Of a stretch of DNA of 35,252 nucleotides, positions 1 to 35,252 are shown in pieces. The translations under genes and the position numbers were made by a program. Positions within the stretch are counted from its first letter, which is position 1; every line of letters starts with the position of its first letter. The notes below the pieces were generated by a model. The model worked only from the letters and a program-made list of their open reading frames with translations, did no database searches and was not told where the DNA came from. The stretch comes from a virus, in IMG/VR virus record IMGVR_UViG_3300043399_000927, positions 1 to 35,252 of that record; one strand, given 5' to 3'.

Positions 1-689
1 CGGTCCTTGTCCTGCAACTCACGGTTAAGTTGTGAGAGCACGACAAAAGCGACAGGGAGTTCTTTTTTAAGTTCGGTGAGTGCTTCTCCCAAGTTGTAAA
101 GCATTTCGAACTTGTCTTTCTCTGATGCCGCTTTTCTGAATAAAACAGAGTGGTCGACGGTCACCAGTACGTTCTTCTTGACGATGGAACAGAACTGGCG
201 GATCGTACGTTTAAACTCGTCCACCGTCATAGGTTTTTCTACGACATAGAGTTCCTTTCTACTGTGCAGCATCGCGTATTTCTGCGCCTCAGAGAGTTCG
301 CTGTTCAGTACAGGACCATACAGCTTGTCTGCGCTGGCAAGGTATTTCATGGATTTACCGAGTACGGAAGCAAACTCCCGCATCGCCATGGTACGCGATA
401 GCATTTCGAACTGGAATTCCAGGACCGCAAAATCCTGTGTGGGGTTGAGGATGTGCGCTTCCCGGGTGATCTGCGAAGCAAGAACAGTCTTGCCCGAAGC
501 GGGACGTGCACCGATGACAGTGATGGTATTCCACTCGATACCACCCATGCCGGCGTCATTGAAGCGTTCCCACGGCGTAATGATGGACTGAATCTCTCCG
601 GTCTGCCGTGCACGCATGTACTTTAATCCGTCTTGGTACACTTCCGTGATGTGTTTCCACGGAGCGGTAGGTTTAGAAGACGGTGTCAT
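1..689 (-). CDS. DnaB-like replicative helicase, RecA-type domain (partial, 3' end outside window)
   Basis: The gene starts at 689 and runs off the left edge, so about 229 residues are visible. I translated it by hand. Near residue 50 there is a Walker A motif (GARPASGKT) after an ITVIGA strand, followed by a hydrophobic strand ending VLEFQFEM, a VLVTVDH Walker B-like strand, and a VVLSQLNRE motif typical of the DnaB/SF4 RecA core. The short N-terminal part (about 40 residues) implies that the DnaB N-terminal domain is absent, as in many phage helicases. The expected role is unwinding at the phage replication fork. Upstream (690-755) is an AT-rich leader with a perfect inverted repeat, so the gene may have its own promoter. 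An SF4 helicase is well supported; whether it is the main replicative helicase is inferred. Confidence 0.88.
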   Translation of the reverse strand, partial: MTPSSKPTAPWKHITEVYQDGLKYMRARQTGEIQSIITPWERFNDAGMGGIEWNTITVIGARPASGKTVLASQITREAHILNPTQDFAVLEFQFEMLSRTMAMREFASVLGKSMKYLASADKLYGPVLNSELSEAQKYAMLHSRKELYVVEKPMTVDEFKRTIRQFCSIVKKNVLVTVDHSVLFRKAASEKDKFEMLYNLGEALTELKKELPVAFVVLSQLNRELQDKD

Positions 690-722
690 AGTGTTTGGAA
701 AAAGACGGTAAATTTACGGAAG

Positions 723-750
723 TCTACAAAAATTCCAAAACATTTGTAGA
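723..750. repeat. 8-bp inverted repeat in the helicase leader
   Basis: TCTACAAA at 723-730 and its exact complement TTTGTAGA at 743-750 flank a 12-bp AT-rich spacer. It lies between the UDG stop and the helicase start. It could be an operator or part of a promoter, since TTTTGTAGA also occurs upstream of other minus-strand genes in this window. Confidence 0.45.
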
Positions 751-755
751 ATAAT

Positions 756-1493
756 TTACCAAACGATGCCATCACCATTTAACCCTTTCAAAATATGGTT
801 GGTTTGGTTGAACACGTCGTTACAGTCCCATTGTTTTTGCTTACTGTAGGCAGCACTGGCGGGGTGAGTAGCAAAAAGTTTGTGGTGTGTTTCATCTGGA
901 AATATTTCCATGAACTCTTTTGCTTTGTTACCCAAACCAATCACTACCAGTCCGGTGTTGCGGTGTGCAAGCTGGTCTAACAGGTACGTAGTAAAGTTTT
1001 TCCAGATATGATAGTGCGACCCGATCTTTCCTACCTCTACGGTAAACGCAGTGTTAAGCATCAGCACACCTTGTTTGGACCAGGTGCTGAGGTCTACGGG
1101 TGGCGTCCATGCTGGATCATTGTCATATACGGTGCTGCGAATGGCACCATGGATGTAACGCAGGGAAGCTTCGGGTTTCATCGTGTTGCTGCACGAAAAA
1201 CTGATACCGTCGGCTACTCCTACCTGTGGGTAAGGATCTTGTCCAATAATCACAACGCGTACATTTCTATAATCTGTTTCCTGGAATACCCGGAACACCT
1301 GTTTAAGAGTGGGCGTAAAATGCTGTTGATTTATTGAACTTGAAACAAGTTGTTGAACAATTTTGTTAAAATCTTCCGATAACACGAAAAATTTTAGAAC
1401 ATCGTACCAACTTGTTTGTTTGATTATCTCCTGAAGCTTGGGTACAAGTTCTTCAGTTTTTTGTAGAATTTGAGGGTTAATTTGCTGATTCAT
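756..1493 (-). CDS. ung: Uracil-DNA glycosylase, family 1
   Basis: The 245-residue protein would remove uracil from DNA to start base-excision repair. The water-activating loop is GQDPYP at residues 84-89 with catalytic Asp86. The uracil-binding LLNTAFTV segment lies near 146-153, and the Leu-intercalation motif appears as THPASAAY with His210. Cellular enzymes usually read GQDPYH and HPSPLS, so this is a slightly divergent copy. Length is close to that of bacterial Ung. The start at 1493 gives a normal N-terminus. It lies downstream of a divergent gene (1547-1876) and upstream of the DnaB-like helicase. Together with ThyA elsewhere in the window it argues that this phage keeps ordinary thymine DNA and excludes uracil. 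Confidence 0.93.
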   Translation of the reverse strand: MNQQINPQILQKTEELVPKLQEIIKQTSWYDVLKFFVLSEDFNKIVQQLVSSSINQQHFTPTLKQVFRVFQETDYRNVRVVIIGQDPYPQVGVADGISFSCSNTMKPEASLRYIHGAIRSTVYDNDPAWTPPVDLSTWSKQGVLMLNTAFTVEVGKIGSHYHIWKNFTTYLLDQLAHRNTGLVVIGLGNKAKEFMEIFPDETHHKLFATHPASAAYSKQKQWDCNDVFNQTNHILKGLNGDGIVW

Positions 1494-1546
1494 TGTAGAA
1501 TTTGGATTATATTCGTAGGCACTAATATTCTAACTGTTTAATCAAA

Positions 1547-1876
1547 ATGACAAACCAATCTGTTGAGATGATCCGCAAGGATGCACTCATTCCTGTGACG
1601 ATTGGCACAGGATTTTATGCACGACTGCGGGAAATGCTGCTTTATCTATTGAAAGACAAATCCCAGGAAGAGATCCTGGAAGCAAACCGTCAAATCGAGT
1701 CCGGTAATGTTACCGAAGACTGGATCCGTCACTATGAAACTACGGTGGTGCTCTGTAAAGAAATTGAAAAACAAGCATCTGAACACGGTATGACGTACAC
1801 ATCAGACCTTGCTACTGAGATCGAACAGATCGTAGCAGAAAGCGAGACTGATACGGACGAGGTAATTACAATGTAA
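1547..1876 (+). CDS. Hypothetical protein, plus strand
   Basis: A 109-residue acidic, mostly helical protein with no motif I recognise. It is one of only two convincing plus-strand genes. It starts right after an AT-rich gap (1494-1546) that it shares divergently with ung, so the gap must hold outward promoters. Its stop abuts the stop of the convergent gene at 1877. The glutamate-rich C-terminus and normal codon use support a real gene. A small regulator of the divergent operon is possible, but nothing in the sequence proves it. Confidence 0.7.
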   Translation: MTNQSVEMIRKDALIPVTIGTGFYARLREMLLYLLKDKSQEEILEANRQIESGNVTEDWIRHYETTVVLCKEIEKQASEHGMTYTSDLATEIEQIVAESETDTDEVITM

Positions 1877-2254
1877 TTACATCATTCTGCATTCAAATAA
1901 CTCTCCCAGTTCCAGACACGCGTCTATAGCTAGGGAGAGTTGTTCTCTTGAACAATCCGCAAAGCTGCGGTAGTATACGTCGTTGTCTTTTTCGACGCAG
2001 AGTCCGCTGCGTTGTTTGACCATGTTTTTCATTTCCACGAACCCGTGACCGGTGTGGTTACATAGTTCGCGAATCATTGCGTGCACACGTGCAATCTGCG
2101 GCATGGATCCGTTTGCCGAAATCTTTTCCATGTATACTTCTACAATGTCTCCTTCTTTGAGCGATGTGATGAACATAGATTCATTCATCGTGTCTTTAAG
2201 GGAGTAGGGGAGAAACTGTTTCTCCTGCAATTGTTTTTTGAAAATGGTGTACAT
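1877..2254 (-). CDS. Hypothetical protein
   Basis: 125 residues from the ATG at 2254. I chose this start because a longer reading frame would run 70 bases into the helicase gene upstream. The start sits 2 bases after the helicase stop, so the two are probably translated together. The protein has mixed alpha/beta character, begins MYTIFKKQLQEK and contains several Cys and His residues (MVKQRSGLCVEKD) but no recognisable zinc site. Possible helicase accessory factor by position only. Confidence 0.7.
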   Translation of the reverse strand: MYTIFKKQLQEKQFLPYSLKDTMNESMFITSLKEGDIVEVYMEKISANGSMPQIARVHAMIRELCNHTGHGFVEMKNMVKQRSGLCVEKDNDVYYRSFADCSREQLSLAIDACLELGELFECRMM

Positions 2255-2256
2255 GG

Positions 2257-3366
2257 TCAGAAGATTAAGGGTTCGGAATAGATGATCTTGCTGCTGTCCA
2301 GACCTTCCAGGGCGCTTTGTACCCACATCTCATCGACGGTGTCAGCGTACATGAGGATATGAATGGTGGCGGTTTCGGTAGGGTTGAGACGCAGCAGTCG
2401 TCCAATGCGCTGGGAACTTTTACGTTCATTGCTGTAGGCGTGCATGATGATCCCGCTTTTTAGGTCGGGAATATTAATACCTTCATTAAGCTGCAATACA
2501 CAACTTAGTTTGTCAATGTGACCTAGTTTAAAATTCTCCAGGTTGTTGTCAGATTCCGGGTTAGTGCTGTGGTAACTGTGTACACAGATCCGGTCCGCCT
2601 GGTCTTGCGTGTTGCAAAACACCAGGCATTTGTTAGTCATGTGTTCCAGCAGGTTCTTGGCGTACGTTTCCTTACTGGGAAACTCCATCAGTGCGCGCAT
2701 CCGCATGATTCTTGCCCATTGCACGGATTGCGGGGTACTTGCTTCTGCGAGTTTCTCGTTCCAGTACTCATACTGTTTGTCTTCGCTGGTCATCCAACTC
2801 TTACCACTCTTGGTACTCATGCGCATGTTCTTGACACGGGAGAGTTGTAGGGAATGGATCACGATCTTGTAATCGTTGAGGATACCTGCTTCAACAGCAT
2901 CGTCAGTAATGTACGCGTAACGGATGGGACAGAATTTCCCAACCATTTCTCCTTTTTCACTTTTAGCATGACGGGGAGGCGTACCTGTAAGTCCCACGAT
3001 GGAACCCATAAAGGTGTCTAACCAGAAACTGTGTTTGTACGTCAGGGAGTGACACTCGTCCAGGTAGACAACGTCAAATTCTCGGGACTGTTTTTCCAGG
3101 GAGAGGTAAGTAGTAAACGTGATATGTCCCAGCAAGTTCGAGATACCAAATTTGTATGCATCATCGATCCAGCTTTGGAAAATACTCCGCTTGGGCGCGA
3201 CTACCAGGAATCGCGCCTCGGAGTTGTGGGTAGCTAAATACCACAGCATGTGCTGTAGTCCCACGTACGTTTTACCAACTCCCATGCTAAGTCCCACGCC
3301 TGCGCGCTTGTGTTCTTGTAAGGTCTTCAGCGCGATGCTTTGGACCTCTGCACGTTTGTCGGTCAT
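2257..3366 (-). CDS. Superfamily 2 DNA/RNA helicase
   Basis: 369 residues with a full set of SF2 motifs: Walker A SMGVGKT (27-33), motif Ia VVAPKR (55-60), a DECH box (103-106), motif III TGTPP (127-131), and motif VI QRIGRLLR near 322-329, preceded by LNEGINIPD (motif V). The compact size, with two RecA lobes and little else, resembles phage UvsW/RadD-like helicases. Likely roles are branch migration, recombination-dependent replication or origin remodelling. ATP-dependent translocation is well supported; the substrate is not. It sits in an operon of replication and nuclease genes (HAD, HNH, hypotheticals) read from 4.5 kb leftward. Confidence 0.9.
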   Translation of the reverse strand: MTDKRAEVQSIALKTLQEHKRAGVGLSMGVGKTYVGLQHMLWYLATHNSEARFLVVAPKRSIFQSWIDDAYKFGISNLLGHITFTTYLSLEKQSREFDVVYLDECHSLTYKHSFWLDTFMGSIVGLTGTPPRHAKSEKGEMVGKFCPIRYAYITDDAVEAGILNDYKIVIHSLQLSRVKNMRMSTKSGKSWMTSEDKQYEYWNEKLAEASTPQSVQWARIMRMRALMEFPSKETYAKNLLEHMTNKCLVFCNTQDQADRICVHSYHSTNPESDNNLENFKLGHIDKLSCVLQLNEGINIPDLKSGIIMHAYSNERKSSQRIGRLLRLNPTETATIHILMYADTVDEMWVQSALEGLDSSKIIYSEPLIF

Positions 3367-3376
3367 AGGTGGTTGT

Positions 3377-3589
3377 TTAGTTCACCTTTTCCGCTTTTGA
3401 TTTGCGGGGAGCAGTAGTGCGCACCTTGGGTTGCATAGTAATCTCCTGGTCTACCCAGGTGAACCCTGCAAACTTGGCGAACAATCGGTTTAAAAATCCT
3501 GGTTTGTGTACATAGCGAATGCAATGCTTTTCTTTTTCTCCGTGAACATTGGTCACCGGAACTTCATAATGTCCTTTGTAAGTAATCAT
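3377..3589 (-). CDS. Small basic hypothetical protein
   Basis: 70 residues. The C-terminal third is lysine/arginine-rich (TTAPRKSKAEKVN), suggesting nucleic-acid contact. The N-terminal part looks like a short beta-rich domain. It lies 10 bases upstream of the SF2 helicase start and 13 bases after the HAD gene, so it belongs to the same operon. No family recognised. Confidence 0.65.
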   Translation of the reverse strand: MITYKGHYEVPVTNVHGEKEKHCIRYVHKPGFLNRLFAKFAGFTWVDQEITMQPKVRTTAPRKSKAEKVN

Positions 3590-3602
3590 AAGTGTTGAAT
3601 GG

Positions 3603-4052
3603 TTAAATTGATGTGGTTGTTTTCTTGGTACGTTTCTTCACAGGTTTTGGATTCTCGTACTCCTCTAATATCTTTTCGCATTTGTCTTTCCATGCACCAC
3701 TGTTGCATAGTACAACACCTTTTACTTGCGTGAGATCGTTGATCTCTTTGGTCTCTACAGGACAGTCATCAAGATGAAACAATACCTGGGGAGCGTTTTT
3801 AAAGATCACTTCTGCTTTGAGGAGCATATTGGTAAAGTGAACATACCGGTGGGGGATACCCAATTTGTCAATGACTTCCCATAAATCGTCGTTGTGGGGG
3901 GAAGCAACCCACGCATGTTTTTGCAACTCATTGTAACGTGCTGTCACAACGTGCACCTCGTAACCGCGCTGGATTAGTTCAGCAGCATACTGTTGAATGT
4001 CTTCCCGCGATAGCGTTCTGTCGTAATCAAACGATACTATCTTCTGTTTCAT
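3603..4052 (-). CDS. HAD-superfamily phosphatase-like protein
   Basis: 149 residues. Motif I is FDYDRT with nucleophile Asp9 and general acid Asp11. Motif II is VTAR near residue 36, and motif IV is HLDDCP near 94. No large cap domain is present, which fits small phage HAD proteins that act on nucleotides or polynucleotide ends. The basic C-terminal tail (PVKKRTKKT) hints at nucleic-acid binding. No adjacent kinase domain is seen, so a polynucleotide kinase/phosphatase is only a possibility. The start overlaps the end of the HNH gene by 26 bases, a sign of translational coupling. Confidence 0.82.
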   Translation of the reverse strand: MKQKIVSFDYDRTLSREDIQQYAAELIQRGYEVHVVTARYNELQKHAWVASPHNDDLWEVIDKLGIPHRYVHFTNMLLKAEVIFKNAPQVLFHLDDCPVETKEINDLTQVKGVVLCNSGAWKDKCEKILEEYENPKPVKKRTKKTTTSI

Positions 4053-4479
4053 TGGTTTTTACTTTCTTCAACCCCAATGCAATTGCTTCCTCACGGGTAA
4101 GTTTGTCGTGAATGTATCCATGGCAGGACCTGCACACGGGTATCACATTTGCAAAATCCAACATGTGGTCTCCCCGGTCAGCACCGGAGTACAGGTGGTG
4201 TACATCGGTGGCACGGGTTTGACATCCAGGTAGATTCGCTTTGCAGAGGTGGTTTTTGGGGGATTTGAAGAACTGTTCACGCATGATGGCGTACAACTGG
4301 TTCTTCTTCTGTTGTTTGTCAGAAAACTTTTTAAGCGGAGTAACAGACCGTAAAGTGGTTTTACTCGAAGTCGGTTTAACCTGCGACCAGCACTGCTGGC
4401 AGTATCGTTTACCTTTATCATTCTTCCAAATGATTTTCAGTTCGTTACAATGTGCGCAGGGTTTAAGTTTTGGTGTCAT
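4027..4479 (-). CDS. HNH endonuclease with N-terminal zinc-binding motif
   Basis: 150 residues from the ATG at 4479. A longer frame from 4548 would read through the structured leader and is less likely. The N-terminus has a CAHC...CQQC zinc-ribbon pattern. The C-terminal half is a typical HNH core: Cys-x5-Cys, DVHHLY, then NVIPVCRSCHGYIH. It resembles phage HNH proteins that cut near packaging sites or act as free-standing homing nucleases. Its place between genes of a replication operon, with no packaging gene nearby, fits either. DNA cleavage is well supported; the target is unknown. Confidence 0.85.
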   Translation of the reverse strand: MTPKLKPCAHCNELKIIWKNDKGKRYCQQCWSQVKPTSSKTTLRSVTPLKKFSDKQQKKNQLYAIMREQFFKSPKNHLCKANLPGCQTRATDVHHLYSGADRGDHMLDFANVIPVCRSCHGYIHDKLTREEAIALGLKKVKTNETEDSIV

Positions 4480-4509
4480 CGAGTTTTCTAGGGAGAGCGA
4501 GTATGGACA

Positions 4510-4539
4510 CCCGACGTGAATCGGGAGGCACCGAAGTGC
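4510..4539 (-). ncRNA. Double hairpin in the intergenic leader of the HNH gene
   Basis: On the minus strand there are two adjacent stem-loops: GCAC-TTCG-GTGC (4539-4528, a stable UUCG tetraloop) and CCCGA-TTCACG-TCGGG (4525-4510). They fill the 75-base gap between the 4555 stop and the 4479 start. No T run follows, so this is not a classic terminator. A processing or translation-control structure is possible. Confidence 0.5.
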
Positions 4540-4554
4540 ATGCGTCATCTTGGG

Positions 4555-4833
4555 TTAGGTGTACTCAGGGGTATAGTCAATGTCATCGAACGGATCAGTT
4601 TCTTCGGGAATATCGGTGATCTCCGCAATGTCGTCGATCCCCATCTCCTCGAGGTCATCCTCGCTCAGTACATTGTTGATCTCACCGTGCGTTAACACTG
4701 AACCTTGAAATGGATTTTCGATCGCGGTCCCCCAGTTGGTGGCGACCAGGAATTCGAAGTCCTCGTCAGTCATACGCAGGTATGTCTCTAATGATACCTC
4801 AATACACTTACCAGTTGGTAAACTGATAATCAT
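4555..4833 (-). CDS. Acidic hypothetical protein
   Basis: 92 residues, strongly acidic in the C-terminal half (several DDIDD-like clusters), with no motif recognised. It is preceded by an AT-rich leader (4834-4923) containing TATATTTG, which fits the Bacteroidetes -7 consensus TAnnTTTG, so it probably heads the leftward operon that ends with the SF2 helicase. Highly acidic small early phage proteins often act as DNA mimics or inhibitors; that is speculation here. Confidence 0.7.
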   Translation of the reverse strand: MIISLPTGKCIEVSLETYLRMTDEDFEFLVATNWGTAIENPFQGSVLTHGEINNVLSEDDLEEMGIDDIAEITDIPEETDPFDDIDYTPEYT

Positions 4834-4865
4834 TATTTCTAATGATGCAATTTACCATGAATTGC

Positions 4866-4898
4866 AGAACAAATATACAAAAGTTCTACAAGAGTTCC
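4866..4898 (-). promoter_or_regulatory. Candidate Bacteroidetes-type promoter
   Basis: Read on the minus strand, the gap upstream of the 4833 start contains CTTGTAGAACTTTTG followed by TATATTTG, matching the TAnnTTTG -7 element known for Bacteroidetes. The -33 element is not clear at the expected spacing. It would drive the operon 4833 to about 1877. Confidence 0.4.
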
Positions 4899-4923
4899 AT
4901 AAAATCTGATACTATATCGCTAT

Positions 4924-5265
4924 CTATATGCGGATGTAGACACCCTCTTTGGTGACATTTACGCTTTTGACATCCTGGGTCAGTAGAATCTGAATGTTGT
5001 TCACGATCAGACGGGTGACCTCGGTGTCCTGGAGTTCAATATTGTTGATCACGGGGATGTCCTTGGGACTGATAAATCCCTGGGGTCGTTTACCGCGAAC
5101 GTTGGGGAGGGTGATCCCCTTGGTTTTCATTTCCTTTTTGATGTGGTGCACCGTAGAAATGGCGATACCGAAGTGATTGGCAATGTCTTCGGGAGAAAGT
5201 GCTTTTTCAATCATCTTCTCCACTTGCCTTCTTTCGATATCGTTAAGTCGTTTTTGTTGTCCCAT
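4924..5265 (-). CDS. Helix-turn-helix DNA-binding protein
   Basis: 113 residues. Residues 8-50 form a homeodomain-like/resolvase-type HTH (IERRQVEKMIEKALSPEDI, then FGIAISTVHHIKKEM as recognition helix). The rest is a small beta-rich domain. It lies 28 bases downstream of the integrase gene and shares its transcription direction. That position suggests a regulator of integration or an excisionase-like partner, but the HTH type is generic and the role is inferred. Confidence 0.75.
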   Translation of the reverse strand: MGQQKRLNDIERRQVEKMIEKALSPEDIANHFGIAISTVHHIKKEMKTKGITLPNVRGKRPQGFISPKDIPVINNIELQDTEVTRLIVNNIQILLTQDVKSVNVTKEGVYIRI

Positions 5266-5293
5266 GTAAATGAGATTTAGGTTTTAAGGTTTA

Positions 5294-6421
5294 TCAAAGT
5301 TCCGGCATGTCGTTTTCATCGATATGCAAGAGTACGCCTAATGAGCGCAGATACGTCATGGTAATCTGCACGTCTTTGTGTCCCATCAACTGGGAAAGCT
5401 TTCGTAAGTTTTGGGTTTTTTCAAAAGTCCTGATGGCGGCTGTGTGTCGAATGCTGTACAGCGTGTGGTCCTCCTCAATGACTTTTTCTTTAAGGAGTAC
5501 AGATTTGATGCGTTTCCAGGCGGTGTCGAAATAGTTGCGGTTTGGCGCCTTCCCTTTTCGCAGTGCAAAAATATACTGTTGTGGATGACTTTCCCCTACT
5601 TTTCTTGTTTCTAATTCTTGTCTGACATATTGTGGAACAGGAGTAATACGAATATCTCGTCCTTTATTTTCATCAGCGCCAAGTGCAATACGAGAAAGGT
5701 CCTGGTTGAAATGACCACGTTTGAGCATTCGGATCTCTTCGTGTGGTCTCAAAAAGCATCCGTACATCATGAGTGCACACAGGTATAAATCAGGGTGTTT
5801 GAGTCTCATTGTTTCTAAAACTATATCCATCTGTTCCTTGGTATACGCTTTATGCAACTTTGGTTTCTTTCTCCGGGTTGCCGTTAAGGGTAACGGATTA
5901 ACAACTACAAGGTTCAATCCTTCGTATATACCAAACAAACAGCTTAGTCGGTTGCGGACAATCATGTAGTAGTTGTTTGAAGAGGTAATGGTGTTCAGGT
6001 ATTCCTGCACCAGGTCTACATTCAGGTCTGCACCGCGTATCCAATCTAACTTGTTTTCCGCGAGAAAGTTCCTAAATTTTTCCGCATGAAATTGCATATC
6101 TGCTATATGTCTAGCGGAAAGGTGGGTATTTTTCGTATTTTCGTGGATAAATTCCTCCTTTAGCATCGTGGTCAGGGTTGTTCGCAGGCGATTTCCGTTG
6201 TCTACGGGGTTCCAGCCGGCGAGCAGCAGTCTGTAAATGTGATACTGGAGGCGTTCAAGTTCTTTGTTGCGTTCGTACACTGTCTTGCAAGTGTTAGGTG
6301 AACAGTCAAGTCCCACGTTTTTTCCGTGGTAAAATCTGTAAGTCTGCCCCTTGTACGTCAGGTTAACATATCCCTGGGACTGGAGCGAATCGGGGTTGTT
6401 GATGGTCGGCTTTGGTGACAT
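5294..6421 (-). CDS. int: Tyrosine recombinase (phage integrase)
   Basis: 375 residues. The N-terminal 90 residues look like an arm-binding/AP2-like region, residues 95-180 a SAM-like core-binding domain, and 190-360 the catalytic domain. Catalytic residues are visible: Arg225 (FLRPHEEI), Lys253, Tyr322-x-x-Arg325-His326 (YSIRH, with Tyr in place of the first His, common in Bacteroidetes recombinases), His348 (LMGHKD) and nucleophile Tyr357. The gene is immediately next to an attP-like region (6430-6675) with tRNA homology, the usual layout for a temperate phage. Transcription starts in that region and points away from it. Site-specific integration at an initiator tRNA gene is the likely function. 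Confidence 0.93.
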   Translation of the reverse strand: MSPKPTINNPDSLQSQGYVNLTYKGQTYRFYHGKNVGLDCSPNTCKTVYERNKELERLQYHIYRLLLAGWNPVDNGNRLRTTLTTMLKEEFIHENTKNTHLSARHIADMQFHAEKFRNFLAENKLDWIRGADLNVDLVQEYLNTITSSNNYYMIVRNRLSCLFGIYEGLNLVVVNPLPLTATRRKKPKLHKAYTKEQMDIVLETMRLKHPDLYLCALMMYGCFLRPHEEIRMLKRGHFNQDLSRIALGADENKGRDIRITPVPQYVRQELETRKVGESHPQQYIFALRKGKAPNRNYFDTAWKRIKSVLLKEKVIEEDHTLYSIRHTAAIRTFEKTQNLRKLSQLMGHKDVQITMTYLRSLGVLLHIDENDMPEL

Positions 6422-6454
6422 GAGTTATACAAATTTTCTACAAAAGTAATAAAA

Positions 6455-6496
6455 CTCATAACCCGAAGGTCGGGAGTTCGATCCTCCCCTTCGCAA
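6455..6496 (+). other. attP core: 3' half of an initiator tRNA(Met) gene
   Basis: The plus strand carries an anticodon loop with CAT at 6457-6459, the downstream CCGAAGGTC, a T-arm GGGAG-TTCGATC-CTCCC (6471-6487) and a 3' acceptor strand CTTCGCA followed by A73. The A at position 72 matches the C1-A72 mismatch of bacterial initiator tRNA. No 5' half is present upstream, so this is not a complete gene. It sits 33 bases from the integrase start. Integration here would restore the host tRNA 3' end. Identity as attP is inferred from this arrangement. Confidence 0.8.
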
Positions 6497-6504
6497 CTGC
6501 ACAG

Positions 6505-6528
6505 AACCCGCTACCATGGCGGGTTTTG
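6505..6528 (+). terminator. Terminator-like hairpin carried with the tRNA fragment
   Basis: AACCCGC (6505-6511), a 7-base loop, GCGGGTT (6519-6525) then TT. It lies 8 bases after the tRNA 3' end and looks like a host tRNA-operon terminator that the phage replicates, so the homologous core may extend past the tRNA itself. Confidence 0.65.
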
Positions 6529-6540
6529 TCGTGTTATGAG

Positions 6541-6675
6541 GGTCACAAGGTACGAAAAAATTTTACCTCTGTGACCTCTGTGTACTAAGCAAACCGGAAC
6601 ATCACCGGTAACTCCAACAAAATCAATGGGTTACAAAGATTTCAACAAGTAGTTACCGGTGTATTCCTACCTCTG
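6541..6675. repeat. attP arm-like inverted and direct repeats
   Basis: Three elements stand out. An imperfect inverted repeat GGTCACAAGGTA / TACCTCTGTGACC occupies 6541-6552 and 6564-6576. A perfect 11-bp inverted repeat CACCGGTAACT / AGTTACCGGTG occupies 6603-6613 and 6651-6661. A direct repeat TACCTCTG lies at 6564-6571 and 6668-6675. They lie just beyond the tRNA core and could be integrase or excisionase arm sites. No gene overlaps them. Confidence 0.5.
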
Positions 6676-6682
6676 CAAAGAT

Positions 6683-7417
6683 CTATAATTCTGACTCTAT
6701 TTTAACGTAAACAATCTTTTCTGATTCGTCTTTTACATAATAGGTGAAGTTTTCAACGATAAAGTCAACTTCTCCGGAGTCATTGATTGGAATAACAACA
6801 CTTTCGTACACGTTATCTGCTTCGAATTCTGTCATGATTTCATGAACTAAAACCGCAATGTCGTTGCAAATCGTTTCGATTTCAGGTACATCTTGTAAAA
6901 CATATCCTTTGTATTGTTCGTCAATACGTCCGTTGAAATGTACTTCAGGTAGATGCCCATCATACCCACCACTGATATTTAAAAACAGTTCAGTGACTTT
7001 GTGCGTTTTTAACAACTCAGCAGGAATTTTCAGATGGTAATTTAGTTCAGCAACATGTGATTCTTCTTCAGTGTAAAAGTCTGTTCCTTCAAAATAAACA
7101 TGACCTTCGTCGTCCACTTTCAAATCAGCAACACCATTTGCACTAAATTCTCCTGCCCAGCTGCCGTAGTCCAGTTCGTTTAAAATCAGATCCAACAGTT
7201 TGTTGACGATTTGATCCTGGATACTTAAAATACCAAACGCAAACGTGTAACCGTATTTTGTACCATCGATCAAGACATAAGCAGCCCCGCTGTCAGATCC
7301 ACCGTCCCACTCGAATTGTACAGGGATCTTCTGTGCGTACATACTCCGCAAAAAGTCTACAAGAACCTTGTTCGTAAATTTCAAGTTTTCCGGAAACGTA
7401 TAGTCGCAGAATGTCAC
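6683..7417 (-). CDS. Hypothetical protein
   Basis: 244 residues, acidic, beta-rich, no recognised domain. The N-terminus (MTFCDYTFPENLKF) and repeated aromatic/aspartate content suggest a compact globular protein. It is the last gene of a long leftward operon, ending just before the attP region. Its start overlaps the next gene's stop by 4 bases (ATGA type). Confidence 0.7.
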   Translation of the reverse strand: MTFCDYTFPENLKFTNKVLVDFLRSMYAQKIPVQFEWDGGSDSGAAYVLIDGTKYGYTFAFGILSIQDQIVNKLLDLILNELDYGSWAGEFSANGVADLKVDDEGHVYFEGTDFYTEEESHVAELNYHLKIPAELLKTHKVTELFLNISGGYDGHLPEVHFNGRIDEQYKGYVLQDVPEIETICNDIAVLVHEIMTEFEADNVYESVVIPINDSGEVDFIVENFTYYVKDESEKIVYVKIESEL

Positions 7418-7779
7418 AATTCCACCTCCTTCTCTACAGGAATACTGGGACGTTTAAGCATCCAGCTGAGTACGGTAAACTTTTCAAAGTAGTCCTTTGC
7501 ATTAGGGATAAACCCGCAATCTTCCAGGACATGTTGTTCTGCGATAACGCGGGTAGGAACTTGTTTAACAGTTCCGTCATTTAAGATTACAGGAATGGTA
7601 ACGCCGAATTTTTGTTCACATTCGAATATACCTTCTGCATGATGTCGTAACGCACGGTGACGAATGTCAGGAATCCATGCTTTGGTGGCGTCAAACCACT
7701 CGTGAATAAGTAAATACTGATTAGGTTGTCCGCCGTGTTTCTTGGCTGAAGACAACGCATGATGATAAGGATGTGCCAT
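7414..7779 (-). CDS. Hypothetical protein with conserved His-rich segment
   Basis: 121 residues beginning MAHPYHHALSSAKKHGG. It contains many histidines (ALRHHAEGIFE) in a pattern I associate with a phage family of unknown function encoding about 120-residue proteins. Metal binding is possible. It overlaps the following gene by 4 bases, indicating co-translation. Confidence 0.72.
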   Translation of the reverse strand: MAHPYHHALSSAKKHGGQPNQYLLIHEWFDATKAWIPDIRHRALRHHAEGIFECEQKFGVTIPVILNDGTVKQVPTRVIAEQHVLEDCGFIPNAKDYFEKFTVLSWMLKRPSIPVEKEVEL

Positions 7780-7810
7780 ATTTTGGGTGAATTAAATACC
7801 CACCGGCACC

Positions 7811-7834
7811 GCGATCACTTATTCAAATGATCGC
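7811..7834. repeat. 7-bp inverted repeat at the 3' end of a small gene
   Basis: GCGATCA (7811-7817) and TGATCGC (7828-7834) form a perfect hairpin whose stem includes the stop codon of the 48-residue gene. No T tract follows on the minus strand, so it may be an RNA stabiliser rather than a terminator. Confidence 0.4.
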
Positions 7835-7961
7835 TGAGTGTGGTAGGGGTGATTTTCACATGGTGTTTGATCTGCAGGTATCTGCGAAATACTTCCATGT
7901 TTACTGTACCTTTTTTCTTCAGAAATTCCTGGTACAATTCGATAATAAAATCTGTTGCCAT
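7815..7961 (-). CDS. Small hypothetical protein (48 aa)
   Basis: A short reading frame found by hand: it starts MATDFIIELYQEF and ends DHLNK. It is predicted all-helical with a basic middle (QEFLKKKGTV) and HTH-like spacing (TPTTLSDHL). It fills the gap between 7779 and 7971 in the same direction as its neighbours, with 9 bases to the upstream stop. Short length makes it less certain. Confidence 0.6.
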   Translation of the reverse strand: MATDFIIELYQEFLKKKGTVNMEVFRRYLQIKHHVKITPTTLSDHLNK

Positions 7962-7970
7962 ATTACAAAT

Positions 7971-8267
7971 TTAGTCAATAGGTCGCAACATGCGTTTCAT
8001 GTACGTTGAGTTTTGATTTACAGCGTTTAAATAAAATTGTTTGAATTCCTCTTCTGTTGCTGGTTCGTTTTCAACGCTTAACATCGAATCTATTGAGCAA
8101 CAAAGTGTCTCATAAGGAAGCACGGACTTTTCAGTATAAGACTTACGTACAATAATACAGTATGGTTGTCCAGGTATTCCGGCGTAATAATACGTGTATT
8201 CAGAAGCGTATGAAGGTCTCCATTTACGAAAAATCAGTAACCTGTCAGATAGATCTGTTGTACTCAT
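7971..8267 (-). CDS. Hypothetical protein
   Basis: 98 residues, no recognised motif. It contains three aromatic-rich short strands (YASEYTYYYAGIPG). The start overlaps the phosphoesterase gene by 23 bases, consistent with a compact phage operon. Confidence 0.68.
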   Translation of the reverse strand: MSTTDLSDRLLIFRKWRPSYASEYTYYYAGIPGQPYCIIVRKSYTEKSVLPYETLCCSIDSMLSVENEPATEEEFKQFYLNAVNQNSTYMKRMLRPID

Positions 8268-8742
8268 GACATAATTCGTTTAACGTTTTAGGTTGGTAGT
8301 TTACTACCTCGCAGGATACACAGATGTACCCTGGTTCGTCAATAATGTTTTCATGGACATGACCGTGGATGTTCCCTGCTACTCCTCTATAGGTGAGTTC
8401 TGTAGGATGGATAGGACAGTGGGTAAGGAAATAACCTTTGTACTGTACCATACCCGCTACGGAATCCACGTATTTTAAAAGTTCAGGGGTATCCTGTTTA
8501 CGGTCGTGATTTCCCAGGACCACATGCTTGAACCCGTTGAGGCGATCAAGCAAGTGGTAGGGAGTTTTCTTTTCCATGGTAATATCACCCAGGATGTACG
8601 TGACATCGCGTTTGTCGACAATGCTGTTCCATGTTTGGATGATGTGTTCGTCGTGTGCTTCAACAGAGTCAAATCCACGACGCGTTGCCATGTTTTGGTG
8701 ACCGAGATGTAGGTCAGCGATGAAACGAACAATACCTGCCAT
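8245..8742 (-). CDS. Calcineurin-like metallophosphoesterase
   Basis: 165 residues with all core metal ligands: DLHLGH (Asp10, His12), LGDI (Asp53), LGNHD (Asn78, His79), THCP (His108) and HGHVH (His128, His130). The size and DLHLGH start match small phage and bacterial YfcE-like phosphoesterases. Probable activity is on nucleotides or phosphodiesters; the substrate cannot be read from sequence. A second, different phosphoesterase lies at 11549-12271. Confidence 0.9.
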   Translation of the reverse strand: MAGIVRFIADLHLGHQNMATRRGFDSVEAHDEHIIQTWNSIVDKRDVTYILGDITMEKKTPYHLLDRLNGFKHVVLGNHDRKQDTPELLKYVDSVAGMVQYKGYFLTHCPIHPTELTYRGVAGNIHGHVHENIIDEPGYICVSCEVVNYQPKTLNELCHEYNRSI

Positions 8743-8969
8743 TACGATGCTGCTATGTCAAAGTGATCACCAATACCACGAAGGGTTTTACCCAGTTGTT
8801 TAGCAAGATTTCTCAATGCTTCAGGTTCCAGGGATTCTAACCACTCGTCTTGTTTTGCTTCCGTGCAGTCTTCAAAGCACGTAGGTTGTCTGTGTTCTTC
8901 ACCTTCAAACTGTTCGAAGATGTAGATACCGGATAGGTTTCTCCGTAGTGTTTTATTTTCGTTACTCAT
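8742..8969 (-). CDS. Hypothetical protein
   Basis: 75 residues, acidic, with two Cys (TCFEDC). The ATG of the phosphoesterase gene shares one base with its stop. No family recognised. Confidence 0.62.
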   Translation of the reverse strand: MSNENKTLRRNLSGIYIFEQFEGEEHRQPTCFEDCTEAKQDEWLESLEPEALRNLAKQLGKTLRGIGDHFDIAAS

Positions 8970-9579
8970 AACTGTATTCTCCTACTAATTCTGTTTGACC
9001 TTGTGCGGTAGTACGTATTGCTAACTCGTTTACATGATTACCGTCTACATCTATTTTGTATGATGAATAAAACACCTCAAAATACTTAGGACGTTTTGGT
9101 TGTTGAAGAGATTGGATAAACTCAGTAAAATCATCTGCTGGTTGATCTATACGACATCCATCAGAATCTATGTTATTCATACCCCTTTCATACGCTTCCG
9201 TCAAATCATCTTCAGTATACTTGTAGGTTTCTTTTGCTTTGTTGTAACCTGCATAAAAAATATTAATCCATCCTAAATCAAAGATTGTATTCTTTTTATC
9301 TGCGGTTACAAACCAGGTGCATGCTAATTTCTCAACATTATCAGATTCACCAAACTCAGGTAACAAAGCAACTCCTTCAAGAATGGGTGCATCTGTTAAT
9401 GGTCGGTGTGCGATGACTTTTTTAAAGATTTCACTATCTAAAAAACGAAGTTGTCCCGATGTTATTCCACCAAGTATTAGGTTTTTATTTTCTATACAGA
9501 ATAGAAAATCTCCTTCCATTACTTTTTCATCACTTATAATAAGTGCGTAGTCATCGGTATAGATAATTTCTTTTTTCAT
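8962..9579 (-). CDS. Hypothetical protein
   Basis: 205 residues, mixed alpha/beta. It contains YAGYNKAKETYKYTEDDL and YERGMN, resembling a segment often seen in phage proteins of unknown function. Overlaps both neighbours by a few bases. Function not recognised. Confidence 0.7.
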   Translation of the reverse strand: MKKEIIYTDDYALIISDEKVMEGDFLFCIENKNLILGGITSGQLRFLDSEIFKKVIAHRPLTDAPILEGVALLPEFGESDNVEKLACTWFVTADKKNTIFDLGWINIFYAGYNKAKETYKYTEDDLTEAYERGMNNIDSDGCRIDQPADDFTEFIQSLQQPKRPKYFEVFYSSYKIDVDGNHVNELAIRTTAQGQTELVGEYSYE

Positions 9580-9818
9580 TTTTTGTTTAATTCATCAATA
9601 AGTGCATCAGCAACAAGTACTGCTTCTTGAGCAATACGTTGCAGTTCTGAAATACCAAGTACAGTACTACCATGTCCAGAGTTTCTTGTTAGTAATCCTT
9701 GTACAGCTTTTGCTGCAAAGTATTCTCTAGTTGTAATACCGGGTGTGGCATAAGTTGATCCGAAATGATCATGATAAAAACCCGGTCTTGCAAATGCAGG
9801 GTTATCTGGATATGTCAT
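9576..9818 (-). CDS. Hypothetical protein
   Basis: 80 residues with a glycine-rich, aromatic N-terminus (FARPGFYHDHFGS) and a helical C-terminus. The segment TREYFAAKAVQGLL recalls small phage proteins of unknown function. ATGA overlaps on both sides indicate tight coupling. Confidence 0.68.
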   Translation of the reverse strand: MTYPDNPAFARPGFYHDHFGSTYATPGITTREYFAAKAVQGLLTRNSGHGSTVLGISELQRIAQEAVLVADALIDELNKK

Positions 9819-10273
9819 ATATTTTCTTCATCAGGATCTTGAAAATAAACACTTACACAAACCAAGTCACCATTATCATCATAGGTTGCATATACCGGGT
9901 ATACACCATCCCCAAATGCAGTGCTAAATGCAACACCGAGGTTATTGCCAAGTTCACCGTGTCCTTTTTTAGACAATGTCGCATGACAGCATGCGTTGTA
10001 ACTGAAGTCTGTATCAGGAGCAGGTGCTTCGACCTGATCCCATTCACCAGTTTCAAGCAGCGCATTCATGTCTTTACCCCCGTATTTTGCAATAGGAGTG
10101 GCAAAGTTTTCAAAGTCAACCTTATACTGGAGTCTTTCATCAGTAGTTTTGTGTTCAAAGATTCTGATGTCCTGGAACTGCTCATCTTCCCAGTGCGAGT
10201 CAATGTAGCATGGGTCACAAAGTAAGAGTTGACCGGAGTCTACTCCAACTTCACCGATAAATTCTGTTTTCAT
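9815..10273 (-). CDS. DUF4241-like protein
   Basis: 152 residues. VDSGQLLLCDPCYI near the N-terminus and the FGDGVYPVYATY segment near residue 120 match the pattern I associate with DUF4241-type phage proteins. The family's function is unknown. It sits in a run of small genes joined by 4-base overlaps. Family call is from memory of motifs, not a search. Confidence 0.65.
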   Translation of the reverse strand: MKTEFIGEVGVDSGQLLLCDPCYIDSHWEDEQFQDIRIFEHKTTDERLQYKVDFENFATPIAKYGGKDMNALLETGEWDQVEAPAPDTDFSYNACCHATLSKKGHGELGNNLGVAFSTAFGDGVYPVYATYDDNGDLVCVSVYFQDPDEENI

Positions 10274-10560
10274 TTGTATATTTCTTTAAGTTCTGCTAGT
10301 CTTTTTTCAAGTCGTTTAATTTCTAACCGATCTACAAATTCAATGTCATAATCACCTCCATACCATTCATACCGATGTGTTCCGTCAGTATGAATGTATA
10401 AGTGAGTAAGTTGTTCACCTTCGGAAAAGATTAGGTATCTGTCAGGACTACTCGGCATTCTACCAACATATTGAAATGAATCCATATCTTCACCATTGAA
10501 TCTGTAGACACGGTCTCCGTAATTTAGATTAAATAAATCTTCAGCTGTTAATTTTTTCAT
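10270..10560 (-). CDS. Hypothetical protein
   Basis: 96 residues. It starts MKKLTAEDLFNLNYGDRVYRF, has a small beta-rich middle with a HRYEWYGGDYD segment, and ends in a basic coiled helix (LEIKRLEKRLAELKEIYK). ATGA overlaps on both sides. No family recognised. Confidence 0.66.
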   Translation of the reverse strand: MKKLTAEDLFNLNYGDRVYRFNGEDMDSFQYVGRMPSSPDRYLIFSEGEQLTHLYIHTDGTHRYEWYGGDYDIEFVDRLEIKRLEKRLAELKEIYK

Positions 10561-10928
10561 TGTTTGCTCTCCTTATACCAATTAAGAAATTCCCAAATTG
10601 CTTGTACTACTCTTTTTTTAGAAATTCCAATAGAGAGGTGACTTAAATTATCATACTCTTGGGATTTTACCTCTTCATACGGAAGGGTTTTAAGTTTACT
10701 ACATACTTCCATAATCCAGTTCCAGTCTGAGTCAAACTTTAATTGAGAAGTAGAGTAAATATACATAGAACGATTAGATTCGTGACCTCCTGAATTAATG
10801 AAAGGTGTCATATACCCATTAATAGTTTGTATGTATCCATACTTATCAATTTCATGAGCAAAATCTTCTTTCCATCCTAAGAACTCAGCACATATCTTGT
10901 TGTACTCTTCTTTGTTAAAGTTTTTCAT
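10557..10928 (-). CDS. Hypothetical protein
   Basis: 123 residues with FLGWKEDF and DWNWIMEVCSKL. The second resembles a segment common in small Bacteroidetes phage proteins of unknown role. Part of the chain of overlapping genes. Confidence 0.68.
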   Translation of the reverse strand: MKNFNKEEYNKICAEFLGWKEDFAHEIDKYGYIQTINGYMTPFINSGGHESNRSMYIYSTSQLKFDSDWNWIMEVCSKLKTLPYEEVKSQEYDNLSHLSIGISKKRVVQAIWEFLNWYKESKQ

Positions 10929-11221
10929 AATAGATTACTAATTATCCACTTCAGTCCTGGTTTAATCCACTTGTTATCCTTGCGAATAAGCAGCTTATTT
11001 GCTTTAGGGAAAAAATCCAGTACACCGTGGGTGGGACTGTTAATAGCATAACTACCGTTACTTCTGAATGTTACATCATAACAGGATTCAAGTTTAGGTA
11101 GAAATAGTTTGTCAAAATCTTCTGCACGTTCTTCACGCAGAACTTTGTTCATTAGCGACATAGCACGGAAGTCGTTATCCTCCCGTGCTAATTCTTGTTT
11201 TAATTGTTCAGATCTTTTCAT
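10925..11221 (-). CDS. Hypothetical protein
   Basis: 98 residues. The N-terminal half is a charged helix (KRSEQLKQELAREDNDF); the C-terminal half reads like a small beta domain ending in a WIISNLL helix (GVLDFFPKANKLLIRKDNKW). No recognised family. Confidence 0.65.
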   Translation of the reverse strand: MKRSEQLKQELAREDNDFRAMSLMNKVLREERAEDFDKLFLPKLESCYDVTFRSNGSYAINSPTHGVLDFFPKANKLLIRKDNKWIKPGLKWIISNLL

Positions 11222-11223
11222 AA

Positions 11224-11556
11224 TTACATGTAATACGTCATGTACCCTTCACGTTTACCTACCACAGCTTGCATGAAGTCACCCCATGCGCGCCAGGTAA
11301 ACCCGTAAATGGTACCGTCAGAGAACTCAAATGCATTTTCATTATGATGCTGTCCTTTGCTTCCGATCAACCCTTCTTCTGTGACAAACTTTTTCAGTGT
11401 TTCCATATAAGGATGTACTTCAGGAATAAAGTATTCTAGATAACCATTCCAATCAGGAGGGTTTTCTAAGTCTCTACCACCCATTATGACCTCATATCGT
11501 TCTAAATCCATCAGTTCATCGGTGCACTCGACTATCTTAACTGTTAACTTATCCAC
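11224..11556 (-). CDS. Hypothetical protein
   Basis: 110 residues, acidic, with several Trp/Tyr residues (FTWRAWGDFMQAVVGKREG). This segment resembles a pattern seen in other phage hypothetical proteins. It overlaps the phosphoesterase stop by 8 bases. Confidence 0.68.
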   Translation of the reverse strand: MDKLTVKIVECTDELMDLERYEVIMGGRDLENPPDWNGYLEYFIPEVHPYMETLKKFVTEEGLIGSKGQHHNENAFEFSDGTIYGFTWRAWGDFMQAVVGKREGYMTYYM

Positions 11557-12271
11557 GTTTTATCTCTCCTCCTCTAGGTACTCCATCTTCCACAATCAAA
11601 AACTGACCATGGTTGACGTGCAGTTTGTCAATGAAAAAGTAACGACCACCAGTAATTGATGTGTCCATGATGTCGATCTTTACAGCAGTGTGTCCTACTA
11701 CTTGAATAACGTGAGGAGCAAGGGAAGTTTCATTCACCCGCATTAAACTCACAGGACGTATCCACACTGGTGTTTGATAGGTGTTGTCCCCGTAAGGATT
11801 GGTACCGTTGTGATCAAACAGTTTTGGATCTTCTTTAAACAAATCGTTGACTACATCAGCAATCTTGGTGACGTCAATTTCTTTAATCTCTAAGTTTGCC
11901 AACCATTCTACACTTACTCCTGCGTGTGAACACAAGTATTCATCCATTTGATACGCCATCTGTAAATGGTGCATGTTTTCTGAAAGTAAGTGACGAATGA
12001 CTAATGCGTACTTAGATTGAAAACCACTGTACTGAGAAGGAAATCCAGGTAAGTAATGGACGCAGTGATTACCAATAAGCATAATCACTTCACACTGTCC
12101 GGATTCCTTAAATGCAATGATGTCTTTGAAATTCTCGATCTGTTTAGGACCAGGAATGTCAAATGAGTCAAAATAGTCACCGATAAATACTACTCGGTCC
12201 GGGTTCTCCTGAGCGACGATATCCTTCCAGATATCGCGCCCATGGATGTCACCCAAGAAAATTGTTTTCAT
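11549..12271 (-). CDS. Metallophosphoesterase (Ser/Thr phosphatase-like)
   Basis: 240 residues from the ATG at 12271; a longer frame from 12316 overlaps the AAA gene and adds no domain. Metal-ligand motifs are GDIHGR (residues 7-12), GDYFDS and GNHCV, with a later HAGVS and VGHTAV histidine pair. This is the order of PPP/ApaH-like phosphatases. Phage lambda-type phosphatase or a nucleotide-phosphate hydrolase are the main options. The start is one base after the AAA gene stop. Confidence 0.87.
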   Translation of the reverse strand: MKTIFLGDIHGRDIWKDIVAQENPDRVVFIGDYFDSFDIPGPKQIENFKDIIAFKESGQCEVIMLIGNHCVHYLPGFPSQYSGFQSKYALVIRHLLSENMHHLQMAYQMDEYLCSHAGVSVEWLANLEIKEIDVTKIADVVNDLFKEDPKLFDHNGTNPYGDNTYQTPVWIRPVSLMRVNETSLAPHVIQVVGHTAVKIDIMDTSITGGRYFFIDKLHVNHGQFLIVEDGVPRGGEIKRG

Positions 12272-12272
12272 A

Positions 12273-13481
12273 TTAGAATGCAAAATTGTCGTAGTTGTTT
12301 TTAGCACTGAATTCAAACTCCAGTACTAAATGTTGATGGTCTCCTAAATTCCAACCTGATGATTGAAAATCATGTTCGTTGCTATCAGGATAAAATGTAG
12401 AACGTTCATTGATTCTTTCTTCAAAATAGCGAGGAGAGAATTTGAATTTAGTCTTACCTTCTTCATAATACTGGTCAAATTCTTCGATTTTGTCTATGTA
12501 GAAGTAAAATTCTTTACTGTACTCAGGCATTGCTACTACATTACCTTTTTCGTCAATCGTTTTGATTTTACCTAAAATAGTTAGACTGCGATCATGTAGA
12601 TCGAAATCTTCAAGCATTTGTGGAATAGTTGTATCGGAATACACTCGATAACTTTCAATGGTCCATTGCTTGCCGGTTAACATGTTTGTTGCAATTGTTT
12701 TCATTGTGTACGATGGTTTTTCGTTATTCACATTGAAGAAATTACCAAACACTTTTGGAGACATGTTGTGGATGTTCACTTCTTTGATAATAGACACCAG
12801 CATGTCGATGGTAAGGATCTTGAAGTACACTACCCAGTCAATGATGTCTCTACGGAATTCGGGATAGATCAACATATCATCAATGATTTCTTTGATGATC
12901 TCAGGAGTTAACGAACCATACTGTTTGATATACCTAATTCTACCCGGACGGTCCAAGAAGTAGGGAGAAATCTTACTCTCGTTACTGGTGAACAGCATTA
13001 AATGCTTGGTAGAAGACGAAGTACCATCTACAAAACTCAGCAATGGTGCTACAGCTTTAGTGTCTTCATGGTTCATGATCTTTTCGAACTCGTCAAAGAA
13101 GAAACACAGCGGTTGCTGTACGTCGTCAAAATAATTTAGAATATCGATGTTGCCGGAGTTGACCAGGATAACTGGTAATCCACACATATTTGCCAAGGTC
13201 TTAGCGGTTACAGTCTTTCCTGCACCTTTCAAACCATTCATGAGAACACCGACATTTTTGTCACTGCTATTATAAGTACGCATCACATGGTCGATAAAAT
13301 CATGTTCGATACCGTAAATCTTGTGAGGAAACTCGAACGAGTCACCTTGTTTACCCAGGAATGTACCCCTTATAGTGGTGTAGGGTTCCCAGATACCATT
13401 AGGGATTTCTTGGAAGATTCCGCTTCCGTTAATTTTGGAAAGTTGATTGGGGTTTCCTGCCCATATTTTGTTGTTACTCAT
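12273..13481 (-). CDS. AAA+ ATPase (BCS1/FtsH-like core)
   Basis: 402 residues from the ATG at 13481, which overlaps the upstream 40-residue gene by 8 bases. Walker A is NGLKGAGKT (82-90), Walker B is CFFFDEF (126-132), sensor 1 is LFTSNES, and RPGRIRYI provides the arginine-finger/second-region-of-homology signature. The C-terminal 180 residues are unlike known partners. AAA+ remodelling activity is secure; the target (protein or replisome) is unknown. The neighbours are a phosphatase and ThyA, so context does not settle it. Confidence 0.87.
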   Translation of the reverse strand: MSNNKIWAGNPNQLSKINGSGIFQEIPNGIWEPYTTIRGTFLGKQGDSFEFPHKIYGIEHDFIDHVMRTYNSSDKNVGVLMNGLKGAGKTVTAKTLANMCGLPVILVNSGNIDILNYFDDVQQPLCFFFDEFEKIMNHEDTKAVAPLLSFVDGTSSSTKHLMLFTSNESKISPYFLDRPGRIRYIKQYGSLTPEIIKEIIDDMLIYPEFRRDIIDWVVYFKILTIDMLVSIIKEVNIHNMSPKVFGNFFNVNNEKPSYTMKTIATNMLTGKQWTIESYRVYSDTTIPQMLEDFDLHDRSLTILGKIKTIDEKGNVVAMPEYSKEFYFYIDKIEEFDQYYEEGKTKFKFSPRYFEERINERSTFYPDSNEHDFQSSGWNLGDHQHLVLEFEFSAKNNYDNFAF

Positions 13482-13596
13482 AGGATTTAGGTTGGTTTTT
13501 CTTAGGTAGTGGTTTTTTAACAAGTCGATCCATATCTAGATCGAAAAATGAGAGGATCATGGATATACCCATAATGTTTAACAGTTTCTTCAACAT
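13474..13596 (-). CDS. Small membrane-associated or basic peptide (40 aa)
   Basis: Hand-found frame starting MLKKLLNIMGISMILSFF with a hydrophobic first half and a basic tail (KKPLPKKNQPKSYE). It starts 8 bases before thyA's stop boundary and overlaps the AAA start in the ATGAGTAA arrangement, which is what a translated leader gene would look like. Function unknown. Confidence 0.55.
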   Translation of the reverse strand: MLKKLLNIMGISMILSFFDLDMDRLVKKPLPKKNQPKSYE

Positions 13597-13604
13597 GTTA
13601 TTGG

Positions 13605-14717
13605 TCAATTACTTAAAGGTGCTTTGATAGCGGGGTGTGACTTGTAGTTCAACAAATCAAAGTCGTCAATTTCATGATGCGCAATGTCATCCAGTGGACC
13701 TGAAGCAATGTTCAGTGTAGGTAAGTTGTAAGGATCTCTACTGATCTGTTTGGTAGCTTGGTCAAGGTGGTTCAAGTAGAGGTGAGTGTCACCAAGGTTT
13801 CCGATTAACTCATCCGGGATCATGTTTACATGCTTGGCAATGATTTCCAAAAGAAGACCATACGAAGCGATGTTATACGGAATTCCTAATAAAACGTCAG
13901 CACTTCTCTGTGACCACATCAAAGAAATTGCACGTTTAGGAACATTTGCATTGTCAAACCTTGCTGTCAACTGATGACTAAGCGATGAAACTTCCATTCC
14001 TCCCGGTGCAAAGTCGTCTACAGACTTACCAGCGTGCATTTTTTTAAAGTACTCACGTCGTTCCGGTATACTCAACTCTCTTGTGTACAGTTGAAATCCA
14101 AAGTGACAAGGAGGAAGAATCATCTGGTCAATTTCACCTACATTCCAGGCAGACACCATCAAACGACGAGAGTCAGGGTTAGTTTTAAGATCATTGATTA
14201 GGTTCTGGATTTGGTCTATTTGGATTTCTTCATAGTTCCAACCACTTCTAGAATCTGAACCATAACCTTGATACTCAGGATCACTCCACCATTCTTTAGT
14301 GATTGAATTCCAAACCCTCCATTGTTTACCATAAATTGGACCTAATTCACCATATCTGTGAGCAAACTCAGGATTTACTTTGATTTGTTCTACAAACTCT
14401 TCCATGGTGTAAGCAGTTTTGTCGTTTAGTCTACTTTGACGGTAATTCTTGTACGCATCACCATTCCAGATGTTGCATCCTCTGTCAACTAGGAACTTGA
14501 TGTTGGTATCTCCACGGAGAAACCACAACAGTTCTACTGCAATGTTTTTAAAGGACATCTGTTTGGTGGTCAGTAGAGGAAACCCGTCACGCATGTTGTG
14601 ACGGATCTGTCTACCGAATACAGATATCGTACCTGTGCCGGTACGGTCTTCTTTTTTAACTCCGTTTGTCAGGATGTCCTGCAGGAGATTCTGGTAATTC
14701 TTGTCTAAGTGGTTCAT
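13605..14717 (-). CDS. thyA: Thymidylate synthase (ThyA type)
   Basis: 370 residues from the ATG at 14717, where alignment to known ThyA begins. It converts dUMP to dTMP with methylene-tetrahydrofolate. Key motifs are EDRTGTGT near residue 22, the dUMP-phosphate Arg in RRLMVSAWN, the catalytic Cys in LPPCHFGFQ, and GDTHLYLNH. The protein is about 100 residues longer than E. coli ThyA (264), with insertions before the dUMP loop and around the active site (RELSIPERREYFKKMHAGK), as in some phage enzymes. The start overlaps the upstream gene by 62 bases. It supplies dTMP for phage DNA. Confidence 0.95.
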   Translation of the reverse strand: MNHLDKNYQNLLQDILTNGVKKEDRTGTGTISVFGRQIRHNMRDGFPLLTTKQMSFKNIAVELLWFLRGDTNIKFLVDRGCNIWNGDAYKNYRQSRLNDKTAYTMEEFVEQIKVNPEFAHRYGELGPIYGKQWRVWNSITKEWWSDPEYQGYGSDSRSGWNYEEIQIDQIQNLINDLKTNPDSRRLMVSAWNVGEIDQMILPPCHFGFQLYTRELSIPERREYFKKMHAGKSVDDFAPGGMEVSSLSHQLTARFDNANVPKRAISLMWSQRSADVLLGIPYNIASYGLLLEIIAKHVNMIPDELIGNLGDTHLYLNHLDQATKQISRDPYNLPTLNIASGPLDDIAHHEIDDFDLLNYKSHPAIKAPLSN

Positions 14718-14931
14718 CAATTTCAGTGATAATTTGGATGGACAGGACATCAAAGTTGTTGCGCAGATACGCTTTTGCTTTTTTGATGTCATCGTCAGTG
14801 TGATGTTCTTCTTTCAGTAAAAAGTAATGCGCACCATCAGGTCCGGTGAATTCGTTGCGATAAAACATATCTTCAAATTCACCGTCTCCTGTAACTCCTA
14901 CAGGTTTAAACTCCTTAAATGTCATTTTCAT
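14656..14931 (-). CDS. Hypothetical protein overlapping thyA
   Basis: 91 residues. The first 70 look like a small alpha/beta domain (GPDGAHYFLLKEEHHTDDDIKKAKAYL is split by a charged loop). The last 20 residues are read in a different frame from the start of thyA, an overlap of 62 bases that is long for this genome. Function not recognised. Confidence 0.65.
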   Translation of the reverse strand: MKMTFKEFKPVGVTGDGEFEDMFYRNEFTGPDGAHYFLLKEEHHTDDDIKKAKAYLRNNFDVLSIQIITEIDEPLRQELPESPAGHPDKRS

Positions 14932-15097
14932 TTTCTTTGAGAGTTAAATAGTTAATAATGGTTTCTGTGTCAGTATGACAATGCGATTGCATGTACAGAA
15001 TGGTATCGTACCTGGGAAACTGCTGTTGTACACAGAAGTTGTAGGTCAGATCCAGTTGCATCTGTAATTTTTCTTCGTCAGATAGTTGATTACTCAT
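14915..15097 (-). CDS. Small hypothetical protein (60 aa)
   Basis: All-helical, with Cys/His (FCVQQQFPRY, QSHCHTD). It overlaps the next gene by 17 bases and starts 2 bases after the intein C-half gene stop. No recognised family. Confidence 0.6.
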   Translation of the reverse strand: MSNQLSDEEKLQMQLDLTYNFCVQQQFPRYDTILYMQSHCHTDTETIINYLTLKENENDI

Positions 15098-15099
15098 GG

Positions 15100-15978
15100 T
15101 TAGAAAGCGTAACGTATTTTGTTCCAGGGGATGACAGCATCGTGCAGGGTAGTAAATTCATGCATCCATTGGCGTTTTAAATCTGCTTTGTAGCGAACGT
15201 TTTCACTTCCAAATGCTGTAGATGTTTTAGACTCCTGGATTTCTGGAACCCACAGTAACTCTTCTCCTGGAATATCGTTGTTAATATTGTAACTGTGTTT
15301 TTCTTCATTATGTGTCAGGAAAATTACTTCTGCAAACACACTATCTTTCCACTTGTTATCAACAATGTCATTGACCATTACAAACAGTTCGTTGTAATCA
15401 CGCAACCATTCTTGGTATACGACCACCGGAGAAAAATTAATATGTACGTCATAACCCGCTTCTTTAAACAAGTTGATAGCGTGAATACGGTTGTAGATGC
15501 TGGAAGTGTTAGGTTCCAGAATAGTAGACAGTGCTTGCGGCATGAGGGAAAACCTGATCCGCACTTTGCCTTCAGGATTGTAACTAAGTAATTCTCGATT
15601 GACAAACTTAGTAGCAAAGGACGCCATAGCTGTAGGATGTGTACGGAACATTTCAAACAACGTCTTCCAATACGTGTGATACTTGAGATGCAGTGCGAAG
15701 TCTTCAAACACACCTATATCATACGTGATATATTTAGGATGTGTCTGATTTGGTTTTTTCACTATTGCATTTTCAGCATGTGTATAGATTGCACTCATAA
15801 TATCAAGCACATTTCTAGGAATGTCTAAACCTGTTGCTTTATTGCGTTTAAGATAACAGTTGTGAGTGAGAATCCCATTAGCAAAAAAGTTTTCATTAGT
15901 ATCTACAGTAAAGTTGATAACCGTCTCTTTTTTATCTATCTTATTAATAGACGTTATTTTTTGGTATTGTAAATTCAT
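15100..15978 (-). CDS. Split intein C-part (IntC) plus C-extein of SPL-like radical SAM protein
   Basis: 292 residues. Residues 1-40 are an intein C-terminal segment: block F (VINFTVDTNENFFANGIL) and block G ending THN. The splice junction is Asn40/Cys41. Residues 41-292 are the rest of a spore-photoproduct-lyase-like radical SAM enzyme: CYLKRN at the third cluster cysteine, then FATKFVNREL, RIRFSLMPQ, EPNTSSIYNRI and NFSPVVVYQEW, which line up with SplB-type sequences from memory. Trans-splicing with the product of 16530-16958 would give about 296 residues. On its own this part lacks two of three Fe-S cysteines. The start codon overlaps the opposite-strand HNH start (CATG at 15976-15979). 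Confidence 0.88.
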   Translation of the reverse strand: MNLQYQKITSINKIDKKETVINFTVDTNENFFANGILTHNCYLKRNKATGLDIPRNVLDIMSAIYTHAENAIVKKPNQTHPKYITYDIGVFEDFALHLKYHTYWKTLFEMFRTHPTAMASFATKFVNRELLSYNPEGKVRIRFSLMPQALSTILEPNTSSIYNRIHAINLFKEAGYDVHINFSPVVVYQEWLRDYNELFVMVNDIVDNKWKDSVFAEVIFLTHNEEKHSYNINNDIPGEELLWVPEIQESKTSTAFGSENVRYKADLKRQWMHEFTTLHDAVIPWNKIRYAF

Positions 15979-16822
15979 GACTTGTGGTAATTGTGGTAAA
16001 AAAATAAAAGATGGTTTCTTTTATTGTAATGATGAATGTAAAAGAATTCATTATAAACTGTTGAATCAAACAGAAGTAATTACTTTCTCATCATATATAG
16101 ATGCTTGTAAATACTTTGAAAAACACAAAAAAACACTTAAAAAATATGAAGGTGTCAAATTTACAATCGACAAACGTTTAACACCTTGCAAATCTATTAA
16201 ATGGGTAAATTGTAAAATTTGCAATAATCCTTCTCCTTCTTCAACAGCAAGATCAGGGTATTGTAAATCATGTAGTCAAAAAGGATTAGGTAAAAAACAA
16301 CAAGGAATACAAATATCAAAACGTTATATAGGTCCAGGTAATCCGAATTATATAAATGGACTTTCAAAAAGTAATGAATACAGTAATAACAGTTGGTATA
16401 AACTTAAAAGAAATTTAAACTTTACTAACTGTGCTTTGACAGGTCTTGATAATAATATTGATTATCATCATATAATACCTCGTTGGTTTTGTAAACTGGC
16501 AAGTATCGATCCTTATGACATAAATAACATCATTGGGATAAATCACTCATATCACAAAGCAATTCATCTTCTTCAGATAGATGTTTTGCTTCTACCCATC
16601 CTCTATTCCGTGTATAAAAAGGATGCTCTCCAGTTACGGTCACACTTTTTGAACCTGCTTGAATTACATAAAGTTCATGAGTTTCCCGTTGAGCAACTGC
16701 AGTCACAGTGTCTATTTCGATTGTCCCGTTATCCAGGGAGAAAGAAATTATTGCGTCTCCTTCCTGAATTTCTGCCGCAGTTTTTAACCCCTCAGGGGTG
16801 TGAACAAGAGTATCAAGAGTGA
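15977..16822 (+). CDS. HNH homing-type endonuclease, antisense inside the split intein gene
   Basis: 281 residues if the ATG at 15977 is used; a longer frame from 15866 would encode intein antisense and is unlikely. It has two zinc fingers (Cys3/6/17/21 and Cys79/82/96/99), a GPGNPNYING linker like NUMOD3, and an HNH core: NCALTG, DYHHIIP (His164-165), NNIIGINHSYHKAIH (His190, 193, 197). The last ~97 residues are antisense to the IntN gene, so they may be accidental read-through. The gene is more AT-rich than its surroundings, fitting recent arrival. It would cut intein-less alleles and promote homing. Its orientation, opposite to the host gene, is the unusual point. Confidence 0.87.
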   Translation: MTCGNCGKKIKDGFFYCNDECKRIHYKLLNQTEVITFSSYIDACKYFEKHKKTLKKYEGVKFTIDKRLTPCKSIKWVNCKICNNPSPSSTARSGYCKSCSQKGLGKKQQGIQISKRYIGPGNPNYINGLSKSNEYSNNSWYKLKRNLNFTNCALTGLDNNIDYHHIIPRWFCKLASIDPYDINNIIGINHSYHKAIHLLQIDVLLLPILYSVYKKDALQLRSHFLNLLELHKVHEFPVEQLQSQCLFRLSRYPGRKKLLRLLPEFLPQFLTPQGCEQEYQE

Positions 16823-16958
16823 CACAGTAAGAACAAGCAGCAAGACACCCATATCCGATAGGAGGCGCCATAAAATCTGTAGACCTTCCGTTAGGTGTAC
16901 AGTCTAATTTTTTACGGTTTATATCCCGTATTAATGGTTGTTTAGATGCAAACAGCAT
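16530..16958 (-). CDS. N-extein of SPL-like radical SAM protein plus split intein N-part (IntN)
   Basis: 142 residues. Residues 1-44 are the N-extein and end GCLAACSY, i.e. the first two cysteines of the radical SAM CX3CX2C cluster motif. Residue 45 is the intein Cys1 (CVTLDTLVHTPEGL, block A). Block B follows with VTGEHPFYTRNRGWV (His112). The frame stops after DMSDLSQ, exactly where an endonuclease would normally begin, so this is a 98-residue IntN. The mate is 15100-15978, in a different reading frame. The 3' two-thirds overlap the antisense HNH gene. A hairpin at 16978-17002 lies just upstream. Confidence 0.88.
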   Translation of the reverse strand: MLFASKQPLIRDINRKKLDCTPNGRSTDFMAPPIGYGCLAACSYCVTLDTLVHTPEGLKTAAEIQEGDAIISFSLDNGTIEIDTVTAVAQRETHELYVIQAGSKSVTVTGEHPFYTRNRGWVEAKHLSEEDELLCDMSDLSQ

Positions 16959-16977
16959 AGTTGTAATAATTAGTAGA

Positions 16978-17002
16978 TGTAGCAGGTATCTCTCCTGCTA
17001 CA
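16978..17002 (-). terminator. Probable terminator upstream of the split gene
   Basis: TGTAGCAGG (16978-16986) and CCTGCTACA (16994-17002) form a perfect 9-bp stem with a 7-base loop. It separates 17011-17586 from the IntN gene. The downstream minus-strand sequence (TCTACTAATTATT) is only partly T-rich, so termination may be partial. Confidence 0.5.
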
Positions 17003-17010
17003 CCTAGGGT

Positions 17011-17586
17011 TTAGTCCAGTTTTTTATGGAACTTTTTAAGTAGGTTGGTAAACATACCTTCTACTTCTACGTCATCCTCGTCGTCGGTTGCCTTGAAACG
17101 TTCGAGGGTTTTCTGGTCTACCAGGTCACCGTCTTCGTTAACCACCATTTCATCGCCTTTGATGACACGGTAGATCACGTGTTTACTGCCGGTAAGGGTT
17201 TCTAGCTGGTGCACCAGGATGTCTTCGGGATCCAGTTTCATCATATCATCCACTGAAATGTCCATGTTCTTAGAAGTGCGCATGTTTGCTTCCATGGATA
17301 TGCTGAGTGCTACGGGAACTAGGTGTTCACGTACCATACCTTCCAGATTTAACGGGATGAGTTCTTCAACCAGAATCTGTTTAGTAGTAGGAGAAGCAAA
17401 CAGCATTGCCGGTATTGAAACATGGATCTGTCTGAAATCTTCTTCCTGGTCGTGATACGCCAGAACAGTCAGAAATGGATTGATGTTTCCATGTTTTTGG
17501 AACATGGTTTCTACGGAACTGATATGATCCGTTTGGTATTGCTGAATGCGTTTCTGCAATTCCTCGTCTGTGATTTTGATGATCAT
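17011..17586 (-). CDS. Hypothetical protein, acidic
   Basis: 191 residues, mainly helical, with an acidic linker (DDEDDVEVEG) before a basic C-terminal helix (TNLLKKFHKKLD). It overlaps the lysin gene by 4 bases. The pattern resembles phage structural or chaperone-type accessory proteins but no family is recognised. Confidence 0.68.
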   Translation of the reverse strand: MIIKITDEELQKRIQQYQTDHISSVETMFQKHGNINPFLTVLAYHDQEEDFRQIHVSIPAMLFASPTTKQILVEELIPLNLEGMVREHLVPVALSISMEANMRTSKNMDISVDDMMKLDPEDILVHQLETLTGSKHVIYRVIKGDEMVVNEDGDLVDQKTLERFKATDDEDDVEVEGMFTNLLKKFHKKLD

Positions 17587-18080
17587 TTGATTTGCTTGAT
17601 AAGGTTTACGTAGTCTTTTGCTTCAGCGTATTTGCCGTCGATGTTCTTGAGGTATCGATCTTGTATTCGGATATAATCCTTAATGCAGTCACGGTACGTC
17701 AAATACACGCAGTGGTTGTTCTTTACTCCTGTCACATACTTGCTTTTGGATGTTTTGATACCAGCAATGTTTTTGTTTTCCTTGCAGATTTTGCTGGAAA
17801 AATGACCGGTTTCTATTTTCATCTGTGCAAGTGCGACGTTGGGTAAAACGCATCCCTGACGGGTGAGTTCATCGATGATAGCGCTGTCAGTAAGCGGGAT
17901 ATCATCCACCAGTTTCTCTACTACAACTCTTTCATAATGATGGATTACGTCAGCTTCCTGAATCAGGATGTAGGTGATCAGTATTACATTGAGCAATAGT
18001 GAACACACTAGAACCTTACTCCAGTCCCTGCGGGTCCGGACATTAAGGTTGTGATCGATAGTGGTGAATTTCTGTATCAT
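17583..18080 (-). CDS. Membrane-anchored glucosaminidase-like peptidoglycan hydrolase
   Basis: 165 residues. Residues 22-40 are a strong hydrophobic segment after a basic stretch (TRRDW), i.e. an N-terminal signal anchor. The rest resembles the glucosaminidase (GH73/Bax) core: LPNVALAQMKIETGHFSS with catalytic Glu90, then KENKNIAGIK and YLTYRDCIKDYI. The catalytic domain would face the periplasm and cleave peptidoglycan. It is the best candidate for a lysin, in SAR-like anchored form. No holin is evident next to it. Confidence 0.82.
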   Translation of the reverse strand: MIQKFTTIDHNLNVRTRRDWSKVLVCSLLLNVILITYILIQEADVIHHYERVVVEKLVDDIPLTDSAIIDELTRQGCVLPNVALAQMKIETGHFSSKICKENKNIAGIKTSKSKYVTGVKNNHCVYLTYRDCIKDYIRIQDRYLKNIDGKYAEAKDYVNLIKQIK

Positions 18081-18082
18081 AA

Positions 18083-18113
18083 TTTTAAAAAACCCCGGTT
18101 TTACCCCCGGGGT
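18083..18113 (-). terminator. Rho-independent terminator after the VWA gene
   Basis: On the minus strand ACCCCGG (18113-18107) pairs with CCGGGGT (18098-18092) followed by T6. It ends the MoxR/VWA transcript just before the lysin gene start at 18080. Confidence 0.85.
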
Positions 18114-18120
18114 CAGTGGG

Positions 18121-20049
18121 TTAGCAGGTCACGTGTTCCTTGATCATTTCGTTCATCTTACGTTTCAAAAATGCCGTGAACTCCATAGGGAATGTCGACA
18201 TGTCGGTAAGGTGAATGAAATTGCGGAACATTTTACCAGAGTCCATGGACTCAATAGCAATCTGGATCACTTGCATACCGAGTGCTTCAGTACGCTTCAC
18301 GTGTTTTGCCGTGTGTTCCATACCGTGCTCATAACTTCTGTAACCATAAGCAGCAGGATACCCGTCACTGATGACAATGAATACCACCGGATCCTGGGTG
18401 TGCTTGCGTACACGCTTGGCGCAGGTGAATATCGCTGTACCGTCACGGTTGTTGCTTTTAGCACTTACCGCAGAAAGTGAATACGGTGCATGTACCCCAG
18501 GTTCACGGTACACTTCGATGTTGGTTTCTCCACGTTCGTGATGGTCAGCTGTGTGACCATAAATAAACAAATTGATATCCGGTTGCGATTTCAGCGCTTC
18601 GTTCAAGAAAATAGCAGCTTCCTGCGCTTTTCTGATTTTTACACCACTCATGGACCCCGATTCGTCGATTAAGATACACACGCTTAGTCTATCGGTTTTT
18701 ACCTGACCGATACGTTCGTATACGGTAGGTACTTTCATGCGTGCTTCTACCAGTTTGTTCGTATCCAGTCTGCCGGAACGGGTGCTTTTGATAGAGAACT
18801 TGTAGTCCCGCGCTTTACGACGCAGCAGTGTACCGATTACCGATGCTTTTGCCATGTCCAGTGAATCACGCAAACGTTCGTACTCTCTCCTGTCACCTTT
18901 GGGTTGCTTGATCAGGATCTTTTCCGGGTGATCCATTTCATCGTACATACCCATACCGGCAAGTTCATCCAGCACGGTTTGCATTGCACGAGAGTCATCA
19001 TCACCATCGTTGTCACTGACCATGGACGCACCGTTTTTCTCGATGAGTTCTTCGAGTTTTTTGAGTGCTTCAGCGATTTCCTGGGGAGTAGGAGGAGGAG
19101 TACCTCCACCGCCGCTACTACTACCTTCAGAAGAAGGATCACTTTCACCTCCTCCTTCACCGGATCCACCGCCACCACCACCGCTTGGGTCTGGTGGTTC
19201 AACGATCATGCGGTAGATGTACTGTGCGAGTTCTTCACCCAGCTGATCACACCCTTTAAACGTTTGCGGAATACCGCCGTGGGTATCCATGATCTTTTGA
19301 ACTTCACGTAACTCACGCTGGTACTTGTCCAACAGTTCGGGTTCTAATGTACCCGGGTGCTGGATGGTACGCATGAGCAGATCGGTGAACTCCTCGTAAG
19401 GTGTCTCGAACTCTTGGGGTTCGTACTGGGTCTTGAACTTGATGTCCTTGTATTTCTGGATGAAATTGGAATATCCTGGAAACTGTTCTGCTACTTTTCT
19501 ATCCGTACGTTCGTCGTGGATAGCAAGAGAGAACATGTCCCGGAGTTTTTCTAAAGCACCATATTTTCCAGAAGGATTACCCTTTATTTTACTTTCCTGA
19601 CGCAACGTCAATCGTTTTTCAAACAAGGACATTGCCTGGCGATTGTTGTTGTACACGTTGGTAGCTGCATTACGAACGGCACCACCGAGGAACGCGTCGC
19701 TTTTTTCAGCAGCTGTGAGTTTTTCACCTTCCGCGGTTTTCTTACCTCTTTCGAGAAATTCACCAGGAAGTAAGATCACAGCTTTCTGTTGACTGGTCTG
19801 TAGGGATACAGCCTGTTCCAGGGAACTGGTGTACTTCTCGTTCTTTTCGATACCGAGCACCTGCAGCATGTTACCCACTAATCGCGCAGCTTCCCGCGGA
19901 TTAGAATTGTCATTAAGCAAAAAATCGGAAAAGTTGTTGTAACCGGATTCCCAATTGATGCCTTTGTTGGTTCTGTTTCGAAAGGTGTAACTATCGTCTT
20001 CTGAGCGACCGAACCAGTCTGCCCAGGATTTACTTGATTTATTTGTCAT
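18121..20049 (-). CDS. VWA-domain protein (CobT/MoxR-partner type)
   Basis: 642 residues from the ATG at 20049; a frame from 20085 would start inside the terminator hairpin. The C-terminal ~180 residues are a von Willebrand A domain with an intact MIDAS: DESGSMSG near 460, the Thr in NRDGTAIF and the Asp in VISDGYP. A low-complexity glycine/serine linker (about residues 285-315) separates it from a helical N-terminal part. It follows the MoxR-like ATPase (20097-21401). Such pairs act together in metal insertion or protein remodelling, as in CobS/CobT; the phage role is unknown. Confidence 0.88.
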   Translation of the reverse strand: MTNKSSKSWADWFGRSEDDSYTFRNRTNKGINWESGYNNFSDFLLNDNSNPREAARLVGNMLQVLGIEKNEKYTSSLEQAVSLQTSQQKAVILLPGEFLERGKKTAEGEKLTAAEKSDAFLGGAVRNAATNVYNNNRQAMSLFEKRLTLRQESKIKGNPSGKYGALEKLRDMFSLAIHDERTDRKVAEQFPGYSNFIQKYKDIKFKTQYEPQEFETPYEEFTDLLMRTIQHPGTLEPELLDKYQRELREVQKIMDTHGGIPQTFKGCDQLGEELAQYIYRMIVEPPDPSGGGGGGSGEGGGESDPSSEGSSSGGGGTPPPTPQEIAEALKKLEELIEKNGASMVSDNDGDDDSRAMQTVLDELAGMGMYDEMDHPEKILIKQPKGDRREYERLRDSLDMAKASVIGTLLRRKARDYKFSIKSTRSGRLDTNKLVEARMKVPTVYERIGQVKTDRLSVCILIDESGSMSGVKIRKAQEAAIFLNEALKSQPDINLFIYGHTADHHERGETNIEVYREPGVHAPYSLSAVSAKSNNRDGTAIFTCAKRVRKHTQDPVVFIVISDGYPAAYGYRSYEHGMEHTAKHVKRTEALGMQVIQIAIESMDSGKMFRNFIHLTDMSTFPMEFTAFLKRKMNEMIKEHVTC

Positions 20050-20062
20050 AACGAAAATGAAA

Positions 20063-20090
20063 AAAACCGGGGTACACGAATGCACCCCAG
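20063..20090 (-). terminator. Terminator with UUCG tetraloop between ATPase and VWA genes
   Basis: CTGGGGTGCA-TTCG-TGTACCCCGG (20090-20067) gives a 10-bp stem with two G-T pairs, closed by TTCG and followed by a run of seven T. It sits between two genes that should be co-expressed, so it may set their ratio. Confidence 0.85.
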
Positions 20091-20096
20091 TCGGGT

Positions 20097-21401
20097 TTAG
20101 AGGGCGGCGATGATGGTCTTCACTTTGGCGCGTTCGTCAGCACCATTGCCGGTCTCGAACAGGGGTAGGAACACTTGCATCAGCGATTTACCCAGGTCAA
20201 AACCATCGACCACCAGTGACGCCACCTGCAAGGTGTGTCGTACGGATACCGTAGAGGACAAGTCCTGGTTTTCGTTTTGTTTGCGGATGTTCTTGGCGAT
20301 CTGAACAATCTGTTTGGCAGTCTTTTTATCGATGCCGGTACGGTTGTTCAGTACGTTGATCTCCGCGGTTTCAGAGGGGTAGGACAGTTCCACAGGGAAG
20401 AATCGGTCCATCAACGCACGGTCGATCGACATGGTACCTGTGTATTCCGCACCCAGGTTGGCAGTAGCGATGAACACCACGCTTTCGTGTACGGGAATGT
20501 GACGCTCTTCACCATCGCCGGCGATGTCTACGGGTAAGTAGCGACGGCGGTCCAGACAAGGGAACAACAAGTTGTTGGCGCTCAACGGACTTCTACTGAG
20601 CTCATCTAAAAGGATGATCGCGTTTTCTTCCTGGATGTACTGCGCAAATGGAGCGTAGTCGAACACAGAAAAACCTTCTTTGTTCAGTCTGTGTACACCC
20701 AGTAAAGCGCTCTGTGGGTCCTGTACGGTACCCATGTCGACTACGAATAGTTTCTTACCCATGGCGTCAGCGATCAGCTTTACGATCTCGGTTTTACCGG
20801 CACCGGTAGGACCGATCAATAACTGGTTCTCACCGCGCAGGATGTTACGGATCATCAGCTTCCAGGTATCGTCCTCCACGTGGAACCCGGTGGATTTCAC
20901 GCTGGGAAGCGGATAATCGGTAGCGATGGTCGCCATGAGTCCCGTTGCTGCAGGACCTTTAGCACCAGCAACAGACGCCATACGTAAAGCGATCTTAGCA
21001 TCTACGTCTACGATTAAACCAAAAGGTTTGAACAACTCTGCGATTTCCTTTGCGTAAGCTGTCAGGTTCTGGTCCAGGTTGTACTCGATGTACGCGTCCA
21101 GGATTGGATTAGTGATCTGGTTTTCGGCGGGTACACCGTTATAGTAGCACTGCTTATCGTACTCGATTGGATACACGTCGTTGATGATCAGCTTTTTAGC
21201 AGTTTTGTCATACACGAACGATGTAGCAGCAAAAATGGTCTGCAATGGGTAACGCAGACAAGAAGCTTCCGGGAAATTGATCTCATCGATCTCGGCAGTG
21301 GAGGTGATTTCACCACTGACAACGGTTTCCTGGTTAGGCAATAATGCAGGTTTGAATGATTTAACCTGGTACTCGATCTTGAAGAATAATGTATTTGACA
21401 T
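20097..21401 (-). CDS. MoxR-type AAA+ ATPase
   Basis: 434 residues. The first ~180 residues are an uncharacterised N-terminal part. The AAA core has Walker A GPTGAGKT (197-204), Walker B AIILLDELSR, an ATANLG sensor 1 and a DRALMDRFF arginine finger, with an HTLQVASL C-terminal lid. The DELSR motif and the neighbouring VWA protein are typical of MoxR/CobS systems. The ATPase would remodel a target presented by the VWA protein. An operator-rich region lies upstream (21677-21778). Confidence 0.9.
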   Translation of the reverse strand: MSNTLFFKIEYQVKSFKPALLPNQETVVSGEITSTAEIDEINFPEASCLRYPLQTIFAATSFVYDKTAKKLIINDVYPIEYDKQCYYNGVPAENQITNPILDAYIEYNLDQNLTAYAKEIAELFKPFGLIVDVDAKIALRMASVAGAKGPAATGLMATIATDYPLPSVKSTGFHVEDDTWKLMIRNILRGENQLLIGPTGAGKTEIVKLIADAMGKKLFVVDMGTVQDPQSALLGVHRLNKEGFSVFDYAPFAQYIQEENAIILLDELSRSPLSANNLLFPCLDRRRYLPVDIAGDGEERHIPVHESVVFIATANLGAEYTGTMSIDRALMDRFFPVELSYPSETAEINVLNNRTGIDKKTAKQIVQIAKNIRKQNENQDLSSTVSVRHTLQVASLVVDGFDLGKSLMQVFLPLFETGNGADERAKVKTIIAAL

Positions 21402-21408
21402 AGTTTTT

Positions 21409-21645
21409 TTACTTTTTTGATTTTTTGAAGCGGACTACCACTTCTTTTTTTAGCATTGGTGAGTACAACCGCAGTTTTTTTAACGGGTCGCATGCACGCC
21501 GGATGCGTTTGTCACTGACACCCAGGTAACGACATGCTGTCGCTATGTTGGGTAGTTCTTTAGGTACGCGTTGTTCTAAGGGTACCTCGGGGTCATAAAC
21601 CAGGATAGGGATCTCCTGGTGGATAATTTGATACGCACTTTCCAT
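21409..21645 (-). CDS. Small HTH-like (NUMOD1-like) protein
   Basis: 78 residues. The middle (NIATACRYLGVSDKRIRRAC) resembles the NUMOD1/small HTH pattern found in phage DNA-binding proteins, followed by a basic tail. It is the first gene after the triple operator, so it could be the autoregulator that binds it; this is inferred from position. Confidence 0.62.
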   Translation of the reverse strand: MESAYQIIHQEIPILVYDPEVPLEQRVPKELPNIATACRYLGVSDKRIRRACDPLKKLRLYSPMLKKEVVVRFKKSKK

Positions 21646-21676
21646 GTCCAGATGTTTCGTTTCGATTTTTCACGGT

Positions 21677-21778
21677 GTCTCACTGGTGATACTACAGTGT
21701 CTCACTGGTGAGACGTATATAATAAGTATATAGAAGTAGTAATAGAGGCGCGTTTTCACACAGTCTCACAGGTGAGAC
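21677..21778. promoter_or_regulatory. Three operator palindromes (GTCTCAC-GTGAGAC)
   Basis: GTCTCACTGGTGATAC (21677-21692), GTCTCACTGGTGAGAC (21699-21714) and GTCTCACAGGTGAGAC (21763-21778). The last two are perfect 7-bp arms around 2 bases. Sites 1 and 2 are 22 bp apart, two helical turns. The third abuts the stop of the 21779 gene. An AT-rich GTATATAATAAGTATATAG between sites 2 and 3 could be the promoter core of the operon that starts at 21645. Confidence 0.78.
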
Positions 21779-22300
21779 TCAGTCCTCATCCGGTTCACGA
21801 AAACCTTCCACCGAAAACGACCCACCTTCCATCATGTTTTTGTCACCGTCAAACCCGAATGTGGATTTGAGGTGCTGGAAGATGTCTTCCACTTTTTGAT
21901 TTTCAGATGTGTTTTGGGATTGTTCTCTTTTCAGGATCTTATCCCGCAGTTCGGTCGCCATTTTACGCAGTTCTTCCATCGCATTGTCAACGTCCTTTTT
22001 AGAACTTGGCGGTGGTACGGGTGCGTTTTCATTTGTAGCACGTTCCTGACGGGTACGGTTCATGCGTCCGTATAGCTCGGTGCGTGACTTTTCCAATTCT
22101 TCCCTCATCAGGTCGATGGAGGCGAGTTTGGTAGTAAACTGACACTGGGAACGGTCCATGAATACCCTGGGAAAACCCTGGTCATCAAACTCGAATCCCA
22201 TGAGGATGAACTCATAGTGATCGTTAGCGAGCGGACCGTTGTCCCGTTCATAGTCAGCGATTGCTTTCTGGAGATACTCCAGTAGTGATTTCTTGCTCAT
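21779..22300 (-). CDS. Hypothetical protein, coiled-coil
   Basis: 173 residues from the ATG at 22300; the longer frame from 22351 overlaps the HTH gene. A long charged helix (about residues 60-110) with ELYGRMNRTRQERA and ELRKMATELRDKILK suggests a coiled coil, followed by a flexible acidic tail. It overlaps the HTH gene by 47 bases. No recognised family. Confidence 0.7.
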   Translation of the reverse strand: MSKKSLLEYLQKAIADYERDNGPLANDHYEFILMGFEFDDQGFPRVFMDRSQCQFTTKLASIDLMREELEKSRTELYGRMNRTRQERATNENAPVPPPSSKKDVDNAMEELRKMATELRDKILKREQSQNTSENQKVEDIFQHLKSTFGFDGDKNMMEGGSFSVEGFREPDED

Positions 22301-22565
22301 AATGTGATAATGCTGTGTTTCTGATGATGTGTTTTTTCTGAATGGGATCATACGAGCGTCGGATATATCCCTGCTTCTCCAGGGAACTCAGCATCCGGTA
22401 CACAGATGCCCGACTCAATCCGGTCTCCTGTTGCAATTGTCCGGAAGAGGTGTAGCAGTATTCCCGTCTACCCATAAGAGCAACGAGAATACCGTACATA
22501 CCTTTTTCCTGGACGGTTAGGGAAGAATCCCGCAATACTTGCATGGAGACTTTCACCCATATCAT
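22254..22565 (-). CDS. Winged-helix (HTH_36-like) protein
   Basis: 103 residues. LTVQEKGMYGILVALMG followed by SSGQLQQETGLSRASVYR and MLSSLEKQGYIRR is a classic winged-helix arrangement seen in phage replication-initiation and regulatory proteins. It is a candidate initiator or the regulator of the operators just downstream. DNA binding is likely; the exact role is not resolved. Confidence 0.8.
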   Translation of the reverse strand: MIWVKVSMQVLRDSSLTVQEKGMYGILVALMGRREYCYTSSGQLQQETGLSRASVYRMLSSLEKQGYIRRSYDPIQKKHIIRNTALSHYEQEITTGVSPESNR

Positions 22566-22566
22566 G

Positions 22567-22869
22567 TTACAAACTGTTGATGTTTGGAACGCGCACGGGA
22601 GCGGTGTCTTGGATCAATGCGACAATCGGTGAGAGTCTGTCAACCACCTGTTTGGTAATCTGGTAGTACTCACTTTGGCGGATCTTCTGCACCTCATCAT
22701 CTTCAAGGGGAACTTTTACCACAGCACCTTCGGATTTACCAAGCTGGATGTTCTTGAGAAAGGATTTCTCTTTGAGCATTTTGTCCATTGCGTTGAGATG
22801 ATCCGTAAATCGGTCATGGATGACTACCAACTCTTCGTTGGACAGTCCTTTGAAATTGTTGTTATTCAT
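22567..22869 (-). CDS. Hypothetical protein
   Basis: 100 residues, helical, with paired charged segments (NEELVVIHDRF, MDKMLKEKSF). It overlaps the upstream gene by 4 bases and ends 2 bases before the winged-helix gene start. Function unknown. Confidence 0.66.
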   Translation of the reverse strand: MNNNNFKGLSNEELVVIHDRFTDHLNAMDKMLKEKSFLKNIQLGKSEGAVVKVPLEDDEVQKIRQSEYYQITKQVVDRLSPIVALIQDTAPVRVPNINSL

Positions 22870-23378
22870 AATGCAAGTGTTTCAGGAGTGATAGAGAAGA
22901 AATTACGGGGAAGTAAACCGGCGTTCATCAAAGACTGACACACTTTCTGTGTGGTGATTTTCAGTTCCTTGAGTGAAGGCAGTTCAGCGTACAGGATGTC
23001 ACTGGGACGGGAACCGATCTTTGCGTTTGGGAAGATCGCATTGAACAATTTGTCTACCGGTGCGTAGTACTCCTCGTACTTTAACTTGTGTACAACCGCT
23101 TTAGCTGCCTCGTAATCGCGTGAAATAGCTTCTTGGGTGTATTTGTCCATGGAAGCGATTTCAGCCTGCGTATAGTCCTTTAAACCATACATCAGGCGAC
23201 GATACATGTTGCGCTGTATCGGGTTCATGTAGAATCCCTGGCGAACTTCCTTGCGGATGTTCTGGGATTTGTTCTGAAAAAGTGACTTGTCATAAGGTAC
23301 AGTCACGGTTTTCTTACTGTGCTCGTAGTAGATCTCTACTCCGTGCGCTTTGGCGGAAATGCTTTTAATGTTATTCAT
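22866..23378 (-). CDS. Hypothetical protein, basic helical
   Basis: 170 residues rich in Lys, Tyr and Arg (RQGFYMNPIQRNMYRRLMYG), ending with a beta-like LKITTQKVCQSL. This composition suits nucleic-acid binding. It heads the operon downstream of a TTTTGTAGAA-type leader and a terminator. No family recognised. Confidence 0.68.
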   Translation of the reverse strand: MNNIKSISAKAHGVEIYYEHSKKTVTVPYDKSLFQNKSQNIRKEVRQGFYMNPIQRNMYRRLMYGLKDYTQAEIASMDKYTQEAISRDYEAAKAVVHKLKYEEYYAPVDKLFNAIFPNAKIGSRPSDILYAELPSLKELKITTQKVCQSLMNAGLLPRNFFSITPETLAL

Positions 23379-23430
23379 AAACGTAGGGTTTAAGTTGTTG
23401 TTTGAGTTTTTGCGGGTTTAAATGTAATAA

Positions 23431-23448
23431 GTTCTATAAATATTCTAC
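23431..23448 (-). promoter_or_regulatory. Candidate promoter of the 23378 operon
   Basis: Minus strand TTTTTTGTAGAATATTTATAGAACTT lies directly after the terminator at 23454-23478 and before the start at 23378. The TTTTGTAGAA motif recurs upstream of the integrase and other minus-strand genes. Confidence 0.35.
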
Positions 23449-23449
23449 A

Positions 23450-23478
23450 AAAAACCCCGACAAAAATATTGCCGGGGT
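23450..23478 (-). terminator. Rho-independent terminator
   Basis: ACCCCG (23478-23473) pairs with CGGGGT (23459-23454) around an AT-rich loop and is followed by T6 on the minus strand. It ends transcription of 23521-23730. Confidence 0.8.
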
Positions 23479-23520
23479 CCTGTGCAAAACATAGTGGTCA
23501 AATGTCTAACTGACTGTATA

Positions 23521-23730
23521 TCAGTTATCTGAGGGAAATATTTTATCCACAATGAAGTATAAAACGAGTACGGGTATATAAACGGGTCCGATGATAAGGT
23601 TTACAAAATCAAAGGGTACAAGTTTACGGGTGAACTGTTTTATGATAAAGATCCCGGTAGACAGGATGTAAGTGAACATCAGGTACGTAACGATCGTATC
23701 GGTGTTCAAGCAAAGAGTGGTGTTGTTCAT
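23521..23730 (-). CDS. Small membrane protein (two TM segments)
   Basis: 69 residues from the ATG at 23730. Hydrophobic segments at about 14-33 (VTYLMFTYILSTGIFII) and 43-62 (VNLIIGPVYIPVLVLYFIV), joined by a basic loop. Could be a holin-like or superinfection protein, but there is no adjacent lysin, so the role is open. Confidence 0.7.
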   Translation of the reverse strand: MNNTTLCLNTDTIVTYLMFTYILSTGIFIIKQFTRKLVPFDFVNLIIGPVYIPVLVLYFIVDKIFPSDN

Positions 23731-23743
23731 GTATGGATTATGT

Positions 23744-24034
23744 CTAATAGATAACGACGGGGTTCTCGTAAACACGAAGAGTAGAAGGAGTGCCGTCACA
23801 CAGTAACGTGTGAACAGTTGCTCCTTCTATTTTTTCGTGATACTCAAACGCACCTACGTTATGGTGTGTAGCGAGGATGTCAATAACGTGTTGACGGGAA
23901 TAACCCTGGATGACGATGGGTGACCGCTTCGGGTCGGCAGAGGTCAACACACCGTAACAGGGATATGTACAGGGTTCTTGTTTCTTGTAAGCAGCAAACT
24001 GCTGCTTGTTCAAGTTTTTGATTCCAGAATACAT
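23744..24034 (-). CDS. Hypothetical protein
   Basis: 96 residues from the ATG at 24034. A compact alpha/beta protein (PIVIQGYSRQHVIDILATH). The segment PCYGVLTSADPKRSP is Cys/Pro-rich. No recognised family. Confidence 0.64.
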   Translation of the reverse strand: MYSGIKNLNKQQFAAYKKQEPCTYPCYGVLTSADPKRSPIVIQGYSRQHVIDILATHHNVGAFEYHEKIEGATVHTLLCDGTPSTLRVYENPVVIY

Positions 24035-24053
24035 AATGAGAGGATTAGGGAAA

Positions 24054-24434
24054 TTAGATCTTGTGATCGGGATGCCATTCGTCGAACTCGCAACCATTAG
24101 CATCTACATCAGGTAACTGGTGATACAACAGCGTATCGTTACCGTAGAAGTTCATGAATGCTTCGATGGGACGCATGTTCATTGCAGTGATGACAGGGTA
24201 GTCAGATAACTTTTTACCGTCAGCGTCGACAGCGTAGAACTTATCGCTGTTTTTTGATCTCACTTGGAGTAAATGCTTATACTCGATCGTCTTACAACTC
24301 TCTAGTACGTCACTGGCGTTTTCAGCGTTGACTTCACCGTCGTCATGACTGACACAGTCGATAGTTAATGATCTCACCTCTTCTAATTCATAGAAAGCGC
24401 CTTCTTCAGTGTTAGATAATTCAAATATTTTCAT
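24054..24434 (-). CDS. Hypothetical protein, acidic
   Basis: 126 residues, acidic, starting MKIFELSNTEEGAFYELEEV. No motif recognised. Overlaps the next gene by 14 bases. Confidence 0.66.
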   Translation of the reverse strand: MKIFELSNTEEGAFYELEEVRSLTIDCVSHDDGEVNAENASDVLESCKTIEYKHLLQVRSKNSDKFYAVDADGKKLSDYPVITAMNMRPIEAFMNFYGNDTLLYHQLPDVDANGCEFDEWHPDHKI

Positions 24435-24738
24435 CGGAGTTTAATGTTGCACTGGTGATGGTTTCAGGATTGAACAATGCTTCGGTAACAGCAATCTCGT
24501 TGAGATTTGTAATGACAGTTTCGTCAACAAACAAAACGTTTTGCTGATTGATTCGAAGATTGAAATAGCGATGAGCTGTTGCATTCAACTTCATTATCGG
24601 GTGTTTTTCAACAGCTACAGGGACAATGAAGTAAGGATGCGGTTGTAAGTTCTGGTCCACAAGGACTGGACAAACTGATGTAGACAGTACTCGACCGTCC
24701 ACCAGATTAATGTTGTAAATACGATATGTGTTTTTCAT
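24421..24738 (-). CDS. Hypothetical protein
   Basis: 105 residues from the ATG at 24738, beta-rich (NINLVDGRVLSTSVCPVLV). It is the first protein gene downstream of the RNA cluster at 24.87-25.36 kb and lies 43 bases after its terminator. Confidence 0.66.
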   Translation of the reverse strand: MKNTYRIYNINLVDGRVLSTSVCPVLVDQNLQPHPYFIVPVAVEKHPIMKLNATAHRYFNLRINQQNVLFVDETVITNLNEIAVTEALFNPETITSATLNSDENI

Positions 24739-24781
24739 AGGTTTAAATGTTAAATGTTTGAAGTTTATGGTTGTATATCTG

Positions 24782-24811
24782 CAAAAAACCCAGGGTGCAG
24801 AAACCCTGGGC
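24782..24811 (-). terminator. Terminator at the end of RNA cluster 1
   Basis: ACCCTGGG-type arms: CCCAGGGT (24789-24796) and ACCCTGGG (24803-24810), then T6 on the minus strand. It stops the transcript carrying the tRNA-like elements before the protein operon. Confidence 0.85.
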
Positions 24812-24872
24812 ATTTGTAATTGCAGTCTATGAAATACAACATTTCACTCCTCATCTATCTGCGTCGATGTAG

Positions 24873-24954
24873 TAGTCAGGACATGATTCGAACATGTATG
24901 AACTTTCGTTCTCGGGAAGGTTCCCTAGCGTCTTTCCAATTCCGCCACCTGACT
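24873..24954 (-). tRNA. tRNA-like gene (Leu/Ser type) with abnormal anticodon arm
   Basis: Acceptor AGTCAGG/CCTGACT, TG at 8-9, D-arm GCG...CGC, T-arm ACATG-TTCGAAT-CATGT and discriminator A are all standard for a class II tRNA. The variable arm is GAAC-GAAA-GTTC. Instead of a 7-base anticodon loop the middle is CTAGGGAACCTTCCCGAG, a near-palindrome that leaves a loop of 2 to 6 bases. No plausible anticodon can be assigned. Either a degenerate gene or a tRNA mimic. Confidence 0.65.
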
Positions 24955-24960
24955 ATATTT

Positions 24961-24980
24961 GCTGTCTTTCCAGCTGTCAG
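24961..24980 (-). ncRNA. TGACAGC/GGAAAG hairpin, copy 1
   Basis: Minus strand CTGACA-GCTG-GAAAGA-CAGC. It lies 6 bases before the tRNA-like gene at 24873-24954. Two related copies exist at 25152-25174 and 32191-32212. Confidence 0.55.
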
Positions 24981-25062
24981 ATACTTCTATATCAATGAGG
25001 TAGATTGTTTTTGTTCTGTTCATCATACTGAATCCTTTCTGGAACTCTACCAAAACCAAGTG

Positions 25063-25146
25063 TAGTTAGGACAGGAACTGCCCCTGTAAGGATATTTAAA
25101 TCAGATCAATAATCTGATACCTAAATGCACCTTGTGCTACCTAACT
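25063..25146 (-). ncRNA. tRNA-shaped RNA without canonical T-loop
   Basis: Acceptor-like AGTTAGG/CCTAACT, a short GCAC-AAG-GTGC hairpin in the D-arm position, a TCAGA-TTATTGA-TCTGA arm, and an ACAGG-GGCAGTT-CCTGT arm whose loop lacks TTCRANT. The overall size (84 bases) and discriminator A imitate a tRNA but the conserved D- and T-loop bases are missing. Confidence 0.5.
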
Positions 25147-25151
25147 ATGTT

Positions 25152-25174
25152 GCCAGTACTTTCCTGGCTGTCAC
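25152..25174 (-). ncRNA. TGACAGC/GGAAAG hairpin, copy 2
   Basis: Minus strand GTGACA-GCCAG-GAAAGTA-CTGGC, 5 bases before the tRNA-shaped RNA at 25063-25146. Upstream (25178-25225) a hairpin AGGCA-AAACAAT-TGTCT is enclosed by CTAGTG/CACTAG. Confidence 0.55.
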
Positions 25175-25278
25175 GATTTTCCTAGTGTCAGACAATTGTT
25201 TTGCCTCTCATTACCTCACTAGTTTTGGGGAGTGTCTACCTGATTACACACATCCATTCCACCTTGCAGGGGAAAATG

Positions 25279-25361
25279 TACCAGAGACAGGATTTGAACC
25301 TGTATTTTACCCGAATCGTGCAATGCACCTAAGGCTGCGTCTACCATTCCGCCACTCTGGT
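25279..25361 (-). tRNA. tRNA-Leu-like gene with distorted anticodon arm
   Basis: Acceptor ACCAGAG/CTCTGGT, TG, D-arm GCG-GAATGGTAGA-CGC, T-arm ACAGG-TTCAAAT-CCTGT, discriminator A: clearly derived from tRNA-Leu. The segment between D and T arms is 33 bases and contains CTTAGGT, which would be a UAG anticodon loop, but only two base pairs close it and a GTGCATTGCAC palindrome follows. Isotype is therefore uncertain. Confidence 0.65.
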
Positions 25362-25370
25362 ATATCTACA

Positions 25371-25658
25371 CTATTTAAACTTAATAGCTTCGAATGTTTT
25401 TCCAGTGTCTGTCATGACATAATAACTTGTATTTTCATGAAGTAAGTGAGTACTAGAATCACCAATAATAATTCCTTGAACATTTAAGTCGTCAAGTTCT
25501 TCAATACAATAATTTTCCTGACTGTAAAAGTTCAGGTTGTTAAGGAATTTTTCATCATTAGACATCTGTCTTCTGTTGAATAAAATGTAACTCTGTCCAA
25601 TTTCGTGATTGGACTCAACACCGTTAGTGTCGTTTTGAATTGATCTTAATGTATACAT
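25371..25658 (-). CDS. Hypothetical protein
   Basis: 95 residues from the ATG at 25658; the longer frame from 25775 would translate the tRNA-Leu and is rejected. It has an acidic, beta-rich middle (IEELDDLNVQGIIIGDSS). It is a protein gene set between two RNA genes, with its stop (TAG) 10 bases before the next tRNA-like gene. Confidence 0.68.
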   Translation of the reverse strand: MYTLRSIQNDTNGVESNHEIGQSYILFNRRQMSNDEKFLNNLNFYSQENYCIEELDDLNVQGIIIGDSSTHLLHENTSYYVMTDTGKTFEAIKFK

Positions 25659-25678
25659 ATATTTATAAATGGGTTTTG

Positions 25679-25759
25679 TGCTCAAGGTCGGATTCGAACC
25701 GACACAACTTGCGTTACTGCCGCCTGAAGACAGCGCGTCTACCTTTTCGCCACTTGAGC
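25679..25759 (-). tRNA. tRNA-Leu (anticodon CAG)
   Basis: Complete cloverleaf: acceptor GCTCAAG/CTTGAGC, D-arm GCG-AAAAGGTAGA-CGC, anticodon arm CTGTC-TTCAGGC-GGCAG with CAG at positions 34-36, variable arm AAC-GCAA-GTT, T-arm GTCGG-TTCGAAT-CCGAC, discriminator A. CCA is not encoded. This is the one fully normal tRNA in the window and serves as an internal reference for the odd ones. Confidence 0.93.
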
Positions 25760-25766
25760 ATGTTAA

Positions 25767-25962
25767 AAACAACAAATACTCCAGGAATTGAACCTGGATT
25801 GTTTAACTACTTTAGCACCCGTTTCACTACTCAGTTCCGACAGTCCTCAGAAGATGATAAACACGTCTTTATTGACGTGAAATCATGCAACCTTGCTGAA
25901 CCTACTTATTCGCTATTTTGCGTGGATTTCGTCATTGGTATCAACACACAACCACAGTACTT
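25767..25962 (-). ncRNA. Long tRNA-like RNA with ~110-base insertion
   Basis: A standard T-arm CCAGG-TTCAATT-CCTGG (25791-25775) is followed by AGTATTT. The only matching 5' acceptor strand is AAGTACT at 25962-25956, giving seven pairs including G3-T70. The span between holds hairpins such as CACGTC-AATAAA-GACGTG and GCTA-AAG-TAGT but no anticodon arm. It fills the whole gap between two genes. The pairing is suggestive, not proven. Confidence 0.4.
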
Positions 25963-25977
25963 GCTGTTTTTACAAAA

Positions 25978-26301
25978 TTAATCAAGACCTAAGTGGTCAT
26001 TAATTTTCTTGAATAAATTGTTGACATAATCTGCTTCACGGTGTGCAGCGATCAGGTCATCGTAGAATCCGATTTCGATTCCGTAAGTGAACTCGTCACT
26101 TTCAAAATCGCGTTCTGTACACAGGGATTCTGTTTCGTCATCATGGAGATGGTAAATGTCCTTAGACATGCAGAACAAATCCAGCGCCTCGTTACGGGAA
26201 ACAATTTCCCATACAAATCCGTCACTGGTCATTACGTAGTTTAAATCTTCTACGAGTTTTGCACGCTGGATTTGTCGTCTGGATAGTTTCTTGTAACTCA
26301 T
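25978..26301 (-). CDS. Hypothetical protein
   Basis: 107 residues, acidic, helical C-terminus (DDLIAAHREADYVNNLFKK), basic N-terminus (SYKKLSRRQIQRAK). Overlaps the membrane protein gene by 4 bases. Confidence 0.68.
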   Translation of the reverse strand: MSYKKLSRRQIQRAKLVEDLNYVMTSDGFVWEIVSRNEALDLFCMSKDIYHLHDDETESLCTERDFESDEFTYGIEIGFYDDLIAAHREADYVNNLFKKINDHLGLD

Positions 26302-26678
26302 GACTTAGGAGTTTCTTTCTTCTTACGAGGAGTAGGAGACTTGGGTTTAGTTTGAAACTCGATGTTGTTGACAACCGTTTTCACTTTGTCTAAATCCCAG
26401 GACAATCGTTCGTAAGATTTTTGAAGTTGTCTTGCATGTTCCGTTTGCTCACTCATCACCTCTAACTGCCGAATCATGTGTTCTTGCAATAGATGAATCT
26501 TATTGTTAAGATAGATTTCTACAGAAAGAGTTTGCAGAACATGTAAAGCGAAATAGGTAACGGTAATAGTACCGTACCATAAAACAAAGTTAGTAGTAGG
26601 AACAAATGCGATTCCTACTGATCCTATTAATACAATACAGAATAACAGGATGGTTAGAAGATTAAAATACTTTTTCAT
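26298..26678 (-). CDS. Membrane protein with coiled-coil tail
   Basis: 126 residues from the ATG at 26678. Two TM segments (about 5-27 and 31-53), a coiled coil around 60-110 (LLQEHMIRQLEVMSEQTEH), and a Lys/Pro-rich tail (PKSPTPRKKKETPKS). Possibly an inner-membrane anchor; holin-like proteins share this layout but the evidence is weak. Confidence 0.7.
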   Translation of the reverse strand: MKKYFNLLTILLFCIVLIGSVGIAFVPTTNFVLWYGTITVTYFALHVLQTLSVEIYLNNKIHLLQEHMIRQLEVMSEQTEHARQLQKSYERLSWDLDKVKTVVNNIEFQTKPKSPTPRKKKETPKS

Positions 26679-26685
26679 AGGTGTT

Positions 26686-26853
26686 TTATTTAGATTTTTG
26701 TTTTCCCCATCGGATGTAAATTGACCAGAACGCAAGTCCAATAGTGATCAGGTATTTCTTTTTGTGCCATTCAGCGTGTTGCCAGGAAACACCTAATTCG
26801 AACCACCACGGGTCTTTGTCCAGGATTTTATGTTTAACTAGTTCGATTTTCAT
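26686..26853 (-). CDS. Small membrane protein (55 aa)
   Basis: Hand-found frame MKIELVKHKILDKDPWWF with a single hydrophobic segment near 36-48 (LITIGLAFWSIYI) and a basic tail. It overlaps the FVPY gene by 20 bases and ends 8 bases before the next gene. Co-directional with neighbours. Confidence 0.6.
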   Translation of the reverse strand: MKIELVKHKILDKDPWWFELGVSWQHAEWHKKKYLITIGLAFWSIYIRWGKQKSK

Positions 26854-27283
26854 TTTCCTTTACCGTTTTAATTAAGTGTCTGAGACAACCAAGTTCTGCT
26901 TCTTCGTAAGTTTCATAATCGCAATCACCTCCACCTAATTCTGTATTATTAATAATATATTTTTGTTTACTAATATTAAGAATGTTATATCCATAAAACA
27001 CGGTACTTATTTTACCGGACCAGATAATACCTTGTAAACTATAGTTTTCTCGAAACCATCTAAATGCTTGTGAGTAGGTTGGTGCTGATACCCGTGAATC
27101 TAATATGTTATGATTTTTACCAAACGGAGTAAGCATTTCAAATGTAGGATGAGAAGTGTGTTCACCTTCATCGTTCTTTTTGTAATGGTAAATACAAACC
27201 TCATCAAATCCAAGTTGCTTTAACTCTAAAGCAAGTTCGTAGGGTACAAAGTCCACTGCCGTTTGTTTTTTATTGTTTGTCAT
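26834..27283 (-). CDS. FVPY-family phage protein, copy 1
   Basis: 149 residues from the ATG at 27283, the start that matches the paralogue; an in-frame ATG at 27346 also begins MTNNK and cannot be excluded. DFVPYELALELKQLGFDEVC and APTYSQAFRWFREN are shared with 27440-27904. I recall this family in Bacteroidetes phages and prophages; its function is unknown. The C-terminus ends in an acidic helix, LRHLIKTVKENEN. Confidence 0.82.
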   Translation of the reverse strand: MTNNKKQTAVDFVPYELALELKQLGFDEVCIYHYKKNDEGEHTSHPTFEMLTPFGKNHNILDSRVSAPTYSQAFRWFRENYSLQGIIWSGKISTVFYGYNILNISKQKYIINNTELGGGDCDYETYEEAELGCLRHLIKTVKENENRTS

Positions 27284-27332
27284 AGTTTCTGTGTTTGTGT
27301 AAAGCTGAATTATGTTTTTAAGTTTACTTATT

Positions 27333-27446
27333 TTATTGTTTGTCATTGTTTTTTGATTCGTTTATACAAAACTGACAGCAAGGATTGCCGTTTTTAATAA
27401 GTACCCCTAACATCTTTTTGCAGTAATGACATAATGAAATTAACAT
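27333..27446 (-). CDS. Zinc-ribbon microprotein (37 aa)
   Basis: Hand-found: MLISLCHYCKKMLGVLI then PCCQFCINESK. CHYC and CQFC, 15 residues apart, form a four-cysteine zinc ribbon. The ends overlap the genes on both sides (14 and 7 bases), typical of real phage genes. Confidence 0.6.
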   Translation of the reverse strand: MLISLCHYCKKMLGVLIKNGNPCCQFCINESKNNDKQ

Positions 27447-27904
27447 TGCTCACCTCCTTTGTGTTCTTTTATTATTTCAATTAATTTTCGAAGACAAGCA
27501 AGTTCTGAATCTGAATACTCTAACATAAAATCACCAGAATAAATTACTTCAACTGGTTTTAATTTTCTTATTGAAAAGTAATATTCATCTCTGTCTTCAT
27601 CATTCTCATCTAAAAGAGTATGTACAGATATACCAGAATGTAGATTATGTTTCTCTCTAAACCATCGGAAAGCTTGTGAGTATGTTGGTGCGGTAATACA
27701 GTCCGAATTAAATACACTAATTATATTGGAATTATTACATGCCTTAGACGACCACTTCTTATAAGTGTCAGGAGCAATTTGTAATTCTTTGTTTTCTGCA
27801 TACCATGCAATACAAGGTTCATCAAATCCAAGTTGTTTAAGTGCTAATGCTTCTGCGTAAGGGACAAATTCTTTTTCTACGCTACTTTGTTTATTGTTGC
27901 TCAT
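27440..27904 (-). CDS. FVPY-family phage protein, copy 2
   Basis: 154 residues. EFVPYAEALALKQLGFDEPC and APTYSQAFRWFREKH match copy 1 at 26834-27283; the middle is divergent and longer. The two copies flank the zinc-ribbon microprotein gene, suggesting tandem duplication. Confidence 0.84.
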   Translation of the reverse strand: MSNNKQSSVEKEFVPYAEALALKQLGFDEPCIAWYAENKELQIAPDTYKKWSSKACNNSNIISVFNSDCITAPTYSQAFRWFREKHNLHSGISVHTLLDENDEDRDEYYFSIRKLKPVEVIYSGDFMLEYSDSELACLRKLIEIIKEHKGGEQC

Positions 27905-28079
27905 TGTTGTTTCTTTTGTTTTTAATAAAACTGATTGTTGAAAACATACCCCAAAACAAAGATGTTATAACCCATTTGTATGGTTCAATTGGAGTGTTAA
28001 ATTTGAATTGGCTTGATGTATACAATCCAATTGTAAATGCTGCTATATATGATAGCAATAATGTTAAATTTTTATTCAT
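27891..28079 (-). CDS. Small membrane protein (two TM segments)
   Basis: 62 residues. Hydrophobic segments at about 5-22 (LTLLLSYIAAFTIGLY) and 34-52 (KWVITSLFWGMFSTISFI), with a basic tail (KNKRNNNEQQ). Overlaps its upstream gene by 4 bases. Role unknown. Confidence 0.7.
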   Translation of the reverse strand: MNKNLTLLLSYIAAFTIGLYTSSQFKFNTPIEPYKWVITSLFWGMFSTISFIKNKRNNNEQQ

Positions 28080-28339
28080 TTGTTACCTCCTTGTATTTTG
28101 TTTATTACATATTTTGCACCCTCTTGAATACCTTCGTGATACTCGTGTGTACAATGTCCATAATACCCCGTTGATTTGACGTACTCATCTATCTCCTCAT
28201 CACTTGGTAATTCGATAGGGGTTAGCGAATCAATTAAATCTTGATTCTCTTTTAATACCTCCTTGTTGCTGTGGATTTGATACCTGCCTAATGCTAACAA
28301 CATTACTGTGTGCATCTGTTCTTCTGTGTATAGTTTCAT
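28076..28339 (-). CDS. Hypothetical protein
   Basis: 87 residues starting MKLYTEEQMHTVMLLALGRY. This N-terminus and IELPSDEEIDEY recall small phage proteins of unknown function common in Bacteroidetes phages. It overlaps the lipoprotein gene by 4 bases. Confidence 0.7.
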   Translation of the reverse strand: MKLYTEEQMHTVMLLALGRYQIHSNKEVLKENQDLIDSLTPIELPSDEEIDEYVKSTGYYGHCTHEYHEGIQEGAKYVINKIQGGNK

Positions 28340-28617
28340 TTGTTACCTCCGTAGGTTAAAGTAATTTTAATTATAGCTTGGTTTTGTGTTGTTTTACCTG
28401 CTGGAACTTCATAATTCAACACTGTAGGCATTTTGTCTGTTGTATCTTTCGGATACATTATCCAAATAGGATGTTCAGCTTTTGCTGGAACAATGCTTAC
28501 AAGTTTGTAAACTTTACCATTTATTTCAATAAAATCTTGAGGTTGATGATATATTTCACCTCGTTCTGAACATCCCATCATTCCGATGAGTAATGTTGCT
28601 AATATTAATTTTTTCAT
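28336..28617 (-). CDS. Small lipoprotein
   Basis: 93 residues. The signal MKKLILATLLIGMMGC ends in a lipobox-like IGMMGC with acylated Cys16. The mature domain is beta-rich (FIEINGKVYKLVSIVPA). Phage lipoproteins of this size are often superinfection-exclusion proteins or outer spanins; either is possible here. Confidence 0.78.
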   Translation of the reverse strand: MKKLILATLLIGMMGCSERGEIYHQPQDFIEINGKVYKLVSIVPAKAEHPIWIMYPKDTTDKMPTVLNYEVPAGKTTQNQAIIKITLTYGGNK

Positions 28618-28883
28618 AGTTTTTCTTCCTTGAATTTGTTCTCGAGTGCTTCGAGAAGTTGGAACGCAATTTCTTCGTCATGATCCATCTGGTCATTCTG
28701 TCTGCGTTTGGCAAAGCTGTTGTCGATGGTTTTGATAAAGTGTGCGTTTTTAGCTTTAGCGTCACTCATAATCTTTTTAAGGTCTGAGTTGACATAATCC
28801 CTGATGAAGGAATATTGGATGTTGAGTGCACGTGCAAGTATATATGCACGGCGTACGTTTTTAAGTTTCTCTTCTTCTGTCAT
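28614..28883 (-). CDS. Hypothetical protein, charged helical
   Basis: 89 residues, coiled-coil-like with LRALNIQYSF-type hydrophobic spacing and many Lys/Asp/Glu. It begins the operon 28883-25978 just after a terminator. Confidence 0.66.
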   Translation of the reverse strand: MTEEEKLKNVRRAYILARALNIQYSFIRDYVNSDLKKIMSDAKAKNAHFIKTIDNSFAKRRQNDQMDHDEEIAFQLLEALENKFKEEKL

Positions 28884-28899
28884 AGTCGTAGCGTAAGAA

Positions 28900-28931
28900 C
28901 AAAAACCCTGGAAGTTTAGTTTTCCAGGGTT
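28900..28931 (-). terminator. Rho-independent terminator
   Basis: AACCCTGGAA (28931-28922) pairs exactly with TTCCAGGGTT (28913-28904), 8-base loop, then TTT. Separates 28937-29158 from the next operon. Confidence 0.85.
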
Positions 28932-28936
28932 AAATG

Positions 28937-29158
28937 TTAATTTGCAGTTGTCAAGGGAGTACGGGTTACCCAGGTTGCTGTGTCGACAGCGTCTACGATG
29001 ATCTCGTAGTTGTTGCGGACACCCTGGAGGACATACTTTTCCTGCTTCTCAATAGATTGAATGTTGTCTACTACCCAATTGGTAAGAGAGTGAATGCACT
29101 GGAAGTTCTTCCGAAACTTGAGTGCAAATTTCTGTTGGTTTTTTCTACGTCTAGGCAT
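28937..29158 (-). CDS. Small basic hypothetical protein
   Basis: 73 residues from the ATG at 29158; the longer frame from 29257 translates the tRNA-like gene and is rejected. Basic N-terminus MPRRRKNQQKFALKFRK suggests nucleic-acid binding. It lies directly downstream of the tRNA-like gene and ends at a terminator, so the two may be one transcript. Confidence 0.64.
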   Translation of the reverse strand: MPRRRKNQQKFALKFRKNFQCIHSLTNWVVDNIQSIEKQEKYVLQGVRNNYEIIVDAVDTATWVTRTPLTTAN

Positions 29159-29171
29159 ATTAGTGAAATGT

Positions 29172-29264
29172 TGGAGCTGCACACCGGAATCGAACCGGTA
29201 CTTGTCACAGGGTGTCTTTTGCAAGGACAATGTGACTGGGACGACGCATCTACCCAAGTGCAGC
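29172..29264 (-). tRNA. tRNA-like gene with extended anticodon arm (possible GCA loop)
   Basis: Acceptor GCTGCAC/GTGCAGC, discriminator T and an encoded CCA (29174-29172), T-arm ACCGG-TTCGATT-CCGGT. The middle contains GTCACA/TGTGAC enclosing TGTC-CTTGCAAAA-GACA, i.e. a bulged double-length arm whose apical loop has TTGCAAA, which could present a Cys GCA anticodon. A D-arm is not clear. Not a normal tRNA, but the CCA argues it may be charged or matured. Confidence 0.6.
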
Positions 29265-29270
29265 TGTGAA

Positions 29271-29297
29271 AACTATATATATGTTACAGATATAGTT
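29271..29297. terminator. AT-rich hairpin, possible bidirectional terminator
   Basis: AACTATAT (29271-29278) and ATATAGTT (29290-29297) with T runs on both sides. It separates 29301-29585 from the tRNA-like gene. Confidence 0.5.
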
Positions 29298-29300
29298 TTT

Positions 29301-29585
29301 CTAGATTGGTTGATTACCGATACTGTCAAAGAAATCTTTCACTTCTTTAACAATGATTTGTTCGTAATACATGTTAGCAGTCTGTTCAATGAGTTTTTTA
29401 GTGACATCAATGCGATGCTTAACAAGTTCAGGGTCTTCATCTAGATCTGCTGCAAGAGCAAGTTCAAAGCGGAGTTGTAGGGATTCGATGAATTTTTCAG
29501 GTCCTAAGTAAGCCAGGACACATCGGGAGCTGTGAATCAATTTAGCAAAATCTTCTGCTAATGAGGTTTCAACGGAATTGGACAT
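29301..29585 (-). CDS. Hypothetical protein
   Basis: 94 residues from the ATG at 29585, all-helical (EKFIESLQLRFELALAADL). No recognised family. Confidence 0.66.
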   Translation of the reverse strand: MSNSVETSLAEDFAKLIHSSRCVLAYLGPEKFIESLQLRFELALAADLDEDPELVKHRIDVTKKLIEQTANMYYEQIIVKEVKDFFDSIGNQPI

Positions 29586-29607
29586 GGTATTTTTAATAGA
29601 TTTGGTT

Positions 29608-29913
29608 TTAATGATCAAAGAGTTCGGATTTATTGAACCCAAGTGTTTTGATTCTGTTGATTAACTCTTCTTCAGAAGTTATTTCACAGTCTTCATCACC
29701 TGTAAATTCAAAAACTGATTCCATTAATTCAGTTTCAGTATCTACACCTACACTGCTTAATAAATCTCCGATTTCTTTAGGTAGATTGTGACCACCAAGT
29801 TGGTCGTCTAACGTTCCTGGTTCTTGAGATAAACCAATCATGGTCATCTCACCATCTTCGTCTGTGTGCACATCGAAGTACCAGTCATTTGGGTTTGTGC
29901 TGTATGTTGCCAT
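29608..29913 (-). CDS. Acidic hypothetical protein
   Basis: 101 residues, about one third Asp/Glu (GDEDCEITSEEELINRIK). Such acidity could mean DNA mimicry, but no fold is recognised. It lies 4 bases after 29918-30802. Confidence 0.66.
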   Translation of the reverse strand: MATYSTNPNDWYFDVHTDEDGEMTMIGLSQEPGTLDDQLGGHNLPKEIGDLLSSVGVDTETELMESVFEFTGDEDCEITSEEELINRIKTLGFNKSELFDH

Positions 29914-29917
29914 TGTT

Positions 29918-30802
29918 TTAGGACATTAAAGGTCGAGCTTGTTCGATTAAGTCACGGAAGTTCTCTAAGAATTCTTCTGCTATTTCTTGGGATTGGAATG
30001 AAAGAAAATGATTATCATACCATCTAGGATAAATTTTATAGTCATCATTTATAGGAGTGATAGAAAACTTTTCATAACTATGATCTGTCCAATCAGGAAC
30101 CCAACCTTGACGATAAATATCACGCAAGATTGACAACTGAGCAAGTGCAATAGATGCTAATGCTTGTTCTTTTGTTTCAAACGTGTTTCTAGCATCATAA
30201 GTTGGTAATACTGATACTTCTCCTAGTTTAGAATCACCAGTAACAAACCATCCCTTGATTCTTTCTATTTCCTCCCAAGTTTTAGGTAATGCTTTGGGTT
30301 TCTTTTCCTGGACTTCAACCTTCTTGAACACTAACTTGGTTGCAGTACTGTTCTCTGTGTCTATGACACATCCTTCTGGTACTTCAATAGTGATAATGGT
30401 AGAAGATTCTTCAGCAACTGGTGATAACTCGAACCCAGTTTCTCCTTCTACGATGTAATGTTGTGGACTTACATTCCAAAACTTAATAAGAGTTTCAGGA
30501 TTTTCGTTTGGAACTTTGAAATTTCCTGCTATTATTTTAGATCTTGGAATAGTTAATGTTTTTCCACATAAGTAAAACATGTTCCTATTCCAATCATAAT
30601 GTTGGTTATCTTGATAGACATCAACACCTTTGGCAGCAAATTCTTTTTCTGTGAGAATTCTTACTTGAATGGTTTCTTGTGTTGACTCGGTCTTTTTTGG
30701 TCTTCCTACTTTTCTCTTAACAGGAGAAGTAGAAGAAGCGACTACTACCTCACTCTTTCCAGCAGCAGGTGTAGTCTTTTTAGTGGTTTTTGTATTTTTC
30801 AT
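29918..30802 (-). CDS. Hypothetical protein with AT-hook-like motif
   Basis: 294 residues from the ATG at 30802. The N-terminal 40 residues are Lys/Thr/Ala/Ser-rich with KVGRPKK, an AT-hook-like core that often marks DNA-binding or histone-like proteins. The rest includes a beta domain (EVPEGCVIDTENSTATKLV) and a helical C-terminus. Function not recognised; DNA association is plausible. Confidence 0.72.
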   Translation of the reverse strand: MKNTKTTKKTTPAAGKSEVVVASSTSPVKRKVGRPKKTESTQETIQVRILTEKEFAAKGVDVYQDNQHYDWNRNMFYLCGKTLTIPRSKIIAGNFKVPNENPETLIKFWNVSPQHYIVEGETGFELSPVAEESSTIITIEVPEGCVIDTENSTATKLVFKKVEVQEKKPKALPKTWEEIERIKGWFVTGDSKLGEVSVLPTYDARNTFETKEQALASIALAQLSILRDIYRQGWVPDWTDHSYEKFSITPINDDYKIYPRWYDNHFLSFQSQEIAEEFLENFRDLIEQARPLMS

Positions 30803-30815
30803 AGGATTTAAAATG

Positions 30816-31154
30816 TTAATTGGAAATAACAGCGAGTGCATGGATGATCTCGCATTTCTCGATGTTTTCTTGAATTTGAATACTGGGTATGACGTTGATA
30901 GAACCTCTAGTTAACACGTGTTTGGTTTCATGGGGATGAAAACGTTGACGTCTGTAGCGTATAATGTAAATTGTCCGATGATCGTGCATGTCCCAGTGAC
31001 TATATAAGAGGTCGTTTGTACCGTTCCACACTACACCTGCAGCGCGAAATACCTCAAACAATTGGTCAGCCAGTTCCTCGGTAGGACACACTACAATGAT
31101 GCAGTTCAACTCATCATGTTCTAGTTTTTTGAGTAATTGGTTAAACACTTTCAT
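30816..31154 (-). CDS. Hypothetical protein, paralogue of the next gene
   Basis: 112 residues from the ATG at 31154. LKKLEHDELNCIIVVCPTEELADQL resembles LEKLKSEELIWILIPCDN in 31141-31503, with a shared V-x-W and later W. The two overlap by 14 bases in tandem, pointing to an old duplication. The VVCPT/ILIPC strand resembles a Rossmann-like first strand; no family named. Confidence 0.68.
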   Translation of the reverse strand: MKVFNQLLKKLEHDELNCIIVVCPTEELADQLFEVFRAAGVVWNGTNDLLYSHWDMHDHRTIYIIRYRRQRFHPHETKHVLTRGSINVIPSIQIQENIEKCEIIHALAVISN

Positions 31155-31503
31155 AAAAAGTTGTAGAGGTTTCTGTGTGAATGATTCCGCAAACGTGTAA
31201 TACTGCATATTTATAACCCATTTCAGTAACTCGATCAATTGAACCTAGATTACCTCTTCGGACATCAAGAAAACCATCATTATTACAACTAACAGCATAG
31301 AGTGTCTCTTCTTTGTAGTCGGACCATTCAGTGTCAGTCGGTTGCAAAATGCGACCATCGTTAAACCATGTGACTTTTTTAGAGGCAAGGGTGCGCATAA
31401 GCATTTCAGCATCAGTTAGATTGTCGCATGGTATTAATATCCATATTAGTTCTTCAGACTTTAACTTTTCAAGTAAATCGTCTAGTATGTTTAATTTGTT
31501 CAT
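31141..31503 (-). CDS. Hypothetical protein, paralogue of the previous gene
   Basis: 120 residues. See 30816-31154 for the shared pattern (EELIWILIPC, VTWFNDG). The N-terminus MNKLNILDDLLEKLK is helical. Function unknown. Confidence 0.68.
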   Translation of the reverse strand: MNKLNILDDLLEKLKSEELIWILIPCDNLTDAEMLMRTLASKKVTWFNDGRILQPTDTEWSDYKEETLYAVSCNNDGFLDVRRGNLGSIDRVTEMGYKYAVLHVCGIIHTETSTTFYESV

Positions 31504-31508
31504 AAGAC

Positions 31509-32051
31509 TTATAATATGTGAGAGAAAATATCCTTTGGAACAAGTGATGAACCTATACCCATGTTATTACCAATCTCGATGAGGTCATTAAGATGTTTCT
31601 TAAACGACGGGGCGTCGTGATGACGTGCTTTACGGAGATACTGACGTTTTGCTTCTATACAAAACATAGGTGATTGAAGACGACCCCAATAATAGTAATT
31701 AATCCCACTTTTTTGTACAATGACATACTCTTGAGTCCAAACCAGTTGGTCTGTTGGTACTTTGAACACGCAGATTTTGATGTCTTTATACTTACAAGCA
31801 ATCCGCTGTACTTTATTACCAGCAACGTCTATGTCTGTATCACTCAGACTCTCAGTTGTTACATCCAACGTTAAGCCTAATGGATCTGCAAATGTTGATA
31901 TGGACATGTAGTCGGGTATAAGGACATCTATATCGTTCGGTTCTCTATTGAGAAGCTTATGGGTATGCAGCATAATACTGCCGCCGATGATTGCATCGGG
32001 TGTATTCCGATAGATGTTTTCTATTAGTTTTGATAAATCGTGTGGGTTCAT
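31509..32051 (-). CDS. Nucleotidyltransferase-fold protein
   Basis: 180 residues. AIIGGSIMLH near residue 20 followed by EPNDIDVLIPD (Asp-x-Asp at about 40-42) is the GGS...DxD signature of the polymerase-beta-like nucleotidyltransferase fold, as in AbiEii or MNT toxins and in phage NTases. The third catalytic acidic residue may be Asp in the following strand (KYKDIKICVF). No partner antitoxin is seen next to it. It lies directly downstream of RNA cluster 2, so tRNA modification is conceivable but unproven. Confidence 0.7.
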   Translation of the reverse strand: MNPHDLSKLIENIYRNTPDAIIGGSIMLHTHKLLNREPNDIDVLIPDYMSISTFADPLGLTLDVTTESLSDTDIDVAGNKVQRIACKYKDIKICVFKVPTDQLVWTQEYVIVQKSGINYYYWGRLQSPMFCIEAKRQYLRKARHHDAPSFKKHLNDLIEIGNNMGIGSSLVPKDIFSHIL

Positions 32052-32081
32052 AGTCTAATTGGTATTTGATTCACGGTGGAT

Positions 32082-32190
32082 CCCTCTGCACTCAGTTGTA
32101 AGGAGACCCGTATCTCTCTCTTGTTGCTCACGGTTTTAAGTGATAACCTTACAACTGCCCACCCTTGGGAAGTGAGAATGGTGCATTACT
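32082..32190 (-). ncRNA. Structured RNA, copy B
   Basis: Minus strand: P1 TGCAC/GTGCA, P2 CTCAC-TTCCCAAGG-GTGGG, P3 CAGTTGTAAGG/CCTTACAACTG, ending CAGAGGG. Compared with copy A, P1 and P2 keep pairing while their bases change. Inside P3 there is GAGA-TACGGG-TCTC. No ORF covers it. Confidence 0.7.
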
Positions 32191-32212
32191 GCTCGTCTTT
32201 CCGAGCTGTCAC
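32191..32212 (-). ncRNA. TGACAGC/GGAAAG hairpin, copy 3
   Basis: Minus strand GTGACA-GCTCG-GAAAGA-CGAGC, directly 5' of structured RNA B. A hairpin GGGTT-AAACAAT-AACTC lies further 5', as before copy 2. Confidence 0.55.
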
Positions 32213-32248
32213 TATTTTTATGCTTCCTCGAGTTATTGTTTAACCCAG

Positions 32249-32318
32249 TTCGACCCGTAGCACTTAGGTACGGACAACCATCTCATGCAACACGTCCGTC
32301 ATTCTTATTGTTGCATCT
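32249..32318 (-). ncRNA. Potential H-type pseudoknot
   Basis: Minus strand order ATGCAAC, ACGGAC, GTTGCAT, GTCCGT: the first pairs with the third and the second with the fourth, giving interlocking helices of 7 and 6 bp. It lies between the tRNA-like gene and hairpin copy 3. Confidence 0.5.
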
Positions 32319-32325
32319 GGTACGG

Positions 32326-32429
32326 TAGTCAGGGTGGGATTCGAACCCACAGTTCCTAAGTCTATGAATTTCGCGATAGTTCGAAGATCCATTGCTGGAT
32401 CCTCGCTTCGGATATTACGACACCTGACT
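32326..32429 (-). tRNA. tRNA-like gene, 104 bases, abnormal central region
   Basis: Acceptor AGTCAGG/CCTGACT (same as 24873-24954), T-arm GTGGG-TTCGAAT-CCCAC, discriminator A. The middle is about 20 bases too long. It holds AGGATCC-AGCAAT-GGATCTT and a CTAT/ATAG hairpin rather than D and anticodon arms. A CTTAGGA (possible UAG loop) occurs but overlaps the T-stem. Isotype undetermined. Confidence 0.55.
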
Positions 32430-32433
32430 ATTA

Positions 32434-32562
32434 CCCTCTGTGTTCAGTTGTAACTATACTTGGGATGTGTTAAGCACCCGCTCTGAATATAGTATGTGCT
32501 TCTTTACATGGTATTTCTACCTACAACTGCTGGTCCTTGGGAAACCAGAGTGACACATTACT
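32434..32562 (-). ncRNA. Structured RNA, copy A
   Basis: Minus strand: P1 TGTGT/ACACA, P2 CTGGT-TTCCCAAGG-ACCAG, P3 CAGTTGTA/TACAACTG, ending CAGAGGG. Inside P3: GGTA-GAAA-TACC (GNRA tetraloop) and an interlocking pair AAGCAC/GTGCTT with ACTATA/TATAGT, an H-type pseudoknot. Same family as copy B with covariation in P1 and P2. Confidence 0.72.
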
Positions 32563-32564
32563 AA

Positions 32565-32590
32565 AAAAGGGAGCTGTTACACTCCCTTTT
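32565..32590 (-). terminator. Rho-independent terminator after the 32597 gene
   Basis: Minus strand AAAAAGGGAG-TGTAACA-GCTCCCTTTTTT. It ends the coiled-coil gene just before structured RNA A, so the RNA cluster needs its own promoter or read-through. Confidence 0.85.
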
Positions 32591-32596
32591 TACAAA

Positions 32597-33049
32597 TTAC
32601 ATGTACATAGAAACAATCTTGTTAATGAACTCTTCAGAAGTAGTAGAAGATTCTGCAAAAGCAGCTTCAACAATGATGTTGTTAGCAATGTCTTTAGTAG
32701 AAGGTAGACCTTTAGATCTGGAAGATAAACTTACACTTGTTGGATCATACCCATAACGAGTGTTGACTGCACAGATTCGAAGATTGTCTTTCTCGTATTT
32801 TTTGTCGAATTGCTCACGCTTTTTCTCAAACTTATCGATCAAGTCATTAAGTTCATTACGTTTGTTTCTGATGTTTTCAATCAGCGTAACAAACTCTTTG
32901 AAGTCTTTAGATTCTTCAAGTTTAGCAATCTTTGCTTTTCTTGCTTCGTCATTGGATTTTTCAATTCTTGTTTGCACCTGTTCTGCAAGTGCTTCAGCAA
33001 GCGTTTTAGTGATTTTAATACCTGCGGTTTTCATGGTTGTGTTTTTCAT
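32597..33049 (-). CDS. Hypothetical coiled-coil protein
   Basis: 150 residues from the ATG at 33049; a longer frame from 33070 is possible. Residues 15-85 are a long charged heptad region (LAEQVQTRIEKSNDEARKAK, NELNDLIDKFEKKREQFDKK). The C-terminal part (SSRSKGLPSTKDIANNIIVE) is less ordered. It is transcribed from the repeat-rich region at 33050-33606. Confidence 0.72.
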   Translation of the reverse strand: MKNTTMKTAGIKITKTLAEALAEQVQTRIEKSNDEARKAKIAKLEESKDFKEFVTLIENIRNKRNELNDLIDKFEKKREQFDKKYEKDNLRICAVNTRYGYDPTSVSLSSRSKGLPSTKDIANNIIVEAAFAESSTTSEEFINKIVSMYM

Positions 33050-33606
33050 ACCTGCATTGCTGCAACGCACTAGACCTAAATGCTGTTTATACTCGTCTAG
33101 TCGAGTTGGGATCCGGACAGACCCGCGGTGGTTTCCCTACTCTTCCTAATAGAGAGAAGAGAGAAACACTATATAGAGAGAGATACAGAGAGAGAGTAAT
33201 CATCCTATATAGAGAAACAACTATATGTATGTATGTAAGTACACACAGTACGTAAGAAGTGTCCATGTGGATAGTTAGATGGATAGTTACCAGGATATTT
33301 ACCAGGATAGTTACTACAATCTACCGTATAGACGTCACCCTGAGTGAATTAGCTATCTATTGCACCCGTTCGAGGTAAAAACTAGATAATTCAGTGTTGT
33401 CAGAGTCGAAGAATGTGTTGAGTGGTGAAGGGTCACTCCCCCGCGTCCTCACTCACGTTCACCACAAAACAACTCCCCCGGGTGAGATTCTTCTCTCTAT
33501 TACTCTATATAGAGAGAGAACACACCCAAGGGATAGTTGTATAGTATGCTACATACTGCGTAATGATACCACTAGCAGTGTCTAGTAAGCGATAATCGTT
33601 TGATTA
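33050..33606. other. Noncoding region with short direct repeats
   Basis: No convincing gene in 557 bases. It holds CTATATAGAGA three times (33169, 33205, 33505), several AGAGAGAG runs, and GGATAGTTA-type repeats at 33269, 33281, 33293 (one change), 33305 and 33531. The four clustered copies are 12 bases apart, an iteron-like spacing. Near 33591-33608 GATAATC/GATTATC forms a hairpin at the 3' end of the next gene. Promoter, replication origin or both are possible. Confidence 0.6.
33269..33313. repeat. Iteron-like GGATAGTTA array
   Basis: GGATAGTTA at 33269, GGATAGTTA at 33281, GGATATTTA at 33293 and GGATAGTTA at 33305, each 12 bases apart. Regular spacing suggests a protein-binding array. Confidence 0.65.
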
Positions 33607-33951
33607 TCAGTCTTCTAGTTCAGCGTCGTTAGACGACACGGCAGCGCGTGCGGATACACTAACGGGAGTCGCGAAAGAATCTTTGATGATCTGTTCCTTG
33701 ATCATGTAGTCTTCCGACTTAATGGTAGTGTAATACACCTCACCGGTTTCTTCGTTCTCGCGCTGTTCTAACTGGGCGATTTTACCCACATAACGGCGAG
33801 TGAAGTACACGGGTTTACCGGTCTTCTCGTCTGTTCTAAAGTTTTCACCCTGAATAGATTCGAAGTCGGCGATCTCGGATTTCGTTCCGGAAACGGCATA
33901 AACGTGAAGCGTTCCAGCTTTCACGCTACGCATGTAGTTGATAGTCAACAT
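33607..33951 (-). CDS. Hypothetical protein, paralogue 1
   Basis: 114 residues, beta-rich middle (FRTDEKTGKPVYFTRRYVGK) and acidic C-terminus ending NDAELED. The tail from SEDYMIKEQIIKDS to the end matches the partial gene at 35126-35252. The size, beta content and acidic tail recall phage ssDNA-binding proteins but no OB motif is certain. Confidence 0.76.
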   Translation of the reverse strand: MLTINYMRSVKAGTLHVYAVSGTKSEIADFESIQGENFRTDEKTGKPVYFTRRYVGKIAQLEQRENEETGEVYYTTIKSEDYMIKEQIIKDSFATPVSVSARAAVSSNDAELED

Positions 33952-34344
33952 GTGTAGTGTTTGTGTTTAAAGTGATTGTTTAAATGAAATAACTAACTGG
34001 ATTCAACGGGAACAAGAAAAATAAAGCAAGCTGCGAAGCAGCGCAGCGATAAGTCAAGTTAACCAGCGCGCTATAACACGCTGCGAAGCAGCGAGCGTAC
34101 TACTAAAGTGAAACTAAAAAAAACTAGAGTGTCGTGACAGTATCATGACGAAGTTTTGGTCTTACCCCCGTAAATTTCGAGACAAACCCCCATTTTCATG
34201 ATCATGTCACTACAGTTTTCTTTAGTCGTAATGACCGTAATAATAACCCCGTGATCCTGTTCGGCGTGAGGTTTACACTATTCCGTAGCGATACGCCGGA
34301 CAACAACGAACCTCACAACGAACGCCGTACAACGGAAAACAACT

Positions 34345-34368
34345 GTACAGCTCGTCGTACAGCTCGTC
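34345..34368. repeat. Tandem 12-bp repeat
   Basis: GTACAGCTCGTC twice in a row (34345-34356, 34357-34368), then GTACGA. It lies inside the 9-bp inverted repeat at 34326/34379. Confidence 0.65.
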
Positions 34369-34478
34369 GTACGATAGTCGTTGTACGATGGACGCAGTCC
34401 CGATGCGTGAGCATCGGTAGTTGACGATGAAAGAAAGAGAAAGAGTCGCAGGTGTATGTTCCTACGATGGCGATGAAG

Positions 34479-34511
34479 TAAAAGCGCAGAGGGTGGTGTT
34501 CCCCCTGCGCT
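34479..34511 (-). terminator. Rho-independent terminator
   Basis: Minus strand AGCGCAG (34511-34505) ... CTGCGCT (34489-34483) then TTT, immediately after the 34518 stop. Confidence 0.82.
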
Positions 34512-34517
34512 GTGGTG

Positions 34518-35009
34518 TTAGTCTTCTGGATGTAAGATCACGGTTGCTTTCTCGACGAGTTTGCACCAGTCCTGCAAATCGCACTCTCCTGTGCGGATTA
34601 CATCATTGATCTGGTGCTTGTAGGAAGCGTAGTCGAAGTTCTCTTTCAGTTCAGCTTCAGTGATACCGAGTTCACGTGCAGCGTCCTCGCTCCAGCGTCT
34701 CTTGTTTGCGATGTTCGCTTCAATGATATCATGACCTTTCCTGAACCATGCAGAGTGAGTTTCAATGTCACGGTATTTATAATACACGAGGTTTGTGTAT
34801 TTGTCGTACATAGTGAATTGAACGTCGGTTCTGTTCGTCTTTTCGACGTGCATTATTTCAATGCGATTAGGAATCTCTGGTTCAGTGTAGATTCCTAATA
34901 GAACTTCGGCAGCGACTTCAGGATTATGAGTTGCTGCGATGATGTCCATGAGGTTCTCGATGTCCTTACCAAACTTGGCAGACAGAGCAAATTGAATGAT
35001 TTTGTGCAT
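34518..35009 (-). CDS. Hypothetical protein
   Basis: 163 residues, helical ends and a beta-rich middle (RTDVQFTMYDKYTNLVYYKY). AARELGITEAELKENFDY looks like a small helical DNA-binding-like motif but is not diagnostic. It lies between the two paralogues and has its own terminator, so these may be separately controlled early genes. Confidence 0.72.
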   Translation of the reverse strand: MHKIIQFALSAKFGKDIENLMDIIAATHNPEVAAEVLLGIYTEPEIPNRIEIMHVEKTNRTDVQFTMYDKYTNLVYYKYRDIETHSAWFRKGHDIIEANIANKRRWSEDAARELGITEAELKENFDYASYKHQINDVIRTGECDLQDWCKLVEKATVILHPED

Positions 35010-35091
35010 AGTAAAATGTTGTTTATAGTGAATTCAATTGGAATGCTAATGATATCATGCAGCGACGAAGTCGCGTGTACATGATGAAGAA

Positions 35092-35119
35092 AGCGTAGAG
35101 GTTGTTACACCCCTACGCT
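35092..35119 (-). terminator. Rho-independent terminator
   Basis: Minus strand AGCGTAG (35119-35113) pairs with CTACGCT (35098-35092), then TTCTTC. It follows the stop of the partial gene and resembles the one at 34479-34511, as if duplicated with it. Confidence 0.78.
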
Positions 35120-35125
35120 ATCGTG

Positions 35126-35252
35126 TTAATCTTCCAAGTCTGCATCATCAGCATCGACACTCTGACGTACTTGTGCAGGAGCACCAGCATTCATGGAGTC
35201 TTTGATGATTTGCATTTTAATCATGAAATCTTCGCTCAACACCGGTGAGTAG
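35126..35252 (-). CDS. Hypothetical protein, paralogue 2 (partial, 5' end outside window)
   Basis: Only the last 42 residues are visible (hand translation): SEDFMIKMQIIKDS then an Ala/Gln linker and SVDADDADLED. It aligns with the C-terminus of 33607-33951, including the SED-x-MIK and IIKDS core and the acidic LED end. This shows a tandem duplication around the 34518 gene. Confidence 0.78.
   Translation of the reverse strand, partial: YSPVLSEDFMIKMQIIKDSMNAGAPAQVRQSVDADDADLED

What the first reader, a model, noticed from the sequence alone, without database searches (positions are those of the whole stretch)
15100..16958. Radical SAM gene fractured by a split intein, with an HNH nuclease gene antisense between the halves
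The minus strand has IntN with its N-extein (16530-16958) and IntC with its C-extein (15100-15978) as separate genes in different frames. An HNH gene lies between them on the plus strand. Split inteins with a free-standing nuclease between the halves are known (so-called fractured genes), but an antisense HNH partner with a spore-photoproduct-lyase-like host protein is, as far as I know, unusual. Blocks A, B, F and G are all readable, so trans-splicing is plausible.
Basis: partly seen in the sequence, partly recalled or inferred. Interest (0 to 1): 0.92.

Follow-up and report, generated by a model that had tools for sequence, protein, structure and literature searches.

The report
Nuclease and split intein share DNA
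In this phage, and in about 30 relatives, a repair-type enzyme gene is cut in two by a mobile protein-splicing element, and the DNA-cutting enzyme that probably spreads the element is written on the opposite strand of the same DNA as one half of the splicing protein, an arrangement I found described nowhere in the papers I could search.

Summary
Two minus-strand genes carry N-extein+IntN (16530-16958) and IntC+C-extein (15100-15978). Joined, the exteins match TIGR03886, a spore-photoproduct-lyase-family radical SAM protein (E 2e-93). The intein sits immediately before the third cysteine of the CX3CX2C iron-sulphur motif. It is not an assembly error: 29 further distinct IMG/VR cassettes have the same layout at the same site, and 70 loci have the uninterrupted gene.

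The antisense HNH ORF (15977-16822 +) does not merely lie between the halves. It starts at an ATG sharing CATG with the IntC start, fills the 548-551-nt gap, and runs antisense through almost all of IntN, so two HNH histidines are encoded opposite IntN. Both strands are constrained. Synonymous variation falls from 0.42-0.49 (exteins) to 0.03-0.12, starting where the HNH ORF ends. Antisense omega is 0.36 [0.23-0.54] in the HNH frame, about 1.1-1.3 in other frames and the control.

Patchy distribution, near-identical cassettes in divergent genes and flanking conversion tracts indicate homing. Best reading: a mobile split-intein/HNH cassette coded on both strands, a new variant of the 'fractured gene' type. 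Splicing, cleavage and expression are inferred.

The parts
16827..16958 (-). N-extein: first 44 residues of the spl-family radical SAM protein, up to ...GCLAACSY (two of the three cluster cysteines)
   Evidence: empty-site alleles align without a break
16530..16826 (-). IntN: N-terminal split-intein half, 98 codons plus stop; Cys1, blocks A and B
   Evidence: TIGR01445 above cutoff, 19/19 homologues, PF14890 with IntC, PDB inteins NrdJ-1 and gp41-1 by phmmer
15859..15978 (-). IntC: C-terminal split-intein half, 40 residues, blocks F and G, ends HN|C
   Evidence: TIGR01443 above cutoff; PDB gp41-1 and other inteins
15100..15858 (-). C-extein: 252 residues starting with the +1 Cys, which is also the third cysteine of the CX3CX2C motif; plus stop
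   Evidence: TIGR03886 E 9.8e-80; spliced product TIGR03886 E 2e-93 and PF20903 81 bits, cutoff 27
15977..16822 (+). HNH homing-endonuclease-like gene, 281 aa plus stop; two Zn-ribbon-like Cys4 sets, HNH motif, C-terminal extension
   Evidence: conserved in all 27 distinct cassettes; invariant C3 C6 C17 C21, C79 C82 C96 C99, H164 H165 N184 H193 H197
16533..16822 (.). Double-coding stretch: IntN on the minus strand, last ~95 residues of the HNH protein on the plus strand
16466..16567 (+). HNH motif (HH 16466-16471, N 16526-16528, H 16553-16555, H 16565-16567); it straddles the IntN stop, with the last two His codons inside IntN
15976..15979 (.). CATG shared by the divergent start codons of IntC (minus) and HNH (plus)
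15914..15942 (+). Promoter-like TTGATA-N17-TATCTT antisense inside IntC, upstream of the HNH ATG; TTGACA/TTAACA-N17-TATCTTTG in most relatives
   Evidence: IntC codons 11-27 lack synonymous variation; not expression evidence
15859..16826 (.). The whole mobile cassette, 968 nt, absent from empty-site alleles

Best explanation
This is a mobile homing cassette of about 968 bp. Shown from sequence: it carries a naturally split intein (IntN and IntC on one strand) and an HNH nuclease gene on the other strand, and IntN and the nuclease's C-terminal third are encoded by opposite strands of the same ~290 bp under selection. Inferred: IntN and IntC fuse the two extein halves by trans-splicing. That restores CX3CX2C and hence the radical SAM cluster, so insertion does not cost the phage the enzyme. 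The HNH protein is made from its own antisense promoter inside IntC, cuts cassette-free alleles of the gene during co-infection, and the cassette plus a few hundred bp of flank is copied in by repair. Because the nuclease cannot lose its 3' end without breaking IntN, the overlap may also protect the nuclease from the decay that usually follows fixation of homing genes; this last step is speculation.
For: SPLIT INTEIN AT ONE SITE: blocks and profiles; same site and layout in 30 distinct cassettes, window included; 70 empty alleles; joined flanks of L008 match empty alleles L066 and L078 at 94% over more than 1.1 kb straight through the insertion point. DUAL CODING: the antisense frame is stop-free over IntN, with P 0.0005-0.012 under synonymous resampling from the family's own codon usage or within-gene codon permutation; codon-position divergence in IntN is 0.098/0.121/0.084 against 0.274/0.184/0.468 in the C-extein, so the normally free third position is the least variable and position 2, the HNH wobble, the most variable; antisense omega (dNN/dNS) is 0.36 [0.23-0.54] in the HNH phase, 1.12 and 1.21 in the other phases, 1.26 in the same phase of the C-extein; synonymous difference per codon is 0.24-0.55 in IntN codons 1-8 and falls at codon 9, where the HNH stop lies in 22 of 26 loci, and is 0.03-0.12 over codons 15-98. 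MOBILITY: L104/L109 cassettes 1% different but C-exteins 26% different, with flank divergence rising with distance from the insertion; L104/L112 and L009/L004 show the converse, a divergent cassette and near flank inside an otherwise near-identical gene; intein presence needs 13 changes on the extein tree, at least 4 forced by well-supported branches. NUCLEASE AND PROMOTER: HNH and Cys4 residues invariant in 23 sequences; promoter-like element with suppressed synonymous variation.
Against: No expression, splicing or cleavage data exist. The HNH protein does not reach any Pfam gathering score (best HNH_2, E 0.06, in 10 of 23 members), and its AlphaFold model is poor (pLDDT 57.5) with no fold match. 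Constraint on IntN as a sense protein inside the overlap is only borderline by the overlap method (dNN/dSN 0.57 [0.32-1.02]) and rests mainly on intein homology. Conversion tracts come from metagenome contigs, so chimeric assembly could contribute to single cases. The sigma-70-type scan finds no more promoter-like sites than shuffles do (10 against 7.8).
Confidence: 0.85

Rival explanations
1. Ordinary fractured gene: the nuclease is functional only through its part in the gap, and the reading frame over IntN is a passive by-product of IntN conservation.
For: Fractured genes with a nuclease between the halves are known (Dassa 2009, from general knowledge; cited in PMC7090010). Any antisense frame of a conserved protein looks partly conserved.
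Against: Two of the four invariant HNH histidines (H193, H197) lie inside the overlap. The antisense frame is stop-free more than expected. Omega is 0.36 only in the HNH phase. Sense position 2 is more variable than position 3. Synonymous variation returns to normal beyond the HNH stop.
Confidence: 0.06
2. The antisense ORF is real but the intein no longer splices, or the enzyme halves work as two subunits without splicing; the cassette persists by nuclease activity alone.
For: No splicing data; the ShiLan element (PMC11855218) shows that HNH insertions without any detectable splicing element can persist in a phage gene.
Against: IntN and IntC keep the splice residues in all aligned members (Cys1, TxxH, HN|C; and the IntC codon table). 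The split lies inside the CX3CX2C cluster motif, so unspliced halves would hold two and one ligands. The C-extein is under normal purifying selection.
Confidence: 0.06
3. Assembly or frameshift artefact of one ordinary gene or of a cis-intein with an internal nuclease.
For: Only one contig was in the window.
Against: More than 30 independent contigs share the layout. The gap keeps its length modulo 3. The nuclease is on the opposite strand, so no sense frameshift can join the halves.
Confidence: 0.01
4. The gap is a group I or II intron carrying an HNH gene, and RNA splicing makes a continuous intein.
For: HNH genes are common in phage introns (general knowledge).
Against: Rfam finds no intron in the window. 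The gap is filled by the antisense coding frame and varies with a codon-position pattern. IntN ends with its own stop and IntC starts with its own ATG in every locus.
Confidence: 0.02

Closest known systems
Fractured genes with split inteins and an intervening homing endonuclease (Dassa et al. 2009, doi 10.1093/nar/gkp095; text not held, known from general knowledge and citations)
   Same: Conserved enzyme gene interrupted by a naturally split intein, with a nuclease gene associated with the gap.
   Different: In the gp41-1 type that I fetched (L159-L208) the main nuclease-like ORF (GIY-YIG-like by eye; no family search run) is on the same strand, starts about 316 nt after Cys1 (beyond IntN), and gaps vary from 231 to 1597 nt. 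Here the nuclease is HNH, antisense, overlaps IntN almost wholly, starts on the IntC start codon, and the gap is 548-551 nt in all but one locus (539 nt).
ShiLan element: hidden out-of-frame HNH endonuclease in a phage methylase (PMC11855218)
   Same: HNH homing gene overlapping another open frame in a mobile insertion.
   Different: ShiLan is same-strand, has no detectable splicing element, and its in-frame product has no known function. Here the overlapped frame is an intein half, read antisense.
Antisense homing endonuclease genes in nuclear group I introns of myxomycetes (PMC9548176)
   Same: Homing gene on the strand opposite to the self-splicing element and host gene; an internal antisense promoter is proposed.
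   Different: Those sit in peripheral loops of a ribozyme and are not reported to share coding sequence with another protein. No ribozyme here.
Rv2578c-type intein-containing radical SAM protein (NF038136)
   Same: The profile matches run across the extein/intein borders around the cysteine motif, which suggests a similar insertion point in a related enzyme.
   Different: Contiguous model, not split. The insertion point was not aligned residue by residue here.

Membership tests
Naturally split intein | Block A nucleophile Cys1, block B TxxH, block F, block G HN followed by C/S/T | tested here: met
Naturally split intein | Halves encoded by separate genes on separate exteins | tested here: met
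   IntN stop, then 539-551 nt, then IntC ATG in every locus
Naturally split intein | Trans-splicing joins the exteins | not testable with these tools
   only inferred; joined exteins align to TIGR03886 without a gap at the junction and to empty alleles
Fractured gene (split intein with a nuclease between the halves) | Host enzyme gene interrupted at a conserved site, with empty-site alleles | tested here: met
   70 empty, 27 filled distinct loci
Fractured gene (split intein with a nuclease between the halves) | Nuclease gene lies between the intein halves without sharing coding sequence | tested here: not met
   the HNH ORF overlaps ~290 nt of IntN in antisense; contrast gp41-1 loci
HNH homing endonuclease | HNH residues (HH...N...H...H) with zinc-binding cysteines | tested here: met
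   invariant H164 H165 N184 H193 H197 and eight Cys
HNH homing endonuclease | Curated HNH profile above gathering score | tested here: not met
   best HNH_2 at E 0.06; no Pfam, PHROG or NCBIfam family
HNH homing endonuclease | Mobility into cassette-free alleles | tested here: met
   indirect: patchy presence, near-identical cassettes in divergent genes, conversion tracts
HNH homing endonuclease | Cuts or nicks the empty site | not testable with these tools
   needs purified protein
Spore photoproduct lyase family protein (TIGR03886) | Score above the equivalog cutoff | tested here: not met
   spliced product 313 bits, cutoff 437.55, E 2e-93: homologous, function not assured; PF20903 SPL is above its cutoff
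Antisense overlapping (dual-coding) gene pair | Purifying selection in both frames of the overlap | tested here: met
   antisense omega 0.36 [0.23-0.54]; sense omega 0.57 [0.32-1.02], borderline alone, plus intein homology in 19/19 members
Group I intron with antisense homing gene | Ribozyme core in the gap | tested here: not met
   Rfam

The most novel reading that the evidence does not exclude
A homing endonuclease and the splicing element that hides it are not just neighbours but are written on the two strands of the same DNA, each locking the other in place. The nuclease gene cannot be lost without destroying the split intein that the host gene needs. This would be a self-locking homing element, a class not described before as far as I could find.
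Probability: 0.6. Interest if true: 0.92.

Novelty: new variant of a known kind. Interest (0 to 1): 0.86.

Why it matters
Homing genes usually decay once their element is fixed. An overlap that couples the nuclease to an essential splicing half offers a testable explanation of why all 27 distinct cassettes compared still have an intact nuclease frame. The case is also a well-supported antisense protein-coding overlap: 26 homologues, a sharp boundary in synonymous variation, and codon-position inversion. Function of antisense-encoded proteins in prokaryotes and their viruses is debated (PMC7457138). Practically, it supplies a family of about 30 new candidate natural split inteins (98+40 residues) with a fixed extein context, of interest for protein ligation, and a new family of HNH nucleases with a predicted target in a conserved motif.

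Tried and rejected
- Searching the HNH protein alone in IMG/VR gave nothing. It appeared only with the alignment, and then only in this cassette. No relative was found in bacterial genomes, and only noise in GenBank phages.
- AlphaFold of HNH was poor and fold search gave no match.
- The genome scan with the N-half gave unrelated Hint/intein proteins.
- The group I intron idea was rejected.
- Assembly error was rejected.
- Recent spread alone as the cause of low synonymous variation was rejected: IntN codons 1-8 and IntC codons 28-40, in the same cassette but outside the HNH frame and the promoter-like element, vary normally.
- Dassa 2009 is not held, so I could not check whether any of its loci has an antisense nuclease. 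Paper searches for spore photoproduct lyase with intein gave none, and for antisense or overlapping intein nucleases nothing matching.
- A second structure prediction was not used: the joined intein is not a protein the window encodes, and half inteins are expected to model poorly.

Full report
WHAT IS THERE. The window is an IMG/VR virus record of 35,252 bp. The first, 16530-16958, is a 44-residue N-extein followed by a 98-residue IntN. The second, 15100-15978, is a 40-residue IntC followed by a 252-residue C-extein. The splice junctions read GCLAACSY|CVTLDT and ILTHN|CYLKRN, so the product reads GCLAACSYCYLKRN. The +1 cysteine of the splicing reaction is the third cysteine of the CX3CX2C motif that holds the radical SAM cluster. 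TIGR01445 and TIGR01443 pass their cutoffs. The concatenated halves pass PF14890 and match solved inteins including NrdJ-1 and gp41-1. The joined exteins match TIGR03886 at E 2e-93 over model positions 63-346, though below its equivalog cutoff, and PF20903 above cutoff.

THE FAMILY. A scan of IMG/VR with the two halves gave about 40 loci with the same split intein at the same site and 70 loci where the gene is uninterrupted. After removing duplicates there are 27 distinct cassettes including the window and three more found later through the nuclease (L152/L153, L154, L155). In 26 of the 27, IntN has 98 codons and the gap between the IntN stop and the IntC ATG is 548 or 551 nt. L103 has 101 codons and a 539-nt gap. 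The gap is always 2 modulo 3. No empty-site allele shows a break at the insertion point. Joined flanks of L008 align at 94% over more than 1.1 kb with empty alleles L066 and L078.

THE ANTISENSE NUCLEASE. The plus-strand ORF 15977-16822 encodes 281 aa. Its ATG and the IntC ATG share the palindrome CATG at 15976-15979. In L008 and L100 the ATG lies three codons further upstream. The ORF fills the gap and continues antisense through IntN, ending 4-25 nt inside the first codons of IntN. In 23 aligned members, eight cysteines in two Cys4 sets and the HNH residues H164 H165 N184 H193 H197 are invariant. In the window, N184 lies just before the IntN stop is reached, and H193 and H197 lie inside IntN. 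Pfam gives only sub-threshold HNH_2 hits, and the AlphaFold model is poor. The assignment to HNH therefore rests on the invariant DYHHIIP...NNIIGLN...HK..H pattern, which I judge clear.

BOTH STRANDS CODE. In this phase the HNH wobble base lies opposite IntN codon position 2, and IntN position 3 lies opposite HNH position 2, so almost no change is silent in both. Five results agree.
(1) The HNH frame is free of internal stops over IntN in every locus. Synonymous resampling or permutation of IntN codons gives about 3-6 stops, with a stop-free frame in at most 1.2% of draws.
(2) Divergence by IntN codon position is 0.098, 0.121, 0.084, where the C-extein gives 0.274, 0.184, 0.468.
(3) Changes that are silent in HNH but not in IntN are about three times as frequent per site as changes that alter both: dNN/dNS 0.36, bootstrap 0.23-0.54. 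It is 1.12 and 1.21 in the other antisense phases and 1.26 in the same phase of the C-extein.
(4) Synonymous differences are 0.24-0.55 per codon in IntN codons 1-8, fall at codon 9, where the HNH stop lies in 22 of 26 loci, and average 0.03-0.12 from codon 15 to 98. N-extein (0.51) and C-extein (0.41-0.49) are normal.
(5) The HNH part opposite IntN is the best conserved part of that protein (85% mean identity against 77%).
The sense side of the overlap is held by intein homology, and by dNN/dSN 0.57 with an interval that just reaches 1.02.

EXPRESSION (INFERRED). IntC codons 11-27 have little synonymous variation (0.12, against 0.30 and 0.37 on either side). Uncommon codons are fixed there: AAC in 16 of 16 at Asn22 although used at 22%, ATA in 16 of 16 at Ile14, AAG in 15 of 16 at Lys13. 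Read antisense, the segment is TTGACA or TTAACA, 17 nt, TATCTTTG (TATTTTTG in one), at a fixed distance before the HNH ATG in 25 of 27 cassettes. The window has TTGATA-17-TATCTT at 15914-15942. This resembles both sigma-70 and the TAnnTTTG type known from Bacteroidota (general knowledge). The window's thymidylate synthase has its best annotated-phage match in Flavobacterium phages, and its VWA protein in a human gut phage record and a Bacteroides phage. Consensus matches alone are not significant; the missing synonymous variation is the better evidence.

MOBILITY. On the C-extein tree the cassette needs 13 gains or losses, at least 4 forced by well-supported branches. L104 and L109 have cassettes 1% different but C-exteins 26% different. 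Their flank divergence rises from about 0.1 next to the insertion to 0.3-0.5 further out. L104/L112 and L009/L004 show the opposite picture: a divergent cassette and near flank inside a gene whose distal part is 0-7% different. These are the marks of gene conversion centred on the cassette, as expected for homing. Single cases could be chimeric assemblies; the repeated pattern is unlikely to be.

HOW IT PROBABLY WORKS. Shown: intein motifs, shared insertion site, empty alleles, dual coding, recombination. Inferred: trans-splicing restores the enzyme; the HNH protein cuts empty alleles in co-infected cells; repair copies the cassette with flanking DNA. Speculative: the overlap keeps the nuclease from decaying. 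All 27 distinct cassettes keep an intact nuclease frame, which fits, but the sample came from searches with these proteins.

COMPARISON. Fractured genes are the nearest kind. I fetched about 50 gp41-1-type loci, using the gp41-1 IntN sequence from memory as the query. Where a nuclease-like ORF is present it is on the same strand and begins after the IntN stop (position ~316 from Cys1), and gaps range from 231 to 1597 nt. So this case differs in strand, nuclease type and sharing of coding sequence. Other near concepts are the hidden HNH in a phage methylase (PMC11855218) and antisense homing genes in group I introns (PMC9548176). I found no paper linking spore photoproduct lyase and intein. The 2009 fractured-genes paper could not be read, so priority for an antisense nuclease as such is not established. 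I therefore file it as a new variant of a known kind, with the dual-coded, self-locking element as the more radical reading.

Noticed in passing
window 33046-33106 (-): Pistol ribozyme above Rfam gathering score (56.2 bits, threshold 34.5) in a phage genome.
   Followed up: no
window 18121-21401 (-): Adjacent MoxR-type AAA ATPase and VWA-domain protein pair (CbbQ/CobT-like); the VWA protein is nearest to a human gut phage record and a Bacteroides phage.
   Followed up: no
window 13605-14792 (-): Thymidylate synthase close downstream of the radical SAM gene region, best match Flavobacterium phages at 50-52% identity; a uracil-DNA glycosylase is at 756-1493 (-).
   Followed up: no
window 24725-25759, 29172-29264 and 32326-32429: tRNA predictions of ARAGORN and Rfam agree only on 25678-25759 (-); the others are uncertain.
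   Followed up: no
L112, L104, L009, L004: Recombination tracts centred on the cassette in otherwise near-identical genes, usable to estimate conversion tract length.
   Followed up: partly
L216 and L219 (Legionella): Proteins with two or three tandem Hint/intein-like domains in glycine-rich context in Legionella genomes; unrelated to the finding.
   Followed up: no
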